A DNA stretch of 64,000 nt from assembly GCF_037860835.1 (NCBI RefSeq), contig NZ_JBBEOG010000003.1, positions 434,001 through 498,000 on the forward strand, given 5' to 3'. Both the position numbers and the translations under genes were made by a program. The notes beneath the pieces are model-generated. The model worked only from the letters and a program-made list of their open reading frames with translations, had not been told where the DNA came from and searched no databases. Origin of the DNA: Aquipuribacter nitratireducens. GTDB taxonomy: Bacteria; Actinomycetota; Actinomycetes; Actinomycetales; JBBAYJ01. Positions 1 through 64,000 of this stretch are shown piece by piece (the stretch's first letter is position 1; every line of letters begins with the position of its first letter).

Positions 1-849
1 GGCGTCGTCGCGCGGGGCGTGTCGGCGTTCCCCGCCGCGGTGACCCCCCTCATGGTGCGGGCGTTCCTCGACGGCGGCGCGGCGGCCACGGTGCTCGCGC
101 GGCAGCTCGGCGTCCACGTCCACACCCACGACCTCGCCGTCGACACCGACTGGCCGCCCGGCACCGACCCCGCCCTCACTGCGCACAAGGTGCGGCGCGG
201 CTCCGGCAGCATCGACACCGACGACGCACTCACCCCCGAGGAGACCGACGCCGCGCTCGCCGCGGGCGCCGCGCTCGCGGACGCCTCCGTCGACGCGGGC
301 GCCGACCTCCTCCTCGTCGGGGACATGGGCATCGGCAACACGACGCCGGCGGCGGCGCTCGTGTGCGCGCTGCTCGACGGCGACCCCGCTGTCCTCACCG
401 GGCGGGGGACGGGCGTCGACGGGGACGCCCTCGCACGCAAGCGGGAGGTCGTCACGGCCGCCGTCACCCGCGCCCGCGACGCGCACGGCGACGACCCCCG
501 GCGGCTGCTGGGTGGGCTGGGGGGTGCCGACCTCGCCGCCATGGCGGGTCTGTGCGCGCGGGCGGCCCGCCGCCGCACGCCCGTCCTGCTCGACGGGGTC
601 GTCGTCACGGCCGCGGCACTCGCCGCGGAGCGGGCGGCCCCCGGGTCAGCGGCGTGGTGGGCGGCCGGGCACCGTTCCGCCGAGCCCGCGCACTCCCCCG
701 CCCTCGTCGCCCTCGGCCTGGACCCCCTGCTCGACCTCGGGATGCGTCTCGGCGAGGGCAGCGGGGCGCTCGCCGCCCTGCCGCTGCTGAGCTCGGCCGC
801 GACCCTGCTCGCCGAGACGGCGCTCCTCGCCGACGTGCTGCCCGGGTGA
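1..849 (+). CDS. cobT: Nicotinate-nucleotide--dimethylbenzimidazole phosphoribosyltransferase (5' end outside window)
   Basis: CobT transfers phosphoribose from nicotinate mononucleotide to dimethylbenzimidazole, giving alpha-ribazole phosphate for the lower ligand of cobalamin. The frame is open from base 1 (residues GVVARGVSAFPAAVT, a typical internal CobT segment), so the N-terminus lies outside the window. The glycine-rich GDMGIGNTTPAAA segment and the C-terminal LGEGSGA motif, which carries the family's catalytic glutamate, are visible. The GTG of cobS overlaps its stop, so the two are probably translationally coupled. This matches their sequential roles in nucleotide loop assembly. Confidence 0.93.
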   Translation, partial: GVVARGVSAFPAAVTPLMVRAFLDGGAAATVLARQLGVHVHTHDLAVDTDWPPGTDPALTAHKVRRGSGSIDTDDALTPEETDAALAAGAALADASVDAGADLLLVGDMGIGNTTPAAALVCALLDGDPAVLTGRGTGVDGDALARKREVVTAAVTRARDAHGDDPRRLLGGLGGADLAAMAGLCARAARRRTPVLLDGVVVTAAALAAERAAPGSAAWWAAGHRSAEPAHSPALVALGLDPLLDLGMRLGEGSGALAALPLLSSAATLLAETALLADVLPG

Positions 850-1664
850 GCCGCCGCAGCGGGCGTGCCGGGTCGCGCGGGCGCTCCGGACACGTGGTCG
901 ACGGGCTGCGGCTCGGCTTCGGGACCCTCACCGTGCTGCAGGTCCCGGCGCCGAGGAGCGTCGACCGGGACGCCGCGGCCGTCGCCATGGTGACGGCCGT
1001 CCTGCCGGGCGCCGTGGTCGGGCTGGGTGTCGCGGCGACCGCGACGCTGCTCGTCCTGCTCGGGGTGCCCGCCGCGCCCGCAGGGGTGGCCGGTGTCGGC
1101 GCGGGGGTGCTCCTCACGCGCTTCCTCCACGTCGACGGCCTCGCCGACACCGCCGACGGCCTGGTGGCCGGTCGTACCGCCGAGCGCGCCCTCGAGGTGA
1201 TGCGGCGGGGCGATGTCGGGCCTGCCGGCGCGACCGTGCTCGTGCTCGTCCTCGGCGGCCAGGTGCTCGGCGTGGGCGCCGTCGTCGCCGGGGTCGCCTC
1301 GGGTGCGGCGCCGTGGTGGTCCGGAGCGCAGCTCGTCCTGGCGTGGGCGGCGTCCCGCGCGGTCCTCGCCCTTTTGTGCGTGCGGGGCCTGCGCCCTGCC
1401 CGTTCCGGCGGTCTCGGCGCGGCCGTCGTCGGCAGCGTCCCCGTCGCGCTCGCGCCCGTGCCGCTCCTGCTGTGCGGCGCGGTGGGAGCGGTCGCCGGGC
1501 TCGGCCCCGCTCCCGCCGTGCTCGTGCCGGTCGCCGCGGCCGCGGCGGCGGGTGCCGTGGCGTGGCACGGCACCCGGCGTCTCGGCGGTCTCACCGGCGA
1601 CGTGCTCGGCGCCGGGGTGGAGGTCGCCCTCCTCGCGGCGATCCTCGTGCTCGCCGCGACCTGA
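846..1664 (+). CDS. cobS: Adenosylcobinamide-GDP ribazoletransferase (cobalamin synthase)
   Basis: CobS is the integral membrane enzyme that joins adenosylcobinamide-GDP with alpha-ribazole (phosphate), the last step of cobalamin nucleotide loop assembly. The 272-residue protein has the hallmark DGLADTADGL motif near residue 100, preceded by HV, and several hydrophobic segments rich in Ala, Val and Leu. The GTG start at 846 sits in a GTGA overlap with the cobT stop and there is no free ribosome site, which supports coupled translation. The convergent MMPL gene begins 36 nt downstream. Confidence 0.93.
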   Translation: MSRRSGRAGSRGRSGHVVDGLRLGFGTLTVLQVPAPRSVDRDAAAVAMVTAVLPGAVVGLGVAATATLLVLLGVPAAPAGVAGVGAGVLLTRFLHVDGLADTADGLVAGRTAERALEVMRRGDVGPAGATVLVLVLGGQVLGVGAVVAGVASGAAPWWSGAQLVLAWAASRAVLALLCVRGLRPARSGGLGAAVVGSVPVALAPVPLLLCGAVGAVAGLGPAPAVLVPVAAAAAAGAVAWHGTRRLGGLTGDVLGAGVEVALLAAILVLAAT

Positions 1665-1700
1665 CGGGCGCGACGGGCGACGGCGCCCGGCTCGCCTCCC

Positions 1701-4259
1701 TCAGCCGGCGGCGACGGGCTCCGGCTCCTCCACGTGCCTGCCGTGCCCGGCGGCCACCTGCTCCCCCGGCGCGTCAGCCCGTGACAGCCGGTGCGGCCAC
1801 CACACCCGCCGCCCGATGTCGTACGACAGCGCCGGCACGAGGAGCGAGCGCACCACGAGGGTGTCGAGGAGGACGCCGAACGCGACGATGAACGCGATCT
1901 GGGCGAGGAAGAGGATCGGGAGCACCCCGAGGGCCGCGAACGTCGCCGCGAGGACGACGCCCGCCGACGTGATGACCCCGCCCGTGACCGCCAGCCCGGA
2001 CAGGATCCCGGGCCGGGTGCCGACGCGCGCCGACTCCTCCCGCACCCGCGTCATGAGGAAGATCGAGTAGTCGATCCCGAGCGCGACGAGGAAGACGAAG
2101 CCGAAGAGCGGGACCGCCGGGTCCGCACCGGGGTAGCCGAGCACGTACGTGAAGACGAGGGCCGCGGCGCCGAGCGTCGCGGCGAAGGACAGGATGTTCG
2201 CGGCGAGGATGAGCGCCGGCGCGACGATGCTGCGCAGCAGGAGCGCGAGCACGACGAAGATCACCCCGAGGACCACCGGGATGATCCGGTAGAGGTCGGC
2301 CGTCGACACCTGCAGCACGTCGAGCTGCTGCGCCGTGGACCCGCCGACGAGTGCCTCCTCCGACACCGCGTCCAGGTCCTCCCGCAGCCGCTCGACGGTG
2401 TCCTGCGCGGCGAGGGAGTCCGCCGGGTCGGCGAGAACCGCCTCCACCTGCACGCGGCCGTCGCTGACGACGGGCTCGCCGGGCTGCGTCGGGTCGGACC
2501 CCGGCGCGCGCGTCAGGTCGGCGGACGTGACGCCCGGGTCCGCACGGACGACGTCGAGGACGTCGTCGGCGAGGACCTCGTCGGCGAGGACGAGGGTCGG
2601 GGAGTCCGCCCCGGCCGGGAAGTGCTCCGCGAGCACGTCCTGGCCCGCGACGGACTCGACCTCGACGAGGAACACGTCGGACTGGGCGACCCCGGTGGCG
2701 TCGAGCAGCGGCAGGCACGCCGCCAGGGCGCCGAGGCCGACGACGGTCGACACCCACACGCGGCGGGGTCGGCGCCCGACGAGGCCCGCGACCCGCGCCC
2801 ACACGCCGCGGCCCTCCGGTCCGACCTCCCCCAGGTGCGGCTCCGCCGGCCAGAAGACCCAGCGCCCGGCGCCCGTCGGCTCCCCCGCCGCGGCCCGCGC
2901 CCGGCGACGTCGGCGCAGCCGGAGCCCCACGAGGACCGCGACGGCGACGGCGACGACGGCACCGACGACCGCCGCGGCGAGGACCGCGGTCGCCGACCCG
3001 CCCGAGAGCGCGGTCACCGCGGCCGGGACGCCTGCCCCCGCCGCCACCGCCAGCAGCCCGATGACGGGCGCGGGGACGAGGAGCGCGGCCGGCAGGAACG
3101 TGAGGGCCGACAGCATCGCCGTGACGATGCCGACGGAGGCGACGGGCCCCAGGCCCCGGTTGCTGCCGAGGTCGGACAGCAGCAGGCACAGCAGGCCGAG
3201 GATGACCGTCGCGCCGGAGGCGACGACCGGCTCGACCGCGCGGCGCCAGGCGGTCCGCATGGCGGCGTAGCGGTCGTCGGTGCGGCGCAGCTCCTCCCGG
3301 TAGCGGGCGACGAGGAGCAGCGCGTAGTCGGTGGCGGCACCGACGACGAGGATGAAGAGGATCCCCTGGCTCTGGCCGTTGAGGTCGACGACGCCCTCCC
3401 GCGCGAGGACGTACACCACGACGCTGGCCGCGGCGAGGGCGAAGACGGACGACAGGATGACGAGGAAGGGCAGCGCGGGGCTGCGGTAGACGAGCAGCAG
3501 GATGACGAGGACGGCGGTGAGCGCGACCCCGAGCAGGATCCCGTCGATCTCGCCGAACGCCGCGGTGAAGTCGGCGAGGGTGCCCGCCGGACCCGCGACG
3601 TACGAGGTGAGACCGTCGGGCAGCGCCTCGTCGTCGGCCTCCCGGAGCGCCTCCACGACGACGGGCAGCGCGCTCTCACCGTCGGCGAGCTGCTCCTCGA
3701 CCGCGTCGGCGTCGAACGGGAGGAGGACGAGCACGGCCTCGCCGTCCGCCGCGGGGACCAGCGGCAGCGGGCCCGCTCCCGGTGGGCCGGCCGGGGCCGC
3801 CCCGGCGTCCGGGAGGGCGAGGAAGTCGCCCACCACGGCGTCGGCGAGGTCGTCGTCCGTCGTCCCGACGACGACGGGCTCGTCGGGGACACCGGCGGCG
3901 AGGTCCCCCACGGCCTGCAGCTCCTCCGGGCCGAGCGGCTCGCCGTCCGTGCTCTCGACGACGAGGAAGGCGGGGAAGGTCGCGTCGTCGCGGAAGCCCT
4001 CGGCGAGCTCCGTGACCAGCGTCGACTCGACGCCGTCCGGCAGGAACGCGGCGGCGTCGTTCTCCTGCACCTCCGCGAGGCGGCCCTGGAAGGGTCCGCC
4101 GACGCTCGCGACCGCGAGCCACACGAGCAGCAGCACCGCGGGCACGAGCCAGCGGACGCGGGACGTGGGGGCGGGCGGTGCCGCTTCGGCCGCCGCCGGG
4201 GCGGCGCGGTGGGCGGGGCTGCCGTCGGCCACGACAGTGTCCTTTCGTCTGCGAACCAT
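1701..4259 (-). CDS. MMPL family (RND superfamily) transporter
   Basis: An 852-residue membrane protein of the MMPL family, which moves lipids, siderophores or drugs by proton motive force. It shows the duplicated RND layout. After one N-terminal helix comes a large extracytoplasmic domain, then a bundle with the GAATDYALLLVARYREEL signature. A second extracytoplasmic domain follows, then a second bundle with ALGIDYSIFLMTRVREE; the paired D-Y positions belong to the proton relay in this family. The ATG at 4259 (MVRRRK) is chosen because family similarity starts here, although the frame stays open further upstream. A MarR gene is transcribed divergently 72 nt away and is the likely regulator. 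The substrate cannot be read from the sequence. Confidence 0.88.
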   Translation of the reverse strand: MVRRRKDTVVADGSPAHRAAPAAAEAAPPAPTSRVRWLVPAVLLLVWLAVASVGGPFQGRLAEVQENDAAAFLPDGVESTLVTELAEGFRDDATFPAFLVVESTDGEPLGPEELQAVGDLAAGVPDEPVVVGTTDDDLADAVVGDFLALPDAGAAPAGPPGAGPLPLVPAADGEAVLVLLPFDADAVEEQLADGESALPVVVEALREADDEALPDGLTSYVAGPAGTLADFTAAFGEIDGILLGVALTAVLVILLLVYRSPALPFLVILSSVFALAAASVVVYVLAREGVVDLNGQSQGILFILVVGAATDYALLLVARYREELRRTDDRYAAMRTAWRRAVEPVVASGATVILGLLCLLLSDLGSNRGLGPVASVGIVTAMLSALTFLPAALLVPAPVIGLLAVAAGAGVPAAVTALSGGSATAVLAAAVVGAVVAVAVAVLVGLRLRRRRRARAAAGEPTGAGRWVFWPAEPHLGEVGPEGRGVWARVAGLVGRRPRRVWVSTVVGLGALAACLPLLDATGVAQSDVFLVEVESVAGQDVLAEHFPAGADSPTLVLADEVLADDVLDVVRADPGVTSADLTRAPGSDPTQPGEPVVSDGRVQVEAVLADPADSLAAQDTVERLREDLDAVSEEALVGGSTAQQLDVLQVSTADLYRIIPVVLGVIFVVLALLLRSIVAPALILAANILSFAATLGAAALVFTYVLGYPGADPAVPLFGFVFLVALGIDYSIFLMTRVREESARVGTRPGILSGLAVTGGVITSAGVVLAATFAALGVLPILFLAQIAFIVAFGVLLDTLVVRSLLVPALSYDIGRRVWWPHRLSRADAPGEQVAAGHGRHVEEPEPVAAG

Positions 4260-4331
4260 CAGCAGGCGTACGATATAGGGGTGGGACCGACCCGGCACGC
4301 CGAGGCCGACGGGGCTAGCGTGCGACCTGTG

Positions 4332-4805
4332 GTGACGTCGGTGCCAGACCCTGCGGCCGCCGCGGCGGCACCGGGCGACGACGACGTCACGACGTGGGCG
4401 ACCGGGCGCCTGCTGTCGACGGCGGCGCGGCTCGTCGAGCAGCGCTGGAACGAGGGCCTCGCCGCGCACGGCCTCACCCACGCCGGCTTCGGGGTCCTCG
4501 CGCACCTGCTGCAGCAGCCGCTGTCGCAGCACGAGGTCGCGGCGCGCACGAAGGTCGAGGACCAGACGATGTCGCGGACCCTCGACCGCCTCGAGCGGGC
4601 GGGACACGTCGAGCGGTCCCCGGACCCGGCGGACCGGCGTCGCCGCCTCGTCCGGCTCACCGACGCCGGCCGCGCGGCCTTCGTCGACGTCGCCGGGTCC
4701 GGTCTCGACCTGCGCATCGTCGACGACGTCGTCGCGGAGCACTGCGACCTCGCGGACTTCCGCGCGGCGCTCGTCGCGCTCCTCGGTGCGACGATGGAGC
4801 CGTGA
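4332..4805 (+). CDS. MarR family transcriptional regulator
   Basis: A 157-residue winged-helix regulator. The central part (about residues 45-105) has the MarR pattern: [21 protein letters not shown] as recognition region, then [17 protein letters not shown] as the wing, flanked by N- and C-terminal helices for dimerisation. MarR proteins usually repress a neighbouring exporter and release DNA when a small ligand binds. Here the divergent MMPL transporter is the natural target. The start is uncertain, with GTG codons at 4329, 4332 and 4341 and no clear ribosome site. The stop overlaps the GTG of lipB, which is probably an accident of packing rather than a shared function. Confidence 0.85.
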
Positions 4806-5503
4806 GCGCCCCGATCACGACCAGCACCACGACCGCGGCCACCGACGCAGCCGCTCCCTCGGCACGCGTCCTCGTCGAGCGGCTCGACGGCCTGGTCCCC
4901 TACCTCGACGGCTGGCAGCGCCAGCGCGAGGAGCACGAGAAGGTCGTCCACGGTGGACCGGGCCGCCTGCTCCTGCTCGAGCACGAGGCCGTCTACACCG
5001 CCGGCAAGCGCACCGCCCCCCACGAACGACCGATCGACGGCACCCCGGTCGTCGACGTCGACCGCGGCGGCAAGATCACGTGGCACGGTCCGGGACAGCT
5101 CGTCGGCTACCCGCTCGTGCGCCTGCCGGAGCCCGTCGACGTGGTCGCGTACGTGCGGCGGCTCGAGACCGCGCTCATCGCCGTGTGCGCGACGCTCGGC
5201 CTCGCGACCGAGCAGGTCGAGGGGCGTTCCGGGGTGTGGGTCCGGGGCGACGGCTCCCCCGGCCCGCGCGGTCGCGACCGCAAGGTCGCGGCGATCGGGA
5301 TCCGGGTGGCGCGGGGCGTGACGATGCACGGGTTCGCGCTCAACTGCGACTGCGACCTGTCGTGGGCCGCACCGATCGTCCCGTGCGGCATCCCGGACGC
5401 GGGCGTGACCTCGCTGAGCGAGGAGCTCGGCCGCCGGGTCACTGTGGAGGCGGTCCTGCCTCTCGTCGAGCGCGAGGTCCTCGCGGTCCTGCCGGCCGGC
5501 TGA
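4802..5503 (+). CDS. lipB: Lipoyl(octanoyl) transferase
   Basis: LipB moves the octanoyl group from octanoyl-ACP to the lipoyl domains of 2-oxoacid dehydrogenases and the glycine cleavage H protein, the first step of lipoate synthesis. The 233-residue protein has the [17 protein letters not shown] segment, the catalytic lysine in RKVAAIGI (about residue 161) and the catalytic cysteine in [12 protein letters not shown] (about residue 195). It begins with GTG in a GTGA overlap with the marR stop. Its partner lipA lies about 2 kb downstream; two genes on the opposite strand separate them. A perfect hairpin covers its stop codon. Confidence 0.95.
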
Positions 5504-5514
5504 GCCGGCAGGAC
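5486..5514. terminator. Hairpin at the lipB stop (bidirectional terminator)
   Basis: A perfect 11-bp inverted repeat (GTCCTGCCGGC and GCCGGCAGGAC) with a 7-nt loop surrounds the lipB stop codon. It lies between the convergent lipB and nucleoside hydrolase genes. There is no clear U tract, as is common for actinobacterial terminators. Confidence 0.65.
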
Positions 5515-5527
5515 GGGCCTCCCGGAC

Positions 5528-6489
5528 TCAGCCGAAGAACGCCTCCAAGGTGTCGACGAACCACGCCGCCAGGGCGGCCCCGTCGACGTCCTCGACGACG
5601 TCCACGTCGGTCCACCCCTCCCCTGCCGGTGGGCCCGACGCCCGTCGGTCGACGACGGTCTGACCCCGGGCGGGACCGCCGTCCACCTGCACGGCGACGG
5701 GCCTGCGCCGCACGGTGACGAGATCGGGTCGCGCGAGGGCGGCGACGGCGCCCGCGTCCCCGATGGTCGCGTCCGGCGCGCCCTCCTTGGCCGCGGCGGC
5801 GAGGAGGAGGCGACCGGCCAGCCGGAGCGCGGGGTGCGCGGCCTCGCTCAGCGCGCGGACCCGGTCGGGGGGAACGCGGACCCGGCCGAACACCTCCAAC
5901 CCGTACATCGTGACCGGTACGCCGCACCTGCCCGCCGTCCGCAGGACCGTGTCGGCGGCCGCGGGATCGTGGTGGACGTTGAACTCGGCGGCGGGGGTGA
6001 CGTTGCCCCCGCTGCCGCTCCCGCCCATGAAGTGGATGCGGCCGAGCCGGGCGAAGGCAGCCTCGTGTGCCCGCGCGAGGTCGGCGACGGTCGACTGGGG
6101 ACCGAGCGGGACCAGCGTGAGGCCGCCCTCGACGGCCAGCCGCGCCAGCGCGTCCGTCGCGCGCTCCTCGACAACCGCCAGCGGTGGACGCCCGCGTGAC
6201 GCGTCCGGGGCCGGCCGGCAGCCCATGAGCCCGTCGGCGCCCTGCCACCGCTCGCCGACCTCGACCGCCGGCCCGCCGCCGGGGTGCGCGAGCCCGGCGT
6301 GGACGGGGAGGTCCGCACCGGCCGCGGCGAGCACGGCCGTCGTGTTGGCGAGGACGTCGGGCAGGTCGGTGTTGCCCCCGACGCACGTCACGGCCCGCAG
6401 GTCGAGGGCCGGCTCGGCGACGGCAGGGCGAGGGCGTCGTCGACGCCCGTGTCGACGTCGAGGACGACGGTCAGCGGCCGGCTGCTCAC
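5528..6489 (-). pseudogene. Nucleoside hydrolase, single-base frameshift near N-terminus
   Basis: Nucleoside hydrolases cleave the N-glycosidic bond of ribonucleosides in salvage. The GTG at 6489 overlaps the stop of the upstream LLM gene (GTGA) and starts [21 protein letters not shown], which contains the family's calcium-binding DxDxGxDDALAL motif. The frame then runs into a stop. Adding one base near 6424 joins it to a 287-codon frame beginning AVAEPALDLRAVTCVGGNTD, the expected continuation. That frame holds the FMGGSGSGGNVTPAAEFNVHHDP active-site region. The joined protein would be about 320 residues, normal for the family. This is either a real inactivating mutation or a sequencing error. 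Confidence 0.8.
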
Positions 6490-7412
6490 CGCACGCGCGG
6501 CAGGACCTCCTCGGCCACCAGCCGCAGGTGGTCGAGGTCGTGGAGGTCCATGACCTGCAGGTACACGCGTTCGCACCCGATCGCCGCCCACCGCTGCAGG
6601 GTCTCGACGACCTCGTCGGGCGTGCCGGCGACGCCGTCGGCGCGCAGCCGCTCCGCCGTGCCGCCGGCGGCCACCGCTCGCCGCTCGACCTCCGCGTCGT
6701 CGGCGCCCACGGCGACCGTGAGCGCCGCCGAGAACGTCATGGTCGCGGGGTCGCGGTCGACGGCCTCGCACGCGGCGCGCACCCGCCCGAACTGGGCCTC
6801 GACGGTGTCGAGCGCGGCGAACGGCATGTTGAACTCGTCGGCGTGGTGCGCGGCGAGGCGCGGGGTCCGCTGCTTCCCGCCGCCGCCCACGATGACCGGC
6901 ACGTGCTCCTGCGCGGGCTTGGGCAGCGCGGGGCTGTCGACGACGCGGTAGTGCTCGCCCTCGTAGGAGAAGCTCGCCCCGAGCGGGGTGCCGAGGAGAC
7001 CCGTCACGACCGCGAGCTGCTCCTCGTAGCGGTCGAAGCGCTCCTTCACCGGCGGGAAGTCCAGTCCGTACGCCTCGTGCTCCCGCGCGAACCAGCCGGC
7101 GCCGAGACCGAGCTCGACGCGCCCGCCCGACATCCGGTCGACCTGCGCGACGGAGATCGCGAGCGGGCCGGGGTGCCGGAACGTCGCCGCCGTGACGAGC
7201 GTGCCGAGGCGGATCGTCGAGGTCTCCCGGGCGAGCCCCGCGAGCGTCACCCACGCGTCGGTCGGGCCGGGCAGGCCGTCGCCGCTGAACGCGAGGTAGT
7301 GGTCGGAGCGGAAGAACGCCCCGAACCCGCACTCCTCGGCCGTGCGGGCGACCGCGAGGAGGTCCTCGTACGAGGCGCCCTCCTGGGGCTCGGTGAACAC
7401 GCGCAGCTCCAT
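6486..7412 (-). CDS. LLM class F420-dependent oxidoreductase
   Basis: A 308-residue luciferase-like monooxygenase-fold protein of the actinobacterial F420-dependent group, probably using reduced F420 or FMN. Visible landmarks are [10 protein letters not shown] near the N-terminus, the strand [14 protein letters not shown], the conserved [15 protein letters not shown] segment and [28 protein letters not shown] box lies 7 nt before the ATG, suggesting a leaderless transcript diverging from lipA. The nucleoside hydrolase start overlaps its stop, so the two form an operon. The substrate is unknown. Confidence 0.87.
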
Positions 7413-7419
7413 GCGCGGG

Positions 7420-7425
7420 AGCCTA
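7420..7425 (-). promoter_or_regulatory. -10 box for leaderless LLM transcript
   Basis: TAGGCT (minus strand) followed by 7 nt and the ATG at 7412. The spacing places the transcription start at or next to the start codon. Confidence 0.55.
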
Positions 7426-7473
7426 TGGAATGCGCCGGCGCACCGCGCCGCAGGACGCGGTCGCGACGCGGCG

Positions 7474-7479
7474 TACCGT
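7474..7479 (+). promoter_or_regulatory. -10 box for leaderless lipA transcript
   Basis: TACCGT followed by 7 nt and the lipA GTG at 7487. No ribosome site is present, and the spacing fits a transcript that begins at the start codon. Confidence 0.6.
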
Positions 7480-7486
7480 GGGACGC

Positions 7487-8419
7487 GTGACTGTCGCCCC
7501 CGAAGGTCGTCGCATGCTGCGGGTCGAGGCGCGCAACGCCTCCGTCCCCATCGAGAAGAAGCCGTCGTGGATCAAGACGCGGGTCCGCACCGGCCCCGAG
7601 TACACCGCGCTGCAGAAGCTCGTGAAGGACGAGGGCCTCCACACGGTGTGCCAGGAGGCGGGCTGCCCCAACATCTTCGAGTGCTGGGAGGACCGCGAGG
7701 CGACGTTCCTCATCGGCGGCGGGCAGTGCACCCGGCGCTGCGACTTCTGCCAGATCGACACCGGCCGGCCGGAGCCGCTGGACCGCGACGAGCCGCGGCG
7801 CGTCGCGGAGAGCGTGCAGACGATGGGCCTGCGGTACGCGACGGTCACCGGCGTCGCCCGGGACGACCAGCCCGACGGCGGTGCGTGGCTGTACGCCGAG
7901 ACGATCCGGCAGATCCACACCCTCAACCCCGACACCGGCGTCGAGATCCTCGTCCCCGACTTCAACGGCGTGCCGGAGCTGCTCCAGCAGGTCTTCGACG
8001 CCGCACCCGAGGTGTTCGCCCACAACGTCGAGACCGTGCCCCGGGTGTTCAAGCGGATCCGACCGGCGTTCACGTACGAGCGCTCCCTCGACGTCCTCAC
8101 GCAGGGTCGCGCCGCGGGGCTGGTGACGAAGTCGAACCTCATCCTCGGCATGGGCGAGACCCGCGAGGAGGTGTCGCAGGCGCTGCGGGACCTCCACGAG
8201 GCCGGTACCGACCTCATCACCATCACCCAGTACCTGCGTCCCACGCCGCGCCACCACCCCGTCGAGCGGTGGGTGAAGCCGGAGGAGTTCGTCGAGCTGC
8301 AGGACGAGGCCCGGGAGATCGGCTTCCTCGGCGTCATGTCCGGTCCCCTGGTCCGCTCGAGCTACCGCGCGGGCCGGCTGTACCGGGAGGCGCTGGCGGC
8401 GCGCTCCGCCGTCGCCTGA
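7487..8419 (+). CDS. lipA: Lipoyl synthase
   Basis: LipA is the radical SAM enzyme that inserts two sulfur atoms into protein-bound octanoyl groups. The 310-residue protein carries both iron-sulfur sites. The auxiliary cluster cysteines are C55, C60 and C66 ([13 protein letters not shown]), and the SAM cluster motif CTRRCDFC is at C81, C85 and C88. The C-terminal RSSY motif, whose serine ligates the auxiliary cluster, is in [11 protein letters not shown]. The GTG at 7487 (VTVAPEGRR) is chosen over an earlier in-frame codon because family homology starts here and a -10 box lies 7 nt upstream. It acts on the product of LipB. Confidence 0.96.
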
Positions 8420-8427
8420 GCCGCCCC

Positions 8428-8433
8428 TATCCT
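8428..8433 (+). promoter_or_regulatory. -10 box for leaderless DUF4191 transcript
   Basis: TATCCT followed by 7 nt and the ATG at 8441, just after the lipA stop. This gives the gene its own leaderless promoter inside the lipA operon. Confidence 0.55.
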
Positions 8434-8440
8434 CGGGGCC

Positions 8441-9160
8441 ATGGCCCGCAAGGACTTCCCCGCCGCCGACGCCCCGAAGAAGCAGGGCCGACTCAAGCAG
8501 TTCGCCGCCGTCTGGCGCCTCACGACCCAGTACGACAAGGCGGCGCCGCTGTGGGTGATCGGCTCCGCGCTCGTCGTGCTCGCCGTCGGCGTGGTCCTCA
8601 CGCTGGTCGTGGCCGGCAGCGTCTTCACGACCGTCATGGGCGTCCTCACGGCGGTGCTGACGGCGCTGCTCGTCGGGCTGTTCGTCCTCACCCGCCGGGC
8701 CGACAAGGCGCTGTTCGCGCAGGTCGACGGACGGCAGGGCGCCACGGCCATCGTCATGCAGCAGCTGCGGCGCGGGTGGACGACGTCGGAGGAGCCCGTG
8801 GGGGCGGACCCGCGCACCGGTGACCTCGTGTTCCGCGCCGTCGGCAAGCCGGGCATCGTCCTGCTCGTCGAGGGTCCGCTGCCGCGGACGCTCCGCCTCG
8901 CGGAGTCGGAGAAGAAGCGGCACTCCCGCGTGGCGTCCGGCGTGCCGGTGCACGTGGTCCACGTCGGCAACGGCCCCGACCAGACGCCGCTGCGCAAGGT
9001 GTCGCGACGGCTCATGCGCATGCCGCGCACCCTCACCGGCGCCGAGGTGAGCGCCGTCGTCAAGCGGATGCAGGCGCTCGGCGGCCTCCGCGCCGCCGTG
9101 CCGAAGGGGATCGACCCCTACCGGGCCCGCGCCGACCGGCGCGCGATGCGGGGCCGCTGA
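8441..9160 (+). CDS. DUF4191 domain membrane protein
   Basis: A 239-residue protein of the actinobacterial DUF4191 family, found directly after lipA in many actinobacteria (Rv2219 in M. tuberculosis). Two membrane helices lie near residues 37-58 and 62-84. A soluble C-terminal part follows, starting with DKALFAQVDGRQGATAIVMQ and ending in a basic tail. The N-terminus is lysine-rich and probably cytoplasmic. The function is unknown. Its place between lipA and glnA1 is conserved, but that alone does not reveal a role. Confidence 0.88.
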   Translation: MARKDFPAADAPKKQGRLKQFAAVWRLTTQYDKAAPLWVIGSALVVLAVGVVLTLVVAGSVFTTVMGVLTAVLTALLVGLFVLTRRADKALFAQVDGRQGATAIVMQQLRRGWTTSEEPVGADPRTGDLVFRAVGKPGIVLLVEGPLPRTLRLAESEKKRHSRVASGVPVHVVHVGNGPDQTPLRKVSRRLMRMPRTLTGAEVSAVVKRMQALGGLRAAVPKGIDPYRARADRRAMRGR

Positions 9161-9174
9161 CGCCCCTCGGCGTC
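9159..9174. terminator. Short hairpin between DUF4191 and RDD genes
   Basis: GACGCC and GGCGTC form a perfect 6-bp stem with a 4-nt loop in the 22-nt space between two convergent genes. Outer GGCC pairs could extend it. It is a modest candidate terminator. Confidence 0.4.
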
Positions 9175-9182
9175 GAGGCCGG

Positions 9183-9677
9183 CTAGCGGCGCACGACGAC
9201 GGTCCCCGCTGCGCGGTCGTGCAACCCGCGGGAGTCCTCGTCGAGGACCACGGCGGGCACGACGAGCGCGAGCAGGAGCGTGCGGACCAGCGCCGGCAGC
9301 GGACCCACGGCCGAACCGTCCGGTCGCACGACGACGAGGCCGAGCACGCGGTGACCCACCGCGGTGCCGATCGTCCCGACGAGCAGCACCTGGACGACGA
9401 CGAACACCACGAGCGGACCGAAGGAGCCGAGGCCGTCGAGGAACGCCCCCGCGACGAGGACGGCGAGGAGCCAGTCGACGAGCAGGGCGAGGGCACGGCG
9501 CCCGACGCCCGCGACCGAGCCCGGTCCCTCCGCCGGACGCCCGAGACGCTGACCCGGGTACGCCTGCGTGCTCTCGCGCGGCCCCCCGGGTCCGCTCAGC
9601 CAGCCACCGAGGGCCCCCCGTCGGGCGGACCCGTCGTCCCCGTCGCCGTCCGCGCTGCCGTCCCGTCCGGTCGCCAC
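9183..9677 (-). CDS. RDD family membrane protein
   Basis: A 164-residue protein with a hydrophilic, Gly- and Pro-rich N-terminus of about 60 residues. An RDD domain follows: RRALALLVDWLLAVLVAG as the first helix, then VVFVVVQVLLVGTIGTAVGHRVLGL, and a final helix before GLHDRAAGTVVVRR. The family is named for conserved Arg-Asp-Asp positions; here the first helix has R and D as usual. TAGGCT lies 6 nt before the GTG at 9677, suggesting a leaderless start diverging from glnA1. The M. tuberculosis counterpart sits at the same place (Rv2219A). Function unknown. Confidence 0.85.
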   Translation of the reverse strand: MATGRDGSADGDGDDGSARRGALGGWLSGPGGPRESTQAYPGQRLGRPAEGPGSVAGVGRRALALLVDWLLAVLVAGAFLDGLGSFGPLVVFVVVQVLLVGTIGTAVGHRVLGLVVVRPDGSAVGPLPALVRTLLLALVVPAVVLDEDSRGLHDRAAGTVVVRR

Positions 9678-9727
9678 CGGTCCAGCCTACGGAGCCGTCA
9701 CACGGCTGTGACGGGCGCCCGCCGCTC

Positions 9728-9765
9728 GTCACGTGCCCGAAACACACGGGACACGGTGGCGACAC
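9728..9765 (+). promoter_or_regulatory. GlnR-type operator of glnA1
   Basis: Four half-sites with exact 6-nt spacers: GTCAC (9728), GAAAC (9739), GACAC (9750) and GACAC (9761). This is the a1-b1-a2-b2 arrangement (GTNAC-N6-GAAAC repeated) described for GlnR at Streptomyces glnA. It ends 10 nt before a -10 box. Confidence 0.8.
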
Positions 9766-9775
9766 CGCCCGTGTC

Positions 9776-9781
9776 TAGCGT
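9776..9781 (+). promoter_or_regulatory. -10 box of glnA1 promoter
   Basis: TAGCGT lies 94 nt before the glnA1 start and just downstream of the GlnR-type operator. Unlike most neighbours, glnA1 therefore has a leader of about 90 nt with a ribosome site (AGGAGATCAG before the ATG). Confidence 0.6.
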
Positions 9782-9879
9782 GCCGGTCGACGCCGTGATC
9801 CGTACCGTGCCCCGCGAACCCGCTGCGCACGCCGTCCGGTGTGCACCCTGCCCGAGCACCGCCTGCGACAGGAGATCAG

Positions 9880-11304
9880 ATGTTCAGCTCCGCCGACGAG
9901 GTCCTCAAGTACATCGCCGACGAGGGCGTCGAGTTCGTCGACGTCCGCTTCTGCGACCTGCCCGGCATCATGCAGCACTTCACGATGCCCGCCGCCGCCT
10001 TCGACGCCTCGGCGTTCGAGGACGGGCAGATGTTCGACGGCTCGTCCATCCGCGGCTTCCAGGCGATCCACGAGTCCGACATGAAGCTCATCCCGGACCC
10101 CGCGACCGCCTACGTCGACCCGTACCGCAGCGCCAAGACGCTCGTCATCACCCACTCGATCGTCGACCCCTTCACGAGCGAGCCGTACAGCCGTGACCCG
10201 CGTGTCGTCGCCGCGAAGGCCGAGGCGTACCTCAAGGGCACCGGCATCGCCGACACCGCGTTCTTCGGCCCCGAGGCGGAGTTCTACGTCTTCGACGACG
10301 TGCGGTTCGAGACGAAGCAGAACACCGGCTACTACGAGATCGACTCCATCGAGGCGCAGTGGAACACCGCGCGCCAGGAGGAGGGTGGCAACCGCGGCTA
10401 CAAGACCCGGTACAAGTCCGGGTACTTCCCGGTCTCCCCTACCGACCACTTCGCCGACATGCGCGACGACATGGTCCGCACGCTGACGCAGGTCGGTCTC
10501 GAGGTCGAGCGTGCGCACCACGAGGTCGGCGCCGCCGGTCAGGCGGAGATCAACTACAAGTTCAACACGCTGCTCCACGCCGCCGACGACCTCATGAAGT
10601 TCAAGTACGTCATCAAGAACACGGCGTGGAAGCACGGCAAGACCGCGACGTTCATGCCGAAGCCCGTCTTCGGCGACAACGGCTCGGGCATGCACGCGCA
10701 CCAGTCGCTGTGGAAGGACGGCGAGCCGCTGTTCTTCGACGAGTCCGGCTACGGCGGGCTGTCCGACACAGCCCGCTGGTACATCGGCGGCATCCTCGCC
10801 CACGCCCCCGCACTGCTGGCGTTCACCAACCCGACCGTCAACAGCTACCACCGCCTCGTGCCGGGCTTCGAGGCACCCGTCAACCTCGTGTACTCCGCGC
10901 GCAACCGCTCTGCGGCGATCCGCGTGCCGATCACCGGCTCCTCGCCGAAGGCCAAGCGGATCGAGTTCCGGGCGCCCGACCCCTCGAGCAACCCGTACCT
11001 CGCGTTCGCGGCCATGCTCATGGCCGGCATCGACGGGATCAAGAACCGCATCGAACCCGCGGCCCCGGTCGACAAGGACCTCTACGAGCTGCCGCCCGAG
11101 GAGCACGCGAACATCCCGCAGGTGCCGACGACGCTGCCCGAGGTCCTCAGGGCCCTGCAGGAGGACCACGACTTCCTCACCGAGGGCGACGTCTTCACCT
11201 CCGACCTCATCGAGACGTGGGTCGAGTGGAAGACCGAGAACGAGGTGCTGCCGATCCAGTCGCGGCCGCACCCCCACGAGTTCGAGCTGTACTACGACAT
11301 CTGA
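9880..11304 (+). CDS. glnA: Glutamine synthetase, type I (GlnA1)
   Basis: The 474-residue enzyme condenses glutamate and ammonia with ATP and forms a dodecamer in the cytoplasm. The N-terminal loop region has [10 protein letters not shown], the metal and glutamate site has [13 protein letters not shown], and the ATP and substrate region has [14 protein letters not shown]. The adenylylation tyrosine is present in [10 protein letters not shown] (about residue 402), so activity can be modified by GlnE, encoded on the minus strand at 49775-52849. The ATG is preceded by an AGGAG ribosome site. A GlnR-type operator indicates nitrogen control. A strong hairpin follows the gene. Confidence 0.97.
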
Positions 11305-11345
11305 GGTCGGGTGTCGGCGCGCTGCCGACCTCGACGGGCGTCACA

Positions 11346-11377
11346 GCGGAGCGGGTCCCTCACGGGGCCCGCTCCGC
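11346..11377. terminator. Strong hairpin between glnA1 and ggt
   Basis: A 14-bp stem (starting GCGGAGCGGG, ending CCCGCTCCGC) with one G-T wobble and a TCAC loop lies between the convergent glnA1 and ggt genes. It can serve both strands. Confidence 0.75.
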
Positions 11378-11400
11378 CGCGTTCCGGGCGGACGCTGCGG

Positions 11401-13185
11401 TCAGCGACCGCCGACCGTGCCGTCGCGGCGATGGTCGGCACCACCGACCAGCCCGTCGTCCGTCACCTGGATGACCGACAGGCCGCTCGTCAGCGTCCCG
11501 ATGCTCACGGGGTGCCCGCGAGCCTCGAGCGCGGCGGCGAGCGCCTCCACGTCGTAGTCGAGCGTCACCCCGGGGATCGGCGCCTCGAGGTTCGTCGCGC
11601 CGTTGCGGTTCTGGTGGTGCGGCACGTCGACGGCGGTCTGCGGGTCGAGGCCGAAGTCGAGGACGTTGACGATCGACTGCGCCGTGTAGCCGATGATCGA
11701 GGACCCGCCGGGCGACCCGGTGACGAGCTCGAGGTCGCCCGCGGGGTCGAACACGATCGTCGGCGACATCGAGCTGCGCGGCCGCTTGCCGGGCTCCACG
11801 CGGTTGGCGACGGGGACGCCGTCCGCACCGACCGGGGCGAAGCTGAAGTCGGTGAGCTCGTTGTTCAGCAGGAACCCGCCACCGGGGACCATCACCCCGT
11901 TACCGAACGACGACTCGATGGTCGTCGTCATCGACAGGGCGTTGCCGTACCGGTCGACGATCGAGACGTGGCTCGTGCCGGCGCCCTCGTCGTTCGTCTG
12001 CGGCGCGGTCGGGTCGAACTCCCCCGGCGGCGTCCCCGGCGCGGCGGTGCCCATGTCCATGTCGGTGATGAGCGCGGCGCGGGAGGCGAGGTAGTCCTCG
12101 TCGAGCATGCCCTCGACCGGCACCGTGACGTAGTCCGTGTCGCCGACGTAGAGGTTCCGGTCGGCGAAGGCGAGGCGTCCGGCCTGCGCGAAGAGGTGGA
12201 CGAACTCCTCGCCCAGCGGGTCCTCGCCCAGGTCGACGTTCTCCAGGATGCCGAGGATCTGGCCCACGGCGAGCGCGCCGGAGGACGGCGGCCCCATCCC
12301 GCACACCTCGTGGCCGCGGTAGTCGTGGCACACCGGCTCCCGCTCGACGACCTCGTACGCGGCCAGGTCTGCGAGCGTCATGTCGCCGGGGATGGCGGGG
12401 TCGGTCGTGACGGCCTCGACGACGGCGTCGGCCAGGTCGCCGGTGTAGAAGCCGGCGGCCCCCTGCGATCGCAGCGTTCGGAGCGTGTCGGCGTAGTCGG
12501 GGTTCTGCACGCGCGTGCCGGCCGGCACGGCGGCGCAGTCGGTCGCGCTGCCGTTCGTGAAGTACTCGAAGGCCGTGGGGTCCCGGAAGAACAGCCGGTC
12601 CGTGCAGCTGGGGTTGAGCGCCAGCAGCGAGTTCACCTGGTCCGCGGTGCGGTCCGTCACCGCGTAGCCGCCCTGGGCCAGCCGGATGCCGTCGGTGAAG
12701 AGCGTCGGCCAGGGCCGCTGCCCCTGCTCGTCGTGCAGCGTCTCCATGAGCATCGGCGTGCCGGGCACGCCGACGGACAGTCCGGACTGCCAGGCCGTGA
12801 CGAAGGAGAGCCCCGCGAAACGGTCCTCCGTCGCCGCCATCGGTGCCGTCTCCCGGGCGTCGTACGTCGTGACCTCGCCGGTGTCGGCGTCGTACCAGAC
12901 GGCGAATGCACCGCCGCCGAGCCCGCTCGACTGCGGCTCCACGAGGCCGAGGACCGCCTGTACCGCGACGGCGGCGTCGGCCGCGGTCCCGCCCTGCCGC
13001 AGCACCTTGACGCCGGCCGCCGTGGCGAGCGGGTTGGCCGTCACGACCATCTCCCGCTGTGTCGTGACCGGACCGTCCGTCGGCGCGGGTGGTCGCGCAC
13101 CTGCGGGGGCAGAGGTGAGGGCGAGCGCTCCCACCGCCATCACCACGGCTGTGGCACCGGACACCGTTCGTCGCGTGACTGTCAT
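11401..13185 (-). CDS. ggt: Gamma-glutamyltransferase, exported
   Basis: A 594-residue secreted gamma-glutamyltransferase, which cleaves gamma-glutamyl bonds such as those of glutathione or mycothiol derivatives. The N-terminal signal peptide (RRT, hydrophobic core, ASP-AGA cleavage region near residue 30) has an RR pair, but the full Tat motif is not clear. The proenzyme cleavage and nucleophile motif GTSHVSIVD places the catalytic threonine at about residue 404. LSMTTTIESSFGNG and the SPGGSSII oxyanion segment follow. A ribosome site AGGAGGT lies 7 nt before the ATG. Length is normal. The gene stands alone between convergent glnA1 and a 266-nt repeat-bearing space. Confidence 0.93.
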   Translation of the reverse strand: MTVTRRTVSGATAVVMAVGALALTSAPAGARPPAPTDGPVTTQREMVVTANPLATAAGVKVLRQGGTAADAAVAVQAVLGLVEPQSSGLGGGAFAVWYDADTGEVTTYDARETAPMAATEDRFAGLSFVTAWQSGLSVGVPGTPMLMETLHDEQGQRPWPTLFTDGIRLAQGGYAVTDRTADQVNSLLALNPSCTDRLFFRDPTAFEYFTNGSATDCAAVPAGTRVQNPDYADTLRTLRSQGAAGFYTGDLADAVVEAVTTDPAIPGDMTLADLAAYEVVEREPVCHDYRGHEVCGMGPPSSGALAVGQILGILENVDLGEDPLGEEFVHLFAQAGRLAFADRNLYVGDTDYVTVPVEGMLDEDYLASRAALITDMDMGTAAPGTPPGEFDPTAPQTNDEGAGTSHVSIVDRYGNALSMTTTIESSFGNGVMVPGGGFLLNNELTDFSFAPVGADGVPVANRVEPGKRPRSSMSPTIVFDPAGDLELVTGSPGGSSIIGYTAQSIVNVLDFGLDPQTAVDVPHHQNRNGATNLEAPIPGVTLDYDVEALAAALEARGHPVSIGTLTSGLSVIQVTDDGLVGGADHRRDGTVGGR

Positions 13186-13308
13186 CGCCGACCTCCTCGT
13201 CGCGCCGTCTCGGGGCGAATGGGACGTTAGCCGCGATCCGGAGCGCTGCCCAGGGTGGTGGGCGCGCGTCGGGGCTGAGGGCGACTCCGCGCTCGGGATC
13301 GGCGGTGG

Positions 13309-13343
13309 CCGCGCCACGACGTCCGGGAACCGGACCCAACGGC
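13309..13343. repeat. 35-bp direct repeat, copy 1
   Basis: This copy starts CCGCGCCACGACGTC and ends CGGACCCAACGGC. It matches the copy at 13361 in 33 of 35 positions. It lies in the space upstream of ggt. Confidence 0.75.
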
Positions 13344-13360
13344 CACGCCACCGACACCCG

Positions 13361-13395
13361 CCGCGCCACGACGTACGGAAACCGGACCCAACGGC
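13361..13395. repeat. 35-bp direct repeat, copy 2
   Basis: Second copy, 52 nt after the first; it differs by C to A and G to A at positions 15 and 19. Read on the minus strand, both copies carry GTCCGGTTYCC. I see no further copies in this window. Function unknown; it could be part of a dispersed intergenic element. Confidence 0.75.
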
Positions 13396-13451
13396 ATCGG
13401 CCCCGCGTGCCGGCCGCGCTGGATCGACACAAGCGTCCGCGCGTTCCGGTG

Positions 13452-14405
13452 TCAGTGGGCGGGCTGCCCCCCACGTCCGCCCCGGAGCCGCCTCACGGCT
13501 GTCATCGCCGCGACGAGGACGGCACCGGCGACCGCCCCGAGCAGTGCGGAGCCCAGCGTGTTCGTCAGCCACGCGAGGACGCCACCGACGGCGCCCGTCG
13601 CCTCGCGGACGGCCTCCTCCGCGGTGTGCACGACGTCGTACGGCCACGGCACGCCGAGCTCCTCGAGCCCGACGAGCAGGATGTGGCCACCGACCCACAG
13701 CATCGCCACGATGCCGACGGTCGACAGCAGCGCGAGCACCTTCGGCATGCCGGCGACGAGGCCGCGGCCCACGCGTCGGGCGCCGGCGCTCTCGCGCTCC
13801 GCGAGGCGCAGCCCGAAGTCGTCCATCTTCACGATGAGGGCGACGACCCCGTAGACGAGCGCCGTGATGCCGAGCGCCACGACGAGCAGGATCACCGCAC
13901 GCGACACGAGCGGCTCCGAGGCCACCTCGTCGAGCGCGATGACCATGATCTCCGCGGAGAGGATGAAGTCGGTCCGGACCGCGCCGCGCACCACCGTGGC
14001 CTCGTGGTCCGGGCCCACCGCCGCGGCCGGCGCAGCGGGAGCCTCGTGGTGGGCGAGCTTCTCCCAGATCTTCTCCGCCCCCTCGTACGACAGGTAGAGG
14101 CCGCCGAGCATGAGGATCGGGGTCAGCAGCCACGGGAGGAACTGGCTGAGCAGCAACGCCACCGGCAGGATGACGAGCACCTTGTTGATCAAGGAGCCTC
14201 GCGCGATCCTGCCGATGATCGGCAGCTCGCGCTGTGCCGCGAGACCGTGGACGTAGCGGGGTGTCACGGCGGTGTCGTCGACGACGACACCGGCCGCCTT
14301 CGCGCTGGCCCGCCCGGCAGCGAGCCCCACGTCGTCCACGGACGCCGCCGCGAGCTTCGCGAGCGCGGCCACGTCGTCGAGCAGCGCGACGAGTCCACCC
14401 GGCAC
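13452..14405 (-). CDS. DUF808 family inner membrane protein
   Basis: A 317-residue membrane protein of the DUF808 (YedI-like) family. It begins PGGLVALLDDVAALAKLAAASVDDVGLAAGRASAKAAGVVVDDTAVTP-like, the characteristic start in which a possible phosphate- or cofactor-binding loop precedes the helices. It continues with LPIIGRIARGSLINK and about six hydrophobic segments, including GGLYLSYEGAEKIWEKL, and ends in a basic tail. The GTG at 14405 follows a GGAGGAG ribosome site. The function of the family is not established. The neighbours are universal stress genes transcribed in the same direction. Confidence 0.85.
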   Translation of the reverse strand: MPGGLVALLDDVAALAKLAAASVDDVGLAAGRASAKAAGVVVDDTAVTPRYVHGLAAQRELPIIGRIARGSLINKVLVILPVALLLSQFLPWLLTPILMLGGLYLSYEGAEKIWEKLAHHEAPAAPAAAVGPDHEATVVRGAVRTDFILSAEIMVIALDEVASEPLVSRAVILLVVALGITALVYGVVALIVKMDDFGLRLAERESAGARRVGRGLVAGMPKVLALLSTVGIVAMLWVGGHILLVGLEELGVPWPYDVVHTAEEAVREATGAVGGVLAWLTNTLGSALLGAVAGAVLVAAMTAVRRLRGGRGGQPAH

Positions 14406-14471
14406 GGCATCTCCTCCCGCTCCTGCGGGCCGTCACCGACCGACCCGCGTGACGGGAGCGTAGGGCGTCAG

Positions 14472-14936
14472 TCAGCCATCAGCCGCAGGTCGCGCGTCCT
14501 GCACCACGAGGACGCTCGTGGTCGCGTGGGCGGCGACCCGCGCCGAGACGCTGCCGCGGAGGAAGCGGTGCACCGCGCCGAGGCCGCGGCCGCCGACCAC
14601 GACGAGGTCGGCGTGCTCGCGCTCGCTGACGTCGAGGACGGCCTTCGCGGGGTCGTCGGCGACGACGTGGCCGACGCAGCCGACCCCGTGCGCGCGGAGC
14701 CGTGCGAGCGCGGCCTGCTGCCGCTCGGTCTCGGTCGCGTGGGGGTCCCACACCCAGCGGTACTCCTCGGGCAGCTCGTCGAGGCGACGCATGACGTCGC
14801 TCACCGGAACGGGGTGGTAGGCGGTGACCACGTGGACCGTGCCGCCGTCCGCCACCTCGTCCGCTGCCGCGGCCACCGCCCGGTCGGCGTCGGGTGAGCC
14901 GTCGTAGCCCACGACCACGGTCCGGTACGCCACCAC
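14472..14936 (-). CDS. Universal stress protein (copy 1)
   Basis: A 154-residue single-domain UspA protein. It starts YRTVVVGYDGSPDADRAV (strand 1 and nucleotide-contacting Asp) and ends with VVVGGRGLGAVHRFLRGSVSARVAAHATTSVLVV, the GxxGxGxxxxGS-type ATP-binding motif. Its sequence is clearly paralogous to the next gene upstream, whose stop lies 1 nt before this start, so the pair is a tandem duplication in one operon. Usp proteins bind ATP and help cells survive growth arrest and hypoxia. A DevR-type box upstream of the pair suggests such control. Confidence 0.9.
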   Translation of the reverse strand: MVAYRTVVVGYDGSPDADRAVAAAADEVADGGTVHVVTAYHPVPVSDVMRRLDELPEEYRWVWDPHATETERQQAALARLRAHGVGCVGHVVADDPAKAVLDVSEREHADLVVVGGRGLGAVHRFLRGSVSARVAAHATTSVLVVQDARPAADG

Positions 14937-14937
14937 G

Positions 14938-15393
14938 TCAGTCCCCCTCGGCTCGCGGCTCGTGCACGACGAGGACGCTGACCGGGGCGTGCGACGCCAC
15001 GCGAGCCGCGACGCTCCCGCGGACGAACCGCCGGGAGCCGCCTCGCCCACGACCACCGACGACGACGAGGTCGGCGTGCTCGCGGCGGGCGACGTCGAGG
15101 ATCGCCGCGGCGGCGCCGTCGGGCACGAGGTGCCCCTCGCACGCGACCCCTTGTCGCCGCAGCCGCTTGAGCGCGACGCGCTGCCGGGCTGCCTCGACGC
15201 CGTGCGGGTCACCGGCGACGGGCCCGGCACCGACCAGCTCCGTGGGCAGCAGGACGTCACCGACCGGCGACGGCACGAAGGCCGTCACGACATGGACGGT
15301 CCCGCCCTCGCTCACCTCGTCGGCGGCCGCGTCGACCGCCCTCTCGGCGTCGTCCGACCCGTCGTAGCCGACGACCACCGTGCGGTACTCCAT
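14938..15393 (-). CDS. Universal stress protein (copy 2)
   Basis: A 151-residue UspA-fold protein, first gene of a two-gene operon with its paralogue. It starts MEYRTVVVGYDGSDDAERAVDAAADEV-like and ends with GGRGRGGSRRFVRGSVAARVA, the ATP-binding loop. The central region differs from copy 1 (LLPTELVGAGPVAGDPHG), suggesting that the two copies have different partners. A GAGAGGAG ribosome site precedes the ATG. A GGGAC-N4-GTCC box lies 82 nt upstream. Confidence 0.9.
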   Translation of the reverse strand: MEYRTVVVGYDGSDDAERAVDAAADEVSEGGTVHVVTAFVPSPVGDVLLPTELVGAGPVAGDPHGVEAARQRVALKRLRRQGVACEGHLVPDGAAAAILDVARREHADLVVVGGRGRGGSRRFVRGSVAARVASHAPVSVLVVHEPRAEGD

Positions 15394-15474
15394 CGTCCGC
15401 TCCTCTCCGTGGACGCGTGCGTCCCGGCGGGGACCCGACACCGTCGAGCCTGCCCCCGCACGGCGGGAGCGCCA

Positions 15475-15488
15475 CGGACGTTGGTCCC
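15475..15488 (-). promoter_or_regulatory. DevR/DosR-type box upstream of usp operon
   Basis: On the minus strand GGGACCAACGTCCG matches the GGGAC-N4-GTCCC core bound by DevR/DosR regulators, with one change in the last base. It lies 82 nt upstream of the Usp pair. Confidence 0.55.
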
Positions 15489-15545
15489 GCATCGGCCGGC
15501 GGGACGGGCCGTGTGCCCGGTACGCCGGTCGTGCACCCGGGCGGC

Positions 15546-15730
15546 TCAGCTCGCGTCGACTCCCGGCGGCGTGACGACGCGGACCTGCACCCGGCCGTCG
15601 TCCTCGCGGACCTCGAAGCGGGGCTGCGGCGACACCGCGGGCCCGCGACCGGCTCGCCGTCGAGCCGGAAGGTGCTCGCGTGCCACCGGAGCACCCCCTC
15701 ATCCGGGCACCGGAACCGCCCGGCCGCCAC
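15546..15730 (-). pseudogene. Small hypothetical gene, probably frameshifted
   Basis: From GTG at 15730 the frame reads VAAGRFRCPDEGVLRWH and on to FRLDGEPVAGP. It then loses coding character. Adding one base near 15630 gives AVSPQPRFEVREDDGRVQVRVV and a stop at 15546, a protein-like acidic tail. The joined product would be 61 residues. I do not recognise the family. The split could be a sequencing error, and the whole call rests on composition only. It would be the second gene after the 51-residue basic protein. Confidence 0.35.
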
Positions 15731-15765
15731 CCTGTGCGAGCGGCGACGGGCGGTCCCGGTCGGGG

Positions 15766-15921
15766 TCAGAGCCCCTTGCGTCGCAGCAGCCCGCTGAGCA
15801 GCCCGCCGCCCCGCGTCGCGCCTGTCGTGCCCGTGGTGCCGCGCGGGCGGCGACGCGCCGTGCCGCCGCCGGTCGACGCCGTGCGCCGGGCCGTGCCGAG
15901 AAGTCGTCCGATCATGCCCAT
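15766..15921 (-). CDS. Small basic protein (51 residues)
   Basis: A short gene below usual length limits, supported by a GGAGGACCC ribosome site directly before the ATG at 15921 and by its composition. The product begins MGMIGRLLGTARRTAS, has a Gly/Thr/Arg-rich middle (TTGTTGATRGGG) and ends GLLSGLLRRKGL. Both ends could form short amphipathic basic helices, and about one residue in five is arginine or lysine. There is no signal peptide or cysteine. It lies between the Usp operon and the decarboxylase, all on the same strand. No known family is recognised. Confidence 0.5.
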   Translation of the reverse strand: MGMIGRLLGTARRTASTGGGTARRRPRGTTGTTGATRGGGLLSGLLRRKGL

Positions 15922-15969
15922 GGGTCCTCCTGTGGTCCGGGTCGTGGACCGGCAGTACCCCGGTACACG

Positions 15970-17397
15970 TCACTCCACGCCTGTGACCACGCGGAGCGTC
16001 GAGAGCGTCGGGTCGGCGGCGTACGCGATCCGCACGCCGCTGCGCCGTGCGTGGGCCAGCGCGTCGAGGCTCGCCGCCGTCACCTGCTCCCCCGGCGCCA
16101 GGACCGGGATGCCCGGCGGGTACGGGGCCACGAGCTCCGCGCTCACGCGCCCGACCGCCGCCGGCAGCGGCACCACCTCGGACGCGGCGAAGAAGGCCTC
16201 GCGGGGCGGCACGACCGGCTCCGGCTCCACCTGGTAGACGGCCGCGCCGACGACGTCCCGCGGCAGGCGACGGTTCCGCTCGACCGACCGCGCGACGGCG
16301 TCCGCGAGCCGGTCGAGGGTGTCGGAGGTGTCCGCCAGCGACACGACCGCCACGAGGACGTCGCGGTCGGCGGACTCGACCGGCAGCCCGGCGTCGAGGA
16401 GGTCCCGCTCGACGGCGTTCCCGTCCGCTCCCGTCCCGGCCAGCAGCACGGTGAGCTTGAGCGGGTCGACCGCGGAGCCGTCGAGCACGACGAGGCCGTC
16501 GACGGTTCGGAGCCGGTCGCGGGCGGCTCGCGTGGCGGCGATCGCGGTCCCCAGCAGCTCCTCCCCGTCGCGGGCCAGCAGGGCGCGGGCGGCGTCGGTG
16601 CTCGCGAGGACCGCTCCCGCGGGGCTCGTCGTCGCCGTGGCCTCGACGCCCGCGTCGAGGCGGGCGGCGTCGACCCGCTCCGTGCGGGCGAGCACGAGCG
16701 CGGCCTGGCTCCACGCGGGCAGCGTCTTGTGGGCGCTCGTCACGACGACGTCCGCGCCGAGGTCGAGGGCGTGCCGGGGGAGCTCCGGGTGGAAGCCGAA
16801 GTGCGCGGCCCACGCGGCGTCGACCACGAGCGGCACCGCGTGGGCGTGCGCGGCCGCGGCGAGCCCGCCGACGTCGCCGACCGTGCCGACGTACGAGGGG
16901 TCGCCGACGAACACCGCCCGTGCCTCGGGATGCGCCTCCAGTGCCCGGCGCACCGCCTCCGCCGGTACCCCGAGCGGCAGCCCGGTCGCGGCGTCGACGT
17001 CGGGCCGCACCCACACCGGCGTCAGGCCCGCGAGCACGAGTCCGAGCAGGAGCGAGCGGTGGAGGGTGCGACTCACCACGACGGTGTCGCCGTCGCCCGC
17101 GACCGCGAGCGCGACGGCCTGGTTGGCGTGCGTCGCCCCGCCGGTGGAGAACCGGCAGACGTCGGCCCCCCACAGCCGGGCCGCGCGCGCCTCCGCGTCG
17201 GCGAGCAGCCCGCCCGTCAGCTTCATCGTGTCGAGCCCCGCGTACAGCGGGACGTCGCCCGCGACGACGTCCCCGACGAGGTCGGTGCGCTGCTTGTGCC
17301 CGGGGATCGTGAACGGCGTGGGAGGCCGCTCGCGGAACCGGAGCCAGGCGTCGAGCAGCGGCGCGTCCTCCCGCAGACCGCGCGGGTCAGTCGGCAC
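15970..17397 (-). CDS. Orn/Lys/Arg family PLP-dependent decarboxylase
   Basis: A 475-residue fold-type I PLP enzyme of the group III basic amino acid decarboxylases. It shows FTIPGHKQ near residue 30, the substrate loop FSTGGATHANQA, the VDAAWAAHFGFHP region with the aspartate that contacts the PLP ring, and the Schiff-base lysine at K224 in TSAHKTLPAWS. The C-terminal ELVAPYPPGIPVLAPGE segment is also typical of the family. Likely substrates are arginine, lysine or ornithine, which I cannot separate by eye. The GTG start overlaps the 3' end of the M20 deacylase by 11 nt, so the two are co-transcribed and perhaps act in one amino acid or polyamine pathway. Confidence 0.87.
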   Translation of the reverse strand: MPTDPRGLREDAPLLDAWLRFRERPPTPFTIPGHKQRTDLVGDVVAGDVPLYAGLDTMKLTGGLLADAEARAARLWGADVCRFSTGGATHANQAVALAVAGDGDTVVVSRTLHRSLLLGLVLAGLTPVWVRPDVDAATGLPLGVPAEAVRRALEAHPEARAVFVGDPSYVGTVGDVGGLAAAAHAHAVPLVVDAAWAAHFGFHPELPRHALDLGADVVVTSAHKTLPAWSQAALVLARTERVDAARLDAGVEATATTSPAGAVLASTDAARALLARDGEELLGTAIAATRAARDRLRTVDGLVVLDGSAVDPLKLTVLLAGTGADGNAVERDLLDAGLPVESADRDVLVAVVSLADTSDTLDRLADAVARSVERNRRLPRDVVGAAVYQVEPEPVVPPREAFFAASEVVPLPAAVGRVSAELVAPYPPGIPVLAPGEQVTAASLDALAHARRSGVRIAYAADPTLSTLRVVTGVE

Positions 17398-18490
17398 GGG
17401 ACCCCCAGCCGGACAGCACGTCGACGAGCGCCGCGGCGAAGGCCCGGACCTGGCGGAGGTCGACCCACTCGTCGACGGCGTGCAGCCCGCCGCCCGAGGG
17501 CCCGCACACGACCGTCGGGCACACCTCCTGCCACAGCGGCGCCTCCAGCCAGTAGGGCGCGTCGAACGTCGGCTCCGTCCCGAGGGCCGCGCCGAGGCGG
17601 CGCGCGAGGTCGGCGGCAGGTCCCGCGCCGTCCAGGCGCCACCCGTCCCGGTGCGCGAGCAGCGAGGCCGCCGCCTGCCACTCCGTGCGCAGCAGGGCGC
17701 GCACCTCGGCCAGGGCGTCGGCGCTGCCCTGCTCCGGTGGCGTCCGGCATTCGACGAGGCACTCGGCGTGGTCCGGCACGACGAAGGCGGAGGTGCCGCC
17801 GCGGGCGGTCGTCACCATGAGGTCCGGGTGGGCGTCGACGGCGTGCAGCAGCCGGCCGAGGTGCGTGACGGCGTTGACACCCTGCTCCGGCTGGGAGCTG
17901 TGGGCGGCGCGCCCGGTGAAGGCGACCCGGACGACGGCGAAGCCGCGGACGGACCGGCAGAGGGCGAGGTCGGTCGGTTCGGCGACGAGGCAGACGTCCG
18001 GGCGGACGCCCAGCACGGGCAGCGCGGCGACGACGGCCTCGCTGCCGAGGCTCGCGTCCTCCTCGTCGGCCACCAGGGCGAGCACCGGCCGCACGGGGGT
18101 CCCACCGGCCACCAGGTGCTCGGCCGCGGCGACCAGCGCCGCCACCCCGCCCTTCATGTCGGCGGCCCCCCGCCCTCGGAGGCGGTCCCCGTCGACGCGG
18201 GCGGTGAACGGCTCCGGCATGCCGGCGACGCCGACGGTGTCGAGGTGCCCGTTGAGCAGGACGGTCGGCGTGCCCGGGTCGCCGGGCGCGACCGCGACGA
18301 GGCTCGGGCGGTCGTCCCGACCGGCGGCGGGGACGACGGTCGTCGAGAAGCCGGCGACCTGGAGGCGACCCTCGAGGTGCTCGACGATGCGGGCCTCCCC
18401 CGCCGCACCGGGCACGAGGCCCGGGTTGACGCTGTCGATGCCGACGAGCTCGGCGAGCAGGGTCACCGCCGCCGTCCCCACGTCCCGCAC
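17387..18490 (-). CDS. M20 family ArgE/DapE-type deacylase
   Basis: A 367-residue zinc peptidase-fold enzyme. The metal and catalytic residues are visible in LLNGHLDTVG (His and catalytic Asp), RGAADMKGG (bridging Asp) and VADEEDASLGSE (general-base Glu). The dimerisation domain starts near GRAAHSSQPEQGVNA. Relatives remove acyl groups from N-acetylornithine, succinyl-diaminopimelate and similar substrates; the exact one is not clear. The GTG at 18490 is chosen because TAGCCT lies 7 nt upstream (leaderless), and the longer upstream frame has no homology. It overlaps the PLP decarboxylase and may supply it with a free diamino acid. Confidence 0.83.
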   Translation of the reverse strand: MRDVGTAAVTLLAELVGIDSVNPGLVPGAAGEARIVEHLEGRLQVAGFSTTVVPAAGRDDRPSLVAVAPGDPGTPTVLLNGHLDTVGVAGMPEPFTARVDGDRLRGRGAADMKGGVAALVAAAEHLVAGGTPVRPVLALVADEEDASLGSEAVVAALPVLGVRPDVCLVAEPTDLALCRSVRGFAVVRVAFTGRAAHSSQPEQGVNAVTHLGRLLHAVDAHPDLMVTTARGGTSAFVVPDHAECLVECRTPPEQGSADALAEVRALLRTEWQAAASLLAHRDGWRLDGAGPAADLARRLGAALGTEPTFDAPYWLEAPLWQEVCPTVVCGPSGGGLHAVDEWVDLRQVRAFAAALVDVLSGWGSRAD

Positions 18491-18497
18491 GGGGCCG

Positions 18498-18503
18498 AGG
18501 CTA
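18498..18503 (-). promoter_or_regulatory. -10 box for leaderless M20 deacylase transcript
   Basis: TAGCCT on the minus strand, 7 nt before the GTG at 18490. A DevR-type box lies 21 nt upstream of it. Confidence 0.55.
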
Positions 18504-18524
18504 GGGCGAGGAGGCGCCGCGGAC

Positions 18525-18538
18525 GGGACGTTCGTCCC
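18525..18538. promoter_or_regulatory. DevR/DosR-type box, perfect core
   Basis: GGGACGTTCGTCCC is an exact GGGAC-N4-GTCCC inverted repeat in the 85-nt space between the divergent M20 deacylase and DUF5808 genes. It could control either gene or both. Confidence 0.65.
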
Positions 18539-18575
18539 TCGACGGCGTGGGTGTCGCACGTCAGGCTGGGCGCTC

Positions 18576-18872
18576 ATGAGCACCGGTGAGTCCCCGAAGA
18601 AGCGTTCCGGTGGCGACGGGTTCCTGACCGTCGTCTCCGTCATCCTCCTCGTCGCCGCGGTGCGGCAGCAGCTGCGCCGGCCGAAGGCCGAGCGGACCTG
18701 GCACGGCACGGTGCCCGTCGAGGTGCCCTACGAGCTGCGCCGACCGACGCTCGAGCGGGTACGGCACCGGCTGTGGGACGCCGAGGAGCCGCGGCTGTTC
18801 GTGCCGACCGTCTTCGGGGTCGGCTGGACGGTCAACCTCGCGCGGCTGCTGCGCCGCCACCCCGGAGCCTGA
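18576..18872 (+). CDS. DUF5808 domain protein
   Basis: A 98-residue protein with a lysine-rich start, one membrane helix (about residues 16-28, FLTVVSVILLVAAV) and a soluble C-terminus. That part holds WHGTVPVEVPYELRRPT and RLFVPTVFGVGWTVNLARLL, which resembles the DUF5808 pattern of a short aromatic motif with GxGWTxN. The family name is a best guess. A perfect DevR-type box lies 37 nt upstream of the ATG. Its 3' end overlaps the convergent DUF2157 gene by 41 nt. Confidence 0.7.
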   Translation: MSTGESPKKRSGGDGFLTVVSVILLVAAVRQQLRRPKAERTWHGTVPVEVPYELRRPTLERVRHRLWDAEEPRLFVPTVFGVGWTVNLARLLRRHPGA

Positions 18873-19878
18873 GCCCCACGACCGCGGCGACGAGCAGCGT
18901 CAGCCCGGCCAGCAGGAGCCCGCCGGAGACGCCGAGCGAGCCGTCCGTCCAGTGCAGGGCGGCCTCGGGCACGACGAGCGTGACGCCCGCGACGCCCAGC
19001 GCGAGGTACGGCCACTGCTGCAGCCGCCGGTAGAGCGCGAAGCCGGCCACGGCGACGAGTGCGGTGGCGAGGTGCCCCGGCCACGGCTCGGGGTCGAACT
19101 GCGGGGACTGCGCCCCGACCAGCACGAGGGCGACGCCGGTGAGCCGACCCACCGTCGTGTCCCACCACCACCCGGACTCCGCGACGACGAGGACGACGAC
19201 CCCGACCGCGAGGAACGTCATCCCGACGGGCAGCGCCTCCTGCGCGTCGACGACCTCGAGCGCGAGGGGCACGAGCGCCACGGCGGCGGCGGCCACCCCG
19301 AGCTGCCCGACCGTCCCCGGCACCCACACGTACGCCGCCACCGCCACGACCAGCGCGGTCACGACGCCGACCAACGGCGGCACGTCGGCGTCACGCGCCC
19401 CCACGGCCGTCCCCGCGACCTGCAGCCCCACCGCGAACCCCGTCGCCGCGGCGGCGCCGAGCAGCACCGCGCCCACGAGGCGCCGGCGGGCGGCCTCCGC
19501 CGGAGCGAGCACCGCGCCGCGACCCCCACCGCTCGCGACGAGACCGGCGGCCGTCGCGACGAGCGCCACGGCCGTGACCGCGAGGACGAGGACCCGCCCC
19601 GTGCGCGTGAGGTCCGGCCACTCCTGGGCGACGAACAGCACGGCGGCCGCGACGACGAGCGCGCCGCCGACGTAGCCGGCGATCTCCGCCCACCACCGGC
19701 GGCCCGATCGGGCGCCGGTGCCGGCCTCGCGCGCGACGCGCACGGCGGCGTCACGGTCCTCCCTCGCCACGAACCCGTGCCCCACGAGGACGTCGACGAC
19801 GACGTCCACCGCCTCGCGACGCCCTCCCGTGCGGGGCGCGGCGATCGCCGGTGTGTCGGACGACCGGACCCTGCCCAT
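18832..19878 (-). CDS. DUF2157 domain membrane protein
   Basis: A 348-residue membrane protein. After a soluble N-terminus (REAVDVVVDVLVGHGFVAREDRDAA, the DUF2157 start) come WWAEIAGYVGGALVVAAAVLFVAQEW and about ten hydrophobic helices. The pattern of a helix-turn of charged residues followed by many Ala/Val-rich helices is typical of DUF2157 proteins, whose role is unknown. A GGAGGTG ribosome site precedes the ATG at 19878. It diverges from the LuxR regulator gene and overlaps DUF5808 at its 3' end. Confidence 0.8.
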   Translation of the reverse strand: MGRVRSSDTPAIAAPRTGGRREAVDVVVDVLVGHGFVAREDRDAAVRVAREAGTGARSGRRWWAEIAGYVGGALVVAAAVLFVAQEWPDLTRTGRVLVLAVTAVALVATAAGLVASGGGRGAVLAPAEAARRRLVGAVLLGAAAATGFAVGLQVAGTAVGARDADVPPLVGVVTALVVAVAAYVWVPGTVGQLGVAAAAVALVPLALEVVDAQEALPVGMTFLAVGVVVLVVAESGWWWDTTVGRLTGVALVLVGAQSPQFDPEPWPGHLATALVAVAGFALYRRLQQWPYLALGVAGVTLVVPEAALHWTDGSLGVSGGLLLAGLTLLVAAVVGLRLRGGGAAAARG

Positions 19879-19932
19879 GACGCACCTCCGTGCCGGTCCC
19901 CCAGCGTCGCAGGTCGCCGGGGCGGGGCACCC

Positions 19933-19946
19933 GAGACCTACGTCCC
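19933..19946 (+). promoter_or_regulatory. DevR/DosR-like box at the LuxR gene promoter
   Basis: GAGACCTACGTCCC matches GGGAC-N4-GTCCC with one change. It ends 10 nt before the TACCAT -10 box of the LuxR gene, almost the spacing seen at the rhodanese gene (9 nt). Confidence 0.45.
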
Positions 19947-19956
19947 GTCCCGGCCC

Positions 19957-19962
19957 TACCAT
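19957..19962 (+). promoter_or_regulatory. -10 box for leaderless LuxR-family gene
   Basis: TACCAT followed by 7 nt and the GTG at 19970. Confidence 0.55.
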
Positions 19963-19969
19963 CGCCGAC

Positions 19970-22606
19970 GTGCCGGTCCCGGTGCTGGAGACGAAGCTGT
20001 TCGCGCCGCGCCGTCGCCGCTCGCTGGTGCCTCGCCCGGGCGCGCACGACCTCCTCACGTCCGCCGTCCGGGCCGAGCACCCGCTCGTGCTCGTCGCCGC
20101 CCCCGCGGGCTTCGGCAAGACGACGACGGTCGCGGCGTGGCTGGCCGCGCTCACCGACTCGGACGTGGACGTCCGGACCGCCTGGCTGTCGCTCGACGCC
20201 GGCGACGACGACCCGATCCGCTTCCTCGCCCACGTGGCCGCGACCATGCGTCGGGTCGGCCTCGACGCGGGGGACCTGGCGACGCTGGCGGCGGAGGGCT
20301 CACCCGTCCAGGCGGCCGCACAGCTCGTCAACACCGTGGCGGTCGAGGGCGCGCGGACGCCCCAGCGGCGGTGGGTCCTGGTGCTCGACGACTACCACCT
20401 CGTCGGCGCAGCCGCCGTCCACGACGTCGTCACGCACCTGCTGGAGCACCCGCCGCCTCGTCTGCACATCGTCGTGAGCACCCGGGCGGACCCGCCGTTC
20501 CCGCTCTCGAGGCTCCGCAGCCGCGGGGAGATGACCGAGCTGCGGACCGCCGACCTGCGTCTCACGGCAGCGGAGGCGTACGACTTCCTCCACCGCGTGA
20601 TGGGGACGCCCGTCACGCCCGAGCAGTCCGTCGCCCTCACGCAGCGCACCGAGGGGTGGGCCGCCGGGTTGCAGCTGGCCGCGCTGTCGGTGAGAGGCGC
20701 CGCGGAGACCGAGGTCGACCGGTTCGTGCGGTCGTTCACCGGGAGCGACCGGTTCGTCGTCGACTACCTCCTCGACGAGGTCCTGGCGAAGGAGTCCCCC
20801 GACCGGCGCGAGCTGCTGCTGCTGACCTCGGTGGCGGACCGGCTGACCGGGTCCCTGTGCGACGCGATCACGGGGCAGCGGACCGGGGCCCGGACGCTCG
20901 AACAGCTCGAGCGCGACAACGTCTTCGTCGTCCCCCTCGACACGACCCGGACGTGGTACCGCTACCACCACCTGTTCGCCGAGGTCCTGCGAGCTCGGCT
21001 CCGCTCCGACCACGCCGACCTCGTGCCCGGTCTCCACCGGCGTGCCGGCGAGTGGTTCGCCTCCCACGGCCACCTGCCCGACGCGGTCGGGCACGCACTG
21101 GCGGCCGGCGACCACGTCCGTGCGGCGAGGCTCGTCGAGCTCGCGCTGCCGGAGGTGCGGCGCACGCGGCAGGACGGGCTCCTCCTGCAGTGGCTCGCCG
21201 CCCTCCCCCGCGACGTCGTCCGCGGCAACCCCGTCCTCAGCATGTTCGCCGGCTGGGCGGCCATGGTCGCCGGCGACCTCGACCTCGTGGCCCGTCGGCT
21301 CGACGAGGCGGACGAGGCGCTCGCGGCCGGCGCACGCGACCGTGACGTCGCCGCGTCGTGGGCGGCGACGGACGAGCTCCTCGCGGCACCGGCCACGCTC
21401 GAGGTCTTCCGTGCCTCCCTGGCGCAGGCGAGGGGCGACGTGACCGGCACCGCCCACCACGCGCGACTCGCGCTCGACCTCTGCCGGTCCGACGACCACC
21501 TCGTCCGGGGAGCGGCGTCCGGTTTCGTCGCCCTCGCGGCGTGGGCCGAGGGCGACGCTCGGACCGGGCTCGCGATGTTCGCGCAGGCGGTCGACAGCCT
21601 CCGCGCAGCCGGGAACCTCGTGGACGCCCTCGACGGGACCCTCGTCCTCGCCGACATCGAGGTCGCGGCCGGTCGGGCGGCCCCGGCCCGCGCACGTCTG
21701 GAGGCCGCGCTCCGGGTGGCCACCGACGGATCGGTACCGGGGGCGCGGACGGCACCTGACCTCCACGTGGCGCTCGCGGCCCTCGCGCTCCGCGACGGTG
21801 ACCTCGACGCCGCCGACTCGCACCTCGCGTCCGCGGCGACGCTGCGCACGCAGACCCCGCGAACGGAGGCGAGGCACCGGTTCGCCCAGGTGAGCGCCGA
21901 GGTGCGGGCCGCCCGCGGGGACCACGCCTCCGCCCTGCGGCTCCTCGACGAGGCGGCAACCGCGTACCGCGCCGGCTTCCACCCGGACGTCCACCCGGTC
22001 GCGGCCTCCCGGGTGCGGGTCCTGCTCGCGGCCGGTGACCTCGGCGCGGCCGCGGCCGTCGTGGCCGCCCGAGGGGTCACCCTCGCCGACGACCCCGTCC
22101 ACCTGCGCCTCCGCGACCACCTCGCCCTCGTCGCGTTCCACCTCGCGCGGGCCCGCGCGGGGCTGGACGCGGACCTGCCGGCGGCGGCTGCACTGCTGTC
22201 GCGGCTGCACGAGACCGCCGTGGCCGACGGACGTCACGGGGACGCACGCGAGGTCCGGGACCTCCAGGACCTCCTCGGATCGCCGCCCGCCCGCGACGGC
22301 GCCCCGGACGACCGGTCGTCGCGGGACCAGCGGGACGGGGGGCTGCCGGAGCCGCTCAGCGCCCGGGAGCTGGACGTCCTGAGGCTGCTCCGCGGCGAGC
22401 TGAGCGGCCCGGAGATCGCGAGGACGCTGCACGTCTCCCTCAACACCCTCCGCACCCACACCCGACGGATCTACACGAAGCTCGGGGTCAGCAGCCGCGC
22501 CGCCGCAGTGCGGCGCGCCCACGAGGTCGGTCTGCTGAGGCGGCCGCCCACGCCCGGCCGGACGGATCACCAGGCAGATCACCAGCAGGATCACCACATG
22601 TGGTGA
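19970..22606 (+). CDS. LuxR family ATP-dependent (MalT-like, LAL) regulator
   Basis: An 878-residue signal-transduction ATPase with the MalT layout. The N-terminal NTPase has Walker A APAGFGKTTT (K50) and Walker B-like VLVLDDYHLV. A winged-helix part and a long helical repeat region (TPR-like, about residues 350-780) follow. The C-terminal LuxR helix-turn-helix is LSARELDVLRLLRGELSGPE onward to NTLRTHTRRIYTKLGVSSRA. Such proteins bind an inducer through the repeat domain and activate nearby genes; here these are probably the membrane protein and GNAT fusion downstream. The protein ends with an odd His/Gln/Asp tail, DHQADHQQDHHMW, encoded by a short DNA repeat. Confidence 0.9.
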   Translation: MPVPVLETKLFAPRRRRSLVPRPGAHDLLTSAVRAEHPLVLVAAPAGFGKTTTVAAWLAALTDSDVDVRTAWLSLDAGDDDPIRFLAHVAATMRRVGLDAGDLATLAAEGSPVQAAAQLVNTVAVEGARTPQRRWVLVLDDYHLVGAAAVHDVVTHLLEHPPPRLHIVVSTRADPPFPLSRLRSRGEMTELRTADLRLTAAEAYDFLHRVMGTPVTPEQSVALTQRTEGWAAGLQLAALSVRGAAETEVDRFVRSFTGSDRFVVDYLLDEVLAKESPDRRELLLLTSVADRLTGSLCDAITGQRTGARTLEQLERDNVFVVPLDTTRTWYRYHHLFAEVLRARLRSDHADLVPGLHRRAGEWFASHGHLPDAVGHALAAGDHVRAARLVELALPEVRRTRQDGLLLQWLAALPRDVVRGNPVLSMFAGWAAMVAGDLDLVARRLDEADEALAAGARDRDVAASWAATDELLAAPATLEVFRASLAQARGDVTGTAHHARLALDLCRSDDHLVRGAASGFVALAAWAEGDARTGLAMFAQAVDSLRAAGNLVDALDGTLVLADIEVAAGRAAPARARLEAALRVATDGSVPGARTAPDLHVALAALALRDGDLDAADSHLASAATLRTQTPRTEARHRFAQVSAEVRAARGDHASALRLLDEAATAYRAGFHPDVHPVAASRVRVLLAAGDLGAAAAVVAARGVTLADDPVHLRLRDHLALVAFHLARARAGLDADLPAAAALLSRLHETAVADGRHGDAREVRDLQDLLGSPPARDGAPDDRSSRDQRDGGLPEPLSARELDVLRLLRGELSGPEIARTLHVSLNTLRTHTRRIYTKLGVSSRAAAVRRAHEVGLLRRPPTPGRTDHQADHQQDHHMW
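22565..22598 (+). repeat. Three GATCACCA repeats in the end of the LuxR gene
   Basis: Three short GATCACCA units at about 11-nt intervals form the last codons of the LuxR-family gene and produce the His-rich tail. The next gene starts about 80 nt later, so the repeats could also be DNA sites for the protein itself or another regulator. Confidence 0.5.
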
Positions 22607-22682
22607 CGACCGCTCACCTGCTCGGTTCCTACGGTCCCCGTCACACTCGGGCGACCGCCCGGGCACCGGACAGGAGCCGACC

Positions 22683-23372
22683 ATGACCGTCACCACCCCC
22701 GCCCTCTTCCGGGCCGCCGCCGTCGCCGCTGGTGCCTCGGGCGTCCTCTTCGTCGCCGTGCAGGTCGCCCACCCCCACATGGACGCCACGACGATCACCA
22801 CGACCGAGCTCGTCGTGCGCAACAGCACCAAGGTGCTGATGGCCGTGCTCGCACTCGCGGGCGTCACCGGCCTCTACCTCCGGCAGGTCCGCGAGGCGGG
22901 CGTCCTCGGGCTCGTCGGGTACCTGCTCCTCTCGGCGGGCTACCTCGTGATCGGTGCCGTGGCCTTCGTCGCCGGGTACGTCCTGCCGGCCGTCGCCGGC
23001 AGCGCACCGGAGTACGTCGACGGCGTCCTCACCATCGCGACCGGCGGGACGACCTCCGCCGACACCGGCAGCTGGCCCGTGGTCAACGCGGTCCAGGGCG
23101 CGGGCTACCTCCTCGGCGGCCTCGTGTTCGGGATCGCGCAGGTGCGCGCCCGCGTCCTCGCCCGTTGGGCCGCGTGGCTCCTCGTCGCGGCGACGGTCGC
23201 GACGCTGGCGGTGCCCGTCCTGCCCCATGCCCTCGACCGCGCCCTCGCCGTCCCGGCCGGCGCGGCCCTCCTCGGACTCGGCTGGTCGCTGTGGCGGTCG
23301 ACCCGTTCCGCAGCCGCTCCGGTCGACCCGGCCGTCCTGGTCCGCGGCGGGCGCGTCGCGGGCCCACGATGA
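22683..23372 (+). CDS. DUF4386-like membrane protein
   Basis: A 229-residue protein with about six hydrophobic segments, starting TVTTPALFRAAAVAAGASGVLFVAVQVAHP and containing STKVLMAVLALAGVTGLYLRQV. This is the layout of the small transmembrane proteins that often follow LAL-type LuxR regulators in actinobacteria. The ATG has a CAGGAG ribosome site. The stop overlaps the next start as ATGA, so the two genes are coupled. Function unknown; a membrane sensor or stress protein controlled by the LuxR protein is plausible. Confidence 0.7.
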   Translation: MTVTTPALFRAAAVAAGASGVLFVAVQVAHPHMDATTITTTELVVRNSTKVLMAVLALAGVTGLYLRQVREAGVLGLVGYLLLSAGYLVIGAVAFVAGYVLPAVAGSAPEYVDGVLTIATGGTTSADTGSWPVVNAVQGAGYLLGGLVFGIAQVRARVLARWAAWLLVAATVATLAVPVLPHALDRALAVPAGAALLGLGWSLWRSTRSAAAPVDPAVLVRGGRVAGPR

Positions 23373-24295
23373 GCGTCCGACCCGCCGCTCGCCCGGTCCG
23401 CTCCGAGATGAGACCCGCCGTGGACGGCTCGTCGCCGCACGTCCGGATCCGGGTCACCGGTCGGCTCGACGCGCCCTGGGCCTCGTGCTTCGACGGTCTC
23501 GACGTGCACCACGACCCGGACGGCTCGACGGTCCTGTCCGGCACCCTCGTCGACCAGGCGGCGCTCCACGGGCTGCTGGGGCGGCTCCGCGACACCGGCG
23601 CGACCGTCGCCGGGCTCCGCGTCGGAACCGCTGCACCACCCCAGCCGCCGCACGGCGCGGTCGCCCAGCGGCGGTCCTGCCAGGATCCGACCGTGTCACG
23701 CCCCCTCGACGGCATCGTCTGGCCCGTGCGCACCCTCCGGCTGGAGCTGCGCCCCGCGGCGCCCCGCGACGTGGCGGCGACCTGGCGGTACCGGCGGCTC
23801 GACGAGGTGACCCGCTGGATCACGCGGGCGCCCCTGGACCGGGAGTCCTACGCACGCGACTTCGTCGACCCGCAGCGGCTCGCCGCCACGATCGTCGTGT
23901 CGGCGGGCGCTCAGGTCGTGGGCGACCTCATGCTGCGCGTCGAGGACGCCTGGGCGCAGGCGGAGGTCGCCGCGGCCGCCAGGGGAGTCCAGGCCGAGCT
24001 GGGCTGGGTGCTGGATCCCGCAGTCCGCGGCCGCGGGTACGCGACGGAGGCGGTCGAGGCCGTGCTGCGCGTGTGCTTCGAGGAGCTCGGGCTGCGCCGG
24101 GTGCACGCCCGGTGCTTCGCGGCGAACGACGCCTCGTGGCGGCTCATGGAGCGCGTCGGGATGCGACGGGAGAGCCACACGGTGCAGGAGTCGCTCCACC
24201 GTTCGGGCCAGTGGTACGACGGTGTCGGGTACGGCATGCTCGCCGGGGAGTGGCGGGGCGCGCGAGGCAGGGCGCAGCCGGGCGGGCGACCGTAG
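23369..24295 (+). CDS. Small conserved domain fused in frame to a GNAT acetyltransferase
   Basis: A 308-residue open frame with two parts. Residues 1-90 contain VRIRVTGRLDAPWASCFDGL and TVLSGTLVDQAALHGLLGRLRD, a domain normally found as a stand-alone protein of about 80 residues after LAL regulators. Residues 109-308 form a RimJ/RimL-type GNAT domain with LRLELRPAAPRDVAATWRYR, the acetyl-CoA loop region [18 protein letters not shown] and NDASWRLMERVGMRRE. The linker reads like untranslated spacer, and a GTG at 23693 preceded by CAGGAT could start the GNAT separately. So this is a real fusion, two overlapping genes, or a lost stop. The ATG at 23369 overlaps the upstream stop. Confidence 0.65.
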   Translation: MSVRPAARPVRSEMRPAVDGSSPHVRIRVTGRLDAPWASCFDGLDVHHDPDGSTVLSGTLVDQAALHGLLGRLRDTGATVAGLRVGTAAPPQPPHGAVAQRRSCQDPTVSRPLDGIVWPVRTLRLELRPAAPRDVAATWRYRRLDEVTRWITRAPLDRESYARDFVDPQRLAATIVVSAGAQVVGDLMLRVEDAWAQAEVAAAARGVQAELGWVLDPAVRGRGYATEAVEAVLRVCFEELGLRRVHARCFAANDASWRLMERVGMRRESHTVQESLHRSGQWYDGVGYGMLAGEWRGARGRAQPGGRP

Positions 24296-24304
24296 GGTCT
24301 CGGG

Positions 24305-25996
24305 ATGACGTCCACCGCGGAGCGTCCCTGGCTCGCCGCCTACGCGGAGGGGGTCCCCGCCGACGTCGACGTGCCGGACGTGCCGCTCGACGACCTGCTG
24401 CGGCGGGCCGCCGAGCGCTACGGCGACCAGGTCGCCCTCGACTTCTTCGGCGCGACGACGACGTGGACGGCGCTCCTCGACGAGGTCGCCGCGGCCGCCG
24501 CCGGTCTCCGCGACCTCGGCGTCGGGCCCGGTGACCGCGTCGCGCTCGTGCTGCCGAACTGCCCGCAGCACGTCGTCGCCTTCTACGCGGTGCTGCGGCT
24601 CGGCGCGGTCGTCGTCGAGCACAACCCGCTCTACACGGCCGGCGAGCTGCACCAGCAGCTCGCCGACTCCGGAGCGGGCACCGCCGTCGTCTGGGACCGC
24701 GTCGCCGGCGCCGTGCGGGAGGCGGGTGAGGGCACGTCGCTGCGGCGGGTCGTCGCCGTCGACCTCACCCGCGCCCTGCCGTGGACCCGCCGCCTCGCCC
24801 TCCGCCTCCCCCTGCCGCGGGCACGGGCCACCCGCCAGGCCATGACGGGCCCGGCGCCCGGCGCGCTGCGCTGGGACGACCTGCTGCGCGACTCGACGCC
24901 ACTCGACGCCGGGACACCGAGTCCGGCGTCCGGTGACACCGCGCTGCTGCAGTACACGGGCGGGACGACCGGCACCCCGAAGGGAGCGGTCCTCACGCAC
25001 CGCACCCTGCTCGCCAACGCCCTGCAGGGCCGGGCGTGGGTGCCCGGCCTGCGCGAGGGCGAGGAGACGATCTACGCGGTCCTCCCCCTGTTCCACGCCT
25101 ACGGGCTCACGCTGTGCCTCACGTTCGCCGTCCACATCGGCGCGACGCTCATCCTGTTCCCCCGCTTCGACGCAGACCAGGTCCTCGACGCCGTCGGACG
25201 ACGCGCCCCCACCTTCCTGCCCGCCGTGCCCCCGGTGTACGAGCGGCTCGCCGAGCGCGCCGCGGAGCGCGGCGTCGACCTGTCGTCCGTGCGCTACGGC
25301 ATCTCCGGCGCCATGGCCCTGCCGACCGCGACGGCCGAGCGGTGGGAACGGCTCACCGGCGGGCTGCTCGTCGAGGGGTACGGCATGACGGAGACCTCTC
25401 CCGTGACCCTCGGCAACCCGGTGTCGCAGGCGCGCCGACCCGGCACGATCGGCGTGCCGTTCCGCTCCACCGACATCCGGGTCGTCGACCGGGAGGACCC
25501 CTCCCGTGACCTCCCTCCCGGCGAGGCCGGAGAGCTGCTCGTCCGGGGCCCGCAGGTCTTCTCCGGCTACTGGCGTCGACCGGAGGAGACCGCGCGCGTC
25601 CTCCTCGACGGCGGCTGGCTGCGCACCGGGGACGTCGTCACGTGCTCCGACGACGGCTTCGTCACCGTCGTCGACCGGACCAAGGAGCTCATCATCACCG
25701 GGGGCTTCAACGTCTGCCCCTCCGAGGTCGAGGCCGCTGCGAGGGCGGTCCCCGGCGTCGCCGACGCCGCCGCGGTCGGGCTGCCGGGCCCGGACGGCGG
25801 TGAGCAGGTGGTGCTCGCCGTTGTCGCCGACGACGGCGTGGACCTCGACCCCGACGCGGTACGGGTGGGCTGCCGCGAGCGGCTCGCCGGCTACAAGGTG
25901 CCGCGACGCGTCGTCGTCGGCGAGGACCTCCCCCGCTCGCAGATCGGGAAGGTGCTCCGCCGGGAGGTCTGCGACCGGCTGCTCGCCGACGACTGA
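24305..25996 (+). CDS. Long-chain fatty acid--CoA ligase (AMP-binding)
   Basis: A 563-residue ANL-superfamily enzyme that activates a carboxylic acid to an acyl-CoA through an acyl-AMP. Motifs in order are LQYTGGTTGTPKGAVLTH (P-loop), GYGMTETSPVTLG, GWLRTGDVVTCSDDGF with the ribose-binding aspartate, TKELIITGGFNV, and the C-terminal catalytic lysine in RSQIGKVLRR. The length fits the FadD group. TAGGGT, made partly by the stop codon of the GNAT gene, lies 6 nt before the ATG and suggests a leaderless start. With the P450 and acyl-CoA dehydrogenase nearby it may belong to lipid breakdown. Confidence 0.92.
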   Translation: MTSTAERPWLAAYAEGVPADVDVPDVPLDDLLRRAAERYGDQVALDFFGATTTWTALLDEVAAAAAGLRDLGVGPGDRVALVLPNCPQHVVAFYAVLRLGAVVVEHNPLYTAGELHQQLADSGAGTAVVWDRVAGAVREAGEGTSLRRVVAVDLTRALPWTRRLALRLPLPRARATRQAMTGPAPGALRWDDLLRDSTPLDAGTPSPASGDTALLQYTGGTTGTPKGAVLTHRTLLANALQGRAWVPGLREGEETIYAVLPLFHAYGLTLCLTFAVHIGATLILFPRFDADQVLDAVGRRAPTFLPAVPPVYERLAERAAERGVDLSSVRYGISGAMALPTATAERWERLTGGLLVEGYGMTETSPVTLGNPVSQARRPGTIGVPFRSTDIRVVDREDPSRDLPPGEAGELLVRGPQVFSGYWRRPEETARVLLDGGWLRTGDVVTCSDDGFVTVVDRTKELIITGGFNVCPSEVEAAARAVPGVADAAAVGLPGPDGGEQVVLAVVADDGVDLDPDAVRVGCRERLAGYKVPRRVVVGEDLPRSQIGKVLRREVCDRLLADD

Positions 25997-26000
25997 CGCG

Positions 26001-27386
26001 TCACTCCCGACGACGGCGGCGCACGGCCAGCGGGACAGGACCCGCGGGACGCAGGACGATCCCGACGTCCGTGGCGACCGACGTCTCCTCGGTCGTCCAC
26101 TCGACGCGCTGCAGCAGCGTCGCGAGCCCGAGCACCGCCTCCATGAGGGCGAGGTGCATCCCGACGCACGCGTGCGCGCCCGCGCCGAACGGGAACCACG
26201 CCCACCGGTGCCCACCCGGCAGCGGGTCGGCGAAGCGCCCGGGGTCGAAACGCTGCGGCTCCGGCCACCAGCGGGCGGAGCGCTGGGTGGCGTACGGCGA
26301 CAGCAGCACCGTCGCCCCGGCGGGGATCCGGTGACCCAGCACCTCGTCCTCCACCGGAGCGACCCGGGCCGTCGACGGTGCCGACGGCCACAGGCGCAGC
26401 ACCTCCCGGACCACGTGGTCGGTCCCCACGAGCCCCGGCAGGTCGGCCGCGGTCGGGGGACGGTCGCCGGCGACGGCGTCCACCTCGGCGCGCAGCGCCT
26501 CCTGGAGCACGGGGTCGACGGCGAGCCGGTGGAGCGCGATGGCGAGCGTCGTCGCCGTCGTCTCGTGGCCGGCGAACAGGAACGTCATGACCTGGTCGGC
26601 GACCTCGGCGTCGTCGAGCTCGCCGGTGCGCAGCAGCAGCCCCACGAGGTCGTCGCCCTCAGCTGCCGCACGGCGGCGCCGCACGAGCTCGGCGACGAGG
26701 CGTTCGTTCTCCTCCACGGCCGCGGCCATGCGCCGGTTCGTCGGGGTCGGCACGGCGAACGGGAGACGGTGGGCGGCGAGCCCGCGACGCATGATCGACC
26801 GGTTGAGGGCGGGCACCGTCGAGCGGACGACGGGCAGCGCGAACTCGACGTCGGCGCCGACGAGGACCCGCCCGATGAAGCGGACGGTGAAGTCGACCAT
26901 GTCGTCGCGCGCGCCGACGGTCTCCCCGGCGTCCGCGGCCGCCGCCCACCGGTCGGCGACCCGGGTCATCTCCGTCACCGCCATGGGGGCGTAGGAGCCG
27001 AGCACGCGCCGCCGCGTCAGTGCCGGGGCGAGCACCCGCCGCTGCCGCTTCCAGCGCTCCCCCTCGCTCGTGAAGAGACCGTCGCCCAGCGCGCGGCGCA
27101 GCTCCTGGTACATCGGCGACTGCTTCGTGAGCCGGTGGGGGTCCGCCACGAGCACCCGTTCGACGCCGTCGGGGTGGAAGACCCCGTGCAGCACCTGCCG
27201 CCAGCCGGGCGGGCCGACGTCGATGCGGACGACAGGACCCACCCGCTCGGCCGCCGTCAGCGTCCCCAGCGGGTCGCGGCGGAGCGTGAGGGCGGATCCG
27301 ATCACCGGGTGGCCGGCGACCCGGGGGGTCGGCACCCGCGGGACGTGGCCAGGTGGGACGTGCGCAGGTGCTGACGTGGACGGCAT
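26001..27386 (-). CDS. Cytochrome P450
   Basis: A 461-residue P450. The I-helix oxygen-activation motif is LFAGHETTATTL, the K-helix pair is in VREVLRLWPS (ExxR), and the heme loop is FGAGAHACVGMHLAL with its cysteine ligand. The protein resembles the class that accepts fatty acids or terpenoid chains (CYP102/CYP4-like order of motifs), but substrate assignment by eye is unsafe. The ATG at 27386 is preceded by a purine-rich GGGAGGGGG; an upstream frame extension of 15 codons is less likely. It converges on the acyl-CoA ligase with a 4-nt gap. Confidence 0.92.
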   Translation of the reverse strand: MPSTSAPAHVPPGHVPRVPTPRVAGHPVIGSALTLRRDPLGTLTAAERVGPVVRIDVGPPGWRQVLHGVFHPDGVERVLVADPHRLTKQSPMYQELRRALGDGLFTSEGERWKRQRRVLAPALTRRRVLGSYAPMAVTEMTRVADRWAAAADAGETVGARDDMVDFTVRFIGRVLVGADVEFALPVVRSTVPALNRSIMRRGLAAHRLPFAVPTPTNRRMAAAVEENERLVAELVRRRRAAAEGDDLVGLLLRTGELDDAEVADQVMTFLFAGHETTATTLAIALHRLAVDPVLQEALRAEVDAVAGDRPPTAADLPGLVGTDHVVREVLRLWPSAPSTARVAPVEDEVLGHRIPAGATVLLSPYATQRSARWWPEPQRFDPGRFADPLPGGHRWAWFPFGAGAHACVGMHLALMEAVLGLATLLQRVEWTTEETSVATDVGIVLRPAGPVPLAVRRRRRE

Positions 27387-27460
27387 GGCGACCCCCTCCC
27401 GGTCGAGCCGGACCAGGATGCTCCTCGGCACCCTCCGGCGTCACTCCTCCGGGGCAGGGA

Positions 27461-27480
27461 CGTCCTCCTCCAGGAGGACG
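27461..27480. repeat. Inverted repeat in the P450-CPBP intergenic space
   Basis: CGTCCTCCT and AGGAGGACG form a perfect 9-bp dyad with a 2-nt centre in the 190-nt space between the divergent P450 and CPBP protease genes. The centre is too tight for a terminator hairpin. It could be an operator for either gene. Confidence 0.4.
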
Positions 27481-27576
27481 CGTGACCCTGCTCGAGGACG
27501 AGGACGGCGCGCCGGTGGCGCCGTAACGTCCGCGCCGGGCCCGAGCGGGTCCGCTGCCTCGACCAAGGAGACGACC

Positions 27577-28491
27577 GTGACCCCGACACTGACGAGGTTC
27601 CTCGTGATCGCCGGAGGCTGGGCGACGATCGTGGGGCTGGGGCTGTGGTGGGCCGACGTGTCGCTCGACTCGGTCCCGGGTGTCCTCGCCCTCGCGCTGC
27701 TCTACATGCCGTCGCCGTTCGTCGCGGCGCTCGTCGCCGAGCGCGGGCTCGTCCGCGAGCGCTTCCGGCTGCCGCACGGCGGCTGGCGCGCCGTCGTCGT
27801 GTTCCTCCTCGCGCCCGCGGTCCTCGTCGTCACGTTCGTGGGACTGCTGCTCGTCCTCACCGCGGCCGCCGACCTCGTGGGGGTCGACGCCGTCGGCTCC
27901 GTCGCGACGACCGGGGAGGAGATGGTCGCCGGCGCCGCCGCCCTCCTCGGCGAGGCCGCCGTCGCCGCGGCCGGACCACCTCCGCCGTTCGCCGTCCTGC
28001 TGCTCGCGGGCGTCTGGGGCGCCCTCGTCGCGGGCTGGACCGTCAACGGGCTCGTCGCCATGGGCGAGGAGTACGGCTGGCGCGGCCTCATGTGGGAGCA
28101 GCTGCGGCACCTCGGCCCGGTCCGGGCCAACCTCGCCATCGGCGCGGCATGGGGCCTGTGGCACGCACCGGTGGTCCTGCAGGGCTACAACTACCCGGGG
28201 TACCCGGTCGCGGGCGTGGCCGCCATGGTCCTGTTCTGCGTCGCCCTGTCCCTGTGCCTCACCGCGCTCCGCGAGCTCACCGGCAGCGTCCTGCCGGTCG
28301 CCGCGGCGCACGGGATGGTGAACGCCCTCGCTCCCCTCGTCCTCCTCGTCACCCCGGGCGCCCACCCCGTCCTGGCAGGGCCGCTGGGCCTCGTCGGCTC
28401 CGCGGTGCTGCTGGCCCTCGGCGCCGTGTCGTGGGCGCTCGTGCGCCGCCGCGCGGACCGTGCGGTGGAGGCCCCGGTTACCGGCTGGTAA
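27577..28491 (+). CDS. CPBP family intramembrane metalloprotease
   Basis: A 304-residue membrane protein of the CAAX protease/bacteriocin-processing family. The motif EEYGWRG (E164, E165, R169) supplies the two glutamates, H196 in WHAPVV the first histidine, and AAHGMVNA the last histidine-asparagine pair. About eight helices are predicted. The GTG follows an AAGGAG ribosome site. Targets are unknown; relatives are linked to peptide processing and stress. Its stop codon lies inside an operator-like dyad that belongs to the downstream acyl-CoA dehydrogenase promoter. Confidence 0.85.
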   Translation: MTPTLTRFLVIAGGWATIVGLGLWWADVSLDSVPGVLALALLYMPSPFVAALVAERGLVRERFRLPHGGWRAVVVFLLAPAVLVVTFVGLLLVLTAAADLVGVDAVGSVATTGEEMVAGAAALLGEAAVAAAGPPPPFAVLLLAGVWGALVAGWTVNGLVAMGEEYGWRGLMWEQLRHLGPVRANLAIGAAWGLWHAPVVLQGYNYPGYPVAGVAAMVLFCVALSLCLTALRELTGSVLPVAAAHGMVNALAPLVLLVTPGAHPVLAGPLGLVGSAVLLALGAVSWALVRRRADRAVEAPVTGW

Positions 28492-28493
28492 CC
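28476..28493. promoter_or_regulatory. Operator 1 of the acyl-CoA dehydrogenase promoter
   Basis: GGTTACC and GGTAACC half-sites are separated by 4 nt, a perfect dyad placed directly before a TACGGT -10 box (28494-28499). It covers the CPBP stop codon. The form suits a TetR-type repressor. Confidence 0.65.
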
Positions 28494-28505
28494 TACGGTC
28501 TCGAA

Positions 28506-28523
28506 GGTTACCGACCGGTACCC
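28506..28523. promoter_or_regulatory. Operator 2 of the acyl-CoA dehydrogenase promoter
   Basis: GGTTACC-N4-GGTACCC is a near copy of the dyad at 28476 and lies 30 nt further on, about the expected transcription start. The two sites bracket the -10 box. Confidence 0.6.
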
Positions 28524-28536
28524 GGCGAGGAGCAGC

Positions 28537-30504
28537 GTGAGCACGACGACGTCCCCACCGCGACCCACTCCCCACGAGCCGGACGCGCCGGAGGAGCGGA
28601 CGGCGTCCAGCGCGCCGGACGCCCCGGCGGCACCGGCCCTACGCGGGCCGCGCGCCGAGGCGCTCCGGGAGGCGCTCGACGGTGACCGCCACGCCCTGCG
28701 GGAGCGGCTGCGACGGGAGCTCGACGCCGACTGGTTCGCCCCCCGTCTGCACACGGACGACGAGGCCCACCGGGTCCACACCCTCGACGGGCTGCGCCGG
28801 TTGGCCGCGCTCGGCCACCAGAGACTGGGGTTCGACGCCCGGCACGGTGGCCACGACGACATCGACGGCTCGGTCGTCGTCTACGAGATGCTCGGCCTCG
28901 GCGACCTCTCGCTCATGGTGAAGGCAGGGGTCCAGTGGGGCCTGTTCGGTGGCGCCGTCCAGGCGCTCGGCACGACCCGCCACCACGAGGAGCTCCTCCG
29001 GGCGCTCATGGACCTCGAGGTCCTCGGCTGCTTCGCGATGACGGAGGTGGGTCACGGCTCCGACGTCCAGGGCCTGCGGACCACCGCGACGTACGACCCC
29101 TCGACCGAGGAGTTCGTCGTCCACACCCCGGACGCCGACGCGGAGAAGACGTACATCGGCAACGCGGCACGCGACGGCCACCTCGCCGTCGTGTTCGCCC
29201 AGCTGGAGACCGCCGGTGAGCGCCACGGCGTCCACGCGCTCCTCGTCCCGCTTCGGGACCGCGACGGATCCGTCGTCCCCGGTGTCCGCATCACCGACAA
29301 CGGGCACAAGGCCGGCCTCAACGGCGTCGACAACGGTCGCATCGCCTTCGACCACGTCCGGGTCCCCCGTACCGCGCTGCTCGACCGCTTCGCGGACGTC
29401 GCCGGCGACGGCACCTACTCCAGCGACATCGAGTCGTCCGCAGCCCGGTTCTTCACCACGATCGGGGCGCTGGTCAAGGGACGCATCACGATCGGCGGCG
29501 CGGCCGCCACCGCGACGAAGGTCGCGCTCGTCATCGCGCTGCGGCGAGCCGAGGAGCGGGCCCAGTTCCGCCGCCCCGACGGCGAGGAGGTGGTCCTGCT
29601 CGACTACCTCGCCCACCAGCGGCGGCTGCTGCCCGCCCTCGCCCGCACGTACGCCCTGTCCTTCGCGCAGTCCGAGCTCGTCGCGGGCCTCGCCGGCACC
29701 ACCGCCGCCACCCGCCTGCCGGAGCACGAGCAGCGCAGGCTCGAGGTGCACGCGGCCGGGCTCAAGGCCGCCACGACGTGGCACGCCACCACGACGATCC
29801 AGGCGTGCCGCGAGGCGTGCGGCGGCGCCGGCTACATGGCGGAGAGCCGGCTGCCGGGGCTGCGGGCCGACACCGACGTGTTCACGACCTTCGAGGGCGA
29901 CAACACCGTGCTCCTGCAGCTCGTGGCCAAGGGCCTCCTCGCCGCCTACAAGGACCGGGTGGAGGACCTCGACACCCTCGGGCTCGCCCGCACCGTGGTG
30001 AGCGGTCTGTTCGACCGGGCCCGGCACGTGCTGCCGCAGCCGGGCCGCGAGCCGGACGTCACCGACCGGGCGCAGCAGCTCGCGCTGCTGGTCGACCGGG
30101 AGCGCCACGTCGTGGAGGGCCTCGCCCGCCGCGTGCGCCACGCCCGCTCCGGCGACGGCGACGCGTTCGAGGCGACGAACGCCGCGCAGCCGCACATGCT
30201 CGCCGCGGCCCGCGCCCACCTCGACCGGGTCCAGCTCGAGGCCTTCGTCACGGGGATCGAGCGCTGCGAGGACGCTGCCGCGGCGGCCGTCCTCGAGCAG
30301 GTCTGCGACCTGTTCGCCCTCTCCCTGCTCGAGCAGGAGAAGGCGTGGTTCCTCGAGCACGGTCGCATGAGCGGGGCGACGGCCCGGCAGCTCACGCGGC
30401 TCGTCGACGAGGCGTGCGGCGCGCTGCGTCCGCACGCGCGGGAGCTCGTCGACGCCTTCGGGGTGCCCGGTCGCCTGCTGCAGGTGGCCGGCGAGGACGC
30501 CTGA
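28537..30504 (+). CDS. Acyl-CoA dehydrogenase (acyl-CoA oxidase-like, long form)
   Basis: A 655-residue flavoprotein of the acyl-CoA dehydrogenase/oxidase superfamily. FAMTEVGHGSDVQGLRTTATY is the FAD and substrate segment; together with the length it resembles the peroxisomal acyl-CoA oxidase branch more than the usual 380-residue dehydrogenases. The domain order is N-terminal helices, beta domain (about 150-290), C-terminal helices with CREACGGAGYMAESRLPGLR and FTTFEGDNTVLLQL, and an extra helical tail. It catalyses the first oxidation of beta-oxidation. The N-terminal 40 residues are Pro-rich. A ribosome site GAGGAGCAG precedes the GTG. Two dyad operators flank the promoter. Confidence 0.88.
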   Translation: MSTTTSPPRPTPHEPDAPEERTASSAPDAPAAPALRGPRAEALREALDGDRHALRERLRRELDADWFAPRLHTDDEAHRVHTLDGLRRLAALGHQRLGFDARHGGHDDIDGSVVVYEMLGLGDLSLMVKAGVQWGLFGGAVQALGTTRHHEELLRALMDLEVLGCFAMTEVGHGSDVQGLRTTATYDPSTEEFVVHTPDADAEKTYIGNAARDGHLAVVFAQLETAGERHGVHALLVPLRDRDGSVVPGVRITDNGHKAGLNGVDNGRIAFDHVRVPRTALLDRFADVAGDGTYSSDIESSAARFFTTIGALVKGRITIGGAAATATKVALVIALRRAEERAQFRRPDGEEVVLLDYLAHQRRLLPALARTYALSFAQSELVAGLAGTTAATRLPEHEQRRLEVHAAGLKAATTWHATTTIQACREACGGAGYMAESRLPGLRADTDVFTTFEGDNTVLLQLVAKGLLAAYKDRVEDLDTLGLARTVVSGLFDRARHVLPQPGREPDVTDRAQQLALLVDRERHVVEGLARRVRHARSGDGDAFEATNAAQPHMLAAARAHLDRVQLEAFVTGIERCEDAAAAAVLEQVCDLFALSLLEQEKAWFLEHGRMSGATARQLTRLVDEACGALRPHARELVDAFGVPGRLLQVAGEDA

Positions 30505-30530
30505 CCGGTCGTGGGGGTCCGCGTCAGGCG
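30498..30530. terminator. Candidate hairpin at convergent acyl-CoA dehydrogenase end
   Basis: CGCCTGAC and GTCAGGCG form a perfect 8-bp stem with a 17-nt G-rich loop spanning the dehydrogenase stop and the stop of the convergent S51 gene. Confidence 0.4.
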
Positions 30531-31249
30531 CCGAGGGGGACGCTGCCGCCCGCGGTGACGCGGGTGACCGCCACCGACCCGCCCGCGGCACGTGCGACGA
30601 CCCACGCCGCCCCGGTGCCGACCACCCGGGCGTCCCCGTCGACGACCTGGACGGCCGTCCCCTCGTCGACGGCCACGCAGGACCGCGCTCGCCCGGACGC
30701 CACCGCGGCGACCGCGCGACCGAGCGTCCCCCACGTGCTCGCGTGGACGTCGAACGAGCCCGGCACCAGCCCGAGGCCCGCGACGACGCCCACCTCGTCG
30801 AGGTCCTCGCCCGCGTCCTCGGGGCAGACCGGGACGCCGTCGACGCGCCAGCCGCCGACGAGGGCGTGCTCACCGGCGACCGCGGTGCCGGCCGAGAAGC
30901 CGGCGTACGGCCGGTCCCGCGCCGCCAGCCACGCCCGCAGCTCCCCGGCCGCGGGCACCAGTGCGTCGGCGTAGGCGGGTGTCAGCCCCCCGCACACGAG
31001 GAGCGCGTCCGCGTCGCCGAGGTCGGCGACGTCGAGGAGCCCCCCGGGCGGGACGAGGACCGGGACCGGCTCACAGCGCGCGGTGTCCAGCAGCACCCGC
31101 TCCCAGCGCCGGAACTGCTCGTGGCCGTCGCCCTCGTCGAGCACGACGCACGCGACCCGCGCGCCGGAGCCGGCCACGTCGAGGAGCGGCCCGTAGACGC
31201 CGGGTCGGGCGGCGTCGTCCCACCCGCCTCCGATCAGCTGGACGAGCAC
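30524..31249 (-). CDS. Peptidase S51-like (class I glutamine amidotransferase fold) protein
   Basis: A 241-residue protein of the cyanophycinase/dipeptidase E fold. The nucleophile elbow is in YAGFSAGTAVAGEHALVGG, preceded by LLVCGGLTPAYADAL, and a later GLGLVPGSFDVHASTWGTLGR segment carries the family histidine. These enzymes hydrolyse cyanophycin or Asp-containing dipeptides, but there is no cyanophycin synthetase in this window. The GTG at 31249 (VTVLVQLIGGGWDD) is chosen because a GGAGGT site lies just upstream. Confidence 0.8.
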   Translation of the reverse strand: MLVQLIGGGWDDAARPGVYGPLLDVAGSGARVACVVLDEGDGHEQFRRWERVLLDTARCEPVPVLVPPGGLLDVADLGDADALLVCGGLTPAYADALVPAAGELRAWLAARDRPYAGFSAGTAVAGEHALVGGWRVDGVPVCPEDAGEDLDEVGVVAGLGLVPGSFDVHASTWGTLGRAVAAVASGRARSCVAVDEGTAVQVVDGDARVVGTGAAWVVARAAGGSVAVTRVTAGGSVPLGA

Positions 31250-31324
31250 GGTGACCTCCGGGTGTCGGGTGCGCGGCGGACGCAGTCTGCCCCGCGCCGA
31301 GGGGCAGGTGTCGGAGGCCGCGCC

Positions 31325-31330
31325 TAGCGT
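31325..31330 (+). promoter_or_regulatory. -10 box for leaderless DUF3072 transcript
   Basis: TAGCGT followed by 7 nt and the ATG at 31338. Confidence 0.55.
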
Positions 31331-31337
31331 TCGGTGC

Positions 31338-31580
31338 ATGACCGACGCGACACCTGACGGACCTGACGGAGCTGCCACCCCGGACCCCGGCACGAGCGCC
31401 GAGAAGCCGGTCGAGCAGTGGGCCACGGGCGGTGAGCCCGCGACCGGCCCCCAGCTCAGCTACCTCTCCACCCTCGCGCGCGAGGCCGGGCGGGACGTGC
31501 CCGAGGGCCTCACCAAGGCGGAGGCCTCGGAGCTCATCGACGAGCTCCAGGGCAGCACCGGGCGCGGCGGGCAGGGGTGA
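31338..31580 (+). CDS. DUF3072 domain protein
   Basis: An 80-residue acidic protein. The first 40 residues are disordered (Pro, Asp, Gly, Thr). The second half, GPQLSYLSTLAREAGRDVPEGLTKAEASELIDELQ, is the DUF3072 helix pair, related to a SAP/HeH-like fold that occurs at the C-terminus of DNA-associated proteins. Function unknown. The next gene, DUF2630, starts 7 nt after the stop, and the two probably form an operon. Confidence 0.85.
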   Translation: MTDATPDGPDGAATPDPGTSAEKPVEQWATGGEPATGPQLSYLSTLAREAGRDVPEGLTKAEASELIDELQGSTGRGGQG

Positions 31581-31587
31581 GCAGGCC

Positions 31588-31833
31588 GTGAGGGACGAGG
31601 ACGTCCTCGCCGAGATCGGCCGGATCGTCCGCGCGGAGCACGAGGCCCGTGAGGCGGCGCAACGGGACGAGCTGACACCGGAGCAGGAGCAGGCGGAGGT
31701 CGAGCGGCTCGAGGTCGCCCTCGACCGCTGCTGGGACCTGCTGCGGCAGCGTCGCGCCCGGCGTGCCGCCGGGGAGGACCCCGACGACGCGGAGGCCCGC
31801 CCGGAGCAGGTCGTCGAGCGCTACCGCCAGTAG
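31588..31833 (+). CDS. DUF2630 domain protein
   Basis: An 81-residue, charged, all-helical protein: RDEDVLAEIGRIVRAEHEAREA, then [30 protein letters not shown] and VVERYRQ at the end, the full DUF2630 pattern. It is probably a coiled-coil hairpin. Function unknown; small proteins of this family are common in actinobacteria. The GTG at 31588 follows a weak GCAGG site close to the DUF3072 stop. Confidence 0.88.
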   Translation: MRDEDVLAEIGRIVRAEHEAREAAQRDELTPEQEQAEVERLEVALDRCWDLLRQRRARRAAGEDPDDAEARPEQVVERYRQ

Positions 31834-31853
31834 CACGGGGCGTGTGGGGACCC

Positions 31854-32951
31854 TCAACCCTGGTGGGGGGCGCGGGCGACGCGGGCCCCGGCGAGACCCT
31901 GCCCGAGCTGGTGCAGACCCGCCCGGCCGGCACCCCGCTCGACGACCTGCGCCACCTCCGGCACGAGCCGGCGCAGCACGTCGGCGAGGGTGACGACCCC
32001 GGCGAAGCCCCCGTCGTCCACGACGACCGCCAGGTGCGTGCTGGTGTCCCGCATCGTCGCCAGCGCCTCGTGCACGGGGGTGTCGGCGGCGATCTCCAGC
32101 GGCGCCCGCACGAGGCCCTCCACCCCGGCGTCGGGCGGCAGCGCGAGGGTGTCCCGGACGTGGATCACACCGGTGACCGCGTCGCCGTCCCGCACGAGGA
32201 TCCGCAGGTGGCTCGAGCGTCGGCTCGCCTCCTGCACCTCGGCGACCCGTGCGCCGGATCCGACGGAGGTGGGCCGGGCGTCCGGGCGCACGAGGTCGCG
32301 CACGAGCAGGTCCTGCAGCTCCAGGGCCCCCCGCAGCTGGTCGGAGTAGGAGGGGTCGAGGACGCCGACGTTGGCCGAGTGCTCGACGAGCTGGCGCAAC
32401 GAGTCCGGGGTGTGCCCGGTCGCGACCATGGCGGCCGGTTCGACCCCGACCCGGCGCACGCACCAGTTGGCGGCGTCGTTGAGGGCCGTGAGCAGGGGGC
32501 GCGTCAGCCACATGAACGCCCGCATCGGCAGGCTGAGGAGGATGGCCGAGCGCTCGGGGTGTGCGATCGCCCACGACTTCGGCGCCATCTCCCCCACGAC
32601 GAGGTGGAGGAACGTCACGACGACGAGCGCGAGGGCGAAGCCTGCGACGTCGGCGAGCCACGGCGGGGCGCCCCACCCCTCGATGAGGGGGGTGAGCGAG
32701 TACTGGACCGCGGGCTTCGTGATGGCGCCGAGGGCGAGCGCGCAGACGGTGATCCCCAGCTGCGAGCCGGCGAGGAGCACGGTGAGCTCCGCGGAGGAGC
32801 GCAGGGCCGCCCGGGCCGCGGCGCTCTCGGGAGCCGCGTCCTCCAGGCGGTGGCGCTTGGCGGCGAGCAGGGCGAACTCGACCGCGACGAAGAACGCGCT
32901 CGCGGCGATGATGAGGACGGTCGCGACGGCGACGACGGCCGGGTTGCTCAC
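31854..32951 (-). CDS. CNNM/CorC family transporter with CBS domains (copy 1)
   Basis: A 365-residue member of the hemolysin C/CorC group, linked to magnesium and cobalt efflux. The N-terminal DUF21 membrane domain (about residues 1-190, FFVAVEFALLAAKRHRLED at the start and LVVGEMAPKSWAIAHPE in the middle) precedes two CBS motifs ending near VTLADVLRRLVPEV. The C-terminal CorC_HlyC domain seen in the neighbouring paralogue is absent. Its GTG overlaps the stop of the upstream paralogue, so they are coupled and may form a hetero-oligomer. Confidence 0.9.
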   Translation of the reverse strand: MSNPAVVAVATVLIIAASAFFVAVEFALLAAKRHRLEDAAPESAAARAALRSSAELTVLLAGSQLGITVCALALGAITKPAVQYSLTPLIEGWGAPPWLADVAGFALALVVVTFLHLVVGEMAPKSWAIAHPERSAILLSLPMRAFMWLTRPLLTALNDAANWCVRRVGVEPAAMVATGHTPDSLRQLVEHSANVGVLDPSYSDQLRGALELQDLLVRDLVRPDARPTSVGSGARVAEVQEASRRSSHLRILVRDGDAVTGVIHVRDTLALPPDAGVEGLVRAPLEIAADTPVHEALATMRDTSTHLAVVVDDGGFAGVVTLADVLRRLVPEVAQVVERGAGRAGLHQLGQGLAGARVARAPHQG

Positions 32952-34351
32952 CGGTCCTCCTCTCCCTCGACGTCGTCGGTGCCCGCCGCGTCGTCACCCA
33001 CGGGCTCCGGCTCGACGAGGTCGAGACGGACCGACGAGGGCACGCGGTGCTCGACCTCGACGACCTCCGCCCGCAGCAGCCGCGGCGGCACCACGTCGCC
33101 GTGGACGAGCTCGCCCGGGTCCTCCGGCAGCGGGAGCTCGACGACCTCGCCGGGCTCCGGCAGCGACCCGGTCGCGGCGATGACGAGGCCCGCGAGCGTC
33201 TCGTAGTCCCCTCGCGGCAGGTCGGTGCCGAGCAGGCGCTCGACCTCGTCGACGTGGGCGTCGCCGTCGACGAGCCAGCCGCCCTCCGCGGTCTCCTCCG
33301 CGCTCGGCGGCTCCTCCTCGTCGTGCTCGTCCGTGATCTCCCCGACGAGCTCCTCCGCGAGGTCCTCGAGGGTGAGGACCCCCGCGAACCCGCCGTACTC
33401 GTCGACGACGCACGCGAGCTGGTTGCGTGTCGTCCCCAGCTCGTGGGCGGCGGCGGGCAACGTCATGAGGGTCGGCACCACGAGCGCGGGCCGCATGAGG
33501 TCGCCGGCCGTGAGGTGCGCCCGGTCGGTCTCGAGGACGTCGTCGAGGTGGACGACACCCAGCACGTCGCCGTCCGCGTCGAGGACCGGGTAGCGGGAGT
33601 GCCCCGCGGCCATGCGCACGCGCAGGTCGTGAAGGGTCTCCTGCGGTCCGACCGCGTCGACGCGAAGGCGGGGGATCATCGCGTGCTCGACGTCGCGACG
33701 GGGGAAGTCGAGGACGCGGTCGAGGAGCATCGACAGCTCGACCGGGAGGTCACCGGTCTCGCGGGACTCCTGCACGATGTGCTCGAGGTCCCGCGCGGTC
33801 GCGGAGTGCTCGACGTCGTGCACGGGCTCGATGCGCAGCAGGCGCAGCAGGAGGTTCGACGCCTGGTCGAACACCCAGATGAGCCAGCCGAAGACCGCGA
33901 GGTAGACCGCGGTCGAGCGCGACAGCCACCGAGCGACCGGCTCGGGCCGGGCGATCGCGAGGTTCTTGGGGAACAGCTCGCCGAAGAGCATCTGGATGAC
34001 CGTCGACACGAGCAGCGCGAGCACGGTCCCGACCGCGACCCCGACACCGGGCGGCACACCGACGCCACCGAGCACGGTGCCGAGGGACTGCCCGATGAGC
34101 GGTTCGGCGACGTAGCCCACGAGCAGCGCGGTCACGGTGATGCCGAGCTGCGCACCGCTCAGCATGAACGACGTGCGGCGGGTGATCGTGAGGGTCCGCC
34201 GGGCGGTGGCGTCCCCGGCGGCCGCCTGGGCGGCGAGCGCCGAGCGGTCGACCGCGACGTACGCGAACTCCTGGGCGACGAAGTAGCCGGTCGCGGCGGT
34301 GATGAGCAGGACGACGAGGAGGCCGACAAGGAGCGAGAGCACCACGTCCAT
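32948..34351 (-). CDS. CNNM/CorC family transporter with CBS and CorC_HlyC domains (copy 2)
   Basis: A 467-residue membrane protein. The DUF21 domain with four helices contains YFVAQEFAYVAVDRS and FGELFPKNLAIARPEP. CBS domains follow (residues about 215-335, ending DEYGGFAGVLTLEDLAEELVGEI). A C-terminal CorC_HlyC domain (about 350-440) starts GGWLVDGDAHVDEVERLLG. The family binds Mg-ATP and exports divalent cations. The ATG at 34351 shares its A with the stop of a 30-codon upstream frame, a layout that favours translational coupling. A GTG five codons earlier is a less likely start. Confidence 0.9.
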   Translation of the reverse strand: MDVVLSLLVGLLVVLLITAATGYFVAQEFAYVAVDRSALAAQAAAGDATARRTLTITRRTSFMLSGAQLGITVTALLVGYVAEPLIGQSLGTVLGGVGVPPGVGVAVGTVLALLVSTVIQMLFGELFPKNLAIARPEPVARWLSRSTAVYLAVFGWLIWVFDQASNLLLRLLRIEPVHDVEHSATARDLEHIVQESRETGDLPVELSMLLDRVLDFPRRDVEHAMIPRLRVDAVGPQETLHDLRVRMAAGHSRYPVLDADGDVLGVVHLDDVLETDRAHLTAGDLMRPALVVPTLMTLPAAAHELGTTRNQLACVVDEYGGFAGVLTLEDLAEELVGEITDEHDEEEPPSAEETAEGGWLVDGDAHVDEVERLLGTDLPRGDYETLAGLVIAATGSLPEPGEVVELPLPEDPGELVHGDVVPPRLLRAEVVEVEHRVPSSVRLDLVEPEPVGDDAAGTDDVEGEEDR

Positions 34352-34443
34352 CAGGTGCGCTCCCACCCCTCCGGCCCGCCGTGACGGGCGCCGGTGCGGT
34401 CACCGACGCGGTCACGGCGCCTGGGATGTGACTCGGGGTCCAT
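34351..34443 (-). CDS. Leaderless 30-codon upstream ORF coupled to CorC gene
   Basis: A short frame of 30 codons (MDPESHPRRRDRVGDRTG..., ending GWERT) runs from an ATG at 34443 to a TGA that overlaps the ATG of the CorC gene as TGATG. A TATGCT -10 box lies 8 nt before its ATG, so the transcript probably begins at or very near this codon. The peptide is Arg-rich and has no family. It may be a leader that controls CorC translation, or simply a ribosome-loading device. Confidence 0.45.
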   Translation of the reverse strand: MDPESHPRRRDRVGDRTGARHGGPEGWERT

Positions 34444-34451
34444 GACCGCAC

Positions 34452-34457
34452 AGCATA
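34452..34457 (-). promoter_or_regulatory. -10 box upstream of the CorC operon
   Basis: TATGCT on the minus strand, 8 nt before the ATG of the short upstream frame at 34443. Confidence 0.5.
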
Positions 34458-34476
34458 CGGAGCCCGCGCCCGGCTC

Positions 34477-35301
34477 TCAGCCGAGCAGCGTCGCCGCGTG
34501 GTCGGGCACCTTCCGCTGCTGCTCCATGGGGGGACGGCGGTAGCCGGTGGGCTCCGGGCGCGGCGGGATGACGAGGTGGGGCGGCTCCACCGGCTCGACC
34601 GGGAGGCTGTCGAGCAGGTGGTGGATCATGTTGAGGCGCGCGCGGCGCTTGTCGTCGCTGTCGACGACCCACCACGGCGCCTCGGGGATGTCGGTGTGGA
34701 CGAGCATCGTGTCCTTCGCCCGGGAGTACTCCTCCCAGCGCGTGATGGACTCCACGTCCGTGGTCGACAGCTTCCACCGCCGCATCGGGTCGTCGAGCCT
34801 CGACCGGAACCGCGCCTCCTGCTCCTCGTCGCTCACGGAGAACCAGTACTTGCGCAGGAGTATCCCGTCCTCCACGAGCATCCGCTCGACGATCGGGCAC
34901 TGGTGGAGGAAGCGATGGTACTCCGCGTCGGAGCAGTAGCCCATGACGCGCTCGACGCCCGCGCGGTTGTACCAGGACCGGTCGAACAGCACGATCTCCC
35001 CGGCGGTCGGCAGGTGCGCGACGTAGCGCTGGAAGTACCACTGGCTGCGCTCGCGGTCCGACGGCGCGGGCAGCGCCACCACCCGGGCGACGCGCGGGTT
35101 GAGGTACTGGGTGACCCGGGTGATCGTGCTGCCCTTGCCCGCGGCGTCCCTCCCCTCGAAGACGACGACGAGGCGCTTGCCGGTCGCGCGGACCCACTCC
35201 TGCATCTCGACGAGACGTCCCTGGAGCCGGAAGAGCTCCTTCTCGTACCGCTTCTTCGGCAGCCGCGCCGCCCCCGCCGCCGTCGTCCGTCCCGAGCCCA
35301 T
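34477..35301 (-). CDS. ppk2: Polyphosphate kinase 2 family protein
   Basis: A 274-residue PPK2, which phosphorylates a nucleotide with polyphosphate. Walker A is FEGRDAAGKGS (lysine about residue 56) and Walker B is LFDRSWYNRAGVERVMGY, followed by the lid region RRWKLSTTDVESITRWEEYSRAKD. The single-domain length fits class I PPK2 (NDP to NTP). PPK2 supports nucleotide supply and polyphosphate use under stress, in keeping with the Hsp20 and Usp genes in this block. TAGCCT occurs 5 nt before the ATG, slightly close for a leaderless start. Confidence 0.93.
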   Translation of the reverse strand: MGSGRTTAAGAARLPKKRYEKELFRLQGRLVEMQEWVRATGKRLVVVFEGRDAAGKGSTITRVTQYLNPRVARVVALPAPSDRERSQWYFQRYVAHLPTAGEIVLFDRSWYNRAGVERVMGYCSDAEYHRFLHQCPIVERMLVEDGILLRKYWFSVSDEEQEARFRSRLDDPMRRWKLSTTDVESITRWEEYSRAKDTMLVHTDIPEAPWWVVDSDDKRRARLNMIHHLLDSLPVEPVEPPHLVIPPRPEPTGYRRPPMEQQRKVPDHAATLLG

Positions 35302-35340
35302 GCCTGAGGCTACCGAGCGCCGACGGCGACGGGGCCGACC

Positions 35341-35820
35341 TCAGGCGCGCTCCACCTCGACGCGTCGCGGTGTCCGGCTGGGGCTCGGTGCGGGCATGCG
35401 CACCTCGAGGATGCCGTCGCGGTAGCTCGCCGAGACGACGTCCGCGGAGGACCCGCGCGGCAGCGGCACCCGGCGCACGAAGGTCCCGTACCGGAACTCG
35501 CTGCGACGGGTGCGGTTGTCGCGCTCCTCGTGCCGCTCCTCCCGCTGCGCGCGGATCGACAGCATCCCGTCGTCGACGGTGACCTCCACGTCGTTCTCCG
35601 GGTCGATGCCGGGCAGCTCGGCGCGGATGACGAGCAGGCCGTTGTCGAGCATCTCCTCGACCCGGATGCCGCCGGTCGCGCCCTCGCCCGACGTCGCGTC
35701 ACCGGTGATCGCCGTGTCGTCGAAGGGCCACATGTCGCCGAGGAAGGGGAAACCCGCCCACAGCCGGCGGGCGAGGTCCTGACCGGGTCGGGTGTCCTGC
35801 GGGGTCGTGGTGGTGTCCAT
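35341..35820 (-). CDS. Hsp20/alpha-crystallin family small heat shock protein
   Basis: A 159-residue holdase chaperone. The alpha-crystallin domain spans about residues 50-145, from VEEMLDNGLLVIRAELPGIDPENDVEV to GILEVRMPAPSP, with the strand FRYGTFVRRVPLPRG in the middle; the short C-terminal tail lacks a clear IxI motif. The N-terminus has WAGFPFLGDMWPFDD, typical of mycobacterial Acr-like proteins. A GGAGGAG ribosome site precedes the ATG. A perfect DevR-type box lies 89 nt upstream, as at hspX-type genes of the DosR regulon. Confidence 0.92.
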   Translation of the reverse strand: MDTTTTPQDTRPGQDLARRLWAGFPFLGDMWPFDDTAITGDATSGEGATGGIRVEEMLDNGLLVIRAELPGIDPENDVEVTVDDGMLSIRAQREERHEERDNRTRRSEFRYGTFVRRVPLPRGSSADVVSASYRDGILEVRMPAPSPSRTPRRVEVERA

Positions 35821-35908
35821 GGTCGTGCTCCTCCGGTCGCCTCGTCGCGGCGCCCGCGAGGCGCGGACGCCCACGACGATCCTCCGCCCGGCGGGGGCGG
35901 CGCGGGCA

Positions 35909-35922
35909 GGGACGAACGTCCC
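35909..35922. promoter_or_regulatory. DevR/DosR-type box, perfect core (hsp20/rhodanese)
   Basis: GGGACGAACGTCCC lies between the divergent Hsp20 and rhodanese genes. It ends 9 nt before the rhodanese -10 box (TACGGT at 35932), a normal activator position near -35. Confidence 0.65.
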
Positions 35923-35931
35923 GGCCGGGGC

Positions 35932-35937
35932 TACGGT
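35932..35937 (+). promoter_or_regulatory. -10 box for leaderless rhodanese transcript
   Basis: TACGGT followed by 7 nt and the GTG at 35945. Confidence 0.55.
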
Positions 35938-35944
35938 CGACGTC

Positions 35945-36790
35945 GTGCCCGTCCACGTCACCGGCCCGCCTCCCTTCGTCGCGGCGACGGACCTGTCCGG
36001 CCTGCAGCCGGTCCTCGTCGACGTCCGCTGGTACCTCGACGGGCGCTCCGGGCGCGACGCCTACCTCTCCGGGCACCTGCCGGGCGCGGTGTTCGTCGAC
36101 CTCGACCGGCACCTCGCGGGACCGGGGGCACCGACCGAGGGCCGGCACCCGCTGCCGAGCCCCGCCCGGTTCGCGGGCGGCCTCGCCGAGGCGGGGATCG
36201 ACGACGACGACACGGTCGTCGCCTACGACGACGCGGGCGGGACGGTCGCGGCGCGGCTCGTGTGGCTGCTGCGTGCCACCGGTCGGCGCGCGGCCGTCCT
36301 CGACGGCGGCCTGCAGGCGTGGCCCGGCCCGCTCGAGACCGGCGAGGTCCACCGCCCTCGCACGTCGCCGCAGGTGCGACCGTGGCCGCAGGACCTCCTC
36401 GCCTCGACCGCCGAGGTCGCCGACCTCGGCGCCGGCGGGCGGCCGGTGCTCCTGGACGCCCGCGCCCCGGCCCGCTACCGGGGCGAGAGCGAGCCGGTCG
36501 ACCCCCGTGCGGGCCACGTGCCGGGCGCACGGAACCTGCCGGCCACCGACGCCCTCGACGACGACGGTCGCCTCCGTCCCGTCGAGCAGCTGCGTGCGGC
36601 CATGACGGCCGTCGGCGCCGGCCCGGGCACCCCGGTCGTCGCCTCGTGCGGCTCCGGTGTGACGGCGTGCTTCACGCTCCTCGTCCGCGAGCAGGCCGGG
36701 CTCCCACCGGGGCGGCTGTGGCCGGCCTCGTTCTCGGGCTGGTCGCGGGACCCGGACCGCACGGTCGTCACCGGCGCCGCCCCGCACTGA
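35945..36790 (+). CDS. Rhodanese-type sulfurtransferase (two domains)
   Basis: A 281-residue tandem rhodanese of the thiosulfate or 3-mercaptopyruvate sulfurtransferase type. The inactive N-terminal domain has VLVDVRWYLDG and SGHLPGAVFVDLD. The C-terminal catalytic domain ends with VVASCGSGVTACFTLL, where the first cysteine is the persulfide carrier; the CGSGVTA loop resembles mercaptopyruvate sulfurtransferases. The C-terminus (PASFSGWSRDPDRTV) is also family-typical. The GTG at 35945 is chosen from the leaderless -10. Its 3' end overlaps the convergent IclR gene by 23 nt. Confidence 0.9.
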   Translation: MPVHVTGPPPFVAATDLSGLQPVLVDVRWYLDGRSGRDAYLSGHLPGAVFVDLDRHLAGPGAPTEGRHPLPSPARFAGGLAEAGIDDDDTVVAYDDAGGTVAARLVWLLRATGRRAAVLDGGLQAWPGPLETGEVHRPRTSPQVRPWPQDLLASTAEVADLGAGGRPVLLDARAPARYRGESEPVDPRAGHVPGARNLPATDALDDDGRLRPVEQLRAAMTAVGAGPGTPVVASCGSGVTACFTLLVREQAGLPPGRLWPASFSGWSRDPDRTVVTGAAPH

Positions 36791-37562
36791 CCACCGCACC
36801 GACCACCGCCTCGCCGCGCGTCCGGCGCTGCACCTCGCCCGCCGTGCCGACGACCTCCCGCGCCAGCACGGACCTGGCCGCGGGGTCGACCTCCGCGGCC
36901 GGGAACGTGAGCGCGACCGCCGCGACGGGGTGGTCGGCGGCGTCGAGGACCGGGGCGGCGACGGAGGCGAACCCGGGCGTCACCTCGCCGTCCTCCTCCG
37001 CCCACCCCTGCGCGCGCACCGCGACGAGCAGCGCCCGCAGCGCGGACAGCGTCGTGGGGCCGGCGCCGTGGCGGGTGACGAAGTCGCCGTCGGGGAACAG
37101 GGCGCGCACGTGCGCGGCGGGCAGGGCCGCGAGCACGGCGCGCCCGGTCGCGGTGAGGTGCGCCGGCAGCCGCACGCCGACGTCGCTCACGAGGGGGGCG
37201 CGGCGCGGGGCGCGGTCCTCGATGACGTAGACGACCTCGTTCCCGTGGAGCACGGCGAGGTGCCCGGTGTGGCCTGTCGCGGTGACGAGGCGGTGCAGGG
37301 GTGCGCGCGCGAGCCGCTCGAGCGGGGCCTGGCGGGACCAGCCGTGGCCGAGCTCGTAGGCGGCGACGCCGAGGCCGTATCGCCGCTCCTCGGCGAGGTG
37401 GACGACGAAGCCCTGCCGGGCCAGCTCGGCGAGCAGGTGGTACGTCGTGGAGCGAGGCAGACCGGTACCGCGCGCGATGGCGGCGGCCGGGGCGGGCGCG
37501 GCCTGTGCGGCCAGCCACCGCAGCACGGACAGGACGTTCGCCGCCGCCGGGACCTGGCTCAC
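36768..37562 (-). CDS. IclR family regulator, probable hut regulator
   Basis: A 264-residue IclR protein. The N-terminal winged helix (about residues 5-65) holds ANVLSVLRWLAAQAAPAPAAAIARGTGLPRSTTYHLLAELARQGFV-like order, and the ligand domain contains VGVRLPAHLTATGRAVLAALP and PGFASVAAPVLDAADHPVAAVALTFP. It diverges from hutH, and an imperfect dyad lies between them, so it probably controls histidine use with a pathway metabolite such as urocanate as ligand (inference). The GTG at 37562 follows an AGGAGG ribosome site. Confidence 0.87.
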   Translation of the reverse strand: MSQVPAAANVLSVLRWLAAQAAPAPAAAIARGTGLPRSTTYHLLAELARQGFVVHLAEERRYGLGVAAYELGHGWSRQAPLERLARAPLHRLVTATGHTGHLAVLHGNEVVYVIEDRAPRRAPLVSDVGVRLPAHLTATGRAVLAALPAAHVRALFPDGDFVTRHGAGPTTLSALRALLVAVRAQGWAEEDGEVTPGFASVAAPVLDAADHPVAAVALTFPAAEVDPAARSVLAREVVGTAGEVQRRTRGEAVVGAVVSAGRRR

Positions 37563-37575
37563 GAGCCGCCTCCTG

Positions 37576-37589
37576 TCTGGGATACGAGA
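37576..37589. promoter_or_regulatory. Imperfect dyad between iclR and hutH (candidate IclR box)
   Basis: TCTGGGATACGAGA pairs at five of seven positions around its centre, a form typical of IclR sites. It lies directly before GATAGT (37591-37596), a possible hutH -10 box. Confidence 0.45.
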
Positions 37590-37645
37590 CGATAGTGCTC
37601 GCCGTGCCCTCGCGCGGGGGCGCACGCACCCGCTGCCATGGAGGG

Positions 37646-39196
37646 GTGGAGGAGACGCTCGACGAGGTGGTCGTGGGACCGGGTCCGCTGAGCCCGGCGC
37701 AGGTCGTCGCGGTGGCCCGCGACGGGGTGCCGGTGCGGTTGTCCGCCGAGGCGGAGGCCGCGATGGCGCGCGGACGGGCCGTCGTCGACTCCCTCGCCTC
37801 CGACCCCGCGCCCCACTACGGGGTCTCCACCGGCTTCGGGGCCCTCGCCACCCGTCACATCCCCGCCGAGCGGCGCGCCCAGCTGCAGGCCTCCCTCGTG
37901 CGCTCCCACGCCGCCGGGACGGGTCCGGAGGTGGAGCCGGAGGTGGTGCGCGCCCTCGTGCTCCTGCGGCTCGCCACCCTCGCGACGGGGGCGACGGGGG
38001 CCCAGCCGGCGACCGCGCGCACGTACGCGGCCATGCTGAGCGCCGGGCTCACCCCGGTGGTCCGCGAGCACGGCTCCCTCGGCTGCTCCGGCGACCTCGC
38101 CCCGCTCGCCCACTGCGCGCTCGCCGCCGCCGGCGAGGGCGAGGTCCGCGACGCCGACGGCGTCCTCCACCCCGCCGGGGAGGCGCTCGCCGCGGCCGGG
38201 ATCGCGCCCGTCGTGCTGCGGGAGAAGGAGGGCCTGGCCCTGCTCAACGGCACCGACGGGATGCTCGGGATGCTCCTGCTCGCGTGCGAGGACCTCACCG
38301 CGCTGCTCCGCACCGCGGACGTCACGGCGGCGCTGTCGGTGGAGGCGCTGCTCGGCAGCGACGCCGCCTTCGCCGCGGACGTCGTCGCGATGCGACCGCA
38401 CCCTGGCACGCTCGACAGCGCCGACAACCTCCGCCGTCTCCTCGCCGGCTCCGCGGTGATGGCGAGCCACCGCACGCCGGAGTGCACGCGCGTGCAGGAC
38501 GCGTACTCGCTGCGCTGCGCGCCGCAGGTGCACGGCGCCGCCCGGGACACCCTCGCCCACGCCCGGGCCGTCGCGGAGCGGGAGCTCGGCGCCGTCGTCG
38601 ACAACCCCGTCCTGCTGCCCGACGGGCGGGTGGAGTCCAACGGCAGCTTCCACGGGGCGCCGCTGGGCTACGTCCTCGACTTCCTCGCGATCGTGGTCGC
38701 CGACGTCGCGAGCATGAGCGAGCGGCGCACCGACCGCTTCCTCGACGCCGCCCGCAGCCACGGGCTGCCACCCTTCCTCGCCGACGACCCGGGCGTCGAC
38801 TCCGGGCTCATGATCGCCCAGTACACGCAGGCGGCGCTCGTGTCCGAGCTCAAGCGGCTCGCGGCACCGGCGTCCGTCGACTCCATCCCCTCCAGCGCCA
38901 TGCAGGAGGACCACGTGTCGATGGGCTGGTCGGCCGCCCGCGACCTGCGCCGCGCGCTCGACGGCCTCACGCAGGTCCTCGCCGTCGAGCTCGTCGTGGC
39001 CTGCCGGGGGCTCGAGCTCCGCGCCCCGCTGCAGCCGGCCCCGGGCACCGCGGCCGTGCTGCGCGGCCTGCGCGAGGCGGTGCCGGGCCCCGGGCCCGAC
39101 CGGTGGCTGTCGCCGGAGCTGCTCGCCGCCACCGACCACGTCCGGGCCCGCCGGCCCGTCGCCGACGCGGCGGCCGTCGTCGGCACCCTCCGCTGA
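37646..39196 (+). CDS. hutH: Histidine ammonia-lyase
   Basis: HutH deaminates histidine to urocanate, the first step of histidine breakdown. The 516-residue protein has the normal family length and the motifs [30 protein letters not shown] and [11 protein letters not shown]. The MIO cofactor normally forms from Ala-Ser-Gly; here the tripeptide is Cys-Ser-Gly (about residues 147-149), a variant I associate with some actinobacterial enzymes. The start is uncertain: GTG at 37646 fits family length, GTG at 37604 lies 7 nt after GATAGT and could be leaderless, and GTG at 37667 follows GGAGGAG. hutU follows after 31 nt. Confidence 0.93.
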
Positions 39197-39227
39197 GCCG
39201 CCCACGCCGTCCCGAAGGAGGACACCC

Positions 39228-40886
39228 ATGACCGGTCCCCGTCCCGTCCGCGCCCCCCGCGGCAGCACCCTCACCGCCCGCAGCTGGCAGACCGAGGCGC
39301 CGCTGCGGATGCTCATGAACAACCTCGACCCGGAGGTCGCCGAACGCCCCGACGACCTCGTCGTGTACGGCGGCACCGGGCGCGCGGCGCGCAGCTGGGC
39401 GGCCTACGACGCCATCGTCCGCACCCTCACGACGCTCGAGGCGGACGAGACGCTCCTCGTGCAGTCCGGCAGCCCCGTCGGGGTCGTCCGCACCCACGAG
39501 TGGGCGCCGCGCGTGCTCATCGCGAACAGCAACCTCGTGCCCGACTGGGCGACGTGGCCGGAGTTCCGCCGCCTCGAGCAGCTCGGCCTCACGATGTACG
39601 GGCAGATGACGGCCGGCTCGTGGGTCTACATCGGCACGCAGGGCATCGTCCAGGGCACGTTCGAGACGTTCGCCGCCGTCGCCGACCAGCGGTTCGGCGG
39701 TTCCCTCGCCGGCACGCTGACGGTCACGGGCGGCTGCGGCGGCATGGGCGGCGCGCAACCGCTCGCCGTCACCCTCAACGGCGGCGTCTGCCTCGTCGTC
39801 GACGTCGACCCCGCGCGGCTGCACCGTCGGGTCCAGCACCGCTACCTCGACGAGGTCGCCGCCGACCTCGACGCCGCGGTCGCGCGGTGCCTCGCCGCGC
39901 GGGCCGAGCGCCGGGCGCTGTCGGTCGGGCTCGTCGGCAACTGCGCCGACGTGCTCCCGCAGCTGCTGCGGCGCGGCGTCGACGTCGACGTCGTCACCGA
40001 CCAGACGAGCGCCCACGACCCCCTGTCGTACCTGCCGAGCGGCGTCGCGCTCGAGGACTGGCACGACTACGCCGCGGCGAAGCCGGAGGAGTTCACCGAC
40101 CGGGCGAGGGAGTCCATGGCACGCCACGTCGAGGCGATGGTCGCCTTCCAGGACGCCGGCGCGGAGGTCTTCGACTACGGCAACTCGATCCGGTCCGAGG
40201 CGCGCCTCGGCGGCTGCGAGCGGGCGTTCGAGGTCGCCGGGTTCGTGCCCCGCTACATCCGTCCGCTGTTCTGCCAGGGCAAGGGCCCGTTCCGGTGGGC
40301 GGCGCTGTCCGGGGACCCCGCCGACGTCGCCGCGACCGACCGGGCCGTCGCGGAGCTGTTCCCCGACGACGAGCGCCTCCACCGCTGGCTCGAGGCGGCC
40401 TCCGAGCGGATCGCCTTCCAGGGCCTGCCCGCGCGGATCTGCTGGCTCGGGCTCGGCGAGCGCGCGGCCGCGGGCGAGCGCTTCAACGCCATGGTGGCGA
40501 GCGGGGAGCTCACCGCGCCGCTCGCGATCGGGCGGGACCACCTCGACTGCGGCAGCGTCGCCTCCCCCTACCGGGAGACCGAGGGCATGGCCGACGGGTC
40601 CGACGCCGTCGCGGACTGGCCCCTGCTCAACGCGCTCGTCAACGCCTCGAGCGGCGCCACGTGGGTGTCCCTGCACCACGGCGGCGGTGTCGGCATCGGT
40701 CGGTCCCTCCACGCTGGGCAGGTGAGCGTCGCCGACGGCACGCCGCTGGCGGCGCAGAAGCTGCAGCGCGTCCTCACGAACGACCCCCTCATGGGAGTGG
40801 TCCGCCACGTCGACGCCGGCTACCCGGAGGCCGACGCGACGGCCGCCGCGCACGGCGTGCGCGTGCCGCTGCGGGAGGGCGTGTGA
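39228..40886 (+). CDS. hutU: Urocanate hydratase
   Basis: HutU converts urocanate to 4-imidazolone-5-propionate using tightly bound NAD as an electrophile. The 552-residue protein has the family landmarks [29 protein letters not shown], the NAD-binding [45 protein letters not shown] and [14 protein letters not shown] with the active-site cysteine. A GAAGGAGG ribosome site lies before the ATG. It is the second gene of the hut operon. The convergent ybaK gene follows. Confidence 0.96.
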
Positions 40887-40935
40887 GGCCGGCCCGACCG
40901 GACCGCAGCGGTTCAGGTCGTCCCGGGCGACGGGC

Positions 40936-41424
40936 TCAGGCGACCGGGTCGCTGACGTCCGCGACCCGCGCGCCGAGGGCCGCGATGGCGGCGTCGGCGT
41001 CGACGAGCAGCGCCACGCCGTGGGCGCCGGCACCCAGGGAGACCTCGCCGGCCCCGGCGAGGGCGGCGTCGGCGACGACGGGCCACGCGCGCGTGGCGCC
41101 GAACGGGGTGATCGTCCCCCGCTCGTACCCCGTCGCGTCACGGGCGGCCGCGGCGTCCGGCATCGACAGGCGGTTCACCCCGAGCAGCGCCCGCAGCCGC
41201 GGCCACGAGATCTCCCGGTCGCCGGGCACGAGCACGAGGAGGACGTCGTCGTCGCCGCGGCGCACGACGAGCGTCTTCACCACGGCAGCGGGAGCGACGC
41301 CGCGGGCCGCCGCCGCCTCGGCCAGCGACCGCACCGGGCCGTGGCGCACCACCCGGTACCGCAGGCCCAGCGCGTCGGCGGCGGCCACGGCCCTCTGCTC
41401 GCCCTCGGACGGCACGTCGCTCAC
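40936..41424 (-). CDS. YbaK/EbsC-type aminoacyl-tRNA deacylase
   Basis: A 162-residue protein of the YbaK/ProX/INS editing superfamily, which removes wrongly attached amino acids from tRNA (often Cys or Ala from tRNA-Pro). It contains the conserved lysine in AVVKTLVVRRGDD, LVLVPGDREISWPRLRALLGVNRL and GYERGTITPFG. TACCCT lies 8 nt before the GTG at 41424, indicating a leaderless start. It is transcribed against the hut genes and splits hutHU from the M20-hutF-hutI part; I see no functional link to histidine use. Confidence 0.87.
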   Translation of the reverse strand: MSDVPSEGEQRAVAAADALGLRYRVVRHGPVRSLAEAAAARGVAPAAVVKTLVVRRGDDDVLLVLVPGDREISWPRLRALLGVNRLSMPDAAAARDATGYERGTITPFGATRAWPVVADAALAGAGEVSLGAGAHGVALLVDADAAIAALGARVADVSDPVA

Positions 41425-41445
41425 GAGCGCCGAGGGTAGGCAACC

Positions 41446-42681
41446 GTGACCTTCCTCCGCACGTGGGACGCGCTCGCGCCGGTCGGCCGCGACACCGGGA
41501 GCGGCGGCTACACACGGCTCGCGTGGACCCCGGTGGACGCCGTCCTGCGCGAGTGGTTCGTCGGGGAGGCCTCGGCACGTGGCCTCGACGTCTGCCAGGA
41601 CCGGGCGGGCAACCTGTGGGCGTGGTGGGGCGACCCGGACGCGGCCGCCCGCGCCGGGCAGCCCGGTGTGGTGCTCGGCTCCCACCTCGACTCGGTCCGC
41701 GACGGCGGCGCGTTCGACGGCCCCCTCGGGGTGGTGTCGGCCCTCGCGGCGCTGGATGCGCTCCGGGACCGCGGCGCCGCGCCGTCCCGCCCGGTGGGTG
41801 TCGTCGTCATGGCCGACGAGGAGGGCGCCCGCTTCGGTGTGGCGTGCGCGGGCTCCCGCCTCCTGACCGGGGCCCTCGACCCCGACCGGGCACGCGGGCT
41901 CCGTGACGACGACGGGACGACCCTCGCGGAGGCGTACCGCGCGGCCGGCCACGACCCGGCCTCGCTCGGGTCGGACCCGGCGGCCCTCGCCCGGGTCGGC
42001 GCGTTCGTCGAGCTCCACGTCGAGCAGGGCCGCGGTCTCGTCGACCTCGGACGTGCCGTCGGCGTCGGTACGGGCATCGACCCCCACGGGCGCTGGCGGG
42101 TGCGCCTCACGGGACGCGCGGACCACGCCGGCACCACCCGGCTCGACGACCGGGACGACGCACTCGTGCGTGCGGCGCGTCTCGTCCTGGACGCGCGCGG
42201 CGCCGCCGAGCGGCACGGCTGCGTGGCCACCGTCGGGCGGCTCGAGGTCCGCCCCGGCTCGGCGAACGCCGTCCCCGGCGCCGTCGAGGCGTGGCTCGAC
42301 GCGCGGGGACCGGACGAGACGGCCGTCCGGGCCCTCGTCGCCGACGCCACCGGGGGCCTGCGTCCGGCCGACGGGGTCACGGAGGAGTCGTGGACGGCGG
42401 CCACGACGTTCGACCCGGCGCTGGCGCGGCGGCTCTCCGGCCTGCTCGGCGACGCACCGCTCCTCGGGACCGCCGCCGGTCACGACGCCGGCGTCCTCGC
42501 CGCCGCCGGGGTGCCCACCGCGATGCTGTTCGTCCGCAACCCGACCGGGGTCTCCCACTCCCCCGCCGAGCACGCCGAGGAGGCCGACTGCCTCGCGGGC
42601 GTCGCGGCGCTCACCGACGTGCTCGTCGACCTCGTCGCTCCTCGGGCGGCTGCCGGCACCGTCGCCGGGCGCGCGACGTGA
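41446..42681 (+). CDS. M20 family amidohydrolase (allantoate amidohydrolase-like) in the hut cluster
   Basis: A 411-residue zinc amidase of the hydantoinase/carbamoylase subfamily. Metal and substrate residues are visible in GSHLDSVRDGGAFDGPLG, VMADEEGARFG, ELHVEQGRGLVDLG, GRADHAGTTRLDDRDDA and AAGHDAGVLAAAGVP. By homology it would be called allantoate amidohydrolase or N-carbamoyl-amino acid hydrolase. It is the first gene of an operon with hutF and hutI and overlaps hutF, while no hutG is seen. I infer that it removes the formyl group from N-formylglutamate, the last step of the pathway. The GTG at 41446 is 22 nt from the divergent ybaK start. Confidence 0.87.
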   Translation: MTFLRTWDALAPVGRDTGSGGYTRLAWTPVDAVLREWFVGEASARGLDVCQDRAGNLWAWWGDPDAAARAGQPGVVLGSHLDSVRDGGAFDGPLGVVSALAALDALRDRGAAPSRPVGVVVMADEEGARFGVACAGSRLLTGALDPDRARGLRDDDGTTLAEAYRAAGHDPASLGSDPAALARVGAFVELHVEQGRGLVDLGRAVGVGTGIDPHGRWRVRLTGRADHAGTTRLDDRDDALVRAARLVLDARGAAERHGCVATVGRLEVRPGSANAVPGAVEAWLDARGPDETAVRALVADATGGLRPADGVTEESWTAATTFDPALARRLSGLLGDAPLLGTAAGHDAGVLAAAGVPTAMLFVRNPTGVSHSPAEHAEEADCLAGVAALTDVLVDLVAPRAAAGTVAGRAT

Positions 42682-44057
42682 GCGGCACCGTCCGGCGCTG
42701 GCACGCCGAGCACGCGTGGCTGCCCGACGGCTGTCGTGCGGACGTGCTCCTCGAGAGCGTCGACGGGCGCTTCACGCGCGTGGAGCCCGAGGTCGGCTCG
42801 CAGCCCGCGGCCGGGCCCGACGCCGAACGGCTCCGGGGCGTCGTGCTGCCCGGGCTCGCGGACGGGCACGGGCACGCGTTCCACCGGGCGCTGCGCGGGC
42901 GCACGCACCTCGTCGACGCCTCGGACCCGTGTCGGCCCGGGGACTTCTGGGCGTGGCGGCAGCGTGCGTACGACGTCGCCGCCGTCCTCGACCCGGACCT
43001 CTACCTCGACCTCGCCCGCGCGACGTACGCCGAGCTCGCCCTCGCCGGCGTCACGTGCGTCGGGGAGTTCCACTACCTCCACCACGACCCCACCGGGCGC
43101 CCCTACGCCGAGGCGGACGCCATGGGCGCGGCACTGCGGCAGGCGGCGGTCGATGCGGGGGTCCGCCTCACCCTGCTCGACACCTGCTACCTCGCCGGAG
43201 GGCTCGGCCCGGCCGGGCCCGAGCCCGTGGCCGGGGTCCAGCGTCGCTTCGCCGACGTCGACGTCGACGCGTGGGCGGCGCGCGTCGTCGAGGTGCCGAC
43301 TACCGCGACGGCCCGGGTCGGGGCGGCGGCCCACTCGGTGCGGGCGGTGCCGCGTGAGGCGCTCGGCACGGTCGCGGCCGTCGCCGCCACCACGTCGGCG
43401 GGCGTGCTCCACGCCCACGTCGCGGAGCAGCCCGCGGAGGTGGCGGCGTGCCGCGCCGCGTACGGGGTGGGCCCGGTCGGCCTGCTGGCGGCGGGGGGCG
43501 CCCTGGGACCGCGCACGACGGTGGTGCACGCGACCCACCTGGACGCGGCAGACGTCGCGGCCCTCGGCGGCAGCGGCACCGGGGTGTGCCTGTGCCCGAG
43601 CACCGAGCGCGACCTCGCCGACGGTCCCGGCCACGCGCGTGCGCTCGCCGACGCCGGCAGCCCGCTGTCGGTGGGCGCCGACCAGCACGTGGCCGCCGAC
43701 CTCCTCGGCGAGGCGCGCGGCGTCGAGGAGCACGAACGGCTCACGTCCGGTCGTCGCGGTCGCTTCGTCCCCCGGGACCTCCTCGCGATGGCCACCGCGC
43801 ACGACCGGCTCGGCTGGCCGGAGGCGGGGCGGCTCGAGGTGGGCGCTCGCGCGGACCTCGTCGTGGTCCGCACCGACACTCCCCGGACCGCGGGCGGCGC
43901 CCCGGCGCAGGTCGTCATGGTGGCGACCGCCGCGGACGTCGACCGCGTGGTCGTCGACGGACACGACGTCGTCGTCGACGGGCAACACGTGCTCGGCGAC
44001 GTCGGGCGCCTCCTGGTCGACGCGGTGGCCGCGGTCGACGACAGGCTGGGGTCGTGA
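42678..44057 (+). CDS. hutF: Formimidoylglutamate deiminase
   Basis: HutF hydrolyses N-formimino-L-glutamate to N-formyl-L-glutamate and ammonia. The 459-residue protein is an amidohydrolase-superfamily TIM barrel with the zinc ligands in [15 protein letters not shown], the barrel motif [12 protein letters not shown] and [11 protein letters not shown], and the later [17 protein letters not shown] with the catalytic aspartate. [15 protein letters not shown] is characteristic of HutF. The GTG overlaps the M20 stop and the hutI GTG overlaps its own stop, so the three genes are tightly coupled. Confidence 0.93.
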
Positions 44058-45229
44058 CCCGCGTCCCGGCGTCGCCCACGACGCTCCTCACCGGCGTCGG
44101 CGAGCTCGTGACGAACGACCAGACGCTCGGCGACGGCTCACCGCTCGGGCTCCTGCACGACGCGGCCCTCGTCGTCGCCGACGGGCGGGTCGCGTGGGTG
44201 GGTCCTGCCTCGGCCGCCCCGCCCGCGGACCGGCGCCGCGACCTCGGCGGCCGGGCGCTGCTGCCGGGCTTCGTCGACAGCCACACCCACCTCGTGTTCG
44301 CCGGGGACCGGTCGGCGGAGTTCGTCGCCCGCACGACGGGCGCACGCTACGACGGCGGCGGGATCGCCACGACGGTCACCGCGACGCGCGCCGCGGACGA
44401 CGCGACGCTGCGGCGGCTGCTGGCGGCGCGGGTCGCCGAGGCGCGTCGGCAGGGCTCGACGACGCTGGAGGTGAAGTCCGGCTACGGCCTCGACGTCGCG
44501 CACGAGGCCCGGCTGCTGCGACTGGCCCGCGAGGTGACGGAGGAGACGACGTACCTCGGCGCCCACGTCGTGCCCGCCGGCGCCGACCACGACGACTACG
44601 TCGCGCTCGCGGCCGGGACGATGCTCGCGGCGTGCGCGCCGCACGCCCGGTGGGCCGACGTCTTCTGCGAGCCGGCGAGCGCTCACGCGTTCGACGCCGA
44701 CGAGGCCCGGACGGTGCTGCTCGCCGCCGGCGCGGCCGGGCTCGGGCTGCGGGTGCACGGCAACCAGCTGGCGCCCGGGCCGGGGGTGCGCCTCGCGGTC
44801 GAGCTCCGGGCGGCGAGCGTCGACCACTGCACGTACCTCGACGCCGACGACGTCGACGCCCTCGCCGGGTCGGACACGGTCGCCACGCTGCTCCCCGGGG
44901 TCGAGTTCTCGACGGGGCACCCCTACCCGGACGCGCGGCGCCTCCTCGACGCGGGTGTCGTCGTCGCGCTCGCGACCGACTGCAACCCCGGCACGAGCAA
45001 CACCTCGTCGGTGCCGTTCGTGGTGGCGCTCGCCGTGCGCGAGTGCGGTCTGACGCCGGCCGAGGCGGTGCACGCCGCGACCGCCGGGGCCGCCCGCGCG
45101 CTGCGTCGCGACGACGTGGGCGTCCTGCGGGTCGGGTCCTGCGCGCACCTCGCCGTGCTCGACGCGCCGTCGTACGTGCACCTCGCCTACCGGCCGGGCG
45201 TCCCGCTGGCCCGGGGCCTCGTGCTCTGA
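44054..45229 (+). CDS. hutI: Imidazolonepropionase
   Basis: HutI opens the ring of imidazolone propionate to give N-formimino-L-glutamate. The 391-residue metal-dependent amidohydrolase has [21 protein letters not shown] with the HxH metal motif, [52 protein letters not shown] and [18 protein letters not shown] with the catalytic aspartate. It is the last gene of the M20-hutF-hutI operon with a 4-nt overlap. It acts between HutU and HutF. Confidence 0.95.
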
Positions 45230-45242
45230 CCCGCCGCGGCGC

Positions 45243-45767
45243 TCAGCGGGGCCGAAGGGAGTCGACGGAGGCGGCGAGCCCGACACCCCACGCGTGCGCC
45301 CGCTCGACCTCGCCGTCGCACAGGGGGCCCTGGACGTCCTCGACGTCGAAGCTCTCGGGACGTGCGGCGCGCCGGCACCCGAGCCGACGCAGCCGCCGGT
45401 CCGCGGCGCGGCCCGCGTGACCCGGCACCCGGGGCCGGCGCACGTGCGTGTCGAACGCCGCGGCCGCGACGTCGCAGCCCTCGGCTGCGGCCAGCCACTC
45501 CCGGACCCCCTGTCCGCGCGATACGAGGGGACGCCCGCGGCCGGCGGCGTCGGCGCGGGTCTCGGGCCGGCTGAGACCGAGGGCGTGCGTGGGGGCGCCC
45601 ACGACGAGGAGGTCGACCGCGCCCTCGCGGAGCGCGCCGGGGCTCGGGGCCCGCGACACCTCCACCGCCTCGACCGTGGCGCCGGCGTCGCGCAGGCCGT
45701 CCTTCACCGCCAGCGCGACCTGCTCGGTGCACCCGAACATCGACTCGTAGACCACCAGTGCGCGCAC
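45243..45767 (-). CDS. Flavodoxin family protein
   Basis: A 174-residue flavodoxin-fold protein. The N-terminal FMN phosphate loop is VVYESMFGCTEQVALAVKDGL, and the second half has VGAPTHALGLSRPETRADA and AAFDTHVRRPR. The last third (ADRRLRRLGCR, then PESFDVEDVQGPL) follows the pattern of stress-linked flavodoxins of actinobacteria. Electron transfer with FMN is probable; partners are not visible. The GTG at 45767 is chosen because GGAGG lies 8 nt upstream; an ATG at 45788 is possible. A DevR-type box lies 49 nt before the start. Confidence 0.82.
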   Translation of the reverse strand: MRALVVYESMFGCTEQVALAVKDGLRDAGATVEAVEVSRAPSPGALREGAVDLLVVGAPTHALGLSRPETRADAAGRGRPLVSRGQGVREWLAAAEGCDVAAAAFDTHVRRPRVPGHAGRAADRRLRRLGCRRAARPESFDVEDVQGPLCDGEVERAHAWGVGLAASVDSLRPR

Positions 45768-45815
45768 CCTGACCACCTCCGGGTCCATGGTCGCGCCCCG
45801 GCCCGGCCCTGCCGT

Positions 45816-45829
45816 GGGACGTTGGTCCT
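45816..45829 (-). promoter_or_regulatory. DevR/DosR-type box upstream of flavodoxin
   Basis: GGGACGTTGGTCCT (plus strand) matches GGGAC-N4-GTCCC except at the last base and lies 49 nt upstream of the flavodoxin start, touching the stop of the preceding gene. Confidence 0.55.
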
Positions 45830-46128
45830 CAGGGCCCCCTCCGGCGCTCGAGCTGCTCGGCGGGCACCCACGCCTCCACGAGCGTCGCCTCGCCGCCGTC
45901 GTCGACGACGTACGCCACCCGCCCCTCCCACCCCTGGCTGCGGCGCCACTCGACGAGGAGCCCCGGGGCACGCGCCCCCGTCGGGTCGACGACCCAGCAG
46001 TGCCGCACCGGAGGCTGCTCCCGGGGACGCGGCGCCGAGCCGGGTGCCGGCGCCGCGGCTGCCGCACCCGTTCGCTCGGCGAGGGAGCGTGCCGACCCCG
46101 GAGGACGTCTGTCGAGGCCGCCGGACAC
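45829..46128 (-). CDS. Hypothetical protein (99 residues)
   Basis: A short protein with a disordered Ala/Pro/Arg-rich N-terminus and an ordered C-terminal half: PVRHCWVVDPTGARAPGLLVEWRRSQGWEGRVAYVVDD-like order and LVEAWVPAEQLERRR. The Trp- and Val-rich strands suggest a small beta barrel. I recognise the pattern as a common actinobacterial hypothetical but know no function. The start is uncertain: GTG at 46128 is preceded by CATGCT 6 nt before it, and GTG at 46146 is also in frame. Confidence 0.6.
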   Translation of the reverse strand: MSGGLDRRPPGSARSLAERTGAAAAAPAPGSAPRPREQPPVRHCWVVDPTGARAPGLLVEWRRSQGWEGRVAYVVDDGGEATLVEAWVPAEQLERRRGP

Positions 46129-46242
46129 CCCACCAGCATGGCACACCGGTCGTACACACGTTCGATCGTCGCGCGTCCGTGCCGAGCACTGCTCGGCCGT
46201 GGGCCGGGACGCGGCCGAGACGGTCGAGACGGGCGAGACGCC

Positions 46243-46662
46243 TCAGCCGGGCAGGAAGCTGAGCCGCACCTGGCGGTCCGGGTTGTCGGCGTTGGTGTCG
46301 ACGAGGACGACGCTCTGCCACGTGCCGAGCTGCGGGCGGCCGTCGAGGACGGGCAGCGACAGCGACGGGGAGACGAACGCCGGCAGCACGTGGTCGCGGC
46401 CGTGCCCTGGCGAGCCGTGCCGGTGCTGCCAGCCGTCGTCGCGCGGCAGGAGGCGCTCGAGCGCGCGCTCGAGGTCGGGCTCGCTGCCGGCGCCCGTCTC
46501 GAGGAGCGCGACACCCGCCGTCGCGTGCGGCACGAAGACGTGGACCAGCCCGTCACCGGACCCGACGTCGTCGCCACCGGACCGGCAGAACCGGACGACG
46601 TCGTCGGTGAGGTCGGTGACGACCCGCGACCCCGTCCGCACGTGCAGCAGCTCGGACCTCAT
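46243..46662 (-). CDS. YjbQ family (UPF0047) protein
   Basis: A 139-residue protein of the YjbQ/UPF0047 family, annotated as secondary thiamine-phosphate synthase from weak complementation. The conserved histidine residues are in HVFVPHATAGVALLE and GRDHVLPAFVSPSLSLPV, and the end is GTWQSVVLVDTNADNPDRQVRLSFL. Usual length. TAGCGT lies 7 nt before the ATG at 46662, indicating a leaderless start. The real cellular role of the family is unclear. Confidence 0.9.
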   Translation of the reverse strand: MRSELLHVRTGSRVVTDLTDDVVRFCRSGGDDVGSGDGLVHVFVPHATAGVALLETGAGSEPDLERALERLLPRDDGWQHRHGSPGHGRDHVLPAFVSPSLSLPVLDGRPQLGTWQSVVLVDTNADNPDRQVRLSFLPG

Positions 46663-46669
46663 CGGCGAC

Positions 46670-46675
46670 ACGCTA
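46670..46675 (-). promoter_or_regulatory. -10 box for leaderless yjbQ transcript
   Basis: TAGCGT on the minus strand, 7 nt before the ATG at 46662. Confidence 0.55.
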
Positions 46676-46717
46676 GCGACCCGCTCCGGTCGCCTCACCC
46701 GGGCACGAGCCCGGGAC

Positions 46718-48304
46718 TCAGTACCGGAACTGCGTGACGAGGTCCTTCACCCGCGCCGCGAGCGCGGCGAGGTCGCCCGCGGACTGCTGGGTCGAGGCCG
46801 CGCCCTCGGCGGTGCTCGTCGCGCTCCGCGAGATCGCGGCGGTCGTGTCCGCGATCCGTGCCGAGCCCGTGGCGACCTCGCCGACGTGCCGGCTGATCTC
46901 GGCGGTGGTCGCCGACTGCTCCTCGACGGCCGCCGCGATCGTCGTCTGGTTCTCGTCGATCTGCCGGATGACGTCCGCGATCCGCGAGATCGAGTCGTTG
47001 ACCTGCTGGGTGAGGGCCTCGACGCCGTCGATCTTGGCGGTGATGTCGACGGTGGCGCGGGACGTCTCCTGGGCGAGCTCCTTCACCTCGGTGGCGACGA
47101 CGGCGAAGCCCTTCCCCGCCTCGCCCGCCCGCGCGGACTCGATCGTCGCGTTGAGCGCGAGGAGGTTGGTCTGCTCGGCGATCGACGTGATGGTGCGGAC
47201 GATCTCGCCGATCTCGGCGCTCGCGGCCATGAGGGCCCGCACCGCGCGAGAGGTGTCCTCCGCCGTGCCGACCGCCTCGGCGGCCACGTGGGCGGCCGAG
47301 GACGCCTGACCGGAGATCTCCGCGATGGACGCGCTCATCTGCTCGGTCGCCGCCGACATCGTCTGCACCGACCCCGACACCTCGTGGGCCGAGCCCGACA
47401 CGAGGCCGGACTGAGTCGAGGTCTCCTCCGCGCTGGACCCGAGCTGCGTCGACACCGCCGACAGCTCCTCCGACGCCGCCGACAGCGTCGTCGCGGAGTC
47501 GGCGAGCGTCGACACCGCGCCGCGGACCCCACCGATCGCCTCGCGCAGGGCGCCGGCCATGACACCGACCTCGTCGCGCGTGCGGATGTCGACCTCGACG
47601 GTCAGGTCCCTGCGGGCGACGGCCTGCAGGGCCGCCACGACCTGCGCGAGCGGGCGGGTGATGGTGCGGGAGATGCCGAGGCTCGCGACGACGAGGACGA
47701 CGGCTGCGACGAGGGTGACGGCCACGACAGTGACCTCGATCGAGCGGATCGTCGCGTCGAGGTCCGCCTGCACCTCGACCCGGTGGGAGTCGAGGAGGGC
47801 GACGACCTCGTCGATGTGGCCCTGCAGCGTCTGGGCCCGCTCCGCCTCCCGTCGGAGCACGTCGGCGGCCTCGGCCGACGCGGGGTCGAGCACGGCCAGC
47901 TCCCCCATCACCGCGTCGACGTCGGCGAGGTACGTGGAGTACTCCTCGTGGAGCGCCGCGACCGTCGCCGCGTCCTCGGCGCCGATGTCGTAGTCGTCGA
48001 TCTCCGCCCACGTCGCCTCGGCGGCGGCCGCCGTGGCCGCGAGCTGGTCGGCCGCGTCGGCGCGCTGGGTGTCGTCCGTCGCGAGCAGCATCCCCCGCTG
48101 GGCCACCTGGACGTCGCTCTGGAACATGTTGAGGACGCCGAGCCGCTCGTTGGTCTCCTGGATCTGGAGGACGGCGTCGGCGTCGTGACCGATCCGCAGC
48201 GCCCCCACGAAGCTCGTGGCGCCGGCGATGACGAGGGCGAGCAGCCCGACGCCGCCGACGAGGAACACCTTGGTGCCGACCGACAGGTCGCGGAACGTGG
48301 TCAT
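46718..48304 (-). CDS. Methyl-accepting chemotaxis protein
   Basis: A 528-residue chemoreceptor. A first membrane helix (about residues 12-34) is followed by a helical extracytoplasmic sensor domain (35-188), a second helix (190-210), a HAMP domain (211-265) and a long cytoplasmic signalling coiled coil. The hairpin tip carries the CheA/CheW-binding signature [20 protein letters not shown]. The C-terminus ends in VTQFRY with no CheR/CheB pentapeptide. Its ligand is unknown. No flagellar or che genes are in the window. It diverges from a GAF-EAL gene. A GGAAGG site precedes the ATG. Confidence 0.92.
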
Positions 48305-48502
48305 GAGCAGCCTTCCGGGCAGTGGCGCGCCGAGCGCGCGCCGGACCTCCCGACGATCGACCACCAGTCGGTCGACCGTAGGGTTCCGGTCTCTCGTTTA
48401 CGGAATCACCCTTCTGCTGTCGCTCTACGCCGGTCGGGTGACCACACGACCGGGCCACCCCCACGGGTCAGGACCGGACCGTCGACCACCGATAGCAGAG
48501 GG

Positions 48503-49753
48503 GTGACGAGACGCCGTACCCCTGCGGAGGAGCAGGTCGCCGGGCTGCTGCGCACGGCGAAGGACAGCCTCGGCCTCTCCACGGCGTTCCTCAGCCGTCT
48601 CGACGGGCGCCTGCAGCACCTCGAGGTCGTCGAGAGCGACACCCCGGTGCTGTTTCCGGAGAAGGTCGTCCAGCTGCAGTCGACGTCGTTCTGCCAACGC
48701 ATCCTCGACGGCGAGCTGCCCCCGGTCATGCCGGACGTCACCAAGGTGCCGGGCGCGATGCGGACCCCCGCCGCGTGGGTGCCCCGCGTCCGCAGCTTCG
48801 TGTCGGTGCCCGTCACCCTCAGCGACGGCACCGTGTACGGCACGTTCTGCGCGGCGGGGCTCACGAGCGACCCCGACCTCACGCCCCGGGACAAGGCCCT
48901 GATGGACGTGCTCGCGCAGGCGGCGTCGGTCATCGTCGAGCCGGAGGTCCGGGCGGCCGAGAAGCGCGACGCCGTTCTCGAGCGCCTGCGGCCCGTGGAG
49001 AAGGCGGGCGGACCCCGCGTCCTGCTCCAGCCCATCGTCGACCTCGTGACCGGCAACCGGGTCGGCGCCGAGGCGCTCAGCCGCTTCCCGGCCGACTGGC
49101 GGCTCCCGCCGGACGTCGTCTTCGCGCAGGCGCACGAGGTCGGCAAGGGGGACCGGCTCGAGCTCCTCGCGCTACGACGCGCCGCCGCCCACCTCGACGA
49201 CGTCTCCGGCTACGTCTCGATGAACGTCTCCCCCGCGACCCTGCTGACCCCGCGCCTGCTGCGCCTGCTCGACGGGATGCCGCTGCACCGCGTGCTCCTC
49301 GAGCTGTCCGAGCACGACCCGGTCGAGGACTACGACGCGCTGCGCGCCGCTCTGGCGCCGCTGCGCCGGCGCGGCATGCGCCTGGCGATCGACGACGTCG
49401 GGGCCGGGTTCTCCTCCCTGCGGCACATCGTCGTCACGGAGCCCGACGTCATCAAGCTCGACCGGAGCATCGTGGACGGGGTCGCGGGCGACGGGGTGCT
49501 CCGCAGCCTCGTGCGCTCCCTCGTCGACTTCGCCGCGGGCCTCGGTGCCGTCGTGGTGGCCGAGGGCGTGGAGCGGCGCGTCGACGCCGACGTGCTGCAG
49601 GAGCTGCGCGTGGGCTACGGGCAGGGCTGGTACTGGGGCCGCGCGGTCCCTTCGGCCGAGCTCGTCGACCGGCCGCTGGCCGGCGACCAGCCGACCGCAC
49701 GGGTGCCGGCGCAGTCCGCTCCCGTCGACGCGCGACCCCTCGCGAGCGCCTGA
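48503..49753 (+). CDS. GAF-EAL protein, probable cyclic-di-GMP phosphodiesterase
   Basis: A 416-residue soluble protein. An N-terminal GAF domain (about 10-150; TAFLSRLDGRLQHLEVVES, RSFVSVPVTLSDGTVYGTFC) precedes an EAL domain (about 165-400). The catalytic set looks complete: E in GAEALSRF, N in MNVSPATL, E in LLELSEHD, DD in AIDDVGAGFSS, K in VIKLDRSIV, E in VAEGVE and Q in GYGQGWYWG. It should hydrolyse cyclic di-GMP to pGpG under control of a GAF ligand. GATAGC lies 6 nt before the GTG, suggesting a leaderless start. It diverges from the chemoreceptor. Confidence 0.88.
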   Translation: MTRRRTPAEEQVAGLLRTAKDSLGLSTAFLSRLDGRLQHLEVVESDTPVLFPEKVVQLQSTSFCQRILDGELPPVMPDVTKVPGAMRTPAAWVPRVRSFVSVPVTLSDGTVYGTFCAAGLTSDPDLTPRDKALMDVLAQAASVIVEPEVRAAEKRDAVLERLRPVEKAGGPRVLLQPIVDLVTGNRVGAEALSRFPADWRLPPDVVFAQAHEVGKGDRLELLALRRAAAHLDDVSGYVSMNVSPATLLTPRLLRLLDGMPLHRVLLELSEHDPVEDYDALRAALAPLRRRGMRLAIDDVGAGFSSLRHIVVTEPDVIKLDRSIVDGVAGDGVLRSLVRSLVDFAAGLGAVVVAEGVERRVDADVLQELRVGYGQGWYWGRAVPSAELVDRPLAGDQPTARVPAQSAPVDARPLASA

Positions 49754-49774
49754 GCACCGGGTCCCGCGGGTCCG

Positions 49775-52700
49775 TCACGTCCAGCCGAAGAACACCCGCT
49801 CCACGACACTGCGCGCGTGGCGGGCGATCCGCAGCCAGTCGTCCTCCAGGTGCGACGCGCGACCCGCGTCGTACCCCATGAGGCGCGCGGTGCCGTCGAG
49901 GTCCCGCCGGTCCGTCGGCAGCACGTCCGTCGGGCGCCCGCGCCACAGCGTGAGCGCGTCCCGCAGGCGCGAGCCCATCCGCCACGCCGACTCGAGGGTC
50001 TCCGCGTCGCTGTCGCCGACGAGGCCCGCGTCCCGGGCGGCGTGCAGCGCCTCGAGGGTCGAGGCCGTCCGCAGGTCCTCGACGTCGTGGGCGTGGCGCA
50101 GCTGGAGCAGCTGCACGGTCCACTCCACGTCGGTGAGGCCGCCGCGTCCGAGCTTGACGTGCCGGCGGGCGTCGACGCCGCGGGGCAGCCGCTCGGACTC
50201 CACCCGTGCCTTGATGCGGCGGATCTCCTGCACCGCCTCCGCCGACGGCCCGCCCGCCGGCCAGCGGAGCGGGTCGATGACCTCCCGGAACCGGTCGGCC
50301 AGACCCGCGTCACCGACGAGCGGGACCGCGCGCAGCAGGGCCTGGTGCTCCGAGGGCACCGACCAGCGCCCGTAGTAGGACCGCATCGCGTCGAGGGTGC
50401 GGACGAGCTCGCCCTGCCGGCCCTCCGGTCGCAGCCCGGCGTCGAGCTCGATCGCGGGCTCGCCCGACGGCGCGCGGAGCAGCTGCCGCGCCCGCGTCAC
50501 GACGTCCTTCGCGGCCTCGCTCGCTGCCTCGACGCCCACGCCGTCCCGCGGCTCGTGCACCACGACGACGTCGACGTCGCTCGCGTAGCTCGCCTCCTGC
50601 CCCGCGAGGCGACCGAGACCGACGACGAGCAGCCGCGTGGGCAGCCGGTCGAGGACGTCCTCGAGCTCGTCGGGGACGGCGCCGTCGCGGGCGGCCCGGT
50701 CCCGGGCCGCGACCAGGACGGCGGCCTCGACGGCGGTGGCGGCGCTCGCGGCCAGCGCGCGGCCGACGCCGTCGCCGTCGAGCAGGCCGACGATGTCCGC
50801 CACGCCCGTCCGCACGAGCTCGCGCCGGTGGACGGCGCGCACCGCCGTCACGGCCTCCTCGGCACCGGCCGTCCGTCCGGCCACGGCCAGCACCTCCGCG
50901 CGCAGGGACTCCGGCGCCGGCGGACGCAGCCGCTCGTCGGTGTCGAGCAGGGCCGTCGTGCCCGGGGAGCGCTCCATGAGCTGCGCGACGAGCCGGCCCG
51001 AGGCGAGGACCTGCGCGAAGCGCTGCGCCGCGCCGGCGGAGTCCCGGAGCATCTTGAGGTACCAGTGGGTCGTCCCCAGCTCGTCGCTGATCCGCCGGAA
51101 GGCGAGGAGACCGGCGTCGGGGTCGGCGCCGTCGGCGAACATGCCGAGCATCGCCGGCAGCAACGTGCGCTGGATCGCGGCCCGCCGCGACACCCCGCCG
51201 GTGAGTGCCTCCATGTGCCGCAGTGCCCCCGCCGGGTCCCGGTAACCCAGGGCCTGCAGCCGCGAGGAGGCCGCCGCGCTCGTCAGCCGCACCTCGTCCG
51301 TCGACAGCGACGCGAGCGCCGTGAGCAGGGGACGGTAGAAGAGCTTCTCGTGCAGCCGCGTGACCGCGCGGTTGACCTCGGCCCAGCGTTCGCGCAGGTC
51401 GTCGGCATCGGCGCCGGGGCGCAGCACGAGGCGGGCGAGACGCCGCCAGCCCTCCGGCCGGTCCGGCAGCACGTGGGTGCGGGCGAGGCGCTGCAGCTGC
51501 AGGCGGTGCTCGAGGACGCGGAGGAAGCGGTAGGCCCGGTCGAGCTCCGCCCCGTCGTCGCGTCCGACGTAGCCGTGCGCGGTCAGCGCCTCCAGCGCGA
51601 CGAGCGTGCTCGGCGCCCTCACGCGGGAGTCGGTGCGGCCGTGGACGAGCTGGAGCAGCTGGACGGAGAACTCGACGTCGCGCAGCCCGCCGCGGCCGAG
51701 CTTGAGCTGGCGGTCGGCCTCCTTCGCCGGGATGTGCTCGACGACCCGGCGCCGCATGGCCCGCGACGCCTCGACGAAGCCCTCGCGCTCGGTCACCTGC
51801 CACACGAGCGGCCAGATCTGCTCGCGCCAGCGCTCCCCCAGCTCGGCGTCGCCGGCGGCGACGCGTGCCTTGAGCATCGCCTGGAACTCCCACGGCTCGG
51901 CCCAGCGGGAGTAGTACGCCACGTGGCTGGCGACGGAGCGCGTCAGCGGCCCCGCCTTGCCCTCCGGGCGCAGGGCCGCGTCGACCTGCCACAGGGAGCC
52001 CGCGGAGGTGACACCGCCGCAGATCTGGCCGATGGCGGCCGCCAGCCGCGAGCCGACCGCCTGGGCCCGGGAGTCGTCGAGGTCGCCGTCGGGGTGCGGC
52101 TCGCAGACGTAGAGGACGTCCACGTCGCTGATGTAGTTGAGCTCGCGGGCGCCGGTCTTGCCGAGCGCGACGACGGCGAGGCGCACCTGGTCTGCGCGGG
52201 CGACCTCGCGGCCGGCGAGGTCGTGGGCGGCGGCCAGCGCCGCGTCGGCGAGGTCGGCGAGGCACTCCCCCACGCGCGGCAGCACCGCCGTGGCGTCCTG
52301 CGCGCACAGGTCGGCGGCGGCGACGGCGAGGAGCTGGTCGCGGTAGGCGACCTTGAGGGCGTCGCGGGCGTCGTCGCCGGTCCGCCCGTCGACGGCCGCC
52401 AGCAGCCGGTCCCTGCGCTCCTCGGCGCCCACAGCCAGCGCGTCGTCGGCGACGAGGCGCCAGCTCGCGGGGTGGCGCACCACGTGGTCGGCGAGGGCCC
52501 GGCTCGCCCCGAGCACCCGGACCAGGCGCCGCAGGGGGCCCGCGGACCCGGCGGCGGCCGAGGCCGGCAGGTCGCCGGCGTCGTGCCGGGGTGCCTCCCG
52601 GTCGTCGACGGCGACGTCGCGCAGGCGCCCCACGAGCTCGCCGTCGGCGACCTCCGCGAGCCGGACGAGACCGAGGAGCGCGAGGTCGGGGTCGGCGGTG

Positions 52701-52849
52701 TCGGCGAGGAGCTCCGCGAGCCCGAGGGCGCCCTCGTCGGAGCGTGCGAGCTCCGACAGCCGTGCGAGGGCCCGGTCGACGTCGGTGAACCCGTGCCGCG
52801 CGACCTGGGCGCGCAGCGACGCCGCGCGGTCACCGCCGCTCGTGCTCAC
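49775..52849 (-). CDS. glnE: Bifunctional glutamine synthetase adenylyltransferase/deadenylase
   Basis: GlnE adds AMP to and removes AMP from the regulatory tyrosine of glutamine synthetase. The 1024-residue protein has the duplicated layout. The N-terminal nucleotidyltransferase domain (deadenylase) has NYISDVDVLYVCEP near residue 245, and the C-terminal one (adenylylase) has SYASDVDVVVVHEP near residue 755. Each is followed by a helical domain with LGRGGLRDVEFSVQLLQL or LGRGGLTDVEWTVQLLQL. The target tyrosine exists in GlnA1. glnA2 lies 9 nt upstream in the same direction, the arrangement known from M. tuberculosis (glnA2-glnE). Confidence 0.96.
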   Translation of the reverse strand: MSTSGGDRAASLRAQVARHGFTDVDRALARLSELARSDEGALGLAELLADTADPDLALLGLVRLAEVADGELVGRLRDVAVDDREAPRHDAGDLPASAAAGSAGPLRRLVRVLGASRALADHVVRHPASWRLVADDALAVGAEERRDRLLAAVDGRTGDDARDALKVAYRDQLLAVAAADLCAQDATAVLPRVGECLADLADAALAAAHDLAGREVARADQVRLAVVALGKTGARELNYISDVDVLYVCEPHPDGDLDDSRAQAVGSRLAAAIGQICGGVTSAGSLWQVDAALRPEGKAGPLTRSVASHVAYYSRWAEPWEFQAMLKARVAAGDAELGERWREQIWPLVWQVTEREGFVEASRAMRRRVVEHIPAKEADRQLKLGRGGLRDVEFSVQLLQLVHGRTDSRVRAPSTLVALEALTAHGYVGRDDGAELDRAYRFLRVLEHRLQLQRLARTHVLPDRPEGWRRLARLVLRPGADADDLRERWAEVNRAVTRLHEKLFYRPLLTALASLSTDEVRLTSAAASSRLQALGYRDPAGALRHMEALTGGVSRRAAIQRTLLPAMLGMFADGADPDAGLLAFRRISDELGTTHWYLKMLRDSAGAAQRFAQVLASGRLVAQLMERSPGTTALLDTDERLRPPAPESLRAEVLAVAGRTAGAEEAVTAVRAVHRRELVRTGVADIVGLLDGDGVGRALAASAATAVEAAVLVAARDRAARDGAVPDELEDVLDRLPTRLLVVGLGRLAGQEASYASDVDVVVVHEPRDGVGVEAASEAAKDVVTRARQLLRAPSGEPAIELDAGLRPEGRQGELVRTLDAMRSYYGRWSVPSEHQALLRAVPLVGDAGLADRFREVIDPLRWPAGGPSAEAVQEIRRIKARVESERLPRGVDARRHVKLGRGGLTDVEWTVQLLQLRHAHDVEDLRTASTLEALHAARDAGLVGDSDAETLESAWRMGSRLRDALTLWRGRPTDVLPTDRRDLDGTARLMGYDAGRASHLEDDWLRIARHARSVVERVFFGWT

Positions 52850-52858
52850 CCGCCCGCC

Positions 52859-54205
52859 TCAGAGCATGGGCAGGTAGCGGCGCCGCTCGAACGGGGTGAT
52901 CTCCCGCCGGTAGTCGTCCCACTCCTGCCGCTTGTTGCGGAGGAAGAAGTCGAAGACCCCCTCGCCGAGGGTGTCGGCGACGAGCTCCGAGGCCTCCATG
53001 ACCGAGACGGCCTCGGCGAGGCTGCCCGGCAGCGGGTCGATGCCGAGGGAGCGCCGCTCCGCGTCCGTCAGGCCCCACACGTCGTCCTCGGCGCCCGGTG
53101 GCAGCTCGAGGTCGTTCTCGACGCCGTCGAGGCCCGCCGCGAGCATGACGGCGAAGGCGAGGTAGGGGTTGGCCGCCGGGTCGAGTGCGCGGTACTCCAC
53201 GCGCGTCGACTGCCCCTTGCTCGGCTTGTACATCGGCACGCGGACGAGGGCGGAGCGGTTGTTGTGGCCCCAGCACACGTAGGAGGGCGCCTCGCTGCCG
53301 CCCCACAGCCGCTTGTAGGAGTTCACCCACTGGTTGGTGACGGCAGTGATCTCCCGGGCGTGCGCGAGGAGACCCGCGATGAAGGAACGGCCGACCTGGG
53401 ACAGCTGGTACTCCGCGCCGTCGGAGTGGAAGGCGTTCGCCTCGCCGGAGAACAGCGACAGGTGCGTGTGCATGCCGGACCCGGGCATGCCGGCGAGCGG
53501 GCGCGGCATGAAGGAGGCCTGCATGCCCTGGCTGAAGGCGACCTCCTTCACCACGGTGCGGAAGGTCATGATGTTGTCGGCGGTGCTGAGGGCGTCGGCG
53601 TAGCGCAGGTCGATCTCGTTCTGGCCGGGCCCGTTCTCGTGGTGGGAGAACTCCACCGAGATGCCGAGCGCCTCGAGCATCGTGATCGCCTCGCGGCGGA
53701 AGTCGTGCGCCACGCCCGCCGGGACGTGGTCGAAGTACCCGGCCTGGTCGACCGGCACCGGCACGCCCTGGGCGTCGAGGTCCTTCTCGAAGAGGTAGAA
53801 CTCGATCTCCGGGTGCGTGTAGAACGCGAAACCCGCCTCGGCGGCGCGCGCGAGCGTCCGCTTGAGGACGTGGCGCGGGTCCTGCGGAGCGGGCTCGCCG
53901 TCCGGGGTGAGGACGTCGCAGAACATGCGCGCGGTCCCCTGGCGGCCGTCCGGGCCGCCGCGCCACGGCAGGACGGCGAACGTCGAGGGATCCGGGCGCA
54001 CGAGCATGTCGGACTCGATGACGCGCGCGAGGCCCTCGATCGTCGAGCCGTCGAAGCCGATGCCCTCGGTGAAGGCGGCCTCGAGCTCGGCGGGCGCGAC
54101 GGCGACGGACTTCAGCGAGCCCAGGACGTCGGTGAACCACAACCGGACGAAGCGGACGTCGCGCTCCTCGACGGTGCGGAGGACGAACTCCTGCTGGCGG
54201 TCCAT
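52859..54205 (-). CDS. glnA2: Glutamine synthetase family protein, GlnA2 type
   Basis: A 448-residue glutamine synthetase of the short actinobacterial GlnA2 group. IGFDGSTIEGLARV, PEIEFYLFEKD, ISVEFSHHENGPGQNEIDLRY and MPGSGMHTHLSLF give the metal, glutamate and ATP sites. The segment corresponding to the GlnA1 adenylylation loop reads GLTDAERRSLG and has no tyrosine, so GlnE should not modify it even though glnE is the next gene. The true substrate may be a polyamine or other amine rather than ammonia, as reported for some GlnA-like proteins. TACGGT lies 6 nt before the ATG, a leaderless start. Confidence 0.92.
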   Translation of the reverse strand: MDRQQEFVLRTVEERDVRFVRLWFTDVLGSLKSVAVAPAELEAAFTEGIGFDGSTIEGLARVIESDMLVRPDPSTFAVLPWRGGPDGRQGTARMFCDVLTPDGEPAPQDPRHVLKRTLARAAEAGFAFYTHPEIEFYLFEKDLDAQGVPVPVDQAGYFDHVPAGVAHDFRREAITMLEALGISVEFSHHENGPGQNEIDLRYADALSTADNIMTFRTVVKEVAFSQGMQASFMPRPLAGMPGSGMHTHLSLFSGEANAFHSDGAEYQLSQVGRSFIAGLLAHAREITAVTNQWVNSYKRLWGGSEAPSYVCWGHNNRSALVRVPMYKPSKGQSTRVEYRALDPAANPYLAFAVMLAAGLDGVENDLELPPGAEDDVWGLTDAERRSLGIDPLPGSLAEAVSVMEASELVADTLGEGVFDFFLRNKRQEWDDYRREITPFERRRYLPML

Positions 54206-54211
54206 GGCCCG

Positions 54212-54217
54212 ACCGTA
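54212..54217 (-). promoter_or_regulatory. -10 box for leaderless glnA2 transcript
   Basis: TACGGT on the minus strand, 6 nt before the ATG at 54205. No GlnR-type half-sites are seen near it, unlike at glnA1. Confidence 0.55.
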
Positions 54218-54349
54218 GTGCGTCGCCCGGCTCCGCACCCCAGCGCCCGGTCCGCGTCGCCCGCGCCGTCGGGCCGTTCCGTCGAGCGGGTCCCGGGATC
54301 CGCCCGCCGGTCCTTCTGCCGCCCGACCCTCCCCGACACACTGGGGCTC

Positions 54350-55189
54350 GTGGGTACCGTGCCGACCATCGACACGATCCGGCGGCTCGAGGCGGTCCAG
54401 GTCGCCGTCGTCCGCACGCTGGTCGACGGGCTGGTCGCGACGGGGTGCACGGAGCCCGTCCCGACCGCCGTGCCTCTCGGGAGCGGCTGCCTGGTGGTCA
54501 CTGGCCCACGGCGGTACGTGAACCGCGCGGTCGGGGTGACGCTCGAGGAGCTGGGTCCCGTCGACGTCGAGGCCATCGTGCGGCACTACGCGGACGCGGG
54601 CCTGACGCCTGCGGTGGAGGTGTCGTCGTGGGCCCCGGCGACCACGGTCGCCGCGCTGGGGGCGGCGGGCTTCGTCCCGGCCTGGTGTCGCTCCGTGCTC
54701 GCCGTCGACGTGCGGGACGTCGTCGCGGACCCGCCGTCGCCCGGGCCGGGTGGGCGCTCGGTGGAGGTCGTCGCGGTGGGAGACGACACCGCGCTGGCCG
54801 CGTGCGCCGCGGACGTCATGGTCGACGAGACGCTGCGGGCGGGCGGCGACCGCACCACGAGCGACGAGTTCATGGCCGCGGACTTCTCCTCCCCCGGGGC
54901 CACACAGCTGCTCGCGACGCTCGACGGGGAGCCGGTCGGCTGCGGCTCGCTGTGGGTCGTCGAGGACGCCGGCACACGCACGGGGTGGTTGGGAGCGGCG
55001 GCGACGGTCCCGTCGGCTCGCGGGCGGGGCGTGCAGACGGCGCTGGTCCGGCACCGGCTCCGCCTCGCCGCCGCAGCCGGCTGCGACCTCGCCGCCGCCA
55101 CCGCCTCGGTCGGCTCGACCTCGTCGCGGGTGCTGAGCCGCTGCGGCTTCGGCCTGGTCCAGGACCAGTGGGTGGTGCAGCGGGCCTGA
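54350..55189 (+). CDS. GNAT family N-acetyltransferase
   Basis: A 279-residue protein with a C-terminal GNAT domain. The core is LATLDGEPVGCGSLWVVEDAGTRTGWLGAAATVPSARGRGVQTALVRHRL-like, with the acetyl-CoA loop RGRGVQ, followed by SSRVLSRCGF. The N-terminal half (VPLGSGCLVVTGPRRYVNRAVGV) resembles a degenerate GNAT repeat, so it may be a tandem protein with one active domain. Substrate unknown. CACACT lies 7 nt before the GTG at 54350. Confidence 0.8.
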   Translation: MGTVPTIDTIRRLEAVQVAVVRTLVDGLVATGCTEPVPTAVPLGSGCLVVTGPRRYVNRAVGVTLEELGPVDVEAIVRHYADAGLTPAVEVSSWAPATTVAALGAAGFVPAWCRSVLAVDVRDVVADPPSPGPGGRSVEVVAVGDDTALAACAADVMVDETLRAGGDRTTSDEFMAADFSSPGATQLLATLDGEPVGCGSLWVVEDAGTRTGWLGAAATVPSARGRGVQTALVRHRLRLAAAAGCDLAAATASVGSTSSRVLSRCGFGLVQDQWVVQRA

Positions 55190-55223
55190 CGACGACAGGA
55201 CCGCGCGGGCCTACGCTCGCGCG

Positions 55224-56087
55224 GTGGACGTGGACGCCGTGGCCGGCCTCGGTGTCCGCCGCTGGGGGTCCTCGTCGGGCCGCGACCCGGTGGTGCTGGC
55301 CCTGCATGGCCTGACCAGCACGTCAGCGGTGTGGGCGGACCTGGCCCGTCGTCTCGCCTCGGGCGTGGTCGCTCCCGACCTGCCCGGTCGCGGTGCGTCG
55401 GTCGACGTGCGGGCGGCACCGGGACTGCCAGGGCTCGCGGCGGCCGTCCTGCGTGTGGCGGACGACCTCGGGCTCGAGCGGGTCGTGGTGGTCGGTCACT
55501 CCATGGGCGCGTTCCTGGCGCCGCTCGTCGTGGCCGGGCTCGGGGACCGGGCAGTGGGCACTGTTCTGCTGGACGGGGGCGCCGCGCCGGAGCGCTCGCC
55601 GTTGCACCGGCCCCTCGTCGTGAGGACCCTCGTGGGTCTCCAGATGAGGCGCCTCGTCCGCGACTGGGAGGACGTCGAGGCCTACACCGCGGCGGCGGAG
55701 GGCCGGGCGGCCGCCGGCAGAGCGGACCTGCGCGACGGCCTCCACGCGTGGTCGGAGGCCGTCCTCCGTCCCCACGAGGGGGCGCTGCGCCCCGCGCTGG
55801 ACCCCCGCCGCGTCGTGGCCGACGCCGTCGACAGCCTCTGCAGACCCCCGCACCTGCCGCTGCTGCAGCGCACCGCGGCCCCGGTCCACCTGGTCGCGGC
55901 CGTGCACGGCGCCGACGAGGCCCGCGGGCCGTTCCTGTCCGACCGGGCGGTGGCTGCGGCCGCACGGCTCCTCCCGCGCCTCACGTGGGAACGTGCGCAG
56001 GCCACCCACGCCACGATGCTGTTCGACCCAGCCATCGCGACGAGCGTCGCCCGCGTGGCCGACGGCGGCCGCGACCTCCCTCGCTGA
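55224..56087 (+). CDS. Alpha/beta hydrolase
   Basis: A 287-residue alpha/beta hydrolase. The oxyanion segment is LALHGLTSTSAVW, the nucleophile elbow is VVVGHSMGAFLAPL (serine nucleophile), and a late histidine is in RAQATHATMLFDP. The protein is cytoplasmic, without signal peptide. TACGCT lies 6 nt before the GTG at 55224, a leaderless start. The substrate cannot be inferred; close relatives include esterases and C-C hydrolases. Confidence 0.85.
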   Translation: MDVDAVAGLGVRRWGSSSGRDPVVLALHGLTSTSAVWADLARRLASGVVAPDLPGRGASVDVRAAPGLPGLAAAVLRVADDLGLERVVVVGHSMGAFLAPLVVAGLGDRAVGTVLLDGGAAPERSPLHRPLVVRTLVGLQMRRLVRDWEDVEAYTAAAEGRAAAGRADLRDGLHAWSEAVLRPHEGALRPALDPRRVVADAVDSLCRPPHLPLLQRTAAPVHLVAAVHGADEARGPFLSDRAVAAAARLLPRLTWERAQATHATMLFDPAIATSVARVADGGRDLPR

Positions 56088-56130
56088 GGGCCGCGAGCGG
56101 CGGACGGCTCCCGCGCCGCCCATACCGCCG

Positions 56131-56610
56131 TCAGGCGGTGGGCGTGGCGGTGGTGTCCACCCACCGGCGTGGCGGGCGACCCGCGATCTGCCCCGTGAAC
56201 TCGTCGAACAGCCACATGCGGTAGGCGAGGACGTCCGGGGGTGTCTCGAGGGTGAGCAGGTACCTGCCCTGGCGGCAGTAGGCGTCGACCTCCGCCTGCA
56301 GCGCGCGGAGACGTTCGACCGCCTCCGCCAGCGCGGTCGGCGCCTCGTAGACGATGTCGACGGACGTCTCCCCTCTCGCACGCGCCTCCGCCATGCGCTC
56401 CTCCCGCAGCGCCCGGAAGGGCGTGACGTCGGTGGTGACGCTCCTCACCACCTCGAGGAACCGCGCCGGCAGTCCGCTGTCGTCGGCCCCCGCCCGGCTC
56501 ACGCCCAACGAGATGAGTGCCATCTCACGGGCCAGGCCGTCGTGGTGCTCCTGAGCGCGCTCGGCGAGGTCCAGGGGCAGCCCCAGGATGCGCACGGTCA
56601 CCGTGTCCAT
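56131..56610 (-). CDS. Conserved hypothetical protein (159 residues)
   Basis: A soluble helical protein starting MDTVTVRILGLPLDLAERAQEHHDGLAREMALI-like, then LPARFLEVVRSV, VDIVYEAPTALAEAVERLRALQAEVDAYCRQGRYLLTL-like and FDEFTGQIAG at the end. I recognise this pattern from small actinobacterial proteins that often sit next to anti-sigma factor-like ATP-binding proteins or SpoIIE-type phosphatases, but no such partner is present here. Function unknown. It converges on the alpha/beta hydrolase gene. Confidence 0.7.
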   Translation of the reverse strand: MDTVTVRILGLPLDLAERAQEHHDGLAREMALISLGVSRAGADDSGLPARFLEVVRSVTTDVTPFRALREERMAEARARGETSVDIVYEAPTALAEAVERLRALQAEVDAYCRQGRYLLTLETPPDVLAYRMWLFDEFTGQIAGRPPRRWVDTTATPTA

Positions 56611-56710
56611 CTGCCCCCGTCCGTCCGCCGCGACCGGCACCAGCGTAGGGGCGCCGTCATCGCCACGGCCACGTCCCAGGGCGGCCACCGGTGGCTGGGA
56701 GTCTGTCGTG

Positions 56711-57091
56711 ATGGTGGAGCGCATGCGCTGCGAGCTGTTCCCCGGCGACCTCGACGTCGCCGTCACGTTCTACGTCGACGTCCTCGGCTTCACGGTCGAA
56801 CGCGACGAGCGGTCGTCGGCCTCGCCCTACGTCGCGCTGGAACGCGGCACCGTCCACGTGGGGCTTGCTCGGCGTGAGGAGGCGGTCGACGTCGATCACC
56901 GACGTCCACCGGTCGGGGTCGAGCTCGTCCTCGAGGTCGGCGACGAGGTCAGCGACCTGGTCGCAGCCCGCGACCGGGCGGTCGGCGCCGGCTGGCCCCT
57001 CGACGAGGACCTGACCGCACGACCGTGGGGGCTGGTCGACTTCCGCCTGCTCGACCCGGCCGGCTACTACTGGCGAATCACGACCGGATGA
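56711..57091 (+). CDS. VOC family (glyoxalase/bleomycin resistance-like) protein
   Basis: A 126-residue single VOC domain with two beta-alpha-beta-beta-beta modules: ELFPGDLDVAVTFYVDVLGFTVERDE in the first and ARPWGLVDFRLLDPAGYYWRI in the second. The usual metal-binding His/Glu positions are only partly present, so it may bind a ligand rather than catalyse. The ATG at 56711 or GTG at 56708 could start it; an ATG at 56723 is also possible. Confidence 0.8.
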   Translation: MVERMRCELFPGDLDVAVTFYVDVLGFTVERDERSSASPYVALERGTVHVGLARREEAVDVDHRRPPVGVELVLEVGDEVSDLVAARDRAVGAGWPLDEDLTARPWGLVDFRLLDPAGYYWRITTG

Positions 57092-57445
57092 CGACCCGGA
57101 GAGCCCTGCGCGAGGCATGGGCATCGTCTGCTGGACCGGGAGTGCCCAGACCACGCGACGCGCAGCGCCAGCCGCGAGGGAGGGACACCACGGTCCCATC
57201 ATCGACCCTGGCCGGTTCCTCCCCGAGCTGCTCGACCGGGTTCGCTCGCCTGTCCCTGCCAGCACGTCGACTGACCGTCGCCCGATGGTCAGTTGCCGAT
57301 CGGCGGCCGGAACCGTGTGGCCACGCTGCCTCGTGGACGTCTGGCCCAGGTCCCGACCGCTGACCCTCCGCCTCGTGAGCCGGGTGCGCCTGGGCGGTAC
57401 GTCGATGCGGCGATGAGTTCTGCGCCCCAGCTCGGTCGACCCGGC
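57092..57445. other. 354-nt stretch without a supported gene
   Basis: Both strands contain open frames here, but none shows family patterns or a ribosome site. It may be a decayed gene. An in-frame ATG at 57413 could extend the next gene by 11 codons. Confidence 0.5.
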
Positions 57446-58030
57446 ATGCACACGATCACCGTCGTCGAGAACGTCTCGCTGGACGGCGTCGCCCAGGCGC
57501 CCGCGTCCCCAGAGGAAGACCGCCGGGGAGGCTTCGAGCACGGCGGGTGGGCGTTCCAGCACCTCGCCTCCGACCCCGAAGCCATGGAACGGGCCATGTC
57601 CGGTGAGCCGGCCGCCGCCATGCTGCTCGGCCACCGCACCTACGACCAGCTCGTCGGGCACTGGCTCAGCACCCCGGACGACAACCCCTTCACCGAGCTG
57701 CTGCGGACCACGCCGAAGCACGTCGCCACCCGGGACGCGACCGTCGACCTGCCCCACCCGAACAGCCACCGCCTCGTGGGTGAGGCCACCCAGACCGTCG
57801 CCGCACTCAAGGAGCACGGTGAGGGGGAGCTCGTCGTCCTGGGCAGTCTGGCGCTGGTCCGGGACCTGACCGCGGCCGGGCTCGTCGACCGGTTCGTGCT
57901 CACCACCATCCCGGTCGTACTCGGCTCCGGCGCCAGGCTCTTCGAGGGCAGCCACGTGACGCTGGAGGTCGAGCAGACCTGGGCCTCGGAACGAGGCGCC
58001 GTGGTCGCCACCTACCGGGTGGCACGCTGA
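57446..58030 (+). CDS. Dihydrofolate reductase family protein (RibD C-terminal domain)
   Basis: A 194-residue protein of the RibD_C/DHFR-like group. It has TITVVENVSLDGVAQAP at the start, MLLGHRTYDQLVGHW, ELVVLGSLALVRDLTAAGLVDRF and the ending TTIPVVLGSGARLFEG. Such proteins are stand-alone NADPH-dependent reductases of unknown substrate, frequent in actinobacteria. The ATG at 57446 is chosen because homology begins there. Base composition is slightly less GC-rich than in the left part of the window. Confidence 0.85.
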   Translation: MHTITVVENVSLDGVAQAPASPEEDRRGGFEHGGWAFQHLASDPEAMERAMSGEPAAAMLLGHRTYDQLVGHWLSTPDDNPFTELLRTTPKHVATRDATVDLPHPNSHRLVGEATQTVAALKEHGEGELVVLGSLALVRDLTAAGLVDRFVLTTIPVVLGSGARLFEGSHVTLEVEQTWASERGAVVATYRVAR

Positions 58031-58233
58031 CCGACCGGGCTCCGCCGCACGACGGCGCACCCACCGAGGGATCGTCCAAGGGGAGCTTGTGGCCGATGAC
58101 GGGCGAGGTCGCTTCCGCGCGAGCGATCGCCGTGGGCGACGCCACGGCGTCACGTCCGACTGTGCCGCGTCGGTGACGCCGAGTTCGCGGCGTCTTGCGG
58201 TCGTGTCGAGGTCCGTGGCCGCCCTGGCCGGGC

Positions 58234-58869
58234 TCAGCGGAGGAGGCCCAGCACCAGGGCGTCGACCGTTCTGCTCAGGAGATCTCCATCGGCAGCCGGC
58301 GGGCGCGAGTCGGCGAAGGCGGTGGCGAGGTGCGGGTGTGTGCGTGCCGCGGCCGCAAGAGCCTCCACGGTTCCCGCAGGTGGGCTGGTCGTCGCGCGTG
58401 CGAAGAGGGATGCGGCGCCGGTCAGCATCCCGAGCAGCTCGAGCTTCGCCGTGCTGGTCGCAGGTTCATCGGCGAGGATCTGGAGCCCTGCCTCGAGGAC
58501 GGCGACCGCGGCGGGTCCCGGCCGGACTGTGGGCAGGGTCTCGACCAGCCACGGGTGCGCCCGCATGACGTCCACCTGGGCGCGGACGAGATCGGTCAGA
58601 TCCTCCGTGATGTCGCCCGTCGGCATCGAGAGGGACAGGTCCTCCAGCGCGAGGTCGACCATGGCCTCGACGAGGTCGTCCTTGGAACCGACGTAGCGGT
58701 AGAGCGCGGTCGGGGTCAGCCCGACCTGCTCGGCGACGGAGCGGATGCTCACCGCGGCGAGGCCGGAACGGTCGGCGAGCTGCACCGCGGCCCGGCCCAC
58801 CTCGCTCTTGGAGCGGCTTGGCGCGGGTCCCCGCCGACCCTGCCGCGCAGTCGGCTTGCTCACGCTCAC
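58234..58869 (-). CDS. TetR family transcriptional regulator
   Basis: A 211-residue TetR protein. The N-terminal helix-turn-helix is in AAVSIRSVAEQVGLTPTALYRYVGSKDDLVEAM, and the rest is a helical ligand domain (LVETLPTVRPGPAAVAVLEAGLQ). It diverges from an alpha/beta hydrolase gene, and a clear dyad sits between them, so it probably represses both itself and the hydrolase. TATGGT lies 6 nt before the GTG at 58869, a leaderless start. Confidence 0.9.
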   Translation of the reverse strand: MSVSKPTARQGRRGPAPSRSKSEVGRAAVQLADRSGLAAVSIRSVAEQVGLTPTALYRYVGSKDDLVEAMVDLALEDLSLSMPTGDITEDLTDLVRAQVDVMRAHPWLVETLPTVRPGPAAVAVLEAGLQILADEPATSTAKLELLGMLTGAASLFARATTSPPAGTVEALAAAARTHPHLATAFADSRPPAADGDLLSRTVDALVLGLLR

Positions 58870-58882
58870 GCCGTCACCATAA

Positions 58883-58903
58883 ACTGTGCACAGCGTTCAC
58901 AGT
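58883..58903. promoter_or_regulatory. Dyad operator between tetR and hydrolase
   Basis: ACTGTG and CACAGT arms are separated by 9 nt. A shorter perfect palindrome, CTGTGCACAG (58884-58893), overlaps the left arm. The site is 2 nt upstream of the tetR -10 box (58876-58881) and 12 nt before the hydrolase GTG. Confidence 0.65.
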
Positions 58904-58915
58904 AAGGAGAGCGGC

Positions 58916-59746
58916 GTGCGGGACCAGTGGGTGTCCGACGGGCGCGGCGGCAGCTTCCGGGTCCGCTCGGTCGGGCAGGGCCCTCCCGTGGTCGTGCTCC
59001 ACGGCGGTGGCATTGACTCCCGTGAGTACGAGCGGTTCGCCCGCGCCCTCGGGGAGCACTGCTCGGTGCACCTGTACGACCGAAGAGGCCGGCCCGGCGC
59101 TCCACCTCTCGGACCGGGCCACACCGTGGAGGTCGACGTCGACGACCTCGCACGCGTGCTGGACCACGTCGGTGCCACGCGCGTGATCGGGCACTCCGGC
59201 GGAGCGTTCGTGGCGGCGCGCGCCGCGCTCCGCCTGCCTGTGGAGCGCCTGGCTGTCTACGACCCGGGCATCTCGATCGACGGATCGGTCGCGACGGCGT
59301 GGTTCGAGCCGTACCGGCAGGCGATGCGCTCCGGCGACACGCTGCGGGCGATGGCGCTGGTGGGCGCGGGGGCGGACCCCGACGGAGCTGCCGCGCGACT
59401 GCCGCTCCCGCTGCAGATTGCGGTCCTCCGCCTGTTCGTGCGGACGCCGGTCGGCCGACGCATGCGGGAACAGCTGCCGACGGTGGAGACCGAGGTCGGG
59501 CAGATCATCGCGAACGACGCCCCCGCCGAGGCCTACGCCGGCATCACCGCCACCACGCTGCTGGCCCACGGCGCCAGGAGCGCCTCCTACTTCGGCGACG
59601 TCTGCGAGGCGCTCGCCGCAGCACTGCCGGATGGGTCCGCTCTGCGCATCCCACGTGCGTCCCACAACGCCATGAACATCGCCCGGCCCGCCTTCGTCGA
59701 ACCCTTCGCCCAGTTCCTCACCGCACGCACCACACACACCAGCTGA
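58916..59746 (+). CDS. Alpha/beta hydrolase under TetR control
   Basis: A 276-residue alpha/beta hydrolase. The oxyanion motif is VVLHGGGIDSREYE, the nucleophile elbow is RVIGHSGGAFVAARA, and the likely catalytic histidine is in PRASHNAMNIARPAF. An AAGGAG site lies 6 nt before the GTG. The divergent TetR protein suggests induction by a small compound, so a detoxifying or degradative role is possible. The upstream ATG at 58886 is rejected because it lies in the operator. Confidence 0.85.
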   Translation: MRDQWVSDGRGGSFRVRSVGQGPPVVVLHGGGIDSREYERFARALGEHCSVHLYDRRGRPGAPPLGPGHTVEVDVDDLARVLDHVGATRVIGHSGGAFVAARAALRLPVERLAVYDPGISIDGSVATAWFEPYRQAMRSGDTLRAMALVGAGADPDGAAARLPLPLQIAVLRLFVRTPVGRRMREQLPTVETEVGQIIANDAPAEAYAGITATTLLAHGARSASYFGDVCEALAAALPDGSALRIPRASHNAMNIARPAFVEPFAQFLTARTTHTS

Positions 59747-59760
59747 AGCCCCCGTTCGAC

Positions 59761-60105
59761 GCCTGCTCGCGCGAGCTGACCGACGAGCCATCCGAGTATC
59801 TGGAGCTCGGCGACGAGGTCGAGGTCGTGTACGACCCCGACAGTCCGTGGGATGCAACCGCTGTTGGGGACGAGTCCCGCACTGCCTGGATCGTCGCTCT
59901 GGTCGCGGTCGTCCTCGCGATCGGCGCGCTGTGGGAGTGGGCGCGGTGGGCTAACCGCCGCTGGCCGGACCCGAGCCTGCGGAGAGCGGGACGGCGACCC
60001 CGCTCACGCGATGTGAGTGGCCGAGGCGGCGGCGAAGAAGGAACGGCCGCTCCGGCGCAGGCGCAAGAAGCGCATGCGGCGCGGCCGTTGAGCGGCCGGG
60101 AGTAG
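59761..60105 (+). pseudogene. C-terminal remnant of a DUF3592-like membrane protein
   Basis: An open frame without start codon continues past the hydrolase stop in another frame. It has LELGDEVEVVYDPDSPWDA, then RTAWIVALVAVVLAIGALWEW as one membrane helix, then a basic Pro-rich tail. The YDPDSP segment before a helix matches the C-terminal end of DUF3592 proteins. The N-terminal two thirds are missing, so this is a truncated relic, perhaps cut off when the hydrolase-tetR pair arrived. The family call is tentative. Confidence 0.4.
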
Positions 60106-60210
60106 CCCGGTCCTGCGCGCGACTCTCGAAGAGACTGCCCAAAGCCGCCGGTAGCCGATCCCTCTGCGCGGGTCCCGCGCGACGATCCTCATCCGGCTTC
60201 CGTACGGGCT

Positions 60211-60216
60211 TAGCGT
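60211..60216 (+). promoter_or_regulatory. -10 box for leaderless VOC gene
   Basis: TAGCGT followed by 7 nt and the ATG at 60224. Confidence 0.55.
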
Positions 60217-60223
60217 GCCGACC

Positions 60224-60661
60224 ATGCCCATCAAGCTCGAGAACGTCGCCATCGCCGTCCGAGACCTCGAGGCCACGATTGCCTTCTTCACCGACCTCGG
60301 GCTGACCGTCCTCGGCCGTGACGAGGTGAGTGGTGAGTGGGCCGACACCGCCGTCGGCCTCGACGGCAACCACGCCAAGATCGCTCTCCTGGAGACGCCG
60401 GACGGCGATGGCCGGCTCGAGCTCTTCGAGTACATCCACCCGGACCCGATCGAGACGGAACCCACGCTGGCGAACGAGATCGGGATGCACCGCGTCGCCT
60501 TCTCGGTGGATGACCTCGAGCACAGCCTCCGCATCGCGGCACGACACGGTTGCCGCCCCCTGCGCGGTGTCGCGACCTACGGGAAGATCTACAGGCTCAC
60601 CTACGTCCGCGGACCCAGCGGCATCATCGTGATGCTGGCCCAGAAGCTCCAGCCGAGTTGA
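60224..60661 (+). CDS. VOC family protein
   Basis: A 145-residue VOC-fold protein starting KLENVAIAVRDLEATIAFFTDLGL. It contains GLDGNHAKIALLETPDGDGRLELFEYIHP and IGMHRVAFSVDDLEHSL, with the usual His and Glu metal positions (GMHRVAFSV, LELFEY), and ends SGIIVMLAQKL. The set suggests a dioxygenase- or glyoxalase-like lactone enzyme; the substrate is unknown. GC content is lower than in the core region. Confidence 0.85.
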   Translation: MPIKLENVAIAVRDLEATIAFFTDLGLTVLGRDEVSGEWADTAVGLDGNHAKIALLETPDGDGRLELFEYIHPDPIETEPTLANEIGMHRVAFSVDDLEHSLRIAARHGCRPLRGVATYGKIYRLTYVRGPSGIIVMLAQKLQPS

Positions 60662-60829
60662 TCACCCGCCGCGACCCGGCCATCCCAGTCGCGCCCGCCG
60701 GTACGGGTCCCCCGGGATGCCGCAGTCAGGCGCTAGCCACCGTCATGCTGCGCTTCCAGAACGCAGCCAGAGGCTTGCACGGCGGAGCGTGCCAGTGACG
60801 ATCGGCTACCGGCCGGCAAGGCCGGCGGG

Positions 60830-61210
60830 TCAGACGCCGACGATCTCGAGGATGTCCTCCAACCCGTGCAGGTCAGCGACGTTCCGGGTGTAGAGCCGGG
60901 CATCGTGCGCGTGAGCTGTCGCGGCGATGAGCAGGTCCATCGTCCGCGCTCGGGGCTGCCGCCCGGCCGCCACGACCGCGGCGGCGAGGCGGCCGTAGCT
61001 GGCCGCCACCGCCTCGTCGACCGGCAGCGCGTCGAAGGTCTGCTGCAGCCGCGACAAGCGACGCAGCCGCTCGGCCCGCACGGCCGGATCGGTGGCCACC
61101 AGGACACCGAAGTGCAGCTCGGACAACGTGGCGGCACTGATTGCCAGCTCGCCTTCCAAGGGTGCGACGTCGGTGGCGATGACGACGGAGGTGTCGAGCA
61201 GGGCTCTCAC
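60830..61210 (-). CDS. PIN domain toxin (VapC-like)
   Basis: A 126-residue PIN domain ribonuclease. The acidic residues are in VRALLDTSVVIATD (Asp), ISAATLSELHFGVL (Glu), RARTMDLLIAATAHAH (Asp) and YTRNVADLHGL, the normal PIN set. Its GTG overlaps the antitoxin stop by 4 nt, so the two are coupled. VapC toxins cleave tRNA or rRNA and are blocked by the partner antitoxin. A G+C-rich weak hairpin (about 60803-60825) follows the gene. Confidence 0.9.
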   Translation of the reverse strand: MRALLDTSVVIATDVAPLEGELAISAATLSELHFGVLVATDPAVRAERLRRLSRLQQTFDALPVDEAVAASYGRLAAAVVAAGRQPRARTMDLLIAATAHAHDARLYTRNVADLHGLEDILEIVGV

Positions 61211-61458
61211 CGGGCGCGGTCCCACGGGTCGAGGAGCTCGCCGTCGAGACGGTCGCGGTCGGTGTCCCACTGCGGATCGGCGGGCCCGTCGAAGACGTCG
61301 GCAACCTCGGTCCACGACTGCCAGGCCCGCGGTCTCACCGGGACCAGACGAGCACTGGGTCGTCCAGCGACTGTGATGAGGACCTGTTCCCCGCCCTCGA
61401 CGCGACGCAACAGGTCAGAAGCCTGCTGGCGCAGCTCGCGCAGCCCGATCGTGGTCAC
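61207..61458 (-). CDS. Phd/YefM type antitoxin
   Basis: An 83-residue antitoxin with the N-terminal Phd/YefM DNA-binding fold (TTIGLRELRQQASDLLRRVEGGEQVLITVAGRPSARLVPV-like) and an acidic C-terminus (FDGPADPQWDTDRDRLDGEL) that would bind the PIN toxin. AACACT lies 6 nt before the GTG at 61458; a GTG at 61476 is also in frame. The pairing of Phd-type antitoxin with a PIN toxin is common in actinobacteria. Confidence 0.88.
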   Translation of the reverse strand: MTTIGLRELRQQASDLLRRVEGGEQVLITVAGRPSARLVPVRPRAWQSWTEVADVFDGPADPQWDTDRDRLDGELLDPWDRAR

Positions 61459-61647
61459 CGCTCTAGTGTTGCACAAGTGCTACCGCGAGGGGCGCCCTTC
61501 GTCTGCCCCTCGCCGATCAGGGATCGTCATCCGGCGATCACGCGCCGAGCCGTGGGCTTGTCAGCTGCTCCTCCCATCGGCGTGGGTGCGAAGGTGCGTG
61601 ACCGTCGTGTGGTGGAACCACGAGCGGGGCGCGGTCGTCCAAGCGGC

Positions 61648-62544
61648 ATGAGGCGGGGTGTCGTCGGTGCCGTGGCTGCGGCGCTGGTGCTGGCTGGGTG
61701 CGGAGACCCGGCCACCCCCACGGGTGTCGGGGGCAGCGCCGGGTCGCCTTCCGCGGTGTCGGTGATGTCGGGCGGCCCGGTCGCCACGCGGTATCCGGTG
61801 ACCGTGATCGATGATGGCGACGGGGCGGTCGTCTGCCTCGGTGGCGTCGCGGAGTCCTTGCCGCCGCAGTGCGGGGGGCCACGTGCCATCGGGTGGGACT
61901 GGGCCGACCACGAGGGCGCCTACGAGGAGGCCGCGGGAGTTCGGTTCGGTGTTTTCGCCGTCACCGGCACCTTCGACGGCACGGAGCTGACGGTCACCGA
62001 CGCGCTTCCAGCCGACGAGTGGATCGAGGAGTCCAGCGGCGCCCGCGACGTGGAATTCGGCTCACCGTGCATGGAGCCCGCCGAAGGGTGGCCGAGCGAC
62101 CTTGTGCCGATGGGCACGGAGAACGGCGTCCTCGAGGCGGCCCAGCGGCGCCCGGACTACGCCGGTGGGTGGGTGACGCAGCGAGACCCCAGGGACCCCA
62201 TGGAACTGGACCAGGCGCTGGCTGACGACCCGGACACAGGAGTCGTCCCGCCGATCGTCAACGTCCGGGTCACCGGTGACCCGGCCGACGCAGAGGCCGA
62301 GCTGCGACAGCTGTGGGACGGCCCGCTGTGCGTGACCACTGCCGAGCGCACCGAGAGCGAGCTGCGAGCCATCCAGGACGAGGTGTCCACCCGCGACGGA
62401 GTCCTGGGCTCCAGCGCTGACGTCGTGACAGGTGCCGTCGACGTCACGGTCACCTACGACGACGGATCCCTGCAGTCAGAACTCGACGACCGTTACGGCG
62501 CGGGCGTCGTGAGGGTCACGTCCGCGCTCGTACCGGCCGGTTGA
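61648..62544 (+). CDS. Secreted lipoprotein of unknown function
   Basis: A 298-residue protein with a lipoprotein signal: MRRGVVGAVAAALVLAGC, so lipid is attached to C18 and the protein is anchored outside the cell. The mature part is acidic and has three further cysteines (VCLGG, PQCGG, SPCMEP) and a fourth in PLCVTTAER, which could form disulfides. The end (TDVTVTYDDGSLQSELDDRYGAGVVRVTSAL-like) suggests two alpha-beta units. Homologues are common as hypothetical lipoproteins in actinobacteria. No clear ribosome site precedes the ATG. Confidence 0.75.
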   Translation: MRRGVVGAVAAALVLAGCGDPATPTGVGGSAGSPSAVSVMSGGPVATRYPVTVIDDGDGAVVCLGGVAESLPPQCGGPRAIGWDWADHEGAYEEAAGVRFGVFAVTGTFDGTELTVTDALPADEWIEESSGARDVEFGSPCMEPAEGWPSDLVPMGTENGVLEAAQRRPDYAGGWVTQRDPRDPMELDQALADDPDTGVVPPIVNVRVTGDPADAEAELRQLWDGPLCVTTAERTESELRAIQDEVSTRDGVLGSSADVVTGAVDVTVTYDDGSLQSELDDRYGAGVVRVTSALVPAG

Positions 62545-62654
62545 GGGAGTGCTCGGCGTTCGGCTAAGTATCGCGTCTCGGGGTAGTCGACGTCGCGTCC
62601 GCACCGCGGAAGAGGAGCGTGGATGGAACAGCGAAGCGCGCTGCTGAGCGCGCG

Positions 62655-62995
62655 TCAGTTGACACGGACGAGGAGGGACCCTCCATGGCGAGGCAGCCGT
62701 ACAGCAAGCATGTCCAGAACCGACTGCGTCCGGGCATCCGGGGCGCCGCTCAGGCTGTTGATGACGATGCGCCAAGGGCGCCCCACCGACTCGGGGAACC
62801 GCCTGGCCATCTCGCCATCGAGAGGGAAGGAGACGTACGTGTGCACCTTGTCCTGCAGCGATCGGATCTGAGCATCGGAGCCGGTCCAGGGACTTGATTG
62901 CACGACGATGAGCTCCGTCACCCGGTCGGCCGCTTCGGCGACCAGGTCGACCTTCAGTGGGTCGAAGGTGAAGTCCTTCGTCTTCCGAAGCGCAC
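62655..62995 (-). pseudogene. Conserved hypothetical gene with single-base frameshift after the start
   Basis: A TACTCT -10 box (63003-63008) lies 7 nt before a GTG at 62995, the leaderless layout of this genome. The reading frame from that GTG ends within 15 codons. One base added near 62988 gives VRLRKTKDFTFDPLKVDLVA, then TELIVVQSSPWTGSDAQIRS, VHTYVSFPLDGEMARRFPES and RPWRIVINSLSGAPDARTQS. This is a full conserved hypothetical of 113 residues. Without the base, translation could only start at an internal GTG (62921). This is a sequencing error or a fresh mutation. Confidence 0.6.
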
Positions 62996-63156
62996 AAGGG
63001 AAGAGTAGGTCGCCCGCGGTGCGCGCTGGCTGCTTCGAGCGGGTCGTGATAGACGACCGTCCAACGGGACGGCGGTGAGCGGGAGCGCGCGGGGAGCCGC
63101 GCGGGCGCCGACGTCCCGCAGCGGTGTGATCGGCGGGACGCCGGCACCATCTGGCG

Positions 63157-63770
63157 TCAGCCCTGTGATGCCGCCGTCGTGAGTCCGGCTCGTGCCTCGG
63201 CGCGTTGCCGGTGGAGGGCGCGGTAGACGGTGGAGCGGCCGATGCCGAAGAGGTCGGCGATCTCCGCGGTGCTGTACTCCCCGCTGTGCACCAGGGACAC
63301 GAGGTGCGCTTCCTGGCGACGGTTGAGCTTCGACTGCCTGCCCCGTAGCCGTCCCTTCGCCTTCGCGATCCTCATGCCCTCCCGAGTGCGCAGACGGATG
63401 AGGTCGGACTCGAACTCGGCGACCATCGCGAGGACGTTGAAGAGCAGCCGTCCGACCGCGTCGGTGGGGTCGTAGACCGACCCGCCGAGGGACAGACTGA
63501 TCTGCCGTGCGGTGAGCTCGTCGGCGATGGCCCGGGCGTCGGGCAGCGAGCGGGCCAGGCGCTCGAGTTCGGTCACGACCAGGGTGTCACCGCCCCGGCA
63601 CACGGCCAGTGCCTCCCGCAGTCCCAGTCGTTCCCGGTTGGTGCCGGTCAGGCCGTGGTCGACATAGATCCGATGGTCGCAACACCAAGGACGGCCAGTG
63701 CCTGCCGCTGCGCCGTCAGGTCCTGCTGCTCGGTGGAGCAGCGGGCCTACCCGATGAGCAGCGCGTTCAT
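63157..63770 (-). pseudogene. Serine recombinase (resolvase family), inactivated
   Basis: The DNA encodes a small serine recombinase of the resolvase/invertase type. Reading from ATG at 63770 gives MNALLIG, then a TAG stop (63747-63749) where GYARCSTEQQ is expected; that segment holds the catalytic serine. A second lesion, one missing base near 63674, shifts the frame before RIYVDHGLTGTNRERLGLRE. The rest is intact: LVVTELERLARSLPD, FNVLAMVAEFESDLIRLRT and the C-terminal helix-turn-helix EYSTAEIADLFGIGRSTVYRA. The gene should be dead unless a start further in is used, which would lack the nucleophile. A GGAGGTG ribosome site precedes the ATG. Confidence 0.82.
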
Positions 63771-63902
63771 GACGCACCTCCCGAGTGGGGCTCGGCCGAC
63801 ACCGCCAGGGCGCGGGCGGCTCGGGCATCGGGCTACGCCCGACCGTGGCAGGAGACAGTCGACCTACTACCGGGACCGCCGGTCGTCCGCTTCCCGTACG
63901 TG

Positions 63903-64000
63903 TCAGCTGTGGGTGACGACCGCCAGGAGCGTCGACAGCTGGTCGTCGACGATGTCGCGGACCAAGTCGGGGTCCACGCGGAAATGCTCGTGCACGACGA
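63903..64000 (-). CDS. HepT-like (DUF86) toxin, C-terminal end only
   Basis: The last 31 codons of a gene that runs out of the window: VVHEHFRVDPDLVRDIVDDQLSTLLAVVTHS order, with H-E-H-F-R-V-D-P-D-L-V typical of the end of HepT-like HEPN ribonucleases (usual form R-x4-6-HxY then VDPxxVW). A nucleotidyltransferase antitoxin of the MNT type would be expected next to it outside the window. The call rests on a short segment. Confidence 0.5.
   Translation of the reverse strand, partial: VVHEHFRVDPDLVRDIVDDQLSTLLAVVTHS

Follow-up and report, generated by a model that had tools for sequence, protein, structure and literature searches.

The window analysed here, a stretch of 64,000 nucleotides from Aquipuribacter nitratireducens, contains a gene in which a small domain of the kind found beside LAL-type LuxR regulators is read in frame into a GNAT acetyltransferase. 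This in-frame domain-GNAT fusion is real as a gene and is recurrent, the same architecture being present in eight other genomes. It is very likely that the fusion product is made. The gene is best explained, with tentative but nearly even confidence, as encoding an acetyltransferase of two domains, the N-terminal one of which serves as a regulatory or docking module; the component proposal, that the domain regulates or docks the GNAT, is itself put forward with caution. The features on which the argument draws are the following.

19892..22606, forward strand: LAL-type LuxR regulator (tested part), with PF17874 MalT-like TPR (E 8.5e-31) and PF00196 GerE (E 3e-12).
22683..23372, forward strand: small membrane protein (MEM), no Pfam family above cut-off.
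23369..24295, forward strand: fused gene of domain, linker and GNAT, 308 aa, an open frame whose architecture recurs in eight other genomes.
23438..23626, forward strand: small domain, from alignment A1, model mean pLDDT 86.9, no Pfam or PDB sequence match.
23627..23692, forward strand: linker of 22 codons, codon-position GC about 0.83/0.74/0.78.
23693..23695, forward strand: in-frame GTG, a possible internal start, with AGGA 7 nt upstream; many stand-alone relatives start here.
23738..24166, forward strand: GNAT domain PF13302 by Pfam, with the RGRGYA acetyl-CoA motif read from the translation.
24305..25996, forward strand: AMP-forming acyl-CoA synthetase (PF00501 and PF13193), 9 nt downstream of the fusion.

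As the original prediction had it, the domain continues into the GNAT without a stop, in a single frame of 308 codons that runs from the ATG at 23369, which overlaps the stop codon of the upstream membrane-protein gene (ATGA), to the TAG at 24293-24295. The domain occupies approximately residues 24-86 of the product (~63 residues) and the linker residues 87-108, with GTG 23693 encoding residue 109; counted from the end of the domain, the other two frames next meet stops at 23808 and 24532. When the whole fused protein was compared with Pfam only GNAT families were matched, the best being PF13302 (Acetyltransf_3; residues 124-266, E 2.7e-25, 90.1 bits against a gathering cut-off of 25.4), and the GNAT acetyl-CoA motif [RQ]xxGx[GA] is present in the translation as RGRGYA, the R variant of QXXGX(G/A). 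Residues 1-108 matched no Pfam family at an E value of 1 or better and no NCBIfam entry. The longest open reading frame of the LAL regulator begins at GTG 19718, and the protein (~900 aa) carries a C-terminal LuxR HTH (PF00196) and a MalT-like TPR region (PF17874), both above cut-off, while its N-terminal NTPase part reached 28.7 bits for AAA_16, below the cut-off of 32.6. Neither the window MEM protein nor its G708 homologue matched DUF4386 (PF14329) in Pfam.

The original prediction had suggested that the same fusion be sought in other genomes, and it was found in eight. An order-wide sample of 396 genomes was searched with the domain profile and extra matches were then fetched; this search and the further loci showed that in G690, G708 and G743, too, the domain runs in frame into this GNAT, and a search of 186 genomes of a second family with the window protein added G902, G816, G919, G843 and G842. 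Considering best-scoring places only, the fusion is present in at least 4 of the 396 genomes of the order-wide sample, that of the window included (G000, G708, G690 and G743), and, with best-scoring places taken as loci, in at least 8 of the 186 genomes of the second family, distributed over five genera. GNAT places with a score of at least 140 were counted across 302 loci, which gave 55 distinct places. The domain lies directly upstream at nine of the 55, in the window and in eight genomes of the second family, and all nine form one open, stop-free frame; the arrangement that would speak against a fusion, with a stop separating an adjacent domain gene from its GNAT, accounts for 0 of the 9. 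At the other 46 places no domain was present in the up to 1.5 kb examined upstream. Chance read-through was at first the favoured explanation, since most relatives of the domain stop early and most of the GNATs stand alone, and it was dropped when the wider search gave nine in-frame places out of nine. Linker lengths among the nine fusions are 3, 3, 15, 21, 63, 63, 75, 78 and 117 nt, all of them open, and several of the longer linkers are rich in small and proline residues. No description of this domain-GNAT fusion was found in the open-licence literature, as judged by titles and the openings of abstracts.

Both halves of the fusion are shown to be under purifying selection in the second family, where five pairs of fused genes, three of them drawn from the same three genomes, gave dN/dS values of 0.15-0.35 for the domain and 0.12-0.29 for the GNAT. 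The values for the window against G708 (0.79 for the domain and 0.45 for the GNAT) come from sequences too diverged for them to be trusted, and are no evidence of constraint. It is conceivable that a sequencing or assembly artefact hides a stop codon or a frameshift in this one genome, given that the coding signature of the window linker is weak (codon-position GC, counted over 23 codons) and that the two congeners examined have no comparable fused locus, one of them having a distant domain match only. Such an artefact is, however, extremely improbable, as other genomes show the same fusion and that in G743 lies within one contig.

The small domain was detected in 53 of the 396 sampled genomes of the phylum, and also in records from Chloroflexota, Bacillus and Paenibacillus; its original description as an actinobacterial domain was therefore too narrow. 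It has no match in the Pfam or NCBIfam copies searched and no PDB sequence match. Of 177 distinct places with the domain, 161 have a stop no more than 40 codons after it. In the first set of 85 domain matches (82 loci, 80 of which came from a scan with the window domain), 77 reach a stop no later than 35 codons beyond the domain and eight run on for at least 148 codons, none of the eight into a GNAT as judged by Pfam, one partner being without a Pfam assignment. An 80-row alignment of the domain has nine invariant columns, DQAALHG among them, and its conserved positions cluster around G10-W16 and D41-G47. Less weight was placed on this invariance as a sign of a binding site, because VDQAALHG had itself served as a search seed (80 of the 82 domains from those loci hold it), such that the invariance is in part a retrieval artefact. 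In 101 domain sequences taken from loci that were found by other means, including the fused loci, DQAALHG is present in 36 and DQxxLHG in 65; the latter, which all nine fusions have in the alignment, is common in the domain, not invariant.

A structural model of the domain (a prediction only, mean pLDDT 86.9) has the DSSP order E H E E H E, and the fold is accordingly predicted to be ferredoxin-like (βαββαβ). The best Foldseek match to the model was a weak one to acylphosphatase (E 5.3e-3), and the best VIA matches were to permuted S6 proteins (Z 9.1, 1.7-1.8 A over 66 residues), the next being to the acetohydroxyacid synthase regulatory subunit (Z 8.3, 2.3 A over 64 residues), with Lrp/AsnC proteins at Z 7.0-7.8. 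Acylphosphatases, ACT-containing regulatory subunits and Lrp/AsnC proteins thus share the predicted fold arrangement with scores typical of a common fold, and in the modelled domain these matches indicate that fold and no function. Acylphosphatase, for instance, was matched in Pfam neither by the window domain at an E value of 1 nor by any of 80 relatives, leaving a similarity of fold only, and sequence comparison gave no link between the domain and any ligand-binding family. In ferredoxin-like folds the β1-α1 and β3-α2 loops lie side by side, and because such loops adjoin, the two conserved stretches of the domain could, on the model, form one site.

Reading on in frame is not confined to GNATs. 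At nine of the 177 distinct places the domain continues without a stop into other genes, which encode DUF4386 (L058, L079, L108 and L166), DUF6326 (L045), a zinc-type dehydrogenase (L093), an ABC ATPase (L080), a hydrolase-like protein (L066) and a protein without assignment (L101). Seven of these nine junctions have AAGGAG or AGGAG 6-7 nt before an ATG, a count with no background rate for those genomes to set beside it. Because of this strong Shine-Dalgarno sequence and ATG in seven of the nine, the non-GNAT partners look, from their sequences, like separate genes whose upstream neighbour has no stop, and the dehydrogenase, ABC ATPase and hydrolase were set aside as functional clues. The proposal that the fusion provides an enzymatic clue to the domain is weakened by these other in-frame partners, most of which have a strong start of their own. 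A stop-less domain gene that runs into the next gene is, in its own right, a recurrent type of overlap, with these nine places as examples. As a separate observation, three Chloroflexota loci (approximately L045:4214-4290, L058:4226-4302 and L101:4253-4330) share the tail QFNETHPYRSKKE(K/I)(E/K)MNT, which embeds AAGGAG and ATG, and the gene that follows it differs (DUF6326 in L045, DUF4386 in L058, without assignment in L101), as if the next genes had been exchanged at the start codon.

An alternative start for the GNAT at GTG 23693, preceded by CAGGAT at 6 nt, had also been put forward originally. The motif is present and its spacing is as described, at 6 nt from its T and 7 nt from AGGA, and the position of this GTG is the start in several GNAT relatives from the same order. 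Start positions were analysed in the 44 stand-alone relatives whose anchor was clear; two of the 55 rows offered none and were dropped. A start-type codon stands exactly nine codons before a conserved W (position -9) in 25 of the 44, and within one codon of that position in 35. Three of the nine fusions have a start-type codon at -9, namely the window, G708 and G816, the latter two also with GTG. As background, start-type codons occupy 67 of 1633 codons in three window genes, and only 13 of the 1633 when a Shine-Dalgarno sequence of at least 4 nt is included. Because of these counts at -9 and the rarity of a start combined with a Shine-Dalgarno sequence in the window genes, the window GTG with its AGGA probably represents a start kept from the time when the GNAT was a gene of its own, and a shorter second product from GTG 23693 is possible in this genome.

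The same counts also favour an account in which the domain gene lost its stop, with the working GNAT being the 200-aa product from GTG 23693 and the fusion a tolerated by-product. This account, to which the seven non-GNAT junctions with AAGGAG or AGGAG and ATG lend further weight, is a distinct though lesser possibility; the junction is open at all nine adjacent places even though linker length varies between genera, and six of the nine fusions have no start-type codon at -9. The alternative start is possible in the window, where it occupies the usual stand-alone position with AGGA. In each of the six a start-type codon does stand somewhere from -25 to -2, where a few stand-alone relatives possibly start, and the best Shine-Dalgarno sequence among them is one of 4 nt, belonging to a TTG that lies in the domain's last strand. 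The missing Shine-Dalgarno sequences in the other fusions were considered as proof of fusion-only expression, an argument that was abandoned, since a Shine-Dalgarno sequence of at least 4 nt accompanies the codon at -9 in only 7 of the 25 stand-alone relatives that have a start codon there. Since every fusion has some start-type codon near the junction, and since the invariance of DQAALHG is in part a product of retrieval, confidence in the fusion product, in regulation by the domain and in the two-domain acetyltransferase as a whole was lowered to the levels given at the outset.

LAL and MEM genes lie upstream of seven of the nine fusions (window, G708, G902, G690, G816, G919 and G743), the MEM homologues between LAL and domain scoring 159-208 bits in the six other fused loci and in nine unfused loci, and 123 bits in L268. 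The G842 fusion has neither gene upstream. A DUF2306-like gene, assigned by Pfam match in G708 only and elsewhere by similarity to the G708 gene, precedes the fusion in seven of the nine, the exceptions being the window and G842. In G843 (L251) the MEM and DUF2306-like genes upstream of the fusion seem truncated and merged and no LAL gene was detected, such that the locus would appear to be a decaying operon that keeps the fusion. Twenty unfused domain loci were selected for comparison, of which nine have the order LAL-MEM-DUF2306-like-domain, one LAL-MEM-domain, eight LAL-domain and one DUF2306-like-domain, the remaining one having nothing above the score cut-off. The trio of LAL regulator, membrane protein and domain, originally described as recurrent, is accordingly found in seven of the nine fusions and in 10 of the 20 comparison loci, mostly with a DUF2306-like gene that the window lacks, but the commoner arrangement is an LAL gene beside the domain with no membrane gene between them. 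Indeed, of the 76 domain places whose upstream sequence extends for 2.5 kb or more (a set that includes seven fused loci and was mostly picked by similarity to the window domain), 68 have a same-strand LAL match, as against only 13 in which the gene directly upstream has at least four predicted membrane spans by a crude hydropathy count. The common core is therefore LAL plus domain, and the trio is a subset. L088, L093 and L052 each carry the domain twice, the copies lying a few kb apart.

The LAL and MEM genes upstream of seven fusions would also suit a real fusion in which the domain is a passive adaptor that binds no ligand, serving for dimerisation or as a tether to the LAL regulator or the membrane protein, and ferredoxin-like folds do often dimerise. 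An adaptor of this type is rather unlikely, in that the conserved clusters G10-W16 and D41-G47 suit a specific site, albeit as a weak argument given that the second cluster was inflated by the search seed.

For the preferred two-domain acetyltransferase, with a regulatory or docking N-terminal domain, a mechanism may be sketched. Because a ferredoxin-like fold is predicted and DQxxLHG is present in all nine fusions, it is probable that the domain binds either a small ligand or a partner belonging to the LAL/membrane-protein system; the bound domain would then switch or position the GNAT, by analogy with the ACT domains of the ACT-GNAT PatA enzymes, and the acetyl group would go to a protein or metabolite linked with the signal. 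The ACT-GNAT enzymes of actinobacteria (AAPatA) are regulated by amino acids, with activation by Asn or Cys through a domain of this fold, and have an acetyl-CoA motif QXXGX(G/A) and an ACT motif DxPGxL at the β1-α1 junction; one ACT-GNAT PatA was shown to acetylate acetyl-CoA synthetase in its PXXXXGK motif (PMC6434083). The window protein has the same layout of small domain and GNAT, the predicted domain fold is shared, and RGRGYA is related to their acetyl-CoA motif. Conversely, the window domain matches no Pfam ACT model and is without DxPGxL, the domain consensus at the β1-α1 junction being KGHLDxRW, and the window fusion lies in an LAL operon and has a GNAT best matched by PF13302. ACT is absent from the eight Pfam families weakly matched by any of the 80 domain relatives, and hhalign of the domain gave no real match to ACT in what was a weak test against five rows only. 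Each half also has stand-alone counterparts. The LAL-associated small-domain proteins have the same domain, the DQxxLHG signature and a place beside LAL, but there a stop soon follows the domain at most places. The stand-alone PF13302-type GNATs of the same order are 44-60% identical to the window GNAT in the case of L002-L009, and at 46 of the 55 GNAT places no domain lies in the up to 1.5 kb examined upstream.

The acyl-CoA synthetase downstream of the fusion, which has PRSQIGK (PX4GK) near its C-terminus, may be one substrate of the GNAT in this genome, although it is a doubtful one; it is only a candidate because no homologue was present in the stretches around the other eight fusions (L246-L253, that of G816 reaching only ~0.7 kb downstream). 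The more general idea, that LAL systems have in the DQxxLHG domain a widespread sensory module, not described before, which gates an acetyltransferase with the signal of the LAL/membrane operon, is speculative and unlikely as it stands. If true, some LAL modules would act by acetylation as well as by transcription. Fusion to an enzyme gives a small domain that is otherwise unassayable a measurable read-out, by which candidate ligands, membrane partners and LAL proteins could be screened for their effect on acetyl transfer.

With regard to the origin of the fusion, six fusions group together (99/95) in a GNAT tree of 51 rows, and G816 and G919 form a pair (100/98) to which the stand-alone L230 is sister (96/90). 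The placement of the window is poorly supported, the branch that has the window and six other fusions on one side of it having poor support (55/82). AU tests on this tree gave p values of 0.356 when all nine fusions were kept in one group and 0.178 when the window was left out and the other eight were so grouped, and a single fusion origin is neither shown nor rejected. Quick trees of LAL, MEM and the domain imply 5, 4 and 5 changes, respectively, of fused or unfused state. Fused and unfused operons interleave in the LAL and MEM trees, which points to repeated gains, repeated losses or both, and so the GNAT half is either dispensable or was gained repeatedly. Finally, L269 (reverse complement 5983-9315) has an LAL gene paired with the domain and, ~2.6 kb downstream on that strand, a stand-alone GNAT from the family of the fused one, a layout that possibly represents the precursor arrangement of the fusion.
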